Positions 1 to 47,636 of a stretch of 47,636 nt of DNA are shown here, in pieces. Both the position numbers and the translations under genes were made by a program. The DNA is from Rubritalea marina DSM 17716 (GTDB lineage: Bacteria; Verrucomicrobiota; Verrucomicrobiia; Verrucomicrobiales; Akkermansiaceae), in the NCBI RefSeq assembly GCF_000378105.1, contig NZ_KB899266.1:1-47636 (forward strand), given 5' to 3'. Numbering within the stretch: position 1 is the stretch's first letter; every line of letters begins with the position of its first letter. The notes below the pieces were generated by a model. It was given only the letters and a program-made list of their open reading frames with translations. It was not told the DNA's origin and did no database searches.

Positions 1-32
1 AACAGTTTATTCTTCAAACCCCTGGGCGATAT
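1..32. repeat. Inverted copy of the 46058-46089 repeat
   Basis: The reverse complement of these 32 bases matches 46058-46089 at 31 of 32 positions; the only difference is one C/T. The copy begins at the window edge, so it may extend to the left. Similarity stops abruptly after base 32. It is a dispersed repeat of unknown type in opposite orientation to its partner. Confidence 0.8.
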
Positions 33-555
33 GAACTGGTGTGCTGCTGTGCTGTTGCTGAGGAATTAAAAAGTGATGCATAGCTTATCACTAAAGGGCT
101 ACAGCTTACTTGTCCACCTCTAAAAAAGGGTGTTTCACTTTACTATGATACCTTGAATTTCAATATATCCATTAGATATGATATCACTTCACGGGAGACC
201 CAATTCACACACTGTTAAAATCTTACAAAAGCTAAGAGCTTCGAATTTTTTTGCTTTTGCTGCACCCTTATTAAATCATGTTCAAATGACCACTCTTGGC
301 GAGACTAACAAAAAGCCATCTCTCATACATCCATGGGCTGAGGCGATGCGTTGGTATTTGGAGTGGTTGCAGATTTGTAGGCGCACGCATAAAGAAACTG
401 CAAGTATCCCGGAAAGAATGGCCAATGCTGTGCATCGACAGCATGACGCTAAAGCGTCACGACGTCAAATGACACTATGAGGTACACCCCTCGAAGAAAG
501 AATTTCCGAGCACCTCCTTTACTCTTTTTAGATTCCTCATTAGGCTCCTTCCAGC
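33..555. other. Gene-poor left flank upstream of dnaE
   Basis: There is no convincing intact gene here. An A+T-rich stretch with a small hairpin (GTGAT near 72, ATCAC near 88) precedes a doubtful 100-codon frame at 178-480. The last 75 bases before 556 should hold the dnaE leader. I see no strong Shine-Dalgarno there, only CTCCTT-type pyrimidine-rich sequence. Confidence 0.5.
178..480 (+). pseudogene. Possible remnant of a tyrosine recombinase N-terminal region
   Basis: The frame encodes 100 residues with an ATG start. Its second half (from about residue 51, PWAEAMRWYLEWL) has the look of the helical N-terminal region of integron-type or phage-type tyrosine recombinases, with a Trp-rich amphipathic helix followed by PERMANAVHR. 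No catalytic domain follows; the frame stops at 480 just before dnaE. The first half is not recognisable. This could be a decayed integrase fragment or a chance frame. The family reading is a resemblance from memory only. Confidence 0.25.
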
Positions 556-3500
556 ATGTCAGATTCCTTTGTTCACCTACACGTTCACACCGAATATTCG
601 ATCAAAGACTCCATCGTCCGCATCAAGGACTTGGCCGGTGCGGTAACAGACAATGGCATGAGCGCCGTCGCAATGACCGATCACGGCAATCTCTTCGGTA
701 CAGTCGAGTTCTACCAAAAGATGACCGGCAATGACATCAAGCCGATTCTCGGCTGCGAAGTCTACCTCGCCCCATCCGCCCTCACCGACAAAAAAGACAT
801 CCCAGGACGCAAACGAGCGACTCACCTCACACTCCTAGCAAAGAACAAAATAGGCTGGGACAACTTGACCAAGTTAGTTTCTGTTGGGCACCTCGATGGC
901 GATTACTTTGGAGAGCCACGCATTGACCGCGACACGCTGCGCGAATTCTCCGAAGGCATCATCTGCCTCTCTGGCGACGACGAGGGGCCCATCCACGAAT
1001 GGCTCGAAAAGGGGGATCTCGCTGCCGCCAAAGCCCAGGTGGAAGAACTCATCGACATCTATGGTAAGGAGGACTTTTACATCGAGCTGATGGATCACGC
1101 GCTGGAGACCCAGCCAGCGATCATCAAGTCGCTCACCTCGCTGGCCGATGAATACCAACTCAAGTTAGTAGCCACCAACGACGTCCACTTTCTCAAGGCG
1201 GAGGAACACGAAGCTCACGACGTGCTCATTTGTATTGGTGAGTCCTGCCTCTTGCTTGATGAGAACCGCAAGAGCTACTCCGACCAAGTCTACTTCAAGT
1301 CAGCTGCAGAGATGCGCGCCCTCTTCAAAGACTACCCCGGCGCCTGCGACAACACGCTGGAGATTGCGGAGAAATGCAATGTCGAGCTCGTGCTCGATCC
1401 TACGTCTTCAGACAAGTACCCGCAGTTCGAGTCCCCAGATGGCTCACCGCGTGAGGAATACTTCAAGAAAGTCTGTAAAGATGGCGTGAAGATGCGCTAC
1501 CCAGAGGATAAGATTCAGGAGCTCTGCGGCATCTATGATACCGATGTAGACGGCGTCTGGAAGATTCTCGATGAACGCCTCGAGTACGAGGTGGACATCA
1601 TCAACTCACTGGGTTTTGCCTCCTACTTCTTGATCACCGCGGACTTCATCGTTTGGGCGCTCGACCACGACATCCCGGTAGGCCCGGGCCGTGGTTCCGC
1701 TGCGGGCTCATTGGTGGCCTATGCCATGAAGATCACCGACATCTGCCCGATGCGCTTCGGACTACTCTTCGAACGATTCCTCAACCCAGAGCGTGTTTCG
1801 CCACCCGATGTGGACATCGACTTCTGCCAGACCCGTCGCCCTGAGGTCATCGACTACGTGCGTAAGAAATATGGAGAACGCTGTGTCTGTCACATCATCA
1901 CCTACGGCACCCTAGGCGCGAAGTCGGTGCTCCGAGATGTGGCTCGCGTCATGGGCGTTTCCTTTGGCGATGCCGATAAACTTGCCAAGCTCATCGAAGC
2001 CGTTCCCGGTGTGAAGCTTCAAGGTGAATACGATGCAAAGGAAGAACTGCGCGATACCGTAGAGGCATCCTCCACCTTCAAAGAACTCTGGAACTACGCA
2101 ATTAAACTCGAGGGCCTCACGCGCAACACAGGTGTCCACGCTGCCGGCGTGGTGATCGGTGATGGCGACCTCGACCACCACGTACCACTCGCCCGCGCGA
2201 AGGAAGGTGAAGTTGTCTCACAAGCAGACATGGGCGCGATCACTGAGATCGGACTCCTGAAGATGGACTTCCTTGGTCTGAAGAACCTCACGGTCATCCA
2301 AGACGCGGTCGACCACATCACCCCGCACACACCAGGCTTCAACATCACCCAGGTGCCACTCGACGATAAGCCAGCCCTCGCCCTGCTCAACCGCGGCGAA
2401 ACCATGGGTGTGTTCCAGCTGGAATCCGGCGGCATGGTCGAAACATGTAAAAAGTACGGCATCGACAAGATCGAAGACGTGATCGATTTGCTCGCTGTTT
2501 ATCGCCCGGGTGCGATGCAGTACATCGATGAGATGATCGCGGTGAAGAAGGGCGAGAAGGAAGTCGATTACGAACACCCGCTGCTCGAAGAAATCTGTGG
2601 CGACACCTACGGCGTGATGATCTATCAGGAACAGGTGCAGAACGCGGCAAAAATGCTCGCCGGCTACACCCTCGGTGGTGCGGATATTCTGCGCCGTGCG
2701 ATGGGTAAGAAGAAGCCCTCCGAGATGGCCAAACAGCGCGAGATCTTCGTCAAAGGCGCCGCCGAGACCAACAACATCAACGCCACCAATGCCAACAAAA
2801 TCTTCGACAAGATCGCGGGCTTCGCCGGCTATGGTTTCAACAAATCGCACTCCGCCTGCTACGGCCACATTTCCTATTGGACCGCCTACCTCAAAGCGAA
2901 CTTCCCGGTAGAATTCCTCTGTGGATTGCTCTCCAATGAAATCAACAATACAGAAAAAATCGCGGTATTCATCGCCGAATGCCACCGCATGAAGATCGAG
3001 GTGCTGCCGCCAAACGTCAACAAATCCAAACTGCGCTTCGCACCGGAGATGCTTCCATCCGGCAAGATGGCCATCCGCTATGGACTCGCCGCCATCAAGA
3101 ACGTGGGCGAAGGCGCCATGGCTGTGGCAATCGCCAATCGCGATAAGAACGGCCCCTTCGAGAGCATGGACGACTTCTCCAACCGCCTCGACACCAAGGT
3201 CGTGAACAAACGTATCCTCGAGAATCTCATCAAAGCCGGCGCCATGGACTGGACCGGCGAGACACGCGCCAGCATGGACGCCCGTCTCGAAACCGTCATC
3301 GCCACCGCCTCGTCCTCGCACAAAGACCGCGCTGCAGGCCAAGTCGCCCTCTTCGACTCCATGGACTTCGGTTCTGCTCCAGAGCCGGAAGACGCACCCC
3401 TCGTACTCCGTGAGTGGCCAAAAGAGCAACGCCTCGACACCGAGAAAGAATTGCTAGGATTCTACACCTCGGGCCACCCACTCGATGCCTACCGTGGGGT

Positions 3501-4062
3501 GATCGATGCTGACATGTACACCCGCATCGGCCTCATCGAAGACATCGACCTCAGCGACCGCCGCAAGCGCCATCGCTTCGCCGGCATGATCAAACAAGTA
3601 GAGCACAAAGTCACGAAAGCTGGCAAACCCTTCGGTGTGATCTACCTCGAAGACTTCACCGGCACCAAAGAAATCCTCGCCTGGAGTGAATCCTACACCC
3701 CCGCGCGCGAAGAAGGTCTCCTCGAAGCTGGCACCGTGATTCGCCTCTTCGGCAATGTTCAAGAAGACGACCGCAACCCCGAATCACGCCGAGTCTCCGG
3801 CTCCAAGATCGAAGGCCTCGCCGGCAAACGCGTCGCAGGCGCCGACAAGAAAGCCCTCAATATCACCCTCTGGACCTCAAAACACGACGAGCAAGACCTC
3901 AAGGAGATCAAACACATTCTGGAATCTAACCCAGGGAAAACCCCTGTGCTGCTCCACATCCAAAACACCATGGGTGACCGCGCCACCCTCATAGCAGGCG
4001 ATTCATTCCAGGTCAGAAAGTCTGACTCCCTAGAAATGGCCCTCGCCAAGTGGATGGAGTAG
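556..4062 (+). CDS. dnaE: DNA polymerase III alpha subunit (replicative polymerase)
   Basis: This is the catalytic subunit of the chromosomal replicase, extending DNA 5'-3' on the beta clamp. It has 1168 residues, the normal DnaE1 length. The N-terminus is a PHP domain (HLHVHTEYS at about 7-15). The palm holds the glycine-rich VGPGRGSAAGS loop and the catalytic aspartates in PDVDIDF (D420 and D422). A third acidic residue lies in KMDFLGL (D571). Helix-hairpin-helix and OB-fold regions follow in the last third. No intein and no frameshift are visible. The ATG at 556 is chosen because the conserved PHP motif starts at once. The gene ends 7 bp before the convergent gene at 4070, with no obvious separate terminator. 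Confidence 0.97.
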   Translation: MSDSFVHLHVHTEYSIKDSIVRIKDLAGAVTDNGMSAVAMTDHGNLFGTVEFYQKMTGNDIKPILGCEVYLAPSALTDKKDIPGRKRATHLTLLAKNKIGWDNLTKLVSVGHLDGDYFGEPRIDRDTLREFSEGIICLSGDDEGPIHEWLEKGDLAAAKAQVEELIDIYGKEDFYIELMDHALETQPAIIKSLTSLADEYQLKLVATNDVHFLKAEEHEAHDVLICIGESCLLLDENRKSYSDQVYFKSAAEMRALFKDYPGACDNTLEIAEKCNVELVLDPTSSDKYPQFESPDGSPREEYFKKVCKDGVKMRYPEDKIQELCGIYDTDVDGVWKILDERLEYEVDIINSLGFASYFLITADFIVWALDHDIPVGPGRGSAAGSLVAYAMKITDICPMRFGLLFERFLNPERVSPPDVDIDFCQTRRPEVIDYVRKKYGERCVCHIITYGTLGAKSVLRDVARVMGVSFGDADKLAKLIEAVPGVKLQGEYDAKEELRDTVEASSTFKELWNYAIKLEGLTRNTGVHAAGVVIGDGDLDHHVPLARAKEGEVVSQADMGAITEIGLLKMDFLGLKNLTVIQDAVDHITPHTPGFNITQVPLDDKPALALLNRGETMGVFQLESGGMVETCKKYGIDKIEDVIDLLAVYRPGAMQYIDEMIAVKKGEKEVDYEHPLLEEICGDTYGVMIYQEQVQNAAKMLAGYTLGGADILRRAMGKKKPSEMAKQREIFVKGAAETNNINATNANKIFDKIAGFAGYGFNKSHSACYGHISYWTAYLKANFPVEFLCGLLSNEINNTEKIAVFIAECHRMKIEVLPPNVNKSKLRFAPEMLPSGKMAIRYGLAAIKNVGEGAMAVAIANRDKNGPFESMDDFSNRLDTKVVNKRILENLIKAGAMDWTGETRASMDARLETVIATASSSHKDRAAGQVALFDSMDFGSAPEPEDAPLVLREWPKEQRLDTEKELLGFYTSGHPLDAYRGVIDADMYTRIGLIEDIDLSDRRKRHRFAGMIKQVEHKVTKAGKPFGVIYLEDFTGTKEILAWSESYTPAREEGLLEAGTVIRLFGNVQEDDRNPESRRVSGSKIEGLAGKRVAGADKKALNITLWTSKHDEQDLKEIKHILESNPGKTPVLLHIQNTMGDRATLIAGDSFQVRKSDSLEMALAKWME

Positions 4063-4069
4063 CCTCCCC

Positions 4070-4786
4070 TCACTCCCCACCATCGGGCTCCCGGAAATGG
4101 AGCTCCACCTGAACTGGCATTCCAGGCTTTGGTAGGGGCAACTTGGTTGAATAACTATAAATATCATCCTGTGGCACCGTAGCGTTCCCCGCTCGGTTGA
4201 TCAAAGCTGAAGGGTCATTGATCAACGCTATGAGGCTCTTTTCAGCGTGGGCATTGAGAAATCCGGCTCGGCTTACCTCCCCCGTGTAGAGCCACCCACT
4301 CAGCCGCTCTTGCGCTTCTTTGCCGTCAACCGCTATCAGCTCTTCGAGCGAGCAGGCGTGGTCTTCCTCAAACACCTTCCACCTCAGCCGGACCTCGACT
4401 GGGTCTCCTTTTTGCACTCCTATCAGCATCGCCGCATAGTGCAACTGAGCTGGGAGAACATCCGTAGAAAAGAGCGTCTCATGCACCTTGCCGGTGGAAT
4501 GGGTCATCGCATATTCTAGATTCGAATCTACGACTTCTGCGCTCACCACATAGCGTATCATACGCGACTGCGTATGGAGCCACACTCTGCCTAGTGTGAA
4601 TGCATGCTCACCCGCAGGTTTGAGTCCCAGTGATTGCTGAGGCGCATCAAAGTGTGGCCGATCAGCCACAGGAGCTTCGAATTTACCGGATGGCTTGAGA
4701 TGCTCAGCGCCAGCGATTTTTTGCTCAGCTGTTTGAGCAAGAGCAACACCAGCGACCGCCATGGATAGGGATACAGCTCGCAACAT
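4070..4786 (-). CDS. Exported YdjY-like domain protein
   Basis: This is a 238-residue protein with a signal peptide (MLRAVSLSMAVAGVALAQTA). An upstream in-frame extension to 4939 lies inside the preceding gene, so the ATG at 4786 is preferred. The body resembles the YdjY-like family of Planctomycetes and Verrucomicrobia: a strand-rich domain containing KVHETLFSTDV (about residues 98-108), then LRWKVFEEDH, then a segment ending GFLNAHAEKSL. The molecular role of this family is not established. It starts 3 bp after the stop of the upstream large secreted protein, so the two are almost certainly co-transcribed and both act outside the cytoplasm. The assignment is by motif resemblance; the export prediction is firmer than the family name. 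Confidence 0.72.
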   Translation of the reverse strand: MLRAVSLSMAVAGVALAQTAEQKIAGAEHLKPSGKFEAPVADRPHFDAPQQSLGLKPAGEHAFTLGRVWLHTQSRMIRYVVSAEVVDSNLEYAMTHSTGKVHETLFSTDVLPAQLHYAAMLIGVQKGDPVEVRLRWKVFEEDHACSLEELIAVDGKEAQERLSGWLYTGEVSRAGFLNAHAEKSLIALINDPSALINRAGNATVPQDDIYSYSTKLPLPKPGMPVQVELHFREPDGGE

Positions 4787-4788
4787 GA

Positions 4789-7700
4789 TTATGGGCTTTC
4801 TATCGCTTCCACACGGAAGAACAACGGAGTGCCTTGCGGCGTGAATTCTACGTGATGCATGGTGTAATCCGAGTCCACATCTTCCATGCTCGCATTCGAA
4901 ATAGAACCACTCACCGATGGATCCGTAAAAGGCCGCCATTCGATCATGTCGGTACTGACCTGTGGAACCAAGGTGATCCCGACTGCTTCCTTGGGCTCGA
5001 TGTAACTATAGCGAAATGTACCCGAAAGCATCTTACCAACTGGGAGACCGTGGCTTTTGCTATCGGCATCTAGGCTGGGAGCTTGAGCAAGGTTCGGATT
5101 CCCCAAACCAAAGGCATAGTAGAGACCGTTCTGCACTCCATTTTCAGATGCATCGCCATGCACTCCCCCTTTCTCTGGATCGTCATGCAAGCTTTCATCC
5201 AGATAGGTGCGTACCCAATGGTTCAGGCCGCCCTTGGACTCTTTTTCTGCTAACAAAGCAATCTCCGTCTCTGAAAGAACACGGCTGTGAATGCGAAGCT
5301 CATCGATGTAACCAGCATAGCTATTGCCTCCACTCGTAGAGCTACCAAACACAAATTGCGCCACACTCACATTGAATGGAGTTGTCGAATTACTGCGGGC
5401 TCCCACGAGTGCACCATCCTTGTACACCTGCATCAGTCCGGCGCTGCTATCTTTGGTAAATACCCAATGGCTCCAAACATCATTAAATAAGCTTTGGTCG
5501 CCATCAAAACTTGTCGTCATTTTGTCTACTGTCCCCTCACTACCTAACTCGAAAATGGTAGCAGCACTATTATTCGGCACGTAAAGGCGAAGCACCGCTT
5601 GGTTCGAGGCATTTTGCGCGTGAAACAGCTGAGAAGAACGAAAAGCTTCCGCGCCATCACGCTGCGCCCAAAACGATATACTGACGCTCTCCCCAAAACC
5701 ACTAGTAAGTGCGGGTGGAATCGTCAGGGTGTCTCCATTGATATAAATGGAGGAACCTCGCTTCGCTACAGAGCTCAACTCCACTTCATCGCTCGTAGTC
5801 ATATGGTACGCGTTCCCTGAGCTGTCTAAAAAGCTGCCATCTGCTTCCTCAGCATCAAAGGTCCAATGCGCTAACAAGTCATCCGCAAGTGCATCCACTT
5901 CGCTGAAAGCCAAAGTCGCAGAGCCCGTCTGTCCGTCACTTTGGCGGATCGTGTACTCTAGTGAATCTACCGACCCACTACTCTGTTTGGTATAGCTAAT
6001 CGATTTTCCATCCGATGAAATCCGCGCATATCCAAGACTCGGTGCCGTGGGTATCGCCACGACTTCCACGCTCCCTGCAAATGCATCATTTTCTGTCACA
6101 TCGATCAATGCAGGCACATCTTGTGCCACGACCAGAGTATCATCGAATGGGATCGGTGCTGGCACCACGCCATGGCTGTGGTAGCCCCCATGGCGATACT
6201 CTAGGTGGTCCCCGCTGATTGCCCCCTCACCATTGATCGGTTCGTCCTCACCCTCTTTCTGCCACGCCACGGCAAAATGGCTCGCTCCCTTATTTTCCTT
6301 ATGACGCAGCTCGATATAATAACGCTCGCCCGCCACTAGGTCGAAATACTCCGACACGCCAGCTCGCCCGTCTGACCAGCTCTTCTCCCCTGTCGAGCCC
6401 GTGGTATGTGCCACAAGTTGCATATGGGTATCGTACTCTGTTGGGCTCCAGTAAAAGTCCACATCGTCGTCACCCGTGACATAGAAGCGGTACTTGCCAC
6501 TCGTTGGAGGAACTACCCAACCACTGGCTCTATGGCCTATCGAGTTCGTCGTCTGTGAAGGTGTGTAGAGCTCAAAGTCTGTAATCGTTTGGTAACCGCC
6601 AGTCGCGTTCCAAGGGAAATGATAATTCGCCTCAAGATCCTCGACATCGCTTCCTTCAATTTCCTCAAAAGTCGCGACCCAGATACCCCCTGCCACAGAC
6701 CCAGTATTATCAGGTACTGTGAGAGTCGCCGTATCGGATACAAACACGTGTTCCCCTACGGTGCACACGCAATAATACGTACCTTGGCTCCCACCAACCA
6801 CGGGCCATAACCACAACCAATGATCTTCTGTCACCGGGCCAATCGGCTCCCCATTGCGATACCATTGGTAGATCTTCGTACCACTTCCGCTTATGAGAAA
6901 ATTGAAGCTAGCATAGGAACCTACATTAGGGCTTTGATCCGACAAATTGGTCGTAATTGCCGGAGTCACTGCCGCCTCTGGCTCCTCTAACACAAGTACT
7001 GATCCATCCACTAAGTGGATGTCCGACTCAGAAGGTGTCGTCCAGCCTACGGATACATATCCCGGTGTTTTCCCCGTCTTGTGGAACAGCCTAAATGTAT
7101 AAACCTCTCCAGCCGTGAGATTCACCGCCACCGGGCTTTGGTCGGATATCGCTTCCCAATCTTTTCTTTCCACCACGGCACTTGAGGCAGCGATCAGCTC
7201 CCAACTGCTGTCATCCTCTGGGTCCCAATGGATCTCAGCACCATCATTGGTGGTGAGGTAAAACTGATAGAGGCCAGACTCCTTTGGCACGACCTTAAAC
7301 TCGACCTCGCGCCCCATGGTGTCGGCTTCAGGTGGGAAATCCAAACTGTAATAGCGACGTATCCGGTCAGCTCTTCCCGAAATGGCCGTGAGCGGAGTGC
7401 TATTAAACTCATAATGAAACTCACTTTCCACCACACCAGCCTGATAGCCATCAGGTGCAGCCCAAGCATGCACGTGCACTTTAAGCAGTTCCACCAGCTC
7501 CTGCCCTGAGCCTTGTAGGCGTAGCTCAAGATCGTAGATGCCGTCTTGTGAGAAATCAAACCCCGTGCTCAAGCTGCTGGCATCATCCAGTTGTACAGAT
7601 GCAGCATTCTCACTCAGCACCGTCCAGCTCACTGTGTAGTCATCCGTAGGCACCGACTCTCCGAGACCATCTAACACGTCAAGCAACACATCTAGGGTCC

Positions 7701-9393
7701 CGTCCTCACTCACCAAAGTATGGTACTCAGGCTCGAACAATTCATGCGGAGTCGCGCTAAAATCCACCACCCACTCACTAGTATCCCACCCTGGTAAGGT
7801 CGCATAGCCACCACGTGCCACACTATAGGGTAACGCCGTAAAAATCTCTCCTAACAAAAAGTTCGAGTCATCATCATTCTCGATCCAGCCTCTAATATAC
7901 TCCTGTCTCTCCCCACCAGGTTGCCACGCTAAATGCCAATACCATTTCCATTGGTCTAGTAAGTATCGACGTTGCTGAGCCGTCCAATAAGGCATCGCGA
8001 GTTGGTGCATTGCCACACCACCTAGGGTGTGCGTGTGCGCGTATTGGAAATGCTCTTGAAAACGCACCAAATAGTCCGTCATTTGATCCACATACTCTTT
8101 ATCAGCAGCTGGGGGATCAGCTCCCTCCAGAGAATTCATATAGCCAAAAATAGCACCCGCTGTCCTTGCCGATGCATCCAGGCTAAATGATTCATTAAAG
8201 CCATACGTGTAGGCCACGGCGCCGACCCCTTCATGCATCGAAGCCTTTAGCTGCTCCCATTGCCATGCCATCTTTTCCTCGATCGACGGGTCAACCGCTT
8301 CATCCCATCCCTCGGGCACGACCCCTTTGACTGAATCTGGTTTCTCATCCTCGCTGGCATAGCCATAGTGCCGCGCATCGCGGATACGTACTGAAGTGTC
8401 CAGCACCCGCTCACCTTCAGCATCCGTCACTTTCTTCGCCATCGAGAGGGCAGAAAAACTATGCACCACGCAGATATTAAATCCATTTCCTGTGTAATCA
8501 CTATGCACCCCAGCATGAGCACCTCCAGCTATCGGATGACGCCCGCCATACTGGGCCCACCATTGCACCCGGTTGGCTATTTTTTCACTATATGTCTGTA
8601 GCTCATCGTAGTACTCCTCTTCCTTCGTTTTCTCCAAATATTCAGCGAGAAACATCAATGAAGTGTTCAGCACCCAGTTCTCGTGTCCCGCGAACTGGTT
8701 CACAAAATGCGGATTGGCCGTGCCATCTGGCAAATACTGTTCTAGCGGAGCATACTGCGCGTTCTCCAATGCCGAGAGACAAGAATCCCGCACTTTATTG
8801 ATCGAGAGCCGATACGGAGTGTCCCCCGTCGTATCATTCCAATTCGGATGACCCAACAGCGCGAAACCCGCCCAGCGCTTTGGGTAGTTCGAACCCGTTG
8901 CGCTTTCATCATTCATGATACTTTCATGAATCCCAGCACAGGCGATTTCATACTGCGCTTCAAAGGCCGTACTCCCGAGTGGAAAGGTAGGACCAAGCCC
9001 GCCGTCACCTTCCAGCTGCACGTTGACCACCGTCGTCCCCACACCGGAGCGCAACACCATCAATGGCAGCAGGCCATCGCCGCGCTGCGCACGCTCAATC
9101 GCTTCCCCCAAATCGCGAGTCGCTCCAATGAAAATACCCCAGCTATTCTCCCTCACAGAATCGCTAAATTCCTCACCAAACGCACCGTAAATGTAATCAT
9201 CCACCTGCAAACCCGCCAAGGCTCCAGGCGCCCCATCAATCACCTCGCTCACCCTCACCATATTCGACTCAGACTGCGCAAAATACCGTCCTCCGATCAT
9301 CCCCAAGGGATAATCAGTGTCGGTCTTCTCACCCGCCAAAACACCTGACACCAACAAAGCGAAGCACCAGATTATGACTCTATCCATTCTCAT
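4789..9393 (-). CDS. Giant secreted protein: PDZ-like N-terminus, helical domain, two PA14 modules, Ig-like, LamG
   Basis: It has 1534 residues from the ATG at 9393; an in-frame TTG at 9402 and an ATG at 9387 are alternatives. A signal peptide (IIWCFALLVSGVLAG) leads into a PDZ-like region (about 30-130). A long helical region rich in Trp and Tyr (about 150-540) resembles the DUF6288 family. Then come a beta-sandwich region (545-650), a PA14-like module (660-790), an Ig-like module with the IYQWYRNGEP signature (810-895), a second PA14-like module (900-1055) and a cadherin-like repeat with DVTENDAF (about 1085-1165). A LamG domain (AHWTFDA, FLDSSGNAYHM; 1174-1375) and a C-terminal domain common in verrucomicrobial secreted proteins (from about 1388) complete it. 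PA14 and LamG modules usually bind carbohydrate, so a polysaccharide-related role is inferred. No glycosidase active site is recognisable. Confidence 0.85.
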   Translation of the reverse strand: MRMDRVIIWCFALLVSGVLAGEKTDTDYPLGMIGGRYFAQSESNMVRVSEVIDGAPGALAGLQVDDYIYGAFGEEFSDSVRENSWGIFIGATRDLGEAIERAQRGDGLLPLMVLRSGVGTTVVNVQLEGDGGLGPTFPLGSTAFEAQYEIACAGIHESIMNDESATGSNYPKRWAGFALLGHPNWNDTTGDTPYRLSINKVRDSCLSALENAQYAPLEQYLPDGTANPHFVNQFAGHENWVLNTSLMFLAEYLEKTKEEEYYDELQTYSEKIANRVQWWAQYGGRHPIAGGAHAGVHSDYTGNGFNICVVHSFSALSMAKKVTDAEGERVLDTSVRIRDARHYGYASEDEKPDSVKGVVPEGWDEAVDPSIEEKMAWQWEQLKASMHEGVGAVAYTYGFNESFSLDASARTAGAIFGYMNSLEGADPPAADKEYVDQMTDYLVRFQEHFQYAHTHTLGGVAMHQLAMPYWTAQQRRYLLDQWKWYWHLAWQPGGERQEYIRGWIENDDDSNFLLGEIFTALPYSVARGGYATLPGWDTSEWVVDFSATPHELFEPEYHTLVSEDGTLDVLLDVLDGLGESVPTDDYTVSWTVLSENAASVQLDDASSLSTGFDFSQDGIYDLELRLQGSGQELVELLKVHVHAWAAPDGYQAGVVESEFHYEFNSTPLTAISGRADRIRRYYSLDFPPEADTMGREVEFKVVPKESGLYQFYLTTNDGAEIHWDPEDDSSWELIAASSAVVERKDWEAISDQSPVAVNLTAGEVYTFRLFHKTGKTPGYVSVGWTTPSESDIHLVDGSVLVLEEPEAAVTPAITTNLSDQSPNVGSYASFNFLISGSGTKIYQWYRNGEPIGPVTEDHWLWLWPVVGGSQGTYYCVCTVGEHVFVSDTATLTVPDNTGSVAGGIWVATFEEIEGSDVEDLEANYHFPWNATGGYQTITDFELYTPSQTTNSIGHRASGWVVPPTSGKYRFYVTGDDDVDFYWSPTEYDTHMQLVAHTTGSTGEKSWSDGRAGVSEYFDLVAGERYYIELRHKENKGASHFAVAWQKEGEDEPINGEGAISGDHLEYRHGGYHSHGVVPAPIPFDDTLVVAQDVPALIDVTENDAFAGSVEVVAIPTAPSLGYARISSDGKSISYTKQSSGSVDSLEYTIRQSDGQTGSATLAFSEVDALADDLLAHWTFDAEEADGSFLDSSGNAYHMTTSDEVELSSVAKRGSSIYINGDTLTIPPALTSGFGESVSISFWAQRDGAEAFRSSQLFHAQNASNQAVLRLYVPNNSAATIFELGSEGTVDKMTTSFDGDQSLFNDVWSHWVFTKDSSAGLMQVYKDGALVGARSNSTTPFNVSVAQFVFGSSTSGGNSYAGYIDELRIHSRVLSETEIALLAEKESKGGLNHWVRTYLDESLHDDPEKGGVHGDASENGVQNGLYYAFGLGNPNLAQAPSLDADSKSHGLPVGKMLSGTFRYSYIEPKEAVGITLVPQVSTDMIEWRPFTDPSVSGSISNASMEDVDSDYTMHHVEFTPQGTPLFFRVEAIESP

Positions 9394-9765
9394 CGGGCGC
9401 AAAGCCTAGCCTATTGATTATTAATATTCCATGAGTAAAACAATGGTTCACCAGATTGTTAGACCAACCCAATCCGAGATCTGTTGGCATTCAATGGATC
9501 ACGCGACCTGGAGATAGAGATGTTTTTTATACTATGTGCTTCCAGATCCCTACCGCCAATCCCCCAACAACTCGACACCTCCCCTCACTGATCGGACGGA
9601 GCTTACGACAGACTAGTTCAGGGAATATGAATGTCACGCAGGGCGGCCCAACTGCCCTAATCTCCCGCCCCCACTGGGATTCCAAAGGGGCGGAAGGATT
9701 TGCAACCATCCTTAATAGACTAGCCCTTAGCATAAGACTACAATGGCAATTCGCTATCTCGACTC
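9394..9765. other. Divergent intergenic region
   Basis: This 372-bp stretch separates the minus-strand giant protein from the plus-strand Verru_Chthon-like gene and must carry both promoters. Short open frames cross it but have Arg/Pro/Thr-rich, shadow-like composition. I see no tRNA, no strong hairpin and no repeat matching other parts of the window. Confidence 0.5.
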
Positions 9766-12700
9766 ATGCGCAAAAGTCTTCCTCCTAAAGCTTTCTCAGG
9801 CCTTCGGTCTCTTTGTTCCATTCGCAGAGGCTATGCCCTCATGACAGTCTTAATCGTCAGCCCCTTGCTGCTCGGACTGACTCTCGCCAGCATCCAGTTA
9901 GCCAATTCTCAACAACGCAATAGTCGAAAAGTTTGGGCACAAGCAATCGCAAAGCAGAATGCCAAATTTGCCCTCAACATCGCCATTGCCCAACTCCAAC
10001 GCTATGCTGGTAGAGACCAAGTCATTAGCGCACGCAGCGACATTGACCCGCGCAACACACAACAATTCCTGACTCAAATCTATCAAACTGAAGAGATTCC
10101 AGGAAACTTCGGCACTGGCTTCCATGAGCGGCGGAGCACGGCACTTCCAGCTGTGTTGGTCTCCGGCAATGAATTCTACGACTTACTCAAGCCGAATATC
10201 GGCAAGAGCTACCCCAAAGGGTACTTCCACGGCCGCTCAGAAAGCACAGGAGATCGTTACCTCACGATCGAATCCAGCTCTAAGATTCGCGTGCCAATCG
10301 TCGGTATTCCAAGCTCCGGGCAGCACCAGCAAGCTTACGCATACTGGGTGAGCGACGAAGGGATCAAGGCGAACATTTCTATCGACCCTCTCGCAGACAC
10401 TCAGGCACACCCAAATAGAGCCCCCGCCTCAGCAAACCTAGGGGCACTAGAGTCTAAAGCGAAGCCAGAAAAGCCAGTGCAGCGTGCTGCTCATCTGCAG
10501 ATCGGCTGCTTTGCTGCCAGTGGTGTCTTGCTTGCCGAAGAATTGCGCCGTCATCGGCACGACATCACCTGCAGCTCGGAGTTCCTGCTCTGTGACATGC
10601 TGCATGGCGGCCTGCGCAAAAACCTCAATGCTGCATGCCAGCTAGAATCAGATCAATTTGTAGACCTCATCCAACATCGCGGAAGTGAATACGATCACCC
10701 AAACCCGGTCTTCCTCTACCAACGCTGGTGCTTTCCGGCTGAACGCGACGAGCTCTCGATTAGCCACTACCCTAGCGCTCCTTGGGAATTATTCCGTAGT
10801 CACATTTTACGTGCAGAACTTGAGCCCAACCTATCGCAAACTGACGCGCCCGTTCTCAGTCATCTGGGAAGCGCCGCGCACCGATTGACCCACTATTGGG
10901 AAAACTACCACACGAGCTATGTACCACAAACATTAGCACGCCTGGTACGCCGGTCACCAGTTATCTTGCGCTTCCAAGTTGCCGTTGATTATAGCCTCGA
11001 GGATCTGGGTGCGCACAGCGACCCTGTCGATGGCACGACCTGGACCAGATATCGACTTCGCCAACACTTCATCCCATACCTTAGCTTTTGGAACCCGTAC
11101 GACAAAGGAATCGCGGTCACCGAATCCATCCAGTTCAAAACCTACCTCACCCGCGGCTATAGCGGTGGCAGCTATGATAGTCTCTTTCAACTGCAGCTAG
11201 GCCTCGACCAACGCTGGATGAGCAAGGCCGCCCATAGCTCAGAATGGGATAGTGGCCATGGTGAGTCCCAGATACGCTATCCATACTTTGCCGGTAGCTC
11301 GCGCGTGAGCAACAGCCAGCTCAATGCCACCTGCTTCACTGTGCCACCATTCAACCTTGCAGCAGGAGAAACCTGCAGCTTTACCGCAGGCGCAAGCAAC
11401 ACCACATTCGAGATCACTGGCAATAAACAAAATCTATTGGTTCAAGCGGATGGCCCGATCAACATGGGTTTCGGCTTCATCAGTAAAAATCTTGAGCTCT
11501 TGATCGAGAAGCCGGATTCACCCGAGCCACTCGAACTCAGCTTGATACGCTTTCCCGCAGAGGGAGGCGATGAGGAAACTCGCCTGCAAGTCACCAATGC
11601 CTCAAGCTTCCAACGCCTGCACTGGAATATCGGCGAGGCTACCGCACAATCGACGCTGCGGTTTCGACCAACGATTCTCGGCGACGACGAGCCCCTGCCT
11701 CAAGTCGATTCCAATGGCACAGAATCGCCGAAAATCACCACCTTACTCATCAAAAAGTGGCCCGCAGGTGAGCATCTCAGCGCACTCCCAGAATCATCTC
11801 TCGCGCTAGCACCCTCCAATGCCTATCAAGCACCCTGGGCACTCTTCTATCAGAGTAATGCCGCTCGCTTTGGCGCTCTAGGCTCCAATAGCGAAGGAGC
11901 TGACAGCTTTTCTTCTAACCCCATGTACCTCTCGGGGGTCGCGATCGGCCAGCACCCACTCAATTCCCCAGACCTCAGTGCTGATGCTCGCCCATTCGTA
12001 GGCTACTCCGACAGCATCGCCCATGGCTCACTTCGCTCCATACAGCACAAACTACCCCACCTCAAACGGCGCCTCTTTTCACCGGCACAACTCAATCAAG
12101 TCAACCTCAGCAAATGGCTCAGCAACTACAATGCCCAGCAAAGTAATGCCTCAGCTACCGACGCCCTGAGCCCCTCAAATTGTATCGGCAATTCCTTTTG
12201 CCCACCCCATGTCCCGTCCGGACGCACAAGCATCGTAGTTTTTGACGCCAAAGCCTACGAATCTAGCAACACCTCAACCCACTATGACGCTAGCTATCGA
12301 TACAACCACGCACTCTGGGATCGCTACTTCTTCACCGGACATTATGCCAATGAACTTCAAAGTCAGAAATCATTCGCTCATGAACTCCGAGCACAACACC
12401 TCAACGTATGTCACAACCCAGACTTGTTGGCAGTCCATGACCCGCATCGTTCAGCCACTCAATTTACCCTTCAAGGAGGATTCAACATCAACTCCACATC
12501 AGTCAAAGCATGGGAAATGCTTCTCTCCGCCACTGCTGAAACATCACCCTATCATGACAAACTCACACACTTCAACGCGCGTGCTCAGCCTCATTCCACC
12601 CCACTGAGTAAGCCCCCAAAAAGCACCAAAGACCCTAGCCTTTATGACGGTTCGAGCCACCGAGCCCTCAAAGCCAAAGAACTCAGAACACTTGCTGAAG

Positions 12701-13332
12701 CGATCGTAGCACAAATCAAACTACGTGGCCCAGCTGCCACTATTAGTAGCTTCACCAATCGCAAGCTCGATCCCTCACACCTCGCCTCGACCCACCAAGC
12801 GAACGCCCTCCAAAGCAACTCCCTGCTGACCGGACGCCTCCAAGAAGCCATCAATCGCAGCGCGATCAATGGCGTCTTCAATGAAGCGAATTGTGTGTTG
12901 CCTCCCTCATTGTTGGCGAGCTCCGAAGCCGACTTCCAAGCCGGGAAAGTCAATCCAGAGGCACTCAACTACCACAGCACGTATGGCTGCCCCGCAAGCA
13001 TCACCCAATCAGACATTCTCCACTCTATCGGACATCGTATCAGCCCACGCTCAGACACCTTCAGCATTCGAGCTTATGGTGAATGCCGCAGCCCAAGTGG
13101 AAAACTGCTAGCACGCGCATACTGTAGCGCAATAGTCCAACGTGGTTATGACTACATGCACCCTGGCGACCCCGCCGAGGGAACCGAGAAAGAATGGCAG
13201 CTAAACGCATACGACAAGGTTCCTACTCAAGGCCAGTGGGTGGAAAGGAAGCAACTTCACACTCATTCAAAACAATTTGGCAGACGATTCAATCTCACGG
13301 AATTCCGCTGGCTCAATCCCCATGAAATATAA
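9766..13332 (+). CDS. Large pseudopilin-like envelope protein, Verru_Chthon cassette protein A-like
   Basis: It is 1188 residues long. The N-terminus has a basic stretch, then RRGYALMTVLIVSPLLLGL at about 21-39, a prepilin-like transmembrane helix, followed by a helical region (NSRKVWAQAIAKQNAKFAL, then IAIAQLQRYAGRDQ). This pattern is shared by the PilX-like proteins called Verru_Chthon cassette protein A. The Glu at +5 expected of a true type IV pilin is absent (Thr or Met occupies the region). The rest is a long beta-rich exported body without recognised catalytic motifs. The genes for cassette proteins B, C and D that normally accompany this family are not adjacent: the next gene is an SDR 36 bp downstream. 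The function is unknown; surface or filament assembly is inferred. Confidence 0.72.
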   Translation: MRKSLPPKAFSGLRSLCSIRRGYALMTVLIVSPLLLGLTLASIQLANSQQRNSRKVWAQAIAKQNAKFALNIAIAQLQRYAGRDQVISARSDIDPRNTQQFLTQIYQTEEIPGNFGTGFHERRSTALPAVLVSGNEFYDLLKPNIGKSYPKGYFHGRSESTGDRYLTIESSSKIRVPIVGIPSSGQHQQAYAYWVSDEGIKANISIDPLADTQAHPNRAPASANLGALESKAKPEKPVQRAAHLQIGCFAASGVLLAEELRRHRHDITCSSEFLLCDMLHGGLRKNLNAACQLESDQFVDLIQHRGSEYDHPNPVFLYQRWCFPAERDELSISHYPSAPWELFRSHILRAELEPNLSQTDAPVLSHLGSAAHRLTHYWENYHTSYVPQTLARLVRRSPVILRFQVAVDYSLEDLGAHSDPVDGTTWTRYRLRQHFIPYLSFWNPYDKGIAVTESIQFKTYLTRGYSGGSYDSLFQLQLGLDQRWMSKAAHSSEWDSGHGESQIRYPYFAGSSRVSNSQLNATCFTVPPFNLAAGETCSFTAGASNTTFEITGNKQNLLVQADGPINMGFGFISKNLELLIEKPDSPEPLELSLIRFPAEGGDEETRLQVTNASSFQRLHWNIGEATAQSTLRFRPTILGDDEPLPQVDSNGTESPKITTLLIKKWPAGEHLSALPESSLALAPSNAYQAPWALFYQSNAARFGALGSNSEGADSFSSNPMYLSGVAIGQHPLNSPDLSADARPFVGYSDSIAHGSLRSIQHKLPHLKRRLFSPAQLNQVNLSKWLSNYNAQQSNASATDALSPSNCIGNSFCPPHVPSGRTSIVVFDAKAYESSNTSTHYDASYRYNHALWDRYFFTGHYANELQSQKSFAHELRAQHLNVCHNPDLLAVHDPHRSATQFTLQGGFNINSTSVKAWEMLLSATAETSPYHDKLTHFNARAQPHSTPLSKPPKSTKDPSLYDGSSHRALKAKELRTLAEAIVAQIKLRGPAATISSFTNRKLDPSHLASTHQANALQSNSLLTGRLQEAINRSAINGVFNEANCVLPPSLLASSEADFQAGKVNPEALNYHSTYGCPASITQSDILHSIGHRISPRSDTFSIRAYGECRSPSGKLLARAYCSAIVQRGYDYMHPGDPAEGTEKEWQLNAYDKVPTQGQWVERKQLHTHSKQFGRRFNLTEFRWLNPHEI

Positions 13333-13368
13333 TTGAGTTCCTCCCTGAAGTATGGCATTTGATGTACT

Positions 13369-14148
13369 ATGTCTTATCTTGATTCGTTGTTCAACCTGAA
13401 GGGAAAAGTTGCTGTTGTCTTGGGTGGCACTGGGGACTTGTGTGGTCAAATTGCTATGGGGCTGGCGAAAGCAGGTTGTCAGGTCGTTCTATCTGGGCGC
13501 GATGAGCTCAAGGCCTTCGATCGCGTGGAAGCCATCGAAGCAGAAGGCGGCACCGCCTACTTTGTCGAGGCAGAAGTCACTGAAAGTGGCTCACTCGAGG
13601 CCTTGGTCGACATCGTGAGTGAACGATCAGGACGCATCGACATCCTCATCAATGGTGCAGCTATCAATTCGAGAAACGCGATGGAGAACGTGAGCGAAGA
13701 TGAGCTCACCAAGATATTTGATGTTAACTTCAACGGCACATTCCGTGCATGCCAAATCTTCAGCAACTACTTTAAACAACACGATCGTCCAACCAGCATC
13801 ATCAACATTGGCTCGATTTCCGGCATCAACCCACTCTCCGATCGCTTCGTACAATCGGCAAGTAAAGCTGCAATCCATAACCTCACCCGCAACCTTGCCC
13901 GCGAATGGGCTGAATTCGACATCCGAGTCAACACCCTCATCCCCGGATTTTTTCCAGCAAAACAAAGCGCCACGATGCTGGATGATGCCCGCGTACTCGA
14001 GATTTTAAGACAAACACCTGCCTCACGTTTTGGTAATCCAGAAGAACTTGTCGGAGCCACATTGTTGTTGGCCTCGCCGAGCGCTAGCTCCTTCATCACT
14101 GGGTCTGAAATTGTGGTCGATGGAGGATTTAGCACAACTTCCATATAA
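13369..14148 (+). CDS. Short-chain dehydrogenase/reductase family protein with altered active site
   Basis: It has 259 residues and a Rossmann fold. The glycine-rich dinucleotide motif is GGTGDLCGQIA (about 18-28), NGAA follows near 92, the catalytic-type Ser lies in NIGSISG, and the C-terminal signature is ITGSEIVVDGGF. The YxxxK motif is changed: the segment reads QSASK, so the general-base Tyr is Gln162 while Lys166 is kept. Relatives act on sugar acids and polyols (gluconate or mannonate type), but with Gln at the Tyr position normal SDR catalysis is doubtful. It lies 36 bp after the Verru_Chthon-like gene on the same strand and may share its transcript. The reading QSASK comes directly from the codons at 13852-13866. 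Confidence 0.88.
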   Translation: MSYLDSLFNLKGKVAVVLGGTGDLCGQIAMGLAKAGCQVVLSGRDELKAFDRVEAIEAEGGTAYFVEAEVTESGSLEALVDIVSERSGRIDILINGAAINSRNAMENVSEDELTKIFDVNFNGTFRACQIFSNYFKQHDRPTSIINIGSISGINPLSDRFVQSASKAAIHNLTRNLAREWAEFDIRVNTLIPGFFPAKQSATMLDDARVLEILRQTPASRFGNPEELVGATLLLASPSASSFITGSEIVVDGGFSTTSI

Positions 14149-14291
14149 AAGTGCAAAGGCTTGATAGATATTACGTGATAATGCGGTAATTTCATTCATA
14201 GAACGTTGCAACTTATTATTATTAACATTGACTTATGGTAATAATAAATCTGACAATCACAAACATTGAAGCAACCTATTAAGGAACGATC

Positions 14292-14510
14292 ATGCAGCAC
14301 AAAAACAACGAACTCTTACACACGGAGAAAATCATTGCCGACCGCAAAACCTTCTACCTCGACCTCAAGAAAAACGCCCGTGGTAAAGTTGTTAAAATCA
14401 CCGAAGATGTTGGCGGCAACCGCGATACCATCATGATTCCTGCAGACATCCTTGGCGACTTCATTGCAGCCCTTACCGACATCCAAGAAACCTCGGACAA
14501 CGACGAGTAA
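14292..14510 (+). CDS. Small PUR-alpha-like nucleic-acid-binding protein (DUF3276 type)
   Basis: The protein is 72 residues: LHTEKIIADRKTFYLDLKKNARGKVVKITED, then an IPADILGDFIAAL helix. This beta-beta-beta-beta-alpha arrangement and the opening TEKI..RKTFYLDLK match the single-repeat PUR domain proteins of Bacteroidetes, spirochaetes (BpuR type) and Verrucomicrobia, which bind single-stranded DNA or RNA. A good ribosome-binding sequence (AAGGAACG) precedes the ATG. An A+T-rich leader of 143 bp separates it from the SDR, and a strong hairpin terminator follows at 14532, so it is probably its own transcription unit. Its regulatory targets cannot be told from the sequence. Confidence 0.85.
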   Translation: MQHKNNELLHTEKIIADRKTFYLDLKKNARGKVVKITEDVGGNRDTIMIPADILGDFIAALTDIQETSDNDE

Positions 14511-14531
14511 GACCACCCGCTCACAAACAAA

Positions 14532-14558
14532 AAAAGGCACTCCTCTCGAGTGCCTTTT
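14532..14558. terminator. Bidirectional rho-independent terminator
   Basis: A perfect 11-bp stem (AAAAGGCACTC at 14532-14542, GAGTGCCTTTT at 14548-14558) encloses a 5-nt loop. A-rich and T-rich tails on both sides let it serve the PUR-like gene (plus) and the convergent PDZ gene (minus). Confidence 0.93.
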
Positions 14559-14580
14559 GTGTTTCTACCCCACGCTAGAA

Positions 14581-15501
14581 CTACCTCCCAAATGGGAAAA
14601 AGCTCATTCCCGCGGTTCCTTTGCTCATCGCGTCACGATTGACCCCGAGCGCATCGACTCTGGCCCGAACATCTGCCGGAACCGCTTCGCGATCAGCTGC
14701 AGTTTCATATGGCCCTGAGAAGACCACATTGCCTTGGCGATCTTTTACCGTGATGTGTTTCCCATTTTCGTCATCGGATTTCACATTCACCGACCCTTGA
14801 TCATCCATCAGGGAAAAACTGCTACTGAATGAACCATGAGCACCCTGAGTGAGCGAGCTGTCTCCCCAAGAATCTTGTAAAAACTGCTTCTGAAGCTGCG
14901 CCATGCGTTCTTCCATCTCACGCGTGCGCGCCTGCATCATCTCGCGAATTCTTTGTTGATCGATACTAGGCAGATGGCGCATGGAATGCGGGATTGCCTG
15001 CGGGCTACGATCTTTCGGCTGTGATTCGCCAGCTTCGGGCATCTGAAGCTCGCGACGAGCCAAGTGCGAGGGCCTGGCTTGGAGAGTCACCGATTTGGTG
15101 ACCACTTCACCTTCGGATAAACAAGTGATTGCGACATCTTCGCCAACTTGGGCTTGATGAAGCGCCTGCTTGAGGTCTCCCATGTTCGTGATCTTTTTGC
15201 CGTCAATAGCTGTGATCACATCAAATTTTTGAATTCCGGCCTGCGCTGCAGAACCGTTCGGCGATACTAACTCAATGGTGACACCGTGTGTGAGTCCCAA
15301 GCGCTCAGCCATGCTAGGCTCGATAGGCTGTCCAGCCACACCTAACCAAGGCTTTTCCACTGTGCGAGCTTTCGCAGAACTAGCTCGTAATTGAGCAACC
15401 GACTCATCTGGTTCCTGAATGGGAGTTAGCCGCTCTATCGCTAATGCTGATGTGCAGAATCCTGCGGATACCATTCCTGTAATAATGACCGATTTATGCA
15501 T
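14581..15501 (-). CDS. Exported PDZ-domain protein
   Basis: It has 306 residues with a signal peptide (VIITGMVSAGFCTSALA). A PDZ domain spans about 50-142: PWLGVAGQP, then GVTIELVSPNGSAAQAGIQKFDVITAIDGKKI, the usual C-terminal-peptide-binding fold. A Gln/Glu/Met-rich helical segment (about 180-215) and a C-terminal domain (KHITVKDRQGNVVFSGPY) follow. There is no protease domain, so it is an adaptor or sensor rather than a DegP-like enzyme. It is the third gene of a minus-strand unit after a sigma factor and a single-TM anti-sigma-like protein (85-bp gap). This suggests it senses envelope state for that regulatory pair, which is an inference from context only. Confidence 0.87.
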   Translation of the reverse strand: MHKSVIITGMVSAGFCTSALAIERLTPIQEPDESVAQLRASSAKARTVEKPWLGVAGQPIEPSMAERLGLTHGVTIELVSPNGSAAQAGIQKFDVITAIDGKKITNMGDLKQALHQAQVGEDVAITCLSEGEVVTKSVTLQARPSHLARRELQMPEAGESQPKDRSPQAIPHSMRHLPSIDQQRIREMMQARTREMEERMAQLQKQFLQDSWGDSSLTQGAHGSFSSSFSLMDDQGSVNVKSDDENGKHITVKDRQGNVVFSGPYETAADREAVPADVRARVDALGVNRDAMSKGTAGMSFFPFGR

Positions 15502-15586
15502 AGTTCTCTGTGGATTATCTTTCAGTTATTTTGGGTAGTTGGGATTAGGGAGTTCAGAATGTAGGTACAATATTGATGCCTTGTAT

Positions 15587-16171
15587 TCAGTGGATTTCTG
15601 CAGGGACAGCGTAATATTCCACACGTGGTTGTTTGATGACATGCGGATTTCCCTCACGGTCACGCACAATGACTTCATCCTCAAATTCGACTTGCATCAA
15701 ACGCACAGCACGTCCGTTCGCATCGTAGGTGATCACATCTTGTGTGGCGTTCTTGAGTTGGGAAGAAAACTGGCTACTGGGCTGTTGCGGGTTACTTGCT
15801 GGCACCGCACTTTCAATATTCGCCATGGGGACTTGCTGACTCAATGGCTCCACTGTCGTCACCTGAGCAGATGCTTGTGAAGCGGATGGGTCGCCTTGGT
15901 TCAACATCAAATAAGAAACTGCGGCGACTAATGCGACGGCGGCAGCTTGAGCCCAAGTGTTGAAGAATCGCAATTTAGACTTCACCGTCTGTGGTGACTG
16001 ATCGGCGACTAGCTTTTGGGCTGCTTGGAATGGGATGATGTTTTCTTCATTTACGGAGCCTTCGCCCCATTGATCCATGGCTGAAGCCATGCGCTTGATC
16101 ATATCTTCTGGCATCATCTCTGGGCTGTGCGCCTTGAGCTGTTCTTCAAAGTCCTTGAGTTCTTGATCCAT
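15587..16171 (-). CDS. Putative membrane-anchored anti-sigma factor
   Basis: The 194-residue protein has a cytoplasmic acidic N-terminal part (about 1-70), one transmembrane helix (AAAVALVAAVSYLML, about 74-88) and a periplasmic, Ser/Gln/Pro-rich tail ending in a small strand-rich domain with VIVRDREGN. The layout (short helical N-terminus, one TM, extracytoplasmic tail) and its position 22 bp after a sigma-factor gene are typical of anti-sigma factors. I cannot see a zinc-binding HxxxCxxC motif, so it is not a classical zinc anti-sigma. Identification is by context and topology. Confidence 0.62.
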   Translation of the reverse strand: MDQELKDFEEQLKAHSPEMMPEDMIKRMASAMDQWGEGSVNEENIIPFQAAQKLVADQSPQTVKSKLRFFNTWAQAAAVALVAAVSYLMLNQGDPSASQASAQVTTVEPLSQQVPMANIESAVPASNPQQPSSQFSSQLKNATQDVITYDANGRAVRLMQVEFEDEVIVRDREGNPHVIKQPRVEYYAVPAEIH

Positions 16172-16193
16172 AGTTGCTGAAGTCTGTGATTAC

Positions 16194-16787
16194 TTAGTTG
16201 ATAGCGAGGTGGCCATTTTTGCGCTCGTCATCGAGCAATTTTTTGAGTGCTGCCAAGCCGTATCGATAGCGGGAAGCAGCGGTGTTTTGAGAGATATCTA
16301 ATGCTTCGCCAATCTCCGCAAAGGTTCGCTCACCCCAGATTTTCATGGTGATGACCTCCGCAAATTTGGGTGGCAATTTTTTGATACTTTGTTCGATATA
16401 GGCACTTGATTCACTCTCGGCCTCGGCACTCTGAAACCACGGATCCTGGACTCCGCCAGTGTCGTGCATTTTTTCAGATTCGGCTTTTTCTTCGCGTTTC
16501 CCGCGTCGTTCCACCTTGCGTCCGAGATCAATCGCATTGCGCCTGATCGCTGTGTAAAGATAAGGCAGCCAGGCTTCTTGCCCACCACTGAAACTTCCAT
16601 CATTCACCTTCTGCACTAGTTTCACTAGCGCCTCTTGGAGGATGTCTTCTGCATCAGCATGTGAGCGCGTCTGCTGACGCGCAAACAACAGAAGCTTGGA
16701 ACCATGCTCACGGAGCCATGACTCCCAAGCTAGTCCCTTCTGATTTTGCGCGCTCGCTTCACCCATACTGTCTTGATCTTCATCCAT
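16194..16787 (-). CDS. ECF-type sigma-70 family RNA polymerase sigma factor
   Basis: It has 197 residues. Region 2 is around 27-60 (LLLFARQQTRSHADAEDILQ, with the ECF-typical DAEDILQEAL). Region 4 is around 135-185 (LPPKFAEVITMKIWGERTFAEIG, then the recognition helix ISQNTAASRYRYGLAAL). There is no region 1 or 3, as expected of ECF factors. It would direct RNA polymerase to a small regulon, often including its own operon. The next gene is a single-TM anti-sigma-like protein and the third an exported PDZ protein, together an envelope-signalling cassette. The ATG at 16787 gives a short acidic leader; MGEASAQ at 16766 is an alternative start. Confidence 0.92.
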   Translation of the reverse strand: MDEDQDSMGEASAQNQKGLAWESWLREHGSKLLLFARQQTRSHADAEDILQEALVKLVQKVNDGSFSGGQEAWLPYLYTAIRRNAIDLGRKVERRGKREEKAESEKMHDTGGVQDPWFQSAEAESESSAYIEQSIKKLPPKFAEVITMKIWGERTFAEIGEALDISQNTAASRYRYGLAALKKLLDDERKNGHLAIN

Positions 16788-16925
16788 AGAGCGTCAGAGA
16801 AAACACCTTTTGTTTATTGTACCTTAATTTTCTGAACTTGCATCCATTCTTCGTTAGAATGTGGTGCCACAACAAAAGCAATTGGTAAGCCAAAGATATA
16901 AGCTGGAGTGGAGGATCTGGAAACA

Positions 16926-16961
16926 ATAAAAAACCGCAAGTCCTAGAGAAGGAATTGCGGT
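16926..16961 (-). terminator. Rho-independent terminator of the CAU tRNA
   Basis: Read on the minus strand, ACCGCAA (16961-16955) and TTGCGGT (16939-16933) form a 7-bp stem followed directly by six T residues. It lies 22 bp beyond the tRNA 3' end and upstream of the sigma-factor promoter region. Confidence 0.85.
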
Positions 16962-16982
16962 CGCCAGAATCTGAAAAAAAGT

Positions 16983-17057
16983 TGGTAGCACGACCGGGAT
17001 TTGAACCCGGGACCAAAGGCTTATGAGTCCTCTACTCTACCACTGAGCTATCGTGCC
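16983..17057 (-). tRNA. tRNA with CAU anticodon (tRNA-Met, or lysidine-modified tRNA-Ile2)
   Basis: The 75-nt cloverleaf has acceptor GGCACGA pairing with TCGTGCT, discriminator A and an encoded CCA. The D arm is GCTC-AGTGGTA-GAGT, the anticodon loop CTCATAA (17027-17021) and the T arm CCGGG-TTCAAAT-CCCGG. The anticodon stem carries an A-G mismatch next to the loop. It is not an obvious initiator, since the first pair G-T (G-U in the RNA) is a pair. The region GACTCATAA...TTGGTC resembles E. coli tRNA-Ile2 as much as elongator tRNA-Met, so the amino acid is uncertain. Confidence 0.93.
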
Positions 17058-17368
17058 ACTGAACTTTTAATCTGTTCGAGCCCATGAGCTCGTACGCGGA
17101 GCGATTTACCGCAGCTCGGTGTACTTGTCTATAAAAAATTTTAAGGAACCATCAGAATTGTCGAAGAGCCGCTGTTGTAGCGCATCACGCAACGCTAGAG
17201 GCACAAGCCGAAAAAATGCATGTGAGCCACATCACCACCTGGAGGATCTAATTATTCCATAGCGACACACAAATCTCTGCAATCAGGGATCCCAATAATT
17301 AGCATAATGTGCGATTGACCCTCAGATTTTCTGTGCCTAGCTTCGGCGCGAATTCAGCCAACTAATTT
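17058..17368. other. Intergenic region upstream of ileS and of the tRNA
   Basis: This 311-bp stretch must contain the divergent promoters for the tRNA (minus) and ileS (plus). I looked for a T-box-like leader before ileS and do not see the T-box consensus or a terminator/antiterminator pair. No gene-like frame is present. Confidence 0.5.
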
Positions 17369-20155
17369 ATGAGCAAGGACGCCCAGAACTACAAAGACAG
17401 CTTGAGCTTACCGCAAACAAGTTTCCCAATGCGTGGAGACTTGGTGAAGCGTGAGCCACTACGCCTCGAACAATGGGAATCAAATGATCTCTACCAGCGT
17501 ATTCAAAAGCGTCGTATCGATCAACATGCTCCTCGCTATATCCTCCATGACGGCCCTCCATTTGCGAATGGTGACGTGCACATGGGAACTGCGCTCAACA
17601 AAGTTCTCAAGGACCTCGTACTAAAGTCTAAGACCATGGCAGGATTTGAGACTCCCTACATCCCAGGCTGGGACTGCCACGGACTACCAATCGAATTCAA
17701 GGTAGTGCAGAATGCTCAGGGGCTCGAGCCTGCTGAGATCCGCCGTCGTTGTGTCGACTTCGCCAAAGGCTGGATCGACACCCAAAAAGCATCCTTCCGC
17801 CGACTCGGTGTGCTCGGTGACTGGGAGAACCCGTACCTCACCATGGATGCGGCGTATGAAGCCGACATCGTGCGCACCTTTTCCGCACTGATCAAGCGCG
17901 GCAATGTCTACCAATCCAAGAAGCCAGTCCAGTGGTCTTACGGCGCCCAGACTGCCCTTGCCGAAGCTGAGGTGGAGTACATGGACAAGAAGTCGATCTC
18001 GCTCTACGTCGAGTTCCCACTCCTCTCCGACAAGTTTGGTGCCGGCACCTCGATGGCGATCTGGACCACCACACCGTGGACGCTCCCAGCGAACCTCGGG
18101 ATCGCCACCCACCCGCTCTTCGACTACGTCGTGGGTCGCTTTGAGAAGGTCAAGCAGGTCAAAGGCCAGCCAGACGAACTCATCAGCAAGCGCCTCGTCA
18201 TCGCCAAGGAACTCATCGAAGCCTTCGAAGCCAAGACTGGCTTCGCCCTCAAGGAAACCTTCCAAGAAGTGAAGGGCGACACCTTTGAAGGGCTCGATGC
18301 GCAGCATCCATTCCTCGCGCGCACATCCAAGCTCATCAATGCCAACTTCGTCACCACCGAGACCGGTACTGGCGCGGTGCACATCGCCCCAGGCCACGGT
18401 GCAGACGATTACTCTGCTGGCCAGCAAAATGGTCTCGGCGTGCTCTCACCAGTCGACGACGAAGGCAAGTACACCGACGAGTGCGGACTCCCAGACATGG
18501 TGGGCGAGCACGTCTTCGACTGCAACGTCCCGATCATCAAGATCCTCGCTGGCAAAGGTTTCCTTCTCGGCAAAGAAACCATCGCTCACAGCTACCCGCA
18601 TTGCTGGCGCTCCAAGACGCCGATCATCTTCCGCGCGGTCGAACAATTTTTCATCTCACTCGAAGGCATCCGCGAGCAAGCGCTCGAAGAAATCGACAAG
18701 GTCAACTGGCTACCAAAGTGGGGCCGCAACCGCATCCACGGCACAGTCGAGGCGCGCCCCGACTGGTGTGTGTCCCGTCAGCGCACTTGGGGCGTTCCCG
18801 TCCCCGTATTCTTCAATGAAGAAGGCTCCGCCGTGATCGACGCCGATGTGGCCGACAAGATCGCCGACCTCATCGAGCAAGAAGGCTCCAACATCTGGTT
18901 CGAACTCAGCGACGCCGAGCTCTGCGAGCGCCTTGATCTGCCAGCGGGCTACAAGAAGTGCCGCGACACCCTCGACGTCTGGATCGACTCCGGTTCCTCG
19001 CACAAAGCCGTGGTAGACCGCCGCCCTGAGCTCGAAGGCCCAGCCGACCTCTACCTCGAAGCCACTGACCAACACCGCGGTTGGTTCCAGTCTTCGCTAA
19101 TGCTCTCCGTGGGTCTGCGCGATGCAGCGCCATACAAGTCCGTACTCACCCACGGCTTCGTGGTCGACCAAGACAAGCTCAAGGCCAAGAAGGCAGGACA
19201 AACCAATGGCGAGTCCACCAAGCTTTCTAAATCCGAAGCCGAGAAGAGCGGCAAACCGATCGACGCAGCCTACTACTACAATAAGTACGGCTCAGACATC
19301 GTGCGCCTCTGGGTTTCCAGCGTCGACTGGCAGACCGAAGTCCCATTCGGTGAAGACCTCTTCAAGCAAATCGCTGAACCATACCGTCGCTTGCGCAACA
19401 CCCTGCGCATCCTCCTCGGCAACATGGACGGCTTCCATCCCGAGACCGACGCCGTTGCCAAGGCCGACATGCCATTGCTCGATCAATGGGTGCTCGAACG
19501 CCTCAACATCGTCATCGACGAATGCCGCAGCGCCTACGAAAACTTCGAGTTCCGCAAGGTCTTCAACCAAATCAACCAATTCTGTGCCACCGACCTCTCC
19601 GCGATCTACGTGGATGTCACCAAGGACCGCATGTACTGCGACTCCAAGGAAAGCCTTCGCCGCCGCTCCACCCAGACGGTCATGCACGAAGTCTTCAGCG
19701 CGCTCACTCGCCTTCTCGCACCAGTGCTCGCCTACACCGCAGACGAAGCTTGGGAACACGCTGGCTTTGCCGACTCAGTCCACGAGCAAGACTTCCCAGC
19801 CGTCAATGACGCATGGGCAAGCTCCGAAGTCAGCACCAAGGTCGACGCCCTCCTCGAAGCGCGCGGTGTGATCCAGACTGCCATCGAAGAACAAGTCCAA
19901 GCCAAGGCATTCAACAAGAACAACGAAGCCGACGTCACCGTCACCGTGCCAGCAGACTTCCCAGCACTTGATGAACTCCAGAACCGCGACTTCGCCACCG
20001 AATTCTTCATCCTCGCGAACCTCACTGTGGAAACTGGCGACGCGCTCAGCGCCACCGCCAAAGCCACCGAGTACGCGATGTGCCCACGCTGCCGCCGCTA
20101 CGAGCCACTCCTCGAGTCCGGCCTCTGCGCACGCTGCGAAGAAGTAGTCGGCTAA
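17369..20155 (+). CDS. ileS: Isoleucyl-tRNA synthetase
   Basis: This class I aminoacyl-tRNA synthetase charges tRNA-Ile and edits misactivated valine. It has 928 residues, close to the roughly 940 of the bacterial form with a C-terminal zinc finger. The HIGH-type motif is in NGDVHMGTALNK (about 69-80), preceded by the conserved HDGPPFANG. The CP1 editing domain includes WTTTPWTLPANLGIA. The KMSKS-type loop is KLSKS at 618-622. The C-terminus has the zinc finger CPRCRRYE...GLCARC. A terminator follows at 20198, so it is probably monocistronic. The start at 17369 keeps the usual short N-terminal helix. Confidence 0.97.
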   Translation: MSKDAQNYKDSLSLPQTSFPMRGDLVKREPLRLEQWESNDLYQRIQKRRIDQHAPRYILHDGPPFANGDVHMGTALNKVLKDLVLKSKTMAGFETPYIPGWDCHGLPIEFKVVQNAQGLEPAEIRRRCVDFAKGWIDTQKASFRRLGVLGDWENPYLTMDAAYEADIVRTFSALIKRGNVYQSKKPVQWSYGAQTALAEAEVEYMDKKSISLYVEFPLLSDKFGAGTSMAIWTTTPWTLPANLGIATHPLFDYVVGRFEKVKQVKGQPDELISKRLVIAKELIEAFEAKTGFALKETFQEVKGDTFEGLDAQHPFLARTSKLINANFVTTETGTGAVHIAPGHGADDYSAGQQNGLGVLSPVDDEGKYTDECGLPDMVGEHVFDCNVPIIKILAGKGFLLGKETIAHSYPHCWRSKTPIIFRAVEQFFISLEGIREQALEEIDKVNWLPKWGRNRIHGTVEARPDWCVSRQRTWGVPVPVFFNEEGSAVIDADVADKIADLIEQEGSNIWFELSDAELCERLDLPAGYKKCRDTLDVWIDSGSSHKAVVDRRPELEGPADLYLEATDQHRGWFQSSLMLSVGLRDAAPYKSVLTHGFVVDQDKLKAKKAGQTNGESTKLSKSEAEKSGKPIDAAYYYNKYGSDIVRLWVSSVDWQTEVPFGEDLFKQIAEPYRRLRNTLRILLGNMDGFHPETDAVAKADMPLLDQWVLERLNIVIDECRSAYENFEFRKVFNQINQFCATDLSAIYVDVTKDRMYCDSKESLRRRSTQTVMHEVFSALTRLLAPVLAYTADEAWEHAGFADSVHEQDFPAVNDAWASSEVSTKVDALLEARGVIQTAIEEQVQAKAFNKNNEADVTVTVPADFPALDELQNRDFATEFFILANLTVETGDALSATAKATEYAMCPRCRRYEPLLESGLCARCEEVVG

Positions 20156-20197
20156 GCCACAGCGACGTTCTAGCGCTCAGCCGAACAAAATCATTCC

Positions 20198-20235
20198 AAA
20201 AACCTAGGGTACCTCACAGGAACTCTAGGTTTTTT
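20198..20235 (+). terminator. Rho-independent terminator after ileS (CCTAGG-type)
   Basis: AAAAACCTAG (20198-20207) pairs with CTAGGTTTTT (20225-20234) and a T-run follows. The sequence closely resembles the dapF terminator at 41212-41248, including the internal GGTAC/GGAAC segments, so both belong to one repeat family. Confidence 0.88.
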
Positions 20236-20555
20236 GTTTTTCAGAATTTCAGATGATGGAACGGCTTCCCCACGGCCATAACGAACTGAACCCAGATTCA
20301 GAAGCCCTCCAGCAGGGCACGCCATGAGATAAAACTTAAGGTGCTGTTTGATCACAACTCTCAAATCGCCAGCTACAAGGCAATGCGACACCACCCAAGT
20401 CCCCCATAGGATCGTGAATCATCAATACGACAGAATAAATACTCAGCTAACACTAAATAAGTTAAGCCCCCACCCCACGTCTAACATAAAATAAAATAGC
20501 AAGATTATTCAAAAAACAACTTGCGCAAATAGATGATCAGGAGTAAAACAATACT

Positions 20556-20677
20556 CAGAAAGCAAGCAGTGCTTGTCTTTCGGCCAGAGTCGGTATTTCG
20601 GGGGGAATTTCCCGACTCTGTGCCTAATCTTTCAATCAAGCCCAATCACAATTCAGATTGGGCTTGATTCTTTTATA
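20556..20677 (+). ncRNA. Candidate structured small RNA upstream of rpoZ
   Basis: Between the ileS terminator and rpoZ there is a free-standing intrinsic terminator (20634-20676) with no gene before it. Upstream of it are two further hairpins: GCAAGC-AGT-GCTTGT (20562-20576) and AGAGTCGG/CCGACTCT (20586-20593 with 20612-20619, loop containing a G-run). A possible promoter is TTGCGC (20521) with TAAAAC (20544) at 17-bp spacing. This predicts a transcript of about 120 nt starting near 20556. No coding frame fits. It could be a trans-acting sRNA or 6S-like RNA; it matches no family I can name. Confidence 0.42.
20634..20676 (+). terminator. Strong orphan rho-independent terminator
   Basis: A perfect 14-bp stem (AATCAAGCCCAATC at 20634-20647, GATTGGGCTTGATT at 20656-20669) has an 8-nt loop and is followed by CTTTTAT. 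It ends a transcript that is not ileS, which already has a terminator 400 bp upstream. Confidence 0.88.
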
Positions 20678-20818
20678 AAAAGAAGCTTGAACGTTTCTTC
20701 ACAAATCGCAGAGTGTCACCGCTCTCCAGACCAATCACACTAGCTGAAGCATATGGAACCATCGAACATCATCCCGTTTGAAAAACCCAAGCCAGCGACT
20801 CTTTATCCAGGAACACCC

Positions 20819-21022
20819 ATGAAAAGCGACCTTGTAGAACAAGCAGCAGAGATCGTAGTAGATCCACAAGTCCTCATCAACGTTGTATCTCAGCGTGTGC
20901 GTCAACTCAACACTGGCCGTGCGCCATTAGTCGACACGCTCCCAAGCATGGGCGCTGCCGACATTGCTCTCACTGAGATCATCGAAGGCAAAATCAAAGT
21001 GGTTGCAGAGGAAGAGGAATAA
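20819..21022 (+). CDS. rpoZ: RNA polymerase omega subunit
   Basis: This is a small RNA polymerase subunit that helps fold the beta' subunit. From the ATG at 20819 the protein has 67 residues: MKSDLVEQAAEIV, then the conserved core NVVSQRVRQLNTG, then ADIALTEIIEGKI. The core arginines and the A-x-x-E-I segment match the omega fold. An in-frame ATG at 20753 would add 22 residues (MEPSNIIPFEKP). The later start is preferred because AGGA sits 6 nt before it and the family pattern begins there, but the longer form cannot be excluded. It is followed after 60 bp by smpB on the same strand. Confidence 0.82.
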   Translation: MKSDLVEQAAEIVVDPQVLINVVSQRVRQLNTGRAPLVDTLPSMGAADIALTEIIEGKIKVVAEEEE

Positions 21023-21082
21023 ACCTCGTCCTTTCACAAACCACTTTCCAGCACCTGCAACACCCAGCTCCACCAGTACTTC

Positions 21083-21544
21083 ATGAGTGCCGAAATTTCT
21101 AAAAATAGAAAAGCGCGCCACGAGTACCACATTCTCGACACCTATGAAGCGGGTGTCGAACTCAAAGGAACAGAGGTCAAGTCGATCAGAGCTGGGAAAG
21201 TGAATATCGCTGACTCATTCGCGCGCGTCGAGAAGGGTCAGCTTTTTTTGTATGGCTGTGACATCCAGCCTTGGGAAACTGCAGGCTCATGGTTCCAACA
21301 CCAAAGCCGCCGCCCGCGTCGCCTACTTGTTCATAAGGCAGAAATCCTCAAACTTGAGCAGCAGACAGCCCAAAAAGGCAACACACTGGTCTGCCTGCGC
21401 ATGTACTGGAAGAACCGCCGCGTCAAAATCGAGGTCGGTGTCGCCAAGGGCAAATCCATCACCGACAAGCGTCACGCCCTGAAAGATCACGTCGAGAAAC
21501 GTGAAGCGCAGCGCGAAATGCAACGCTTCAATAAAGGCCACTAA
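21083..21544 (+). CDS. smpB: tmRNA-binding protein SmpB
   Basis: This trans-translation factor delivers tmRNA to stalled ribosomes. At 153 residues it has the normal family length. Diagnostic segments are ISKNRKARHEYHILDTYEAG at 4-23, VELKGTEVKSIRAGKVN (the oligonucleotide-binding core), and the basic C-terminal tail with KGKSITDKRHALKDHVEKRE, which enters the ribosomal A site. The ATG at 21083 gives the standard N-terminus. It follows rpoZ by 60 bp and is probably co-transcribed. The ssrA gene is not visible in this window. Confidence 0.96.
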   Translation: MSAEISKNRKARHEYHILDTYEAGVELKGTEVKSIRAGKVNIADSFARVEKGQLFLYGCDIQPWETAGSWFQHQSRRPRRLLVHKAEILKLEQQTAQKGNTLVCLRMYWKNRRVKIEVGVAKGKSITDKRHALKDHVEKREAQREMQRFNKGH

Positions 21545-21818
21545 GTGAGCGTACACGCCTCGCGATTCTCCTTTGCCTCTTGGCATTGAAGCTGCAGACT
21601 CTAACACTGCATCAAGAAAGAAATCTTTCGTCACCACGACATCGTCACTGTCAGCTTCTAGTATTCATTACCAGAGAGCGAAGGCATTCCGGTACTCATA
21701 CGCAATGAGCACACTTGCACTTCAGGAATCACCGAAATTCCTATTCCTGAGATGCATCCGAATATCTGCGTACTCCATGACGAGGACTACCCAAAAGCTT
21801 CACAAGAATGCCACCAAT

Positions 21819-21929
21819 ATGGATCAGGAACTCATCTGTCCACATTGTGCAGCAATAAATCCTGGTGACTTTGAAGTCTGTTATAAGTGCGACGGTGACC
21901 TGATAGGATCAAAAGCTGCAACAAATTAG
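21819..21929 (+). CDS. 36-residue zinc-ribbon peptide
   Basis: The reading frame is open far upstream, but only the last 36 residues look like protein: MDQELICPHC, a short linker, then CYKCDGDL. The two CxxC pairs 12 residues apart form a classical zinc ribbon. The ATG at 21819 is preferred because the upstream part has no domain character. Such tiny ribbons occur in Verrucomicrobia as unnamed single-domain proteins; binding to RNA or protein partners is possible but unknown. It lies between smpB and a rhodanese gene on the same strand. Confidence 0.55.
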   Translation: MDQELICPHCAAINPGDFEVCYKCDGDLIGSKAATN

Positions 21930-21972
21930 CTTCTGACTTTCTCTCCCCTCATCCTTGAACTATATTCAATCA

Positions 21973-22356
21973 ATGAAACGCATCGCCTTTATTCTTTGCC
22001 TTACCACATTATGTGGCAATCTAACCCTAGCTGAAGGTATTCAAAACATCGAAGCCAAGCAAGCCGCGGCTCTCCTTCAAAAGACCCCATCCATCACCGT
22101 GCTGGATGTGCGCACTGTGGATGAATTTGCCAATGGTCACATCGAGGGCGCCAAGCTCCTTGATGCCACCAAGCCAGACTTTAAGAAGCAGCTAGAGAAA
22201 CTGGATCGCAACAAGAGCTACCTATTACATTGCGCTAGTGGGGGGCGCAGCAAGCGAGCGCTCGCAGTGATGAAACAATTGGGCTTCGCCAACATTTACC
22301 ACCTTGATTCCGGTTTCGCTGGATGGGAGGAAGCTAAGCTTCCAAGCGCCGACTAG
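21973..22356 (+). CDS. Exported single-domain rhodanese
   Basis: It has 127 residues from the ATG at 21973; an upstream in-frame ATG at 21955 adds six residues ahead of the signal peptide. The signal peptide is MKRIAFILCLTTLCGNLTLAEG. One rhodanese domain follows: VLDVRTVDEFANGHIEGA, then the active-site loop HCASGGRS with Cys87, then GFAGWEEAKLP. The CxxGxRS geometry is that of sulfurtransferases carrying a persulfide. A periplasmic location is inferred from the leader. The gene is convergent with the CIA30 gene, with a hairpin between them. Confidence 0.9.
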   Translation: MKRIAFILCLTTLCGNLTLAEGIQNIEAKQAAALLQKTPSITVLDVRTVDEFANGHIEGAKLLDATKPDFKKQLEKLDRNKSYLLHCASGGRSKRALAVMKQLGFANIYHLDSGFAGWEEAKLPSAD

Positions 22357-22376
22357 TTCCGCTACTGCGAGTTTGG

Positions 22377-22421
22377 AGAGCACTAGCAATCCCCACCTAG
22401 TAGAGGAAGGATTGCTGCTCT
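22377..22421. terminator. Hairpin between convergent rhodanese and CIA30 genes
   Basis: AGCAATCC (22385-22392) pairs with GGATTGCT (22409-22416), extended by AGAGC with GCTCT across a small bulge. The right arm overlaps the last codons of the CIA30 gene. There is no long T-run, so termination is probable rather than certain. Confidence 0.45.
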
Positions 22422-22978
22422 TTGTATGCTTTAATCCAATCGAATTCGATTGTGAATGGCCCATCCTTTTTGTCGTAGATCATGAAACCTATGCTGTTGA
22501 CCTTAGTGATATCCAAGGTCTTACCGTCGACTTTTTGACCAAAAAAAGTCGGATAAAATGAACTAAATGGCACGCGCAAGGTGACCCACTTTCCTGCTTC
22601 AGGCTGGACTGGGCTCCAGTATGCCAGCCGTCTGTTGTCTGGATTCCTCACCGTGAGGTAGTACTTCCTTCCATCACCTTTTACCCGGAGCTCCACTCCA
22701 GCAAATTCGCCGAGATCTAGCGAGGCGCCGCTGGTGCGTATCGACGAGAAACCTCCTTGGTTTTCGAATGAAATTGATCCACTGAATACCATTGTTTCAT
22801 CCTTGCTCACAGCGGGGCCTCCTTCAGACACTCCGCCCATCACCGTGTCATTGATGGCTCGCCATTCCATCTTGGTACTGCCATTTTCAAAGTTTTCAAT
22901 GGTCATCACGTCGTTAGCCGTAGCTGTGGCCAACGCAACAACGCTGGCGAGGGAGCTAAATAAAGTTGTAGATTTCAT
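22397..22978 (-). CDS. Exported CIA30 (NDUFAF1-like) domain protein
   Basis: The 193-residue protein has a signal peptide (MKSTTLFSSLASVVALATATA). The CIA30 domain fills the rest: WRAINDTVMGGVSEGG (about 39-54), GGFSSIRTSG, GVELRVKGDGRKY, and near the C-terminus DWIKAYKE. The fold is a galactose-binding-like beta sandwich. Mitochondrial members assist complex I assembly, while bacterial exported members have no firm role. It is transcribed divergently from the B12-binding regulator, and the TTGTCTA-type repeats lie between them, the nearest 15 bp from this start codon. It may therefore be part of the same light/B12 regulon. Confidence 0.86.
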   Translation of the reverse strand: MKSTTLFSSLASVVALATATANDVMTIENFENGSTKMEWRAINDTVMGGVSEGGPAVSKDETMVFSGSISFENQGGFSSIRTSGASLDLGEFAGVELRVKGDGRKYYLTVRNPDNRRLAYWSPVQPEAGKWVTLRVPFSSFYPTFFGQKVDGKTLDITKVNSIGFMIYDKKDGPFTIEFDWIKAYKEQQSFLY

Positions 22979-22992
22979 CTCAATGCTTGGGT

Positions 22993-23010
22993 TTGTTTAC
23001 AATATGTCTC
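22993..23010. promoter_or_regulatory. CarH-type operator, block A (two 11-bp-spaced repeats)
   Basis: TTGTTTA begins at 22993 and ATGTCTC at 23004, exactly 11 bp apart. A third position 11 bp on (23015) is too degenerate to count. The block is immediately upstream of the CIA30 start codon (22978) on the minus strand. Confidence 0.45.
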
Positions 23011-23024
23011 ACTTTTCCCACTTA

Positions 23025-23053
23025 ATGTCTAGGTTTTGTTTCTAATTTCTCTA
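23025..23053. promoter_or_regulatory. CarH-type operator, block B (three 11-bp-spaced repeats)
   Basis: ATGTCTA at 23025, TTGTTTC at 23036 and TTCTCTA at 23047 are in phase at 11-bp spacing. They share the consensus wTGTYTM with one mismatch each. Block B lies between the two divergent start codons. Confidence 0.55.
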
Positions 23054-23066
23054 AAAAAAGTTGCTA

Positions 23067-23095
23067 TTGTCTAAAGTTTGTCTATTAATTGTTTC
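23067..23095. promoter_or_regulatory. CarH-type operator, block C overlapping a promoter
   Basis: TTGTCTA at 23067, TTGTCTA at 23078 and TTGTTTC at 23089 are three direct repeats with exact 11-bp spacing. A plausible promoter overlaps: TTGCTA (23061) and TATTAA (23083) with 16-bp spacing. A bound tetramer here would block the regulator and carotenoid operon, as known for CarH. Confidence 0.62.
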
Positions 23096-23117
23096 GGATA
23101 GCAATCAATCTTCTTTC

Positions 23118-24017
23118 ATGCACGGTATCAAAATAGCTTCACTTCAGTCAGGTCTCTCCGCTCACGTCATTCGCATGTGGGAGAAGCGCTACAATGCCGT
23201 AGAGCCACTTCGCACAGACACGAACCGCCGCCTCTACGATGAGGCCTGCATCGATCGCCTCAGCACCTTATCAAAACTCACTCAAGGAGGTCACAGCATT
23301 GGGCAGATCGCTCACCTCGACGACGCCGAGCTCCAGACCCTCTGCAACAACCTACCTGACCGCATCCCCAAAAACCTGGAGACCCCGAGCCAGCATCGCT
23401 TGCTAATCGACAAACTCCTGATCGCCATCGAAAAATTTGACAAGCAAGCCCACGACACCCTTCTAGATGAAGCGACCAAGGCTAACGGCTATTCTCACGT
23501 GCTTGAAAAAGTGCTAATCCCCTTCATTCAAGAAGTTGGCTCTCTGTGGCAGGAAGGCTCTTTCACCACCGTGCAAGAACACGCCGCTACGAGCTTCATC
23601 AAAGACTACCTCTGCGTCAGCGCTCAAGCCTTCGGGCACGAACCCAATGCTCCCAAACTACTGGTGAGCACGCCGCCCGGCCAACTGCACGAACTCGGTG
23701 CAGTCATTGCCTCCAGCCTCGCACGCAAGCTCGGTTGGCACGTGATCTACCTGGGAGTATCCACACCTCCTGAGGAACTCGCAGGAGCCGCGGAAACGAT
23801 TGGCGCTAAAGCCGTTTTACTCAGCATCATCTACCCACTGGATGACCCGATGATGGAAAACAACATTCTCAAAGTCCGCCAAAACATGGACTCAAGCATC
23901 AAACTCATCATCGGAGGCCCTCACTCTGAACACTACGAACCATTGTTCAAATCCATGGATCTCACCTCGCTCCACTCCATGGAAGATTTCAAAAATCAAC
24001 TTCAAGCCCTGCGTTAA
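23118..24017 (+). CDS. MerR-family B12-binding photoreceptor-type repressor (CarH/LitR-like)
   Basis: It has 299 residues from the ATG at 23118; an in-frame TTG at 23061 lies inside the operator and is rejected. The N-terminal MerR winged helix is GIKIASLQSGLSAHVIRMWEKRY. A four-helix B12-binding region contains the W-x9-EH signature (W144, E154, H155). A cobalamin-binding Rossmann domain follows with LHELG, where His191 is the expected lower cobalt ligand. In Thermus CarH the residue after the Trp is His (H132, bound after photolysis) and the first residue of ExHxxG is Glu; here both are Gln. Known members bind adenosylcobalamin as tetramers in the dark and fall off DNA in light. Position next to crt genes fits that role. 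Confidence 0.88.
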   Translation: MHGIKIASLQSGLSAHVIRMWEKRYNAVEPLRTDTNRRLYDEACIDRLSTLSKLTQGGHSIGQIAHLDDAELQTLCNNLPDRIPKNLETPSQHRLLIDKLLIAIEKFDKQAHDTLLDEATKANGYSHVLEKVLIPFIQEVGSLWQEGSFTTVQEHAATSFIKDYLCVSAQAFGHEPNAPKLLVSTPPGQLHELGAVIASSLARKLGWHVIYLGVSTPPEELAGAAETIGAKAVLLSIIYPLDDPMMENNILKVRQNMDSSIKLIIGGPHSEHYEPLFKSMDLTSLHSMEDFKNQLQALR

Positions 24018-24059
24018 GGCGAGCTGCCTCACGCATTTCCTTACCCAATAGAAAAATCC

Positions 24060-25583
24060 ATGAAAAAGAAAATCATCATCATCGGCGCAGGTCCAGGAGG
24101 CCTCACTAGCGGTATGCTTCTAGCGAGCCGCGGCTATGACGTAACGATTCTAGAAAAATCCAGTGTGGTTGGCGGGCGCAACGCGCCCATCCAAGCAGGG
24201 GGGTACACCTTCGACACTGGCCCTACCTTCTTGCACCAAAAATTCACTCTAGATGAAGTCTTTGCTGAGACCGGTAGACGCCCAGAGGACTACATGGACT
24301 TCGTCAAGCTCGACCCGATGACCACTCTCACTTGGGGAGATGTTTCCCTTGAGACTAGCTGTGACGAACAAAGCATGATGCAAAACATTGAGAAAGCATT
24401 CCCCGGTGAATCGGCAAACTACCAGCGCTTCATGCAAGATCATGCACTCAAACTCAAAAAGATCTTCCCTTGCTTGCTGAACTCCTACCACAAGCTCAGC
24501 AAATTCCTCAGCGGCTATTCAATCAAGGCGCTCCCCTACGTGGCCACCTCAAAGTCCGTGATGGACGTCTTGAGCGAGTACTTTGTGGATGAACGCCTCA
24601 AGCTAGCCTTCACCTTCCAAGCCAAATATCTCGGCATGTCACCGTGGAACTGCCCAGCTCTCTTTAGCATCCTTTCCTACATCGAATACGCACACGGAAT
24701 CTACCACGTGCAAGGCGGCCTCTCTAACATTTCTGCAGGCATGGCAAAAGTCTTTGAAGAAGAGGGTGGCACATTGCGCCTCAACGCAGAGGTTCAGGAA
24801 ATCCATTACCAAGGTAAAACGGCTTCGCACGTGACCCTCAGCACAGGAGAAGTCATCGAATGTGATGATCTCATCGTGAATGCCGATTACGCTCAGGCAC
24901 GTCACATGATTTTTGGAGAGCGCAACGAATCGCGCGAAGAGCAACTCGAGAAGAAGTACTCATGCTCCACCTTCATGCTCTACCTCGGGCTCGATACCAT
25001 CTACAATGATGAGCCTCATCACCACGTACTCTTTGCCGAGGACTATCATAAGAATCTCAAGGACATCCAGAACGAACAAGTCGTCTCCGACGACATGTCG
25101 ATCTACATCCGCAATTCGAGCGTCACTGATCCAACCGTCGCTCCCGAAGGTCACTCACAGCTCTACATCCTCGTTCCTACCATCAACTTGCGCAACGGCC
25201 ACGACTGGGATGCCACCGTCGCCGAATACCGCGAGAAGGTACTCGATCGCATCATCGAAAAGACCGGCATGAAAGACCTGCGTGAGCACATCACAGAAGA
25301 ACGCATCATCACCCCGAAAACCTGGGAGCAACAAGACATCTTCCTAGGCGCCACCTTCAACCTCGCCCACACCCTAGATCAAATGCTCTACCTGCGCCCT
25401 CGCAACAAAATGCAAGGGTTTGAGAATGTCTACCTCGTCGGTGGCGGCACCCACCCGGGGAGCGGCCTCCCAACCATCTACGAAAGTGCACGCATCTCAT
25501 CCAATCTGATCTGTGAGTCATACGGTAAAAGCCGCAAACGCGTCGACTTCGCGACCGAAATCCTCGAACAAGCAGCGTCCTAA
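24060..25583 (+). CDS. CrtI/CrtN-family carotenoid desaturase
   Basis: This 507-residue FAD enzyme has the N-terminal dinucleotide motif IIIIGAGPGGLTSGMLLASRG (residues 5-25), then VVGGRNAPI and TFDTGPTF typical of phytoene and diapophytoene desaturases. The C-terminal flavin motif is YLVGGGTHPGSGLPTIYESA (about 460-479). It would introduce conjugated double bonds into a C30 or C40 backbone. With the adjacent second family member and the suspected Rubritalea-like host, a C30 (4,4'-diapophytoene/squalene-derived) substrate is most likely, but chain length cannot be read from sequence. It begins 43 bp after the regulator and 10 bp before the next gene. No phytoene or diapophytoene synthase is in the window. 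Confidence 0.9.
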   Translation: MKKKIIIIGAGPGGLTSGMLLASRGYDVTILEKSSVVGGRNAPIQAGGYTFDTGPTFLHQKFTLDEVFAETGRRPEDYMDFVKLDPMTTLTWGDVSLETSCDEQSMMQNIEKAFPGESANYQRFMQDHALKLKKIFPCLLNSYHKLSKFLSGYSIKALPYVATSKSVMDVLSEYFVDERLKLAFTFQAKYLGMSPWNCPALFSILSYIEYAHGIYHVQGGLSNISAGMAKVFEEEGGTLRLNAEVQEIHYQGKTASHVTLSTGEVIECDDLIVNADYAQARHMIFGERNESREEQLEKKYSCSTFMLYLGLDTIYNDEPHHHVLFAEDYHKNLKDIQNEQVVSDDMSIYIRNSSVTDPTVAPEGHSQLYILVPTINLRNGHDWDATVAEYREKVLDRIIEKTGMKDLREHITEERIITPKTWEQQDIFLGATFNLAHTLDQMLYLRPRNKMQGFENVYLVGGGTHPGSGLPTIYESARISSNLICESYGKSRKRVDFATEILEQAAS

Positions 25584-25592
25584 CTTAAGGCC

Positions 25593-27119
25593 ATGAAATC
25601 ATCTCCAAGTATCGCAATCATTGGCTCCGGGCTCGGTGGGCTCTCCGCCGCCATTTCCCTGAAGTCCGCCGGCTACGATGTCGAAATTTTCGAAAAAAAC
25701 GAGCGCATTGGTGGCAAGCTCAACATCCTAGAAAAAGACGGCTTCACCTTTGATCTCGGCCCCTCAATCTTCACCCTCCCACAGTTCTTTGAACAGCTCT
25801 TCGCAAGAGCCGGAAGGAAGATGGATGACTACGTCCAACTCGATGCCGTCACTCCACATTGGAGAAACTTCTTTGAAAACCACCAAAGCATCGACCTCTA
25901 CCAAGAGCACGATCGGATGAAACACGAGCTCTCCAAGCTACCTGGCGACCTCGAACAACATTGGCGCGAGTTCACACAATTCCTCGAATACGCTCGCGAA
26001 CAATACCAAATCGTCGATGAAGGTTACTTCCGCGAAGGACTCGACAACCTCTGGGAATTCCTCTGGCACTACAAGAAACAACTCGTAGCCGGGAAAATTG
26101 ACTACAAAGGTAGCATGGCCAGCACCATCGAACGCCACATCAGCGACCCGAAAATGCGCCTCATCTTCGAGTATTTCATCAAATATGTTGGTTCCTCCGC
26201 ACTCGATTCACCCGGCTACATGAACCTAATGCCCATCATCCAATTTGATTATGGTCTGTGGTACGTTCGCGGCGGCATGTACAAGCTCGCTCAGGGGCTA
26301 GGAAAACTCATCAACGAGCTAGGCATCAAGGTTCACCTCAATGCTGATGTCACACAAATCACCAAACAAGGCAAGCAGGTCACCGGACTCCGCCTCAAGG
26401 GTGGCAGCACCCATCACTGCGACATCATCGTCAGTAACATGGAAGTGATTCCATGCTACGAACAATTACTCAAGGAACCCCAAAGCTTCGTCAAAAAGCT
26501 CGAAAAGTTTGCCCCCGCATGCTCGGGCATCGTCCTCCACATCGGCACAGACAAGATCCATGAGAAACTCGCTCATCACAATTTTTTCTACTCCGAAGAC
26601 CAGCACAAGCACTTTGAAACCGTCTTCCACAAAAAACAACTCCCCGACGATCCAACCCTCTACGTCGTAGCACCCACTCGCACCGACCCCACAAAAGCGC
26701 CTCAAGGTTGTGACAACATCAAGATCCTACCGCACATCCCGCCACTCGATGAACATGCTTCTATCACTCACGAAGACTATTTGGCACTCAAGGAACGCTG
26801 TATAGATAAGATGGAGCGCTGTGGCATCACTGGACTACGCGACAGCATCATCACCGAGGACCTCCTCACCCCTATCGATATCGAACGCATGTACCGGTCC
26901 AACAAGGGATCCATCTACGGCGTCGTCACCGACTGGAAAATGAACTACGGCTTCAAAGCCCCAAAAACCAGCAACCGCTACAACAATCTCTACTTCACCG
27001 GTGGCAGCACCAATCCAGGCGGAGGCATGCCAATGGTCATCCTCTCTGGCATGAAATGCGCCGACCGCGTGATCAAGCGCCACCCGATCAAGCAACTCCA
27101 ACCACTCCACGCAGGATAA
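25593..27119 (+). CDS. CrtI/CrtN-family oxidoreductase, possibly CrtP-type terminal oxidase
   Basis: The 508-residue protein is a paralogue of the preceding enzyme. The FAD motif is IAIIGSGLGGLSAAISLKSAG (7-27) with RIGGKLNIL and TFDLGPSIF. The C-terminal motif reads YFTGGSTNPGGGMPMVILSG (about 475-494). The NPGGGMPMV form is nearer to CrtP/CrtNb-type enzymes, which oxidise terminal methyl groups of C30 carotenoids, or to CrtD-type desaturases, than to first-step desaturases. Oxidation to an aldehyde or acid would fit the diapolycopenedioic acid derivatives known from Rubritalea. Gaps of 9 bp before and 4 bp after it indicate tight co-transcription. The exact reaction is an inference. Confidence 0.86.
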   Translation: MKSSPSIAIIGSGLGGLSAAISLKSAGYDVEIFEKNERIGGKLNILEKDGFTFDLGPSIFTLPQFFEQLFARAGRKMDDYVQLDAVTPHWRNFFENHQSIDLYQEHDRMKHELSKLPGDLEQHWREFTQFLEYAREQYQIVDEGYFREGLDNLWEFLWHYKKQLVAGKIDYKGSMASTIERHISDPKMRLIFEYFIKYVGSSALDSPGYMNLMPIIQFDYGLWYVRGGMYKLAQGLGKLINELGIKVHLNADVTQITKQGKQVTGLRLKGGSTHHCDIIVSNMEVIPCYEQLLKEPQSFVKKLEKFAPACSGIVLHIGTDKIHEKLAHHNFFYSEDQHKHFETVFHKKQLPDDPTLYVVAPTRTDPTKAPQGCDNIKILPHIPPLDEHASITHEDYLALKERCIDKMERCGITGLRDSIITEDLLTPIDIERMYRSNKGSIYGVVTDWKMNYGFKAPKTSNRYNNLYFTGGSTNPGGGMPMVILSGMKCADRVIKRHPIKQLQPLHAG

Positions 27120-27123
27120 ACCC

Positions 27124-27792
27124 ATGGACACCCCAAACGAATCCACACCCGCAGTCGTCGATACCAATAAACACACCATCGAATCCAAGTACTGGCACCA
27201 CCTACTCACCGATGGCAAGCGCCCCACTAGCGTCTACGCCTTCACCCAAGAAATCGGTATCGAAGAAGCCGAGTTCTACCGAGTCGCCACAAGCTTCGAA
27301 GCACTCGAAGCCAACTACTGGGAAGGCCTTGTCTCCGACACCATCGCCGTCCTCCACAAGGACGATGAATACCCAAGCTACCCACCAGAACAAAAGCTAC
27401 TCGCCTTCTTCTTCACCTTTTTCCTCCACGCGCAGAAGCATCGCTCACGCCTCGTCAGCTACTTCCCTGGAGCAAAGAACATGAACTTGATGAAGCCAAT
27501 GCGAAGCAAGTTCATCGAATTCGCCACTGAGGTCGTCAAAGAAGGCGTCCAAGACGGTAGCATTGCCGATCGCAAACAACTCACCACAAAGTACCCTCAC
27601 CTCCTCTTCGAACAACTCCGAGCCGTGGTGGAATTTCACAAACGCGACCAATCCGTAGACTTCCAAGACACCGATGCCTTAATCGAAAAGAGCGTGCGCC
27701 TCGGCGCCGACATCGCCAGCACAGGCACCCTCGATTCAGCACTCGATCTCGGTCGATTCCTCCTCGGAAAATGGACTCACCCCACCAACTAA
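27124..27792 (+). CDS. TetR-like protein with degenerate HTH, carotenoid-operon type
   Basis: It has 222 residues. The first 60 residues contain an HTH-like segment (SVYAFTQEIGIEEAEFYRVA, about 39-58) followed by FEALEANYW. The remainder is an all-helical ligand-binding-type domain with FFFTFFLHAQKHRSRLVSYF. This matches a TetR C-terminal family that is regularly found next to an ABC1 kinase in Bacteroidetes and Verrucomicrobia. The N-terminal part is shorter and less basic than in true TetR repressors, so DNA binding is not assured and a COQ9-like lipid-binding role is possible. The gene starts 4 bp after the second crt gene and ends 3 bp before the kinase gene. Confidence 0.75.
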   Translation: MDTPNESTPAVVDTNKHTIESKYWHHLLTDGKRPTSVYAFTQEIGIEEAEFYRVATSFEALEANYWEGLVSDTIAVLHKDDEYPSYPPEQKLLAFFFTFFLHAQKHRSRLVSYFPGAKNMNLMKPMRSKFIEFATEVVKEGVQDGSIADRKQLTTKYPHLLFEQLRAVVEFHKRDQSVDFQDTDALIEKSVRLGADIASTGTLDSALDLGRFLLGKWTHPTN

Positions 27793-27795
27793 ACC

Positions 27796-29100
27796 ATGTC
27801 CCTTAAAGAACAGACAAGCATCCCAAAAAACAAGATCTCCCGAGCAGGGAGGCTTGCCCAAACAGGCGTAAAGGTCGGCGTCAACTACCTCAAGTACAAG
27901 ACCAAAGCCATGATGGGAGATGACGATAAGTCTGAATTCCACGAGGTGACAGCCAAGCAAACATACGAAACATTCAGCGAGCTCAAAGGCGGACCACTCA
28001 AGCTAGCTCAAATGCTCAGCATGGATCGCAATTTGATCCCAGACCAATATGCCGACCAATTCTCGCAGGCACAATACAAAGCGCCCGCGCTGACCTACCC
28101 ACTCGTCGTCAATACCTTCCAGAAAGAACTCAGTAAACACCCCACTGAGCTCTTCGATAGCTTCACCAACAAAGCGGTATCGGCGGCCTCCATTGGCCAA
28201 GTCCACCAAGCCACACTTGGCGACAAAACCTTCGCCATCAAAATCCAGTACCCGGGTGTCGCCAGTAGCCTCAAGTCCGATCTCGCCATCGTCAAACCCA
28301 TCGCGATGCGCCTATTCCAACTCGATTCGAAATCTCTCGACCCCTACATCAAAGAGGTTGAGGAACGCCTCCTTGAGGAAACTAACTACGATATCGAGCT
28401 CGAGCGCTCACAGTTCCTCGCCGAGCAATCCAAGCATCTCAAACACACCCACTTCCCCAACTTTCACCCAGAATTCAGCAGCCAAAGGATCCTGACCATG
28501 GATTGGGTAGAAGGTGAGCAACTCGACACCTATGCCGAGTCAGATGCCAACGATGCGATGAAGCAACAAATTGCCCAGGCGCTCTGGGACTTCTATCACC
28601 ACCAAATCCACACGCTGAAGCTCTTTCATGCTGACCCACATCCCGGGAACTTCAAGGTTCACAATGATGAGCTATGGGTACTCGACTTCGGCTGCACCAA
28701 GGGTCTCGAAGAACGCTTCTATTGTGACTACTTCGGGCTCATGCAGCCAGACGTGCTGCTTCATGATGCCAAGTTCCGCGCAGTGCTACGCAAGCTTGGA
28801 CTTCTGCTAGACTCCGACAGTCCAAGGGAAGCCGACAAACTTACTGGGATTTTTAAAGAATCGGTCGCACTTCTCTCCAAACCCTTCTTCGAGGAAACCT
28901 TCGACTTCGGCGACAAAACCTACTTCGATTCCCTCGCAGCCTTTGGTGAACGTACCCGAAACGACAGCGAGCTCAACAAGCTCAACACTTCACGAGGGAA
29001 TGCCAATGCGCTTTACCTCAACCGCACCTACTTCGGGCTCTACCACCTAGTCGGTAGCCTCAATGGCCGAATCAAAGCCGAACTCCCTACGATCCCCTAA
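27796..29100 (+). CDS. ABC1/AarF (UbiB-family) atypical kinase-like protein
   Basis: The 434-residue protein has the UbiB-family layout. The KxGQ-type motif appears as GGPLKLAQML (about 64-73), with Ala in place of Gly. The alanine-rich nucleotide loop is AVSAASIGQVHQA (about 128-140), the invariant Lys is in FAIKIQYPG, the catalytic loop is FHADPHPGNF and the metal site is LDFGCT. These proteins are ATPases that act on quinone or other isoprenoid lipid metabolism at membranes; they are not classical protein kinases. No C-terminal TM helix is evident. Lying in a carotenoid operon, it may help extract or deliver isoprenoid lipids, which is inference from context. The start codon is 3 bp after the TetR-like stop. 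Confidence 0.9.
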   Translation: MSLKEQTSIPKNKISRAGRLAQTGVKVGVNYLKYKTKAMMGDDDKSEFHEVTAKQTYETFSELKGGPLKLAQMLSMDRNLIPDQYADQFSQAQYKAPALTYPLVVNTFQKELSKHPTELFDSFTNKAVSAASIGQVHQATLGDKTFAIKIQYPGVASSLKSDLAIVKPIAMRLFQLDSKSLDPYIKEVEERLLEETNYDIELERSQFLAEQSKHLKHTHFPNFHPEFSSQRILTMDWVEGEQLDTYAESDANDAMKQQIAQALWDFYHHQIHTLKLFHADPHPGNFKVHNDELWVLDFGCTKGLEERFYCDYFGLMQPDVLLHDAKFRAVLRKLGLLLDSDSPREADKLTGIFKESVALLSKPFFEETFDFGDKTYFDSLAAFGERTRNDSELNKLNTSRGNANALYLNRTYFGLYHLVGSLNGRIKAELPTIP

Positions 29101-29130
29101 TTTCTAGATAGACCACCCACACTACAAACC

Positions 29131-29808
29131 ATGAAAACCTATCTCATCATCGGAGGATCATCTGGCATCAGCCAAGCCATTGCCAAAAGACTCAGCAACG
29201 CTGGTGAGACCGTCCTCACCGCCAGCCGCAGTGGCAGTGGGCCAAACCACCAACACTTCGACGCCACGCAGCCTGGCACCCTCGATTTGCCAGACCAACT
29301 CAACGCACTTGTCTACGCTCCAGGATCGATCACCCTCAAGCCCTTCCACCGCCTCACTGCGGAGGAAATGCTCCAGGAGTTCCAGCTCAATGCACTCGCT
29401 GCCGCGCAGGTGATCCAACAAGCCCTACCTGCTCTCAAACGCAGCTCTCAGGCCTCCATCCTACTCTTCTCCACCGTGGCCGTACAAACGGGCATGCCAT
29501 TCCACGCCTCTATCGCCATGGCCAAGGGAGCCATCGAAGGTCTCACCCGCTCGCTAGCCGCCGAGCTAGCCCCCAAGATCCGCGTCAATGCCATTGCCCC
29601 TTCGCTCACCCAGACACCCCTCGCCGACCCACTTCTCAACTCAGACAGCAAGCGAGAAGCCGCCGCCCAACGCCACCCACTCAAATCCATAGGCCAAGCC
29701 GATGACCTAGCCGAGCTCGCCACCTTCCTGCTCTCCGAAAATGCAAAATTTATCACCGGCCAAATCATCCAAGCCGACGGCGGCATCGGCTCGCTGAGAA
29801 CGTTTTAA
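29131..29808 (+). CDS. Short-chain dehydrogenase-like protein lacking the catalytic tyrosine
   Basis: It has 225 residues. The dinucleotide motif is LIIGGSSGISQAIAKRLSNAG (5-25), the NAG-type motif reads YAPG and a Ser lies in LLFSTVAVQ. The YxxxK position reads IAMAK, so Tyr is Ile128 while Lys132 is retained. The C-terminal signature ITGQIIQADGGI is intact. A group of SDR-like proteins with HxSIAxAKGAIEG in this place accompanies TetR-like/ABC1 kinase pairs in Bacteroidetes, so the change appears to be a property of the group and not a random lesion. It is the last gene of the carotenoid operon, 30 bp after the kinase. Its reaction, if any, is unknown. Confidence 0.86.
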   Translation: MKTYLIIGGSSGISQAIAKRLSNAGETVLTASRSGSGPNHQHFDATQPGTLDLPDQLNALVYAPGSITLKPFHRLTAEEMLQEFQLNALAAAQVIQQALPALKRSSQASILLFSTVAVQTGMPFHASIAMAKGAIEGLTRSLAAELAPKIRVNAIAPSLTQTPLADPLLNSDSKREAAAQRHPLKSIGQADDLAELATFLLSENAKFITGQIIQADGGIGSLRTF

Positions 29809-29910
29809 TCAGTCCCTCCTTTCTTCAATCTTTGGATAGAATCCCATTTCGTTCACAAACCTCGGCATCATTCGTTGACTCTGCAAGCAACAATCTGTTA
29901 GGAGAATGGT

Positions 29911-30507
29911 ATGCAACATTTTTGGACTCTCATCCTCGTCGCGTTTTGCGTCATCCAGCTCAGCTCCTGCAAGAGTGAATGTAGACGCTGCAGCTCACCA
30001 AGTGAAGCATCCGACACTGCCGCTACCGCAGAAGAACCTAAGCTCTCAGCTGAAGAACTCCTAGCCGCCCTCGGCGGCCATTACTTCGATGTAGAGCTAC
30101 CAGATGACACTCCCGAGAAATTCTTTATTCGCACCGCTCTGGTCAATTCAAAAGGCGAAATTCTCAGAAATTACGGCGGAATGGGTGTCCATAACGGAGC
30201 ACAATCAACACGAGTCTTCCTCTTTAAAGACGGCCTAAACATGAAAGAAGCGATATTCATCAAGAGCCCCAATATCGATGGCATCATCCACGGGTCGCAC
30301 TACAAGGGCACGGTAGAGCTACCGAAGCACATGAGTCATATGATATACCCACAAGGGAAAAGCATTAAACCAGGTGAAGGGATGATTCGGCTCAAGTATG
30401 AAGGAACCCAGTCAGGTGGTATTTCTGGCGGAAAACTCACTCAAGAAGATACCATAGACCTAACCGTCATCATTTCAGAAATGGATTCCTCATCCATCAC
30501 TCAATGA
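29911..30507 (+). CDS. Small lipoprotein, paralogue of 38207-38812
   Basis: The 198-residue protein has a lipoprotein signal (LILVAFCVIQLSSC, lipidated Cys20). The lipid Cys starts the pattern CKSECRRC, three cysteines that are spaced identically in the paralogue (CQSECNRC). The mature part contains LSAEELLAALGGHYFDVELP, RTALVNSKGEIL, RVFLFKDG, and the strongly conserved YPQGKSIKPGEGMIRLKYEG and GGKLTQEDTIDLTVII. I do not recognise the family. An envelope protein with a small beta domain is likely. Both paralogues share an upstream string TGTTAGG, 8 nt before the ATG, which includes the ribosome-binding site. Confidence 0.8.
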   Translation: MQHFWTLILVAFCVIQLSSCKSECRRCSSPSEASDTAATAEEPKLSAEELLAALGGHYFDVELPDDTPEKFFIRTALVNSKGEILRNYGGMGVHNGAQSTRVFLFKDGLNMKEAIFIKSPNIDGIIHGSHYKGTVELPKHMSHMIYPQGKSIKPGEGMIRLKYEGTQSGGISGGKLTQEDTIDLTVIISEMDSSSITQ

Positions 30508-30550
30508 TCGCTTATTGGGAAATCTCTAAACCTTACATGAAAGGCGCCTA

Positions 30551-30628
30551 AAACCCAGGGTTCCCTCCGTTGACCACAGCGTGGTCACAGAGTGTAGCCC
30601 TAGTCGAGCACAGCGAACACTCGGGTTT
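30551..30628 (+). repeat. Direct repeat copy 1, left of the toxin-antitoxin-like pair
   Basis: This 78-bp element begins AAACCCAGGGTTCCC and ends ACTCGGGTTTC. It contains a perfect hairpin, TGACCAC-AGC-GTGGTCA, and a second weaker inverted repeat (CCCTAGT with ACTCGGG). About 85-90 percent of bases match copy 2 at 31205-31284 in the same orientation. The ends AAACCC and GGGTTT are complementary. Confidence 0.85.
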
Positions 30629-30709
30629 CTCGATAGCATCCGCGGAATCTAGGGTTCTCTTGTAGCTTTTACCGCTTGATTGATTCTCAATAATACATAG
30701 AGTATCAAT

Positions 30710-30886
30710 GTGATTACGGATGATCTAAAATCTCAAATTCAGCAATTATCCAGCAAGGAAAAGTCTGAACTTAGCTCCTATCTTACCAAGCTCAAACTCG
30801 AAGAAGACCCTGAGCTTTGGAAAGAGATTCGTGAGCGCACTCATTCATACGGCCCTGCCAGCACAATGGATATCGAAGACTTGTAA
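30710..30886 (+). CDS. Small antitoxin-like protein
   Basis: The 58-residue frame starts with GTG at 30710 (VITDDLKSQIQQLS) and ends at 30886. The sequence SSKEKSELSSYLTKLKLEED followed by ELWKEIRERT is typical of short helical antitoxins of type II systems, with an acidic C-terminus (MDIEDL). It lies 12 bp before a RelE-like toxin-like gene. A ribosome-binding sequence is weak. No other start is available because an overlapping ATG at 30708 runs directly into a stop. The pairing with the next gene supports the call; neither protein alone would be decisive. Confidence 0.6.
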   Translation: MITDDLKSQIQQLSSKEKSELSSYLTKLKLEEDPELWKEIRERTHSYGPASTMDIEDL

Positions 30887-30898
30887 AGCCAAGAATAT

Positions 30899-31159
30899 AT
30901 GTCGTCGGACTACCGAGTTTTGATCGACTTAGCCTGCCTTGAGCAGCTACCGAAGACGGGGCGGCGAAGAGAAAATATCATTCGCTTTTGCACTGACCTA
31001 AAACACAACTACCACTTAGGAGGAGATTTTCAAATTCGCGACCCTGAGACCTTCCGCGAGTATGAAGTTTCTGAGTGCGAGGGTTACGTGATTGTCTGGT
31101 GGAATGATGTGCCAGTAAATCGCATCGTAATCGTAACCATTCGGCGCGCACCCAAGTAG
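30899..31159 (+). CDS. RelE/ParE-fold toxin-like protein
   Basis: The protein has 86 residues: YRVLIDLACLEQLPKTGRR, a helix with IIRFCTDLKHN, then GGDFQIRDPETFREYEV, then YVIVWWNDVPVNRIVIVTIRR. The order helix-helix-four strands, the basic helix and the terminal hydrophobic strand match the RelE/ParE toxin fold, whose members cleave mRNA on the ribosome or poison gyrase. The usual C-terminal catalytic residues cannot be assigned by eye. It follows a 58-residue antitoxin-like protein by 12 bp. The pair sits between two 80-bp direct repeats, which suggests arrival as a mobile unit. Confidence 0.6.
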   Translation: MSSDYRVLIDLACLEQLPKTGRRRENIIRFCTDLKHNYHLGGDFQIRDPETFREYEVSECEGYVIVWWNDVPVNRIVIVTIRRAPK

Positions 31160-31204
31160 TTTCAACCAACGACTCGCCGTCTTTGTGCTTTACTACCTCT
31201 CTAG

Positions 31205-31284
31205 AAACCCAGGGTTCCCTCCGTTGACCACAGAGTGGTCACAGAGTGTAGCCCCGAGTCGAGCGCAGGGAGCACTCGGGGTTC
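31205..31284 (+). repeat. Direct repeat copy 2, right of the toxin-antitoxin-like pair
   Basis: This is an 80-bp element in the same orientation as copy 1. The hairpin TGACCAC-AGA-GTGGTCA is preserved; only its loop differs. The second inverted repeat is complete here: CCCCGAGT with ACTCGGGG, 8 bp. It ends 143 bp before the sulfatase start codon. Confidence 0.85.
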
Positions 31285-31319
31285 CAGATTGCCCCCAGCA
31301 CGACTCCGGAGGTGTCGCA

Positions 31320-31379
31320 GAGCTGCTGCAAGTAGACAAGGATCGCGCCATTGTCACAATTCGTCGCCCGCTAAATTAG
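31320..31379 (+). pseudogene. Probable C-terminal remnant of a second RelE-like toxin gene
   Basis: The frame ends ELLQVDKDRAIVTIRRPLN and stop. Its last residues (IVTIRRP) match the end of the intact toxin-like protein (IVTIRRAPK) at 31159. It directly follows repeat copy 2, as if a second toxin gene had been cut off at the repeat. Only about ten residues are comparable, so this is tentative. Confidence 0.35.
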
Positions 31380-31426
31380 AGCTTCGCATTGTCATCAGAA
31401 TCCTCATCATGCGGTATCGATTCTCG

Positions 31427-32821
31427 ATGAAATTCTTCTCAGCCAGTTCCGCATTCGCTAGAAAATTTTCCAAGCATTGCTTGGGCGCCACCCTATCTCT
31501 CTGGGGTGGGCTTGAGGCAAAACCTAAGGTCCAAGCAAACATCGTATTCATCTTGGCAGACGATCTTGGCCAGCACCAGCTGGGCTGCTATGGCAGCGAC
31601 TACTATGAGACGCCGCACATCGACCAGCTGGCTCGAGATGGCATGAGATTTACCAATGCCTACGCTGCGGCCGCGATTTGCTCGCCCACCAGAGCCAGCA
31701 TCATGACTGGCAAATACCCCGCGCGCCTCCACCTTACCAACTTCATCCCCGGAGGCAGAGCGAGGGCCACCAAGCTCGTGACTCCGGCCTGGCAAAAGCA
31801 ACTCCCATTGGAAGAAGTCACCGTGGCTGAGGCACTAAAGAGCGCTGGCTACGCCACTGGACACTTTGGCAAATGGCATCTCAACTACGATAAAAAGTAT
31901 GAAGCTGGCCGCCCGGGCGATCCAGGTTCGCAAGGGTTCGACGAAGTACTCACCACCCACAAGCCAGGCGCGGGGCCGGAGAGTCGCTACCCAGAGGACT
32001 GGCACCACGTGCGCGAAATCACCGAGCGCGCCACGAACTTCATTGAAAGACACAAAGACGAGGCATTTTTTTGCTTTGTCAGCCACAACAGCATCCACGA
32101 CCCAGAGATCGAGAAAAAAGCGCTCGTAGAGAAATACCAAAGCAAAGCTGGTACGCTGGAAGATAAAAGAAACAACCCCACGCAGGCAGCTATGCTGGAA
32201 ACTCTAGACCAGAGCGTGGGCAAGATACTCGAGACACTGGAGCGGCTTAATCTCACCCAAAATACGCTCGTCATTTTCTACTCAGACAATGGCCAGAAAG
32301 GGGTGAAACAGGGCAAGCCATTGCGCGGCAGCAAGGCTGACTTCCACGAGGCCGGTATCCGCATGCCATTCATTGCCAAGTGGCCAAGCGTGATCCCAGC
32401 AGGTTCCGAGTCACCAGAACTCGTCATCAGTAACGACTTCTTCCCCACATTCACTGACATAGCGGGCAAGTCTGCCGCACGGGAAAACCTAGATGGCATG
32501 AGCATTCTACCCATCCTCAAGGATCCGAAACAAAGCCTCGGACGCAATGCACTCTATTGGCACTTCCCCCACTATCACGGCCTCAGCCTAGGACCACAGG
32601 GCGCCATCAGGGTGGGAAAATACAAACTAATCGAATGGTATGAAAAGTCCGCCTTCAACCGCCCCGGCGCCTTCGAACTCTACGATTTATCCAAGGACCC
32701 CGGAGAAACAAACAACCTTAGCAAGTCGATGCCAGAGCTCACGGCCAGATTAAAGAAACAGCTAGATGATTGGAAAACCAATGTCGGTGCCCAGCCGATG
32801 CGAAAGCGTCAGGCACCGTAA
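31427..32821 (+). CDS. Exported formylglycine-dependent sulfatase
   Basis: It has 464 residues from the ATG at 31427; an in-frame ATG at 31409 adds six. Longer starts run into the direct repeat and are rejected. A leader with MKFFSASSAFARKF and a hydrophobic LGATLSLWGGLEA suggests export. The metal-binding start is FILADDLGQHQLGCYG. The active-site motif is CSPTRASIMTG with Cys85 as the residue converted to formylglycine. GHFGKWHL and YSDNGQKG, with its metal-binding Asp-Asn, follow. It hydrolyses sulfate esters, most likely on a marine polysaccharide, though the exact substrate is not readable. A maturase gene is not in the window. The paired genes usual in polysaccharide utilisation loci are absent. 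Confidence 0.92.
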   Translation: MKFFSASSAFARKFSKHCLGATLSLWGGLEAKPKVQANIVFILADDLGQHQLGCYGSDYYETPHIDQLARDGMRFTNAYAAAAICSPTRASIMTGKYPARLHLTNFIPGGRARATKLVTPAWQKQLPLEEVTVAEALKSAGYATGHFGKWHLNYDKKYEAGRPGDPGSQGFDEVLTTHKPGAGPESRYPEDWHHVREITERATNFIERHKDEAFFCFVSHNSIHDPEIEKKALVEKYQSKAGTLEDKRNNPTQAAMLETLDQSVGKILETLERLNLTQNTLVIFYSDNGQKGVKQGKPLRGSKADFHEAGIRMPFIAKWPSVIPAGSESPELVISNDFFPTFTDIAGKSAARENLDGMSILPILKDPKQSLGRNALYWHFPHYHGLSLGPQGAIRVGKYKLIEWYEKSAFNRPGAFELYDLSKDPGETNNLSKSMPELTARLKKQLDDWKTNVGAQPMRKRQAP

Positions 32822-32932
32822 ACGATACCTACCAAGGCAAATTATATCTCTTCAACCTACAGCAAGACATTGGGGTAACCAAAGATGACTCGATATCAAA
32901 CACGTCGATCGGGAAATTCAAGCTATGCTTCC

Positions 32933-34618
32933 TTAATACTCCAGGTGCAAGCAGGGTAAAAACTCATCGATGGCGTCACTCGATTCGTCTGACCAGACCA
33001 CATAGAGGTTCCAATTCGTTTGCTTGCCAAATAATTTACGCCAAGTGTCGGTGATCAGAAACTCGGGGTAGTTGTCGATGCCATTACCGTCTTCATCACC
33101 AAACCAATAAATAAAGGTTCTTTCGATCCCCTGCTCTTCGTGAACAAGCAGCAATTTCCTCGCCTTTGCACGCTTATCATTCGCATTCAAGAATTCGATC
33201 GACTCGCTGCTAGTCGGCTTCCACCCGAGGCCAAATTGGCAATACTCGGGAGTGTGGATGGTTTTACGATTCCCATGAGATGGCACAATCATGACCCCAA
33301 CCTGCTTCTCTCCTTGCACATAATTCCGCGAAATGATGTTCCCTCGTTGGTAGAAATCAAAAGTTTCTTCATCGACAATGTCTGTCCCTTCCCAGGCCAT
33401 TTGATCACCCAGAATGTATGGCAACACCAGAGAGGAACGACTCACACTCGACGGCTCCACACGCACCACGTAGAGCATGGCTAATAATGCTAGCGCTGCA
33501 GAAGCAAGCATCGAGGTCGTCCAAACATTGCTCAGTTCACCATGACTTGATCGTTGTTTGAGTGGCAGGCTGTACTTCACGAACACAAACACTGCTACCG
33601 CGGTCAGCACAAACTTCCCCACTAATGGCACCACCATCCCATTGGTACCAAGAAAGAAATTGATGATCTCACTCACTTTAGGAAATGATAAGAAGATCAC
33701 AAACTGGAATGGCAAGGCTCTCAGCGCAAAGCTCACATTGCGATACGCCAAACCCACTGCGAAAAGGGAAAGCATCAGAGTAACTCCCAGTACATAGTAG
33801 TTGGGCCCGGGAAGCTGCGAGAGTACCGCGACTAATGAACCAAAAGCAAAAAGGAGCGCACCATGCTTCATGCGACGTGTGTCTGGATCTGTCCGATGCC
33901 AGAACCAACACCAAGCAGCAAGCCCACCCAAAAAGAAGATGTAGCCGAACTTGTCGTAATGGTTGTACACCGTGCCTTTCCATGCTTCGAGACAAGCAGA
34001 CAGCACAGGCAAATAAGTCAGCACAAGAAGCGCTAGAGTGATCGGAAGTACATTATTAGAAGATCTGGCACGTTTCTTAGACACCTGCTCAGACTGCTTC
34101 TTATCGGCGAGTGATTCCGTGATGATGAAGTAGGCTGCCACAGCAAGGGTGAAGGCCATGAGCCCAATCAACGAATGCAACCATCCGTCCGCGATCACCT
34201 CACCTCGATGGTAGCTAGCCCAAAGAAGTGCTGTGAGACGAATGCTGTTGGCGATCACCGCAAGGATCACTGCCAACAACACCGCAATCAATTTGTTGAA
34301 TAAGCGGATTCTAGGGTGAATCCCTGACCAAACGATCCCAGTAAAGATAAAGGCTCGGATCATCTCTGACCCGCTGCACGCTGGAATGATGTCAAACACC
34401 ATCCCTTCCAGTGATAAAATAGTGCCCTGTCGTGACACCTCTAGATGGGTCGCCCTCAAGAACACTTCGGCCAACATCGCCGACACTTCTCGCAACTCGA
34501 CAGCGTAGCTCTCAAACACAATCGGTATTCCAAAGAACGCAGCCACGGCGATGACGATAGTCAAAACCATACGCCACCATGGGGCAGCCTGCTGAACCTG
34601 CGTCATTTCTTTACTCAT
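32933..34618 (-). CDS. Exosortase fused to an EpsI-like C-terminal domain
   Basis: It has 561 residues and many transmembrane helices. The exosortase catalytic set is visible: Cys81 in IIPACSGSEM, Arg127 in NSIRLTALLWASYHRG and His148 in DGWLHSLIG. After a second membrane block (about 185-370) comes an extracytoplasmic EpsI-like domain (about 380-561) with the family's HTPEYCQFGLGW. In many bacteria EpsI is a separate gene. Exosortases cut PEP-CTERM tails and pass the protein to the surface. The start at 34618 is chosen because its ATG overlaps the TPR gene's stop (ATGAGTAA), indicating translational coupling; an upstream ATG at 34642 lies deeper in the TPR gene. It is the third gene of a minus-strand operon that begins with a PEP-CTERM protein. 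Confidence 0.9.
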   Translation of the reverse strand: MSKEMTQVQQAAPWWRMVLTIVIAVAAFFGIPIVFESYAVELREVSAMLAEVFLRATHLEVSRQGTILSLEGMVFDIIPACSGSEMIRAFIFTGIVWSGIHPRIRLFNKLIAVLLAVILAVIANSIRLTALLWASYHRGEVIADGWLHSLIGLMAFTLAVAAYFIITESLADKKQSEQVSKKRARSSNNVLPITLALLVLTYLPVLSACLEAWKGTVYNHYDKFGYIFFLGGLAAWCWFWHRTDPDTRRMKHGALLFAFGSLVAVLSQLPGPNYYVLGVTLMLSLFAVGLAYRNVSFALRALPFQFVIFLSFPKVSEIINFFLGTNGMVVPLVGKFVLTAVAVFVFVKYSLPLKQRSSHGELSNVWTTSMLASAALALLAMLYVVRVEPSSVSRSSLVLPYILGDQMAWEGTDIVDEETFDFYQRGNIISRNYVQGEKQVGVMIVPSHGNRKTIHTPEYCQFGLGWKPTSSESIEFLNANDKRAKARKLLLVHEEQGIERTFIYWFGDEDGNGIDNYPEFLITDTWRKLFGKQTNWNLYVVWSDESSDAIDEFLPCLHLEY

Positions 34619-36956
34619 GGATCGTTTGTAGTGCGACTTCAATGTCCCCGCGCTTGATCGGGCTCGATTCCCAGAACGCTGAATCGAGATCTAAAATATT
34701 CTGATAGATGGTGGCCGCTTCTTCCATGTAGCCATGGTCTCGATAGGCAGCCGCCACATACAGCTGCAGTCCCAACTGTGGATTTTCAGGTGTTTGACTG
34801 ATCACCTTGCTCAGATAGCGTTGAGCCTCATCCAACTTGCTCTTCTGGAGTGTCTCGATCGTTTGCTCCATGGCCAACTGGGTCATGGCCACGACCTTCA
34901 GTGCAATGGCATCCACGTCCTCGGGATTTTGATTCAGCACTCTCTCCACCTCCCACAGAGCGTCAGATGCTTTGCTGGATTGAAGGTAGAGCTTAGCCAG
35001 TCGATTGAATGTGTATGCACTATTGGAATCTATATCCGCCGCTTGGCGCAGCGTCGCGATCGCCTCCTCGGTCTCACCATTCAATTCGTGGATGATGGCT
35101 AGCCCATGCAAGGCAGTGACATTCTCAGGATTACTCTCCAAGACGGCACGGTAAAGCTCTTGCGCTTGCCCGGTCCTTTTTTCGATCACCAAGAAACGCG
35201 CATAGTCTAGGTAGCCATGAAGGTCATCCTCATCCATCGCCTTCATGAAAAGTTGTTCAGCTTTCGCTGCATTGCCTTTTTTCAGCTCCAGCCTTGCCAA
35301 GATCAGATGCTTGCTCCTCTCTGGCACTTGGGATTTACCGAGCTCACGGCGCAATTCATCTTCACGGTTCTGACTGACCAAGGCCATGTAGTAGATCATC
35401 TGGAGCTCCAGGTTTTCTGGATTCGCCAGCGCAATCGGGCGAATTTGCTCCAGCGCCTGCGCATCATTGTTATTTTCGAGCGCCTTGCCAATTTTACGGA
35501 GCTGGAAGCTCAAGTCATTTTTGAAGCGTTCGTTGAGCACTCTCTCCACATTCTGCACATCATAACTGTCATTGGCCGCCACACCCACTTTGGAATACAA
35601 CAAGATTGAATCCGGTGTGAATGCACCACGTTGGTGCAAGTGCGCTAGAATAGCGAGCGCTTGACTCGCTTGGCCGTTGAGCTCGTATGCTCTAGCAACT
35701 TCTAATAGAAATAACGGAGACTTGTAAAAGCAACCTGCGAGCCCTTCGATGCGCGCCAGTGGGTGGATCGACTCCAGGCTTTGATACAGAGCCACAGCAT
35801 CGGCGGCTTTCCCTTCAGTTAGGAAATAGCGGATCCCCAACCACTTGAGCACTGGTGAGTCGCCAATCAACGAGCTGATCCGCGCGTAGTTCGAGTTGCT
35901 ACCAGCACTCAAAGACTCGCCAAGGAATTGGTAAAAAATACGCTCACCTTCAATTTGCTTCTGGCTCACACGGAGACCCAAAAGTGGTGTGGGTAGCGTC
36001 CCAGGTGGGACATGCTTTAGCTCAGCGTTCGCGATCTGATGAAGATCACTAAAGCTTGCCTCGTTCTGTTGGATGATCACCCGTAGTAGAGCCAGGAAAA
36101 TGCGAGCTTCATGCGACACCGTGATGGCGATCGGATGCTCTGAATCGGCGTCTTTTAGCGACTCTAGGGTGGCGAGAGCTTCGGGTAGGTCGCCTCCTAG
36201 AATTTGTAGCATGGCCATCTTTAGCTGCCACTCGCCATGGGGATCTTCTGCCTCATAGGCATTTGCCTTCTCCAAGGCATCCTCCACTTGGTTATCAAAA
36301 ATCATTAGAGACACCAACATGTTCATCCCCTCATCAGAGAGGTGACCCAATGCCTCTTGTTCATAGAGAAAGGCGATCGCTTTCTCACGCTTACCGGTCA
36401 TTTCCAGCTTGCGAGCGATCTGCAGTACCAGACCTTCGGCTGGATTTGATTCGTGCAGCGCCTTCCAAATGAGGAGAGCTTCCTCGTGTTCGCCAATTTG
36501 AGAATAAAATCGCGCCTTGGCATTGAGATGACGAGGAGTCTGCTCCAGATGCGCAAACAACTTATTGAAGAGAGCAATTTTCTCACTACGTGACCCTTCC
36601 AAATCATCGACGATCACGAGGATCGCAGACAACTTCCTTTCGCCCAGATCCCATGCTTGTTGCATGTGATCAGCAGCTTGATCAGGCTTTTTAAGCACCA
36701 CCGCAAGGTGCCCTGCTTGAAGAGCTACCTTGCCTTGGTTCGGATCATTTTCTAGAGCCAGTAATGCTTGCTGGTATGCCTGAGAATAGGCTCCCGCGCG
36801 GGTCAGAGCTAGTATACCCTCGGCCGCTGTTTGCTTGGATCCGGCAGTCGTTTCATTTTCTGGTGTGGGATCAACCTTGATCGATACCACAAGTACAATT
36901 GCACAGAGTGCCGCAATACCGCCTAATATCAGTAAGCCGAGGGTTTTCTTTTTCAT
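34611..36956 (-). CDS. Membrane-anchored TPR-repeat protein of the exosortase operon
   Basis: The 781-residue protein starts with a signal anchor (LGLLILGGIAALCAIVLVVSI, about 6-26) and continues with a long series of 34-residue TPR units, for example YSQAYQQALLALENDPNQGK near 57 and ALHGLAIIHELNGETEEAIA near 645. TPR solenoids bind peptides or assemble complexes. Giant TPR proteins (PrsT type) regularly accompany exosortase loci, and this gene lies between the PEP-CTERM substrate and the exosortase. It ends 8 bp inside the exosortase gene. A scaffold role for export of the substrate is likely, though not shown. Confidence 0.87.
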   Translation of the reverse strand: MKKKTLGLLILGGIAALCAIVLVVSIKVDPTPENETTAGSKQTAAEGILALTRAGAYSQAYQQALLALENDPNQGKVALQAGHLAVVLKKPDQAADHMQQAWDLGERKLSAILVIVDDLEGSRSEKIALFNKLFAHLEQTPRHLNAKARFYSQIGEHEEALLIWKALHESNPAEGLVLQIARKLEMTGKREKAIAFLYEQEALGHLSDEGMNMLVSLMIFDNQVEDALEKANAYEAEDPHGEWQLKMAMLQILGGDLPEALATLESLKDADSEHPIAITVSHEARIFLALLRVIIQQNEASFSDLHQIANAELKHVPPGTLPTPLLGLRVSQKQIEGERIFYQFLGESLSAGSNSNYARISSLIGDSPVLKWLGIRYFLTEGKAADAVALYQSLESIHPLARIEGLAGCFYKSPLFLLEVARAYELNGQASQALAILAHLHQRGAFTPDSILLYSKVGVAANDSYDVQNVERVLNERFKNDLSFQLRKIGKALENNNDAQALEQIRPIALANPENLELQMIYYMALVSQNREDELRRELGKSQVPERSKHLILARLELKKGNAAKAEQLFMKAMDEDDLHGYLDYARFLVIEKRTGQAQELYRAVLESNPENVTALHGLAIIHELNGETEEAIATLRQAADIDSNSAYTFNRLAKLYLQSSKASDALWEVERVLNQNPEDVDAIALKVVAMTQLAMEQTIETLQKSKLDEAQRYLSKVISQTPENPQLGLQLYVAAAYRDHGYMEEAATIYQNILDLDSAFWESSPIKRGDIEVALQTIHE

Positions 36957-37028
36957 AAGACAATTTCACAAAGTCTATGTTCTGCGCAAGACCTTCGCGC
37001 AGAGCCTCTTTGTCATGCGACAAAGAAC

Positions 37029-37895
37029 TTATGCTTGTCTAAGCACAGACCTTGATTTGTAGAGCATTCCAGCCACGGCGATCAACACCATGAACATCGC
37101 TTTTGGTTCTGGAGCTCCAGAAGGTGCTACAGCAACGATTGATTGCGAGAAACTACCAGCCTGAATGAACACAGCTGAGTCGTAATAATTGTCTCCAGCA
37201 TCCGCGATGCCCATCATGATGTTGTAGCTCTGTCCCGCTTCGAGGCCAGTGATCTCCGCCGTAAATACATCTGTGAAACCATCGTATTCAAATGCGTATG
37301 GCGCACCATTTCCGATCGAGTTATCATTGAATAAATCTGCATTATTCACATTGCTCACGGTATTGATCGACACCGCAGTGTCGGTACCTGGAAGCAAGGC
37401 CACATTTTCACCATTCACAAAGAATCCGAAAACGTCGTTGAAGCTGGAGCCAACCCACTCGACATATTCCTCAGATGCAAAGGCGTAGTTAAAGTAGGCA
37501 GAATCTCCGCTGCTCACAAAATCAAAAGAAAGGACTGTTGCGTCATAAGTGCTGTAGCCTGGAATCAGAGTATTCAAGGTGCTATCGCCTGCCGCTCGTA
37601 AATTCGTACTGGTCGATTCGCTAGTATTGCTATTCGCACCAGCCGACGAGGCGAGGCCACTTGTCAAAATAACGCCTGAACCGATGTCGTTGCCAGCAGC
37701 ATAGCCGCCACTGAAGTAACCGGAAGCACCATTGCTACCCGTGTACTGGACGTTACTGATTTGGATACCTGGGCCAACGAGAGATTGCGCCAAGGCCTCC
37801 GCCGAATCCATCGGCGTGATCGTCGTTTGAGCGAATACTGGAGTGCTGGCAGCCAGCAGGATAAGACTAATTTTATTGGGGGGTGTAATTTTCAT
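37029..37895 (-). CDS. PEP-CTERM surface protein with choice-of-anchor L domain
   Basis: It has 288 residues from the ATG at 37895; an in-frame TTG at 37904 is less likely. A signal peptide (ISLILLAASTPVFAQ) leads to a choice-of-anchor L domain with YAFASEEYVEWVGSSFNDVF (around 140-159) and FFVNGENVALLPG. The C-terminus ends in a PEP-CTERM sorting tail: GAPEPKAMFMVLIAVAGMLY, then a basic KSRSVLRQA. The tail marks it as a substrate of the exosortase encoded two genes downstream, so this looks like a dedicated substrate-sortase operon. The surface function is unknown; members of this domain family often bind or build extracellular matrix. Confidence 0.9.
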   Translation of the reverse strand: MKITPPNKISLILLAASTPVFAQTTITPMDSAEALAQSLVGPGIQISNVQYTGSNGASGYFSGGYAAGNDIGSGVILTSGLASSAGANSNTSESTSTNLRAAGDSTLNTLIPGYSTYDATVLSFDFVSSGDSAYFNYAFASEEYVEWVGSSFNDVFGFFVNGENVALLPGTDTAVSINTVSNVNNADLFNDNSIGNGAPYAFEYDGFTDVFTAEITGLEAGQSYNIMMGIADAGDNYYDSAVFIQAGSFSQSIVAVAPSGAPEPKAMFMVLIAVAGMLYKSRSVLRQA

Positions 37896-38206
37896 CGCTA
37901 CCAAGGTAGATAAAAATCATCATTTTGACGACAAAAAATAATACTTTGTGATGAAAAACAAATAATTGCGTGACATGGAACACCACTAATCCAGTAGGAA
38001 GAAGAATCCATCTAAGCCCCTAGAAATCAACAATTAAAACCACCAAACTAGTGAAAATGAGCTTCTTTTTCATTCGAAAAAAAGTGCTTCAGTTAGGGAG
38101 GCCTAACCATCAAGCCTCGCGTATTGACATGATTTTCAATGACTAAGCCAGCCATTCTGCACAAGCTTTAGATTGTATCTACCTCAGCATTTGTTAGGTT
38201 AATGCT
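37896..38206. other. Divergent intergenic region between exosortase operon and lipoprotein 2
   Basis: The 311-bp A+T-rich region holds the promoters for the PEP-CTERM operon (minus) and the second lipoprotein (plus). A small perfect hairpin, TTAGGGAGGCCTAA, lies around 38093-38106. TGTTAGG at 38192 is 8 nt before the lipoprotein ATG, as in the other paralogue. No gene is seen. Confidence 0.5.
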
Positions 38207-38812
38207 ATGAAACACGTCTTTCTCCCCTGTAGCGCACTCAGCTTGCTGCTCTTGAATGCCTGCCAATCTGAATGCAATCGCTGCAAAATCAGCGAAGGTG
38301 AGAGCAAAGCGCAACAGGAAAAACTCTCAACAGAACTCACTGCTGAAGAGCTTTTGAGTGCTCTCAACGGTCACTTTTTTGATGTCGTGCTTCCTGAAAA
38401 CCGTAGCGAAGCGATCGCCGTCCGCACTGCATTGATTGACTCGAATGGCGATGTTCTAAGCTACTATGGTGGCGCCACGGTCGGTACAGACACAGCTTCT
38501 GTGCGCGTGATCCTCTTCAAAGAAGGGGAACACATCAAAGAAACCATCCAGTTGGAGTCGATACGACACGAGGACACTCTCTCAGCCTCAAAGTTTCAAA
38601 CTGAATACGTCTTGCCTCCGCACTTGGGCAGCATCAGCCACCCACAAGGTCGCAGCATCAAGCCCGGAGATGGCTTGATCCGCATGTACCAAGGAGAGGA
38701 AGCAGCCTTCACCATCGCTGGCGGCAAACTAGCACAAGAAGAAACTCTCGATCTCACCGTCGTTATCACACCATTTGGCACCTGCCCCCCGAGCAAAGGC
38801 TCGCATGAGTGA
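38207..38812 (+). CDS. Small lipoprotein, paralogue of 29911-30507
   Basis: The 201-residue protein has a lipobox LLNAC and the cysteine pattern CQSECNRC. It aligns along its whole length with the protein at 29911: LTAEELLSALNGHFFDVVLP, VRTALIDSNGDVLSYYGG, ISHPQGRSIKPGDGLIRM and GGKLAQEETLDLTVVI. I do not recognise the family. The two genes are in the same orientation 8.3 kb apart and flank a region of accessory content. It is followed by mogA after 86 bp. Confidence 0.8.
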   Translation: MKHVFLPCSALSLLLLNACQSECNRCKISEGESKAQQEKLSTELTAEELLSALNGHFFDVVLPENRSEAIAVRTALIDSNGDVLSYYGGATVGTDTASVRVILFKEGEHIKETIQLESIRHEDTLSASKFQTEYVLPPHLGSISHPQGRSIKPGDGLIRMYQGEEAAFTIAGGKLAQEETLDLTVVITPFGTCPPSKGSHE

Positions 38813-38898
38813 CTTGTCTCGGCCCGCGTTGATACTCAGCCAGCATCCCCTTCCCCCACTTGTCAGCAAGTCCGATCTATGCTTAATCATGCTGCATC

Positions 38899-39423
38899 AT
38901 GAAACTCGGAGTCATCAACGTATCGGATCGTGCCAGTGCCGGCATTTATGAAGACATTCCAGGGAAGGCTGCTGTTGCGCTTCTTCAAGAATGGATCACC
39001 ACTCCCTTTGAAACTGCATACGCGGTCATCCCTGACGAACAAGCGCTCATTGAAGAGCAACTCCGTAAGCTCTGCGACGAGGAACAGTGCTCATTGGTAC
39101 TCACCACCGGCGGCACCGGACCTGCCGTGCGCGATGTCACTCCCGAAGCCACCGAGGCGGTGTGCGATAAAATGATGCCTGGCTTTGGCGAGCTCATGCG
39201 CGCCACCTCGCTCCAGTACGTGCCAACCGCCATCCTCTCACGCCAGACTGCTGGCATCCGCGGGTCTAGCCTGATCATCAATCTCCCGGGCAAGCCGAAG
39301 GCGATTGGCGAGTGCCTCGAAGCAGTCTTTCCCGCCGTACCATATTGCATTGACCTCATCGACGGTCCATTCATCGAAGTTGATCCAGAAAAGATCAAAA
39401 TCTTCAGACCAAAGCAGAGCTAG
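38899..39423 (+). CDS. mogA: Molybdopterin adenylyltransferase (MogA/MoaB family)
   Basis: The 174-residue protein adenylates molybdopterin before molybdenum insertion. Motifs: KLGVINVSDRASAGIYEDIPG (2-22), TTGGTGPAVRDVTPEAT (about 69-85, the nucleotide-binding loop) and SSLIINLPGKPKAI (about 122-135). These are the MogA-type forms, where MoaB proteins usually have slightly different loops. No other molybdenum cofactor genes are adjacent. It lies 86 bp after the lipoprotein gene and 75 bp before trpA. Confidence 0.88.
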   Translation: MKLGVINVSDRASAGIYEDIPGKAAVALLQEWITTPFETAYAVIPDEQALIEEQLRKLCDEEQCSLVLTTGGTGPAVRDVTPEATEAVCDKMMPGFGELMRATSLQYVPTAILSRQTAGIRGSSLIINLPGKPKAIGECLEAVFPAVPYCIDLIDGPFIEVDPEKIKIFRPKQS

Positions 39424-39498
39424 TGCTCGCGCCAGCATCCGCTACAATGCTCTCAATTCCGACTTGATAATTCGGGATCCCGATACGAGACTGCGCGC

Positions 39499-40302
39499 AT
39501 GAGCAACCGCATCGACACCACCTTCCAAAAGCTGGCAGAGTCCAACACCCCAGCCTTCGTGGCCTATGTGGCTGCTGGCGACCCAAGCCTGGAGAAATCA
39601 CTCGAGATCATCAAGGGCCTCGCCGATGCAGGCGCCGATGTGATTGAACTCGGCGTACCCTTCTCCGACCCGCTCGCAGACGGCGTGGTGAACCAACTCG
39701 CCGCGGAGCGCGCGCTCAAGGCAGGCTGCACCTTCCCCAAGGTACTCGATCTGATCCGCGATTTCCGCAAGACCCACGAGACCCCGATCGTACTCTTCAC
39801 CTACCTCAACCCGATTTACACCTACGGCTTCGACCAATTCCACACCGACGCGGCGGCGGCTGGCGCTGATGGTGTGCTCTTGCTAGACCTCCCGCCAGAC
39901 GAGGTCCCGCACAATGCCGAGCTCAGCGCCCACGCAGGCCTAAAACACATCACGCTCATTGCGCCGACATCACCGGACGAGCGCATCGCTCAGCTCGCCA
40001 AGCAATCTGAGGGTTTCATTTACGCGCTCTCCCGCACCGGCGTCACTGGCGCCCAGGCAGCGCCCTCCGCAGCCATTGGAGCCACCGTAGAGAAAATCAA
40101 ACAACACACCGACACTCCAGTCTGTATTGGCTTTGGTATCAACACCCCAGAACAAGCTAAAATGGTAGGCGAGCTCTCAGATGGCGTGGTCGTAGGCTCC
40201 GCCATCGTCAGTCAAGTCGCAGCGCATGTGGATGCCGAGGACGTGGCCGCCAAGGTAGCCGCTTTCGCCACCCCACTCATCCAAGCTGCCAAAGGGCAAT
40301 AA
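39499..40302 (+). CDS. trpA: Tryptophan synthase alpha subunit
   Basis: It has 267 residues and the TIM-barrel fold. AYVAAGDPSLEKS (about 21-33) is followed by DVIELGVPFSDPLADG (about 50-65), with the catalytic Glu and Asp in the usual positions. TYLNPIYTYG and the phosphate-binding ALSRTGVTGAQ and GFGINTPEQAK follow. It cleaves indole-3-glycerol phosphate to indole and glyceraldehyde-3-phosphate. trpB is not next to it, so the trp genes are at least partly dispersed here. It is probably co-transcribed with dapF, whose ATG is 64 bp downstream. Confidence 0.95.
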   Translation: MSNRIDTTFQKLAESNTPAFVAYVAAGDPSLEKSLEIIKGLADAGADVIELGVPFSDPLADGVVNQLAAERALKAGCTFPKVLDLIRDFRKTHETPIVLFTYLNPIYTYGFDQFHTDAAAAGADGVLLLDLPPDEVPHNAELSAHAGLKHITLIAPTSPDERIAQLAKQSEGFIYALSRTGVTGAQAAPSAAIGATVEKIKQHTDTPVCIGFGINTPEQAKMVGELSDGVVVGSAIVSQVAAHVDAEDVAAKVAAFATPLIQAAKGQ

Positions 40303-40366
40303 TTTCACCCCACGTCCCTAGGCGTGGCTCTCCCCACACAACCATTCACCCAAACAACCATTTACC

Positions 40367-41179
40367 ATGCTCACTTTCACTAAAATGAACGGCGCGGGCA
40401 ACGACTTCGTTGTCATCGACAACCGCGACCTCAGCATCACGCTTTCCAAGGAACAAATCGCCCTGCTCTGCGACCGACACCGCGGCATCGGTGCCGATGG
40501 CCTTCTCGCCGTTGAGCCAGCCGAAGCTGGAGCCGACTACAAATTCCGCTACTACAACGCCGATGGTGGCGAAGCAGAAATGTGTGGCAATGGTGCCCGT
40601 TGTTTCGGCGCCTACACCGCCCAGCTCAGCAGCCCTGCGAAGACTGAGGTCAGCTTTGAGACCATCGCTGGCACCCTCGGTGCGGAGATCATTGGCGACA
40701 ATGTACGCATTGCCATGTCCGACCCATTCGACCTCGCCATGAACATCCCGGTTCAGACTGCAGACCTCGGCGACGTGCACTTCGTCAACACTGGCGTGCC
40801 ACACGCGGTGGCATTCGTAGAAGACCTTCCAGCACTCGATGTAGTGAGCAATGGTGCGGCCATCCGCTACCACGACCACTTTGCCCCGAATGGCACCAAT
40901 GCCAACTTCGCCGCCGCGGTGGCTGAAAGCCACATTGCCATCCGCACATACGAGCGCGGCGTGGAAGGTGAAACGCTTGCTTGTGGTACCGGCATGTGCG
41001 CCTGCGCCTTGTTCCACCACATCCTCACCGGTGCCGCCTCCCCGATCAAGGTAGACGTCGCTGGCGGTGACACCCTAGAGATCGGCTTCGTAAACGACGG
41101 CAACAACAACTTCACGGAGGTGACCCTCACTGGCCCAGCAGACTTCGTCTTCACCGGCCAGACTGACCTCGTGGGCTAA
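40367..41179 (+). CDS. dapF: Diaminopimelate epimerase
   Basis: The 270-residue protein converts LL- to meso-diaminopimelate for lysine and peptidoglycan synthesis. Motifs: FTKMNGAGNDFVVIDNR (about 3-19), the first catalytic Cys in AEMCGNGARCFG (about 70-81), NGTNANFA, and the second catalytic Cys in ETLACGTGMCACA (about 203-215). The two-Cys arrangement is complete. A strong palindromic terminator follows at 41212. The next gene is convergent. Confidence 0.96.
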   Translation: MLTFTKMNGAGNDFVVIDNRDLSITLSKEQIALLCDRHRGIGADGLLAVEPAEAGADYKFRYYNADGGEAEMCGNGARCFGAYTAQLSSPAKTEVSFETIAGTLGAEIIGDNVRIAMSDPFDLAMNIPVQTADLGDVHFVNTGVPHAVAFVEDLPALDVVSNGAAIRYHDHFAPNGTNANFAAAVAESHIAIRTYERGVEGETLACGTGMCACALFHHILTGAASPIKVDVAGGDTLEIGFVNDGNNNFTEVTLTGPADFVFTGQTDLVG

Positions 41180-41211
41180 GCGCCTGAGAGATCTCAGATC
41201 CCTTTCCATCA

Positions 41212-41248
41212 AAAAACCCTAGGTACCATTTCGGAACCTAGGGTTTTT
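41212..41248. terminator. Bidirectional rho-independent terminator (CCTAGG-type)
   Basis: A perfect 13-bp stem (AAAAACCCTAGGT at 41212-41224, ACCTAGGGTTTTT at 41236-41248) has an 11-nt loop. It serves dapF (plus) and the convergent pseudokinase gene (minus, stop at 41268) and resembles the ileS terminator at 20198. Confidence 0.94.
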
Positions 41249-41267
41249 CTTTAAAATGATTGGCTAC

Positions 41268-42998
41268 TTAATTTTGTGCCAGCGTCTCAATCTCGGTGGA
41301 GCTGAGCGGACGGTCCCATACCGCAAAGTTGTCGATCACACTAGGCGGCATGCCCGAGCCTGACTCGTTCTTATAATTCCCCAGGTAAATGTAGGGATCA
41401 GTGGAAAAATCATTGAGTCCTGCTGAGCTATTTTGCTCAATCTGCTTCCCGTCGAGGTAGATCGTTACTTGCTCATTTTCTGCTTCTTGGACAATCGTCA
41501 CCATGTTCCACGACTTGCCAGCCACCACAGCGTTCTCTGGCGCCCATTCACGTGGATTACCAGTCGTACTTCCAGACCATTCGCTCTGGCTAGAGACGCT
41601 GAGTTCCGTGTCACGTGCGCTTGATGGCTTGATCCAGAACGAAACCGTGTAGTCTGAACGATCCAAATCCATGCCCGCCTTCTCCATATCAAGCTTGAAG
41701 CTGTATTGCTTGCTCAAGAAAAGCCCTTCCCCAGAGCGTCCATCGCGGCTGAAACGCGGTTCTTTAAGGATCGGCTCCAACACCAAGTCGGGATTATTGA
41801 GCGACTTGAGTGAGTCATTGGTGAAATTGATGTACGCGACCAAGCCTTGCTCCGGAAGCACCGAAAGCTCATTCTTCGTTTGCTGAGACATGTTCGCCAC
41901 TTGGCTACTCACCTTGGGTGTATCATCACCACCACCGAAAACAGCGAAGCCGATGATGCCTAGCACCACCACACCAATGCCGCCGAGCACTGCTGGCTGC
42001 TTGAACAAAGCCGCCTTCTGAGCCAACTCCTCCTGCTTCACCTTACGCATCTCTTCCTGCTGTGCCGCAAAGGCCTCAGCAGCAGACACACCTTGAGCAC
42101 CGCTATCCACTCCTGCTGGAGCCACACCCTGCATACCGGTCACCGCCACCGCGGGAGAATTAGCCACTGCAGACGTTGTCGATATCGGGATCGGTGCTGA
42201 TTGCACAGGATGCGGCAGCGCTTGGGAGGCCTCCGCAAACGTCTTGTAACGGTGTGCTGGATCGGTACTGATCATCGCGTTCAACCATAGTACAAAAGCC
42301 TCAGGTAGCTCTGGCTTGTATTCAGAAACCAAAGGAAGCGGCTGGCTTTGCTGCAGCTCTAGCACCTCATCGGCACTCGCTTCAAGCCAAGGATGACCAC
42401 CAGTGAGAGCGTGGTACACCAACTGACCAATCGCATACACCTGTGATTGCTCACTAGCTGCTGCGCCGCCCGCTTGTTCAGGGGCTATCAAATAAGGGGC
42501 ACCAAGGTAGGCCTGCTCACCACTGATACGGCGATAAATGTCGGCAATCCCGTAGTCGGCGATCACATAAAGCTTTTTGCCACTCGGACGGGTGGTCAGA
42601 TTGATACTGTCAGGATCCAGTGCACCGTGGAAGCTCCCGGATTCCTTCGCCGCATCGTGAATCTCCAACATTTGCTGAGCAAGCTCCCAGCCCTCGTATT
42701 CACCGAGAGCTCCATACTCCGCCAAATGAGCATTCAAGGTGGATGAATTCACATATTGTCTCAAGGTGTACGGGCCATCCTCGTCCACCCCATGGTTATA
42801 TACAATCGGCAATCCAGGATGTGACACCGTGGCCAAATCCGCCGACGATGCACTAAAGATTTCCTCCCATCCATCTACCGCGGGTGCGTTGTAGTAAAAC
42901 ACCTGAACATCTCTTTGAATGAAGGTATCTTCGGCGAGGAAGTATTTTCCGTAACTAATCTCTTCAAGCAAATGCTTAACTTGGTATCTTTCGTCCAT
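41268..42998 (-). CDS. Membrane pseudokinase with extracytoplasmic LamG-like domain
   Basis: It has 576 residues. The first 265 have a Hanks-kinase shape but lack catalytic residues: the VAIK-type strand reads VQVFYYN without the Lys, HRD is replaced by HGA (FHGALDPDSINL) and DFG is DYG. APEQ and the helical C-lobe (VYAIGQLVYHALTGGHPW) are intact. A Glu/Gln-rich segment (about 305-330) precedes one TM helix (VLGGIGVVVLGIIGFAVF, about 336-353). Outside lies a LamG/concanavalin-like domain (about 380-576: GLVAYINFTND, YTVSFWIKPSS, IDNFAVWDRPLS). It may pass a surface carbohydrate or protein signal to a cytoplasmic partner. It appears to be a single-gene unit. Confidence 0.87.
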   Translation of the reverse strand: MDERYQVKHLLEEISYGKYFLAEDTFIQRDVQVFYYNAPAVDGWEEIFSASSADLATVSHPGLPIVYNHGVDEDGPYTLRQYVNSSTLNAHLAEYGALGEYEGWELAQQMLEIHDAAKESGSFHGALDPDSINLTTRPSGKKLYVIADYGIADIYRRISGEQAYLGAPYLIAPEQAGGAAASEQSQVYAIGQLVYHALTGGHPWLEASADEVLELQQSQPLPLVSEYKPELPEAFVLWLNAMISTDPAHRYKTFAEASQALPHPVQSAPIPISTTSAVANSPAVAVTGMQGVAPAGVDSGAQGVSAAEAFAAQQEEMRKVKQEELAQKAALFKQPAVLGGIGVVVLGIIGFAVFGGGDDTPKVSSQVANMSQQTKNELSVLPEQGLVAYINFTNDSLKSLNNPDLVLEPILKEPRFSRDGRSGEGLFLSKQYSFKLDMEKAGMDLDRSDYTVSFWIKPSSARDTELSVSSQSEWSGSTTGNPREWAPENAVVAGKSWNMVTIVQEAENEQVTIYLDGKQIEQNSSAGLNDFSTDPYIYLGNYKNESGSGMPPSVIDNFAVWDRPLSSTEIETLAQN

Positions 42999-43211
42999 GG
43001 TAGGTTTGTTAGGTGACTCTGTTATTCACGAAGTTATTATCTAAAATGACCTAGCATCTGAGACAATCAAGTAAAAGCATCAATTTATGCCTAGGGTGAA
43101 TGAGGTGAGTCTCTCCAGATGCGTCGGTCGCCTTAATGATTAAAACACCGTTCCTAGTGAAAAGTAGGGATTGGAATTAAAAGCGAAATCTCATTGCAAA
43201 TCTCTAGCACT

Positions 43212-44120
43212 ATGGCTTGGATGCATGAAAACATGAGTGCCGGAAAGTCAAAGGCTCAAGTATTTGCCGCTCGTTTATTTAGTACGATTCTACTCGTGGC
43301 GGTAGTCGGCGGCACCATGGTGAGTATGAACCCCTGGGCATTCATGGCCCTGATGAGTGTGCTCTCCATCGCAGCCAGCGTAGAACTCTTCCGCATGATT
43401 GGCAATAGCGACACCCGCTGCCAACCCCGCTGGGGCATGACACTCTCGGTACTCTACACCCTCACCTTAGCCGGCATTCTAGGATCCTGTGGCCGCGAGG
43501 GCCTCGCCTTTGTTAGCCAGATAGACACTGCCTTCATTGCCTTTGCCATTCTCTCCACCTTCATGTTTCAGCTGCGCGAGCCAGTACAGGCAAACAAGTC
43601 GCTGCTCTGTGTGGGCACTACCGTGCTCAGCGTGCTCTACATACCCTTCCTCTTTGGCTTTTTAGGTAAGACCCTCTTTGTCCCACCAAGTGGTGATTTT
43701 ACCGAAGGCGTGGCGCTCCTCATCTGGCTGGTGGTAGTGACCAAGATCACTGACATCGGCGCCTACTGCACCGGCTCACTTATTGGCAAACACAAGATGA
43801 TCCCGCACATCAGTCCGGGCAAGACCTGGCAAGGCTTCTTCGGCGCCCTCGTCTGGGCACTCGTCACAGGCTCCACCATATACTACTTCAATGGTGAGAA
43901 CCTCGCCGCTTTAGGAGGCTGGCCACACGTCATCACCCTGTGCATCATTCTGCCCTTGCTCACCGTCGTAGGAGATCTCGCAGAATCCGTCATCAAGCGC
44001 AGCCTCGATGCCAAAGACAGCGGAAACACCCTACCCGGCATCGGCGGAGCACTCGACCTCATCGACAGCCTCTGCTTCACCGCTCCCGCCCTCTACTTCT
44101 ACCTCCTCTGGCTCAACTAA
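43212..44120 (+). CDS. cdsA: Phosphatidate cytidylyltransferase
   Basis: It has 302 residues from the ATG at 43212; an upstream in-frame TTG at 43194 and later ATGs are alternatives. It makes CDP-diacylglycerol for phospholipid synthesis. Multiple TM helices are present. The family signature is at the C-terminal end: KITDIGAYCTGSLIGKHK, ISPGKTWQGFFGAL, then GDLAESVIKRSLDAKDSG and the GGALDLIDSL segment. The gene lies directly before dxr (37-bp gap), a pairing common in bacteria. An undecaprenyl diphosphate synthase gene, often found upstream, is absent. Confidence 0.93.
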   Translation: MAWMHENMSAGKSKAQVFAARLFSTILLVAVVGGTMVSMNPWAFMALMSVLSIAASVELFRMIGNSDTRCQPRWGMTLSVLYTLTLAGILGSCGREGLAFVSQIDTAFIAFAILSTFMFQLREPVQANKSLLCVGTTVLSVLYIPFLFGFLGKTLFVPPSGDFTEGVALLIWLVVVTKITDIGAYCTGSLIGKHKMIPHISPGKTWQGFFGALVWALVTGSTIYYFNGENLAALGGWPHVITLCIILPLLTVVGDLAESVIKRSLDAKDSGNTLPGIGGALDLIDSLCFTAPALYFYLLWLN

Positions 44121-44157
44121 TTCCCAGGGCAGCTCATCGCACGCACACACACCACCT

Positions 44158-45324
44158 ATGAAGCGCAAAAAGGTCGTTCTACTCGGATCCACTGGCTCGA
44201 TTGGCACCAGCACACTCAAAGTCGCTCAAGAGATCCCAGAGCACATGGAAATCGTTGGCCTCGCCGCAGCCAATAGCGCCGAAGCACTCGCCCAGCAAGC
44301 ACAGGAAACCGGCGTCAAACACCTAGCCATCTTCAACCCAGAGAAAGAAGCTGAGCTCAAAGAAAACCTTGATTCTGGGGTGAACGTCTACACCGGGCTC
44401 GAAGGTCTCGTTGAGCTGGCCACCTTAGCAGAAGCCGACATGGTGCTCGTGGCCATCGTTGGCACCGCCGGCTTGCACCCTGCGCTTGCCGCCATCGAGG
44501 CCGGTAAAGAACTCGCCGTCGCCAGCAAAGAAATCCTCGTCATGGCCGGCGAGCTCGTGATGGAAGCCGCCGCACGCAAAGGGGTGAAAGTCCTCCCCGT
44601 CGACTCAGAGCACAATGCCATATTTCAATGCCTCGAAGGTCACGCTGGTGGAGAGAAAGAAATCAACCGCCTCATCCTCACTGCCTCGGGTGGACCCTTC
44701 CGCACTTGGCCCGCCGCAGACCTCGAAGGCGTCCAGTTAGAACAAGCGCTCAAGCACCCCACCTGGGAAATGGGCCGCAAGATCACCATCGACTCCGCCT
44801 CACTCTTCAACAAAGGCCTCGAAATGATCGAAGCACGCTGGCTCTTCGGCGTCGAAATGGATAAAGTAGACGTCATCGTCCACCCCCAGAGTATCGTCCA
44901 CTCCATGGTCGAATTCTCCGACAGCAGCGTCCTCGCCCAGCTCAGCACCACCGACATGTGCTTCCCGATCCAATACGCGGTCACCTACCCAGAGCGCATT
45001 GCCAATGGCCTCAAGCCACTCAACTTCGCTGAACTCGCCAAGCTCGAGTTCGAAGCCCCGCGCCGCCAAGACTTCCCCGCCATCGACCTCGCAGTCCGCG
45101 CCGGAACCCAAGGTGGCACCCTCCCCGCCGTCTACAACGCCGCCAACGAAGTCGCCGTAGACGCCTTCGTCGACAAGAAAATCAAGTTCACCGACATCTG
45201 GAAGCTCGTCGAACACACCATGGACACCCACCCATGGAACGCCGGCAAGACCCTCGACACACTCATCCAAGCCGACGCCGACGCCCGAGAAATCGCCGAG
45301 GCATGGGTAGCACAGCAGCCATAG
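44158..45324 (+). CDS. dxr: 1-deoxy-D-xylulose 5-phosphate reductoisomerase
   Basis: The 388-residue NADPH enzyme catalyses the second step of the MEP pathway for isoprenoids, and so feeds precursors to the carotenoid genes elsewhere in the window. Motifs: VVLLGSTGSIGTSTLKVAQ (5-23), ASKEILVMAGELV (about 121-133), VDSEHNAIFQCLEG (metal and substrate binding), LTASGGPFR and HPTWEMGRKITIDSASLFNK. The ATG at 44158 is used; an open frame continues upstream but overlaps cdsA and has shadow composition. The usual next gene, rseP, does not follow; instead a repeat-rich region starts. Confidence 0.95.
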   Translation: MKRKKVVLLGSTGSIGTSTLKVAQEIPEHMEIVGLAAANSAEALAQQAQETGVKHLAIFNPEKEAELKENLDSGVNVYTGLEGLVELATLAEADMVLVAIVGTAGLHPALAAIEAGKELAVASKEILVMAGELVMEAAARKGVKVLPVDSEHNAIFQCLEGHAGGEKEINRLILTASGGPFRTWPAADLEGVQLEQALKHPTWEMGRKITIDSASLFNKGLEMIEARWLFGVEMDKVDVIVHPQSIVHSMVEFSDSSVLAQLSTTDMCFPIQYAVTYPERIANGLKPLNFAELAKLEFEAPRRQDFPAIDLAVRAGTQGGTLPAVYNAANEVAVDAFVDKKIKFTDIWKLVEHTMDTHPWNAGKTLDTLIQADADAREIAEAWVAQQP

Positions 45325-45435
45325 AACCCTAGGTTCACCAATCAGCTGCGGCAGGGATGGCTTTCCCTCGGCCCCAGCCAAGCTGCCCCCATAAAGGCAG
45401 AAGCCGTCCAGCGGTGCAGAGATCGACCAATAACT

Positions 45436-45519
45436 CAGACAGACTATTTCTTGTTTCGGACTATTTTTTGTTTCGCGTGACACACTGGTGCGCCAGTATT
45501 CTCTAAATTAGTCTGTCTG
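45436..45519. repeat. 11-bp inverted repeat enclosing a 17-bp tandem repeat
   Basis: CAGACAGACTA (45436-45446) and TAGTCTGTCTG (45509-45519) are perfect inverted repeats. Inside are two 17-bp tandem units (45442-45458 and 45459-45475, 16 of 17 bases equal) and a small hairpin ACTGG-TGCG-CCAGT (45484-45497). The ends look like a short non-coding mobile element. Confidence 0.8.
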
Positions 45520-45561
45520 ACTTTTTATGTGGTCTGACTTTTTATGCTCTGACTTTTTATG
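45516..45561 (+). repeat. Three copies of TCTGACTTTTTATG
   Basis: The same 14-mer begins at 45516, 45533 and 45548, spaced 17 and 15 bp. The first copy overlaps the right arm of the 11-bp inverted repeat. The function is unknown. Confidence 0.85.
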
Positions 45562-45637
45562 GTCGTTTTTCATTACTCTACCTAGACTTTAGAGGTTTTT
45601 GAGCTCCTTATCTAGACAAGACCCTTAGGAATAACCC

Positions 45638-45654
45638 ATTCGCCGAAGGCGAAT
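45638..45654. repeat. Small palindrome ATTCGCC-GAA-GGCGAAT
   Basis: A perfect 7-bp stem with a GAA loop. It is 10 bp before the CCTAGG-type inverted repeat. No T-run follows on either strand, so it is not a simple terminator. Confidence 0.75.
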
Positions 45655-45663
45655 CCCATACCA

Positions 45664-45701
45664 GCCTAGGGTAAGGCAAAGCATGAGCCGCAACCCTAGG
45701 C
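45664..45701. repeat. CCTAGG-type inverted repeat
   Basis: GCCTAGGGT (45664-45672) and ACCCTAGGC (45693-45701) form a perfect 9-bp stem with a 20-nt loop. The core is the same as that of the terminators at 20198 and 41212, but there are no A/T tails and no gene ends here. Confidence 0.8.
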
Positions 45702-45793
45702 CTCTTCATTAAATACACCTTCCCTGAAGGGGAAGCACATAAGTCGAGGGGAAAGTGATCCATTTACGTAAGCTCCCCATGATACATGGTGCC

Positions 45794-45819
45794 AGGCTCA
45801 CATGACAGGCTCACATGAC
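45794..45819 (+). repeat. Perfect 13-bp tandem duplication
   Basis: AGGCTCACATGAC is repeated twice without a gap (45794-45806 and 45807-45819). It directly follows a GGTGCCAGGC string (45788-45797) that recurs at 46618 and, partly, at 47257. Confidence 0.85.
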
Positions 45820-46057
45820 ATTGGTAACCTCAAGCAAGATCATTCCGTGAGCTTAAGAAGGGACGACAATGCATAATTAATGATAATCCGATATCGTGAA
45901 GGGTGATATCAGATGTGTGGGAATTGTTGAATTTTAAGCCATCTAAAACTAACAAAACACTCGATTTAAAGGTCGACAAAGAGGCGGGATTCCCTTTAAA
46001 GATAAAGTATGAAGCAGTTTTTCAGAGATCAATCAGTAAGGGGTGAGGTAGGATCTG

Positions 46058-46089
46058 ATATCGCTCAGGGGTTTGAAGAATAAACTGTT
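46058..46089. repeat. 32-bp repeat, inverted copy of bases 1-32
   Basis: It matches the reverse complement of 1-32 at 31 of 32 positions. It ends 10 bp before the ATG of the DUF4288 gene, so it contains that gene's leader. Its conserved leader-like location suggests that a related gene might lie just left of the window in the opposite orientation. Confidence 0.8.
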
Positions 46090-46099
46090 CGCCGAAAAT

Positions 46100-46615
46100 A
46101 TGGAGAAAGACTACCATTCATCTCAGATCAGCAGCGCTGGATGGTATATTGCCTCATATATCCAGCGGATTGACCCAGTGACCGCTTATGAGGATGAGGA
46201 CTCCTCTCATGAACCCTGGGCGGTTTGGGAGAATAGGATCTTGGTGCGAGCGTCAACACCGGACGAAGCGCTTAGGAGGACTAACGAACATCTTGCAGAA
46301 TGCGGGTCTGAATACACCAATTCAGATGGAGTTCTCTTACGTTACACGGTGGTTGGGCTCACCAGTCTGCTTCCAATCTACGATAGTCTTGAAGATGGGA
46401 ATGAGATCGAATGGATAGACCACACGGGTGAGACTGTCATCGACATGTTTGAGCGAGTAAGGGACAATTCCTCTCTAGAGGCTTTCACTATTCCCGAACG
46501 CGCAACAGATCAACAAGGCGAACAAGGTGGCGCTGACCAACCCGCTACCGTTCTGCAGTCGCCGTCGCAGGAAAAGAAGAACACTAAACTTGAGTCGAAG
46601 GTGCGCCCCCAGTAG
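46100..46615 (+). CDS. DUF4288 domain protein
   Basis: It has 171 residues from the ATG at 46100; the frame is open from a TTG at 46073 inside the 32-bp repeat. The DUF4288 domain occupies about 8-95: GWYIASYIQRIDPV, then WAVWENRILVRASTPDEALRRT, with later strands LLRYTVVGLTSLLPIY. DUF4288 proteins are small, of unknown function and often found in accessory regions. The tail from about 136 is low-complexity (Gln/Ser/Pro/Lys). Its codon use is less GC-rich than that of dxr and other core genes nearby, consistent with an accessory gene. Confidence 0.72.
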   Translation: MEKDYHSSQISSAGWYIASYIQRIDPVTAYEDEDSSHEPWAVWENRILVRASTPDEALRRTNEHLAECGSEYTNSDGVLLRYTVVGLTSLLPIYDSLEDGNEIEWIDHTGETVIDMFERVRDNSSLEAFTIPERATDQQGEQGGADQPATVLQSPSQEKKNTKLESKVRPQ

Positions 46616-46648
46616 CGGGTGCCAGGCCTCAAACGTTCGACTAAAAAT

Positions 46649-47113
46649 ATGAAAATCACACGCTACATATTCATCACTCTGTTATCGATCTGCCTAGCCT
46701 TGATCGTATACAATCACACAAATCCTAGCATCGTGGCTACATCTTCAGGAGAAGCTGTTGAGCTTGATCTTGTGAACACAGCTCTGACTCAAGCAGCTAC
46801 AGAGCAATATCGTAATACACTCCTACCTTGGATATCATTTCTAATTTTATCCATATTGGCATGGTTTTTAGTTAAGTCTAAGGTTGTAGCATTTGTTCTT
46901 TGTCTACTAGGTATTGGCTCTTTAGCTTGGTCGTATGTATCTATATTCCAGACAACTCCTGGATATAGGTTTGATCAGAAGTGGTCCTCTTTCTTGTCGA
47001 GTCAAGACACTTGGTCGATTGCTATGCACAGCTTATACATACTTAGTGCGATAGTGCTTATTGCATTTCTAGTCATGGCTAAGAAACGAACAATGGTCGA
47101 ACGAATAACATAG
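46649..47113 (+). CDS. Small membrane protein of unknown function
   Basis: It has 154 residues from the ATG at 46649; a GTG at 46619 is part of a GGTGCCAGGC repeat and is not preferred. Three hydrophobic helices are visible: YIFITLLSICLALIVY (about 5-20), the pair WISFLILSILAWFLV and VVAFVLCLLGIGSLAW (about 60-95, likely one hairpin) and SLYILSAIVLIAFLVMA near the end. There are no recognisable motifs. It is noticeably A+T-rich, unlike the core genes, and lies 33 bp after the DUF4288 gene. Confidence 0.62.
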   Translation: MKITRYIFITLLSICLALIVYNHTNPSIVATSSGEAVELDLVNTALTQAATEQYRNTLLPWISFLILSILAWFLVKSKVVAFVLCLLGIGSLAWSYVSIFQTTPGYRFDQKWSSFLSSQDTWSIAMHSLYILSAIVLIAFLVMAKKRTMVERIT

Positions 47114-47183
47114 ACAGACTAAGTTTAGAGAAGGTCTGAGCCTAACACTGTGGTTTTGCTGATGATCAACTCCTGCTGACTTC

Positions 47184-47330
47184 ATGGGCCGTTATCTGCG
47201 AGCATCTTGGGCGATTCGACTCGAAACACCTGAAAACACCTTCTATTTGGCCAAGTGGTGCCAGAGCTTCGTGTATTGTGAAGCGAGGTTGATTGAGCTT
47301 GGTCTATATGCTGGTCTGAAACTCGAATGA
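47184..47330 (+). CDS. Short open frame of 48 residues, uncertain
   Basis: MGRYLRASWAIRL..., ending YAGLKLE. The composition is protein-like (Trp, Tyr, Leu in a helical pattern) but I recognise nothing. It could be a remnant or a small peptide gene. A GGTGCCAG string of the local repeat family lies within it (47257-47264), which makes a remnant more likely. Confidence 0.25.
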   Translation: MGRYLRASWAIRLETPENTFYLAKWCQSFVYCEARLIELGLYAGLKLE

Positions 47331-47343
47331 CCAGTGCCTGGTA

Positions 47344-47636
47344 CTATTCTAGCCGCCTCGATCGAAGGGTGTTGAGCGGCTCGTTGTTGATACTAAAGTT
47401 GGTGTTCTGGGGCTTGTGCTGCCTCGCCTTCTTTCCTTCTTTGGCTGCTGGCCAGTAGTGGTTTTCTTGAAGTTGCTCGATCACGTCCTCCACAAAACTC
47501 TGACTGCCGATCACCGCGGCTTTGCTGAAAAAGCGAACCCGCTGGGTAAGGCTTTCGCGCAGGGTTAATTCCCCGCCATTGTTCAGAACAGCGGCGATCT
47601 CTGCATCGCTGAAACCGCAACGCTTTTGCTTACCCA
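47344..47636 (-). CDS. REP-associated Y1 (HUH) transposase, C-terminal part
   Basis: The frame is open to the right window edge and stops at 47344. The visible 96 residues begin GKQKRCGFSDAEI, continue LRESLTQRVRFFSKAAVIGSQSF and VEDVIEQLQENHYWPAAKEG, and end LNTLRSRRLE. This is the characteristic C-terminal region of REP-associated tyrosine transposases (RAYTs), where LRxxLxxRVRxFxxxAVIGS is conserved. The catalytic HUH and Tyr residues would lie beyond the window. No in-frame start codon is needed here because the gene is cut by the edge. RAYTs act on palindromic REP sequences, which are abundant in the preceding 2 kb. Confidence 0.82.
   Translation of the reverse strand, partial: GKQKRCGFSDAEIAAVLNNGGELTLRESLTQRVRFFSKAAVIGSQSFVEDVIEQLQENHYWPAAKEGKKARQHKPQNTNFSINNEPLNTLRSRRLE

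Follow-up and report, generated by a model that had tools for sequence, protein, structure and literature searches.

The intergenic array at positions 22993-23095 of the window (the whole 47,636-nucleotide stretch of the Rubritalea marina contig analysed here) is very probably, at roughly 85%, a multi-block operator lying over divergent promoters and serving the neighbouring CarH-type (class I LitR) B12 photoreceptor-repressor. The repeats fit the known CarH motif, are conserved in sequence and strand orientation beside part of the orthologous regulators, and adjoin a gene whose product has the B12-domain make-up of the family. The regulator would then bind the array and repress from it in a manner dependent on light and B12, with predicted promoters on either side and the CIA30 gene among the putative targets. 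An earlier note had taken the site for a likely CarH operator, and recurrence, motif fit and regulator domains now support that reading. No CarH work on this bacterial order was found in the open-licence literature, a scope outside which most subscription papers fall.

The array consists of seven TGTYTM words and one weak copy in three blocks, with steps of exactly 11 bp inside each block and of 21 and 20 bp between blocks. All lie in the minus-strand orientation. Block A comprises TTGTTTA at 22993-22999 (minus strand TAAACA, a full TnnACA) and ATGTCTC at 23004-23010 (GAGACA, a pseudo-repeat); block B comprises ATGTCTA at 23025-23031 (TAGACA, full), TTGTTTC at 23036-23042 (GAAACA, a pseudo-repeat) and TTCTCTA at 23047-23053, which is weak and without the ACA core. 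Block C begins with two TTGTCTA words (TAGACA, both full), at 23067-23073 inside the candidate promoter spacer and at 23078-23084 overlapping the candidate -10, and ends with TTGTTTC at 23089-23095 (GAAACA, a pseudo-repeat), near the expected transcription start. The eight copies proposed earlier are all found at their positions with 11-bp steps inside blocks, but as recognisable words only seven fit TGTYTM, the copy at 23047 being weak.

In the operator passages of two papers, the CarH repeat is written nnnnTnnACAn (PMC9304148) or alternatively nAnnTnnACAn (PMC8156234). Read on the opposite strand, TGTCTA becomes TAGACA, which is a full TnnACA; the array holds four full copies (22993, 23025, 23067 and 23078) beside three GnnACA pseudo-repeats. 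The full copies at 23067 and 23078 are directly adjacent, giving the tandem 11-bp repeats with a TnnACA core by which CarH operators are recognised. The proposal of TTGTCTA as a CarH-type repeat therefore holds for the unit, but not for its direction: the canonical TnnACA is on the minus strand and points away from carH. The Sorangium operator, as footprinted according to the relevant passages of PMC9304148, lies between divergent genes and combines a single full repeat with two pseudo-repeats; since such a site is bound, blocks B and C come near the accepted range, and block A, with two units only, is the poorest of the three.

The regulator gene (23118-24017, plus strand) encodes, from 23118 to 24014, a protein of 299 aa with Pfam domains MerR_1 (6.4e-13), B12-binding_2 (4.2e-11) and B12-binding (1e-13). 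Among solved structures it comes closest to two Thermus proteins, 3whp (named probable transcriptional regulator) and the CarH chain 5c8d; the alignment to 5c8d reaches 6.1e-29, with equivalents of Trp131, Glu141 and His177 kept. The Wx9EH motif that contacts the adenosyl group is present as WQEGSFTTVQEH, and a lower cobalt ligand of the His177 type is seen where GQLHELG aligns to GERHEIG. The call of a CarH-like regulator next to the array is thus well founded, with a MerR domain, both B12-binding domains, Wx9EH and the cobalt-ligating His. Its best NCBIfam match is the equivalog TransRegCarH at 124.5 bits, below the 400 cut-off, so the protein is not filed under that CarH equivalog. The light-state ligand of the His132 type, seen in Thermus, is replaced by Gln directly after the Trp. 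This ligand is not taken here as defining CarH or class I LitR. On the regulator's own branch of the tree described below, 8 of the 37 proteins with intact Wx9EH carry His directly behind the Trp, as do 0 of 52 others. An H132A protein is described in part of PMC10442372 as mostly staying tetrameric in light, where an earlier report saw disassembly. Gln at the His132 place offers a natural test of whether the light response needs bis-His ligation.

On the far side of the array lies the divergent CIA30-domain gene (22397-22978, minus strand; Pfam CIA30 2e-42), whose product has an N-terminus that by eye resembles a signal peptide. Behind carH, all on the plus strand, follow a phytoene desaturase family gene at 24060-25583 and a second crtI-family desaturase gene at 25593-27119 (TIGR02734 at 445.5 and 363.2 bits, cut-off 238.1), a TetR-type regulator gene (TetR_C_23) at 27124-27792 that is likely in the same operon as carH, an ABC1/UbiB-like kinase gene at 27796-29100 and a short-chain dehydrogenase gene at 29131-29808. 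Farther along the window, 29911-30507 and 38207-38812 look by eye like paralogous secreted lipoproteins with a Cys-rich N-terminus (the first gave no Pfam match), and 32933-34642 and 37029-37904 resemble, again by eye, an exosortase-like membrane protein and one with a PEP-CTERM-like tail.

A strict promoter scan gave no sigma-70 match. Relatives provide a guide to the carH promoter: a TTG stands 8 or 7 bases before repeat 1 of the proximal pair in 11 of 18 loci, with at most 3 at other offsets (a count made without the near copies L073 and L084 and without L013 and L110, which have no proximal pair). The corresponding place here suggests TTGCTA at 23061-23066 (plus strand) as a candidate -35, and TATTAA at 23083-23088, 16 bp after it, was picked by eye as a candidate -10. 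With the TA that ends repeat 2 as the start of the -10, the spacing across aligned proximal pairs is 16-17. Given that TnnACA reads away from carH, the proximal block would sit on the spacer and -10 rather than supply the -35.

Conservation was followed across homologues from 386 genomes of the order, 93 of which matched at 1e-25, and from 58 relatives. The 97 loci examined include 92 that are alike to the query over the B12-type length (Pfam was run on three of these; Wx9EH is present in 89) and 5 that are B12-less. Three partial matches (G074, G195 and G071) were left out, as were, among the 58 relatives, the weak and mostly B12-enzyme-like rows after L031 and G026:C11; near copies among the rows are L072/L073, L083/L084 and L014/L077/L079. 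The scan covered 300 bp upstream, present at full length in 96 of the 97.

Absence of the repeats upstream of orthologous regulators had been named in advance as what would speak against a CarH operator. They are kept, specifically in lag and strand but not universally: TGTCTA pairs matching in at least 11 of 12 letters stand at lag 11 in 25 of the 97 loci, no other lag between 6 and 33 accounts for more than 5 loci, and on the opposite strand 2 loci have a lag-11 pair. When the words were reversed or complemented, no lag-11 pair was seen, nor did a downstream control contain TGTCTA pairs at lag 11. Exact TGTCTA pairs show the same preference (lag 11 in 11 loci, other lags in at most 2). Looser minus-strand TnnACA pairs at lag 11 occur in 22 of the 25 strict-pair loci and 8 of the remaining 72. 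Within those 72, exact 6-mer repeats show no preference for lag 11.

The pattern follows the regulators themselves. In a tree of the 92 proteins (the B12-less L027-L031 left out), which is midpoint rooted so that we speak of branches rather than clades, a branch supported at 100/96 separates 38 rows, which contain all 22 B12-type operator loci, from 54 rows with none (22 of 38 versus 0 of 54). The operator label changes 7 times on the tree against a shuffled mean of 19.9, and 0 of 500 shuffles were as low. The strict pair is absent in 16 of the 38 own-branch members. A looser TGTnnA pair is found in L111, L085, L119, L106, L095, L082 and L115, and L015 has its pair farther upstream, before a fasciclin gene that precedes carH; L012 (of the same genus), L087, L105, L016, L081, L014, L077 and L079 have no pair even with loose TGTnnA. 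The looser pair is likewise found in none of the 54 rows of the other branch. Of the 12 genomes in the own genus, only 3 possess a full carH homologue; apart from R. marina that leaves two, one with the pair.

How far the array reaches in the divergent direction is the point on which the best surviving rival differs. It would make the array a CarH operator for the carH/crt promoter only, with blocks A and B decayed or accessory and CIA30 unregulated, and it is unlikely in our judgement, if by no means far-fetched. Block C indeed matches best, at a promoter-like position seen again in relatives, blocks A and B have one full TnnACA each, and no -10 could be placed for the divergent CIA30 gene; yet strict pairs also lie distally, around -83 to -135, in 15 of the 22 B12-type operator loci, and 10 of these 15 have a proximal pair as well, and the bound Sorangium site (PMC9304148, in the passages on that operator) is itself one full repeat with two pseudo-repeats between divergent genes. 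Divergent neighbours also recur. By tblastn over a flank of ~1.5 kb, a divergent CIA30, fasciclin, ECF sigma, SOUL, photolyase or crtI gene is found in 26 of the 38 own-branch loci, a figure that is partly by construction, the families having been picked from these same loci; the same query set gave 0 of 54 in the other branch. A raw tally of 27 takes in L013, whose sole match is to TetR/UbiB on the downstream side; L013 is not among the 26. Fasciclin accounts for 13 and CIA30 for 9 of the 38, and 18 of the 22 own-branch loci with the operator have such a neighbour. Pfam confirms these families in examples (a short ORF in L080 gave no Pfam match), and CIA30 is again divergent from carH in the same-genus genome G005. 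The recurrence of these neighbours makes it more likely that the array could control both directions, and the operator makes CIA30 and fasciclin proteins likely candidates for co-regulation. Separately, one protein encoded divergently from carH (L085:2493-3836) carries CIA30 and fasciclin domains together. An algal fasciclin protein is described, in an abstract, as binding carotenoids; the same abstract describes fasciclin domains as having no common small ligand.

Another regulator could in principle own the site, such as the operon's TetR-type protein, with carH beside it by chance. The TetR-type gene does lie downstream in the same direction, but no inverted repeat was found in the intergenic stretch, 11-bp direct repeats are the CarH binding mode in the passages of PMC8156234 concerned, and presence of the operator tracks the CarH tree (the relatives' flanks of ~1.5 kb being too short for TetR linkage), so that this reading is very improbable. 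A search of 22300-24100 for Rfam families at gathering thresholds also returned none.

The array stands out statistically where its motif is used. The triple WTGTYTMN4WTGTYTMN4WTGTYTM with up to 3 mismatches has 5 matches in the window, all in the array, against 0.08 expected, and the 139-bp intergenic stretch holds 7 TGTYTM words and 4 lag-11 pairs, either number reached by 0 of 20,000 dinucleotide shuffles. The stricter published core TGTnnA, the complement of TnnACA, gives a less extreme result: its 4 words are at least equalled in 540 of 20,000 shuffles and its one lag-11 pair in 221. Tested without any motif, the window by itself shows no significant periodicity: in 2747 of 3000 shuffles some lag was as strong as 11, and lags 9, 20 and 22 outscore it. 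The case for an 11-bp periodicity therefore comes from the motif and from the relatives. That result and the stretch's GC content of 31% are what could be said for an accident of AT-rich intergenic DNA with T-runs, a reading hardly credible against 0 of 20,000 shuffles with the motif and a lag- and strand-specific recurrence in 25 of 97 loci.

Looking beyond the array, a search of the whole genome for the repeats, as suggested earlier, set this site apart as the sole perfect triple but gave no convincing second target. With up to 2 mismatches the triple has 9 matches in the own genome against 5 for a reversed control. The exact pair TGTCTAN5TGTCTA likewise occurs once in the own genome, in the array, and shows no enrichment in the 58 genomes (17 against 17 reversed); allowing one mismatch, the own genome has 6 against 8 and six relatives have 38 against 40. 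Directly upstream of carH lie 14 of those 38. As the genome-wide count equals the control, only places beside the regulator carry signal, and no wider regulon is claimed. The five other pair places in the own genome at one mismatch are three inside genes and two intergenic (L147 and L149); L147, between divergent genes, is a possible further target. In the same-genus G005, an exact TGTCTA pair lies away from carH at L071:4914, 41 bp upstream of a sigma-70 family gene.

The repeat also occurs beside a sister family of regulators. L029, L030 and L031 join a CarH-like DNA-binding domain to a C-terminal part with CECPxH. Pfam, run on two of them (L067, which is the L029 gene, and L068, which is the L031 gene), found no B12 domain. 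These B12-less MerR regulators (L067:8283-9257, L068:9149-10192 and L180-L209) have matches in 73 of the 386 genomes of the order, a few of them partial or to the DNA-binding domain only. Among the 30 best loci, to which the upstream scan was limited and two of which are identical to L029 and L031, CECPxH is present in 29. A lag-11 pair lies on the regulator's sense strand in 9 of the 30 and on the opposite strand in 6, together 13 loci; no other lag exceeds 3 on the sense strand, the opposite strand reaches 7 at lag 29, and reversed and complemented controls gave 0. Many of these 30 loci have a divergent gene that looks ECF-sigma-like from its first residues, confirmed by Pfam in one. We tentatively entertain, as possible though doubtful, that one 11-bp code (TGTCTA/TAGACA) serves two sensors in this order, the CarH-type B12 photoreceptors and a widespread B12-less CECPxH family often divergent to ECF-sigma-like genes, so that the code would have outlived a swap of sensor. 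In the B12 branch the code might also govern secreted-looking CIA30 and fasciclin proteins that may bind or carry the co-induced carotenoids.

For the operator under the B12 photoreceptor, a simple cycle can be envisioned from sequence and precedent. In the dark, the CarH-like protein loaded with adenosylcobalamin would bind the minus-strand TAGACA-type 11-bp direct repeats, block C covering the spacer and -10 of the promoter for carH and the carotenoid operon, blocks A and B standing ahead of the divergently transcribed CIA30 gene. On illumination the cobalt-carbon bond would be cleaved and the protein released, and both directions would be derepressed. If this reading is true, the array keeps genes for carotenoids, which are sunscreen pigments, off in the dark. 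It provides a recurring and directly testable operator for a B12 light sensor in this bacterial order.

Comparison with known systems, drawn from the operator passages of the papers cited, shows both kinship and departure. Like published CarH operators, the array has head-to-tail 11-bp spacing and a TnnACA core, and published sites overlap the -35, the -10 or both (PMC9304148, PMC8156234); unlike them, it has three blocks, 20-21 bp apart, over ~100 bp, with TAGACA-type words whose TnnACA reads away from carH. The Pseudomonas class II LitR sites, TGTACA-N12-TGTACA, share a LitR/CarH-family repressor, light-induced genes and a related core, but have an 18-bp step and palindromic words, and their regulator is said to lack one of the two B12 domains (PMC9758184). 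In Myxococcus xanthus, the CarA/CarH operator (DR1-dr2-DR3-DR4-dr5) likewise combines full and degenerate 11-bp repeats with a sigma-70 type promoter, but in ~55 bp of adjoining repeats, with the -35 TTGACA within a sense-strand repeat (PMC9304148). Also similar in layout is the divergent crtI-carH operator of Sorangium cellulosum, where carH is one side of the divergent pair, full repeats and pseudo-repeats are mixed, and one regulator serves both directions (PMC9304148), as is proposed here. There a single three-repeat site is proposed for both promoters, whereas in R. marina the blocks are spread and each promoter could own one.
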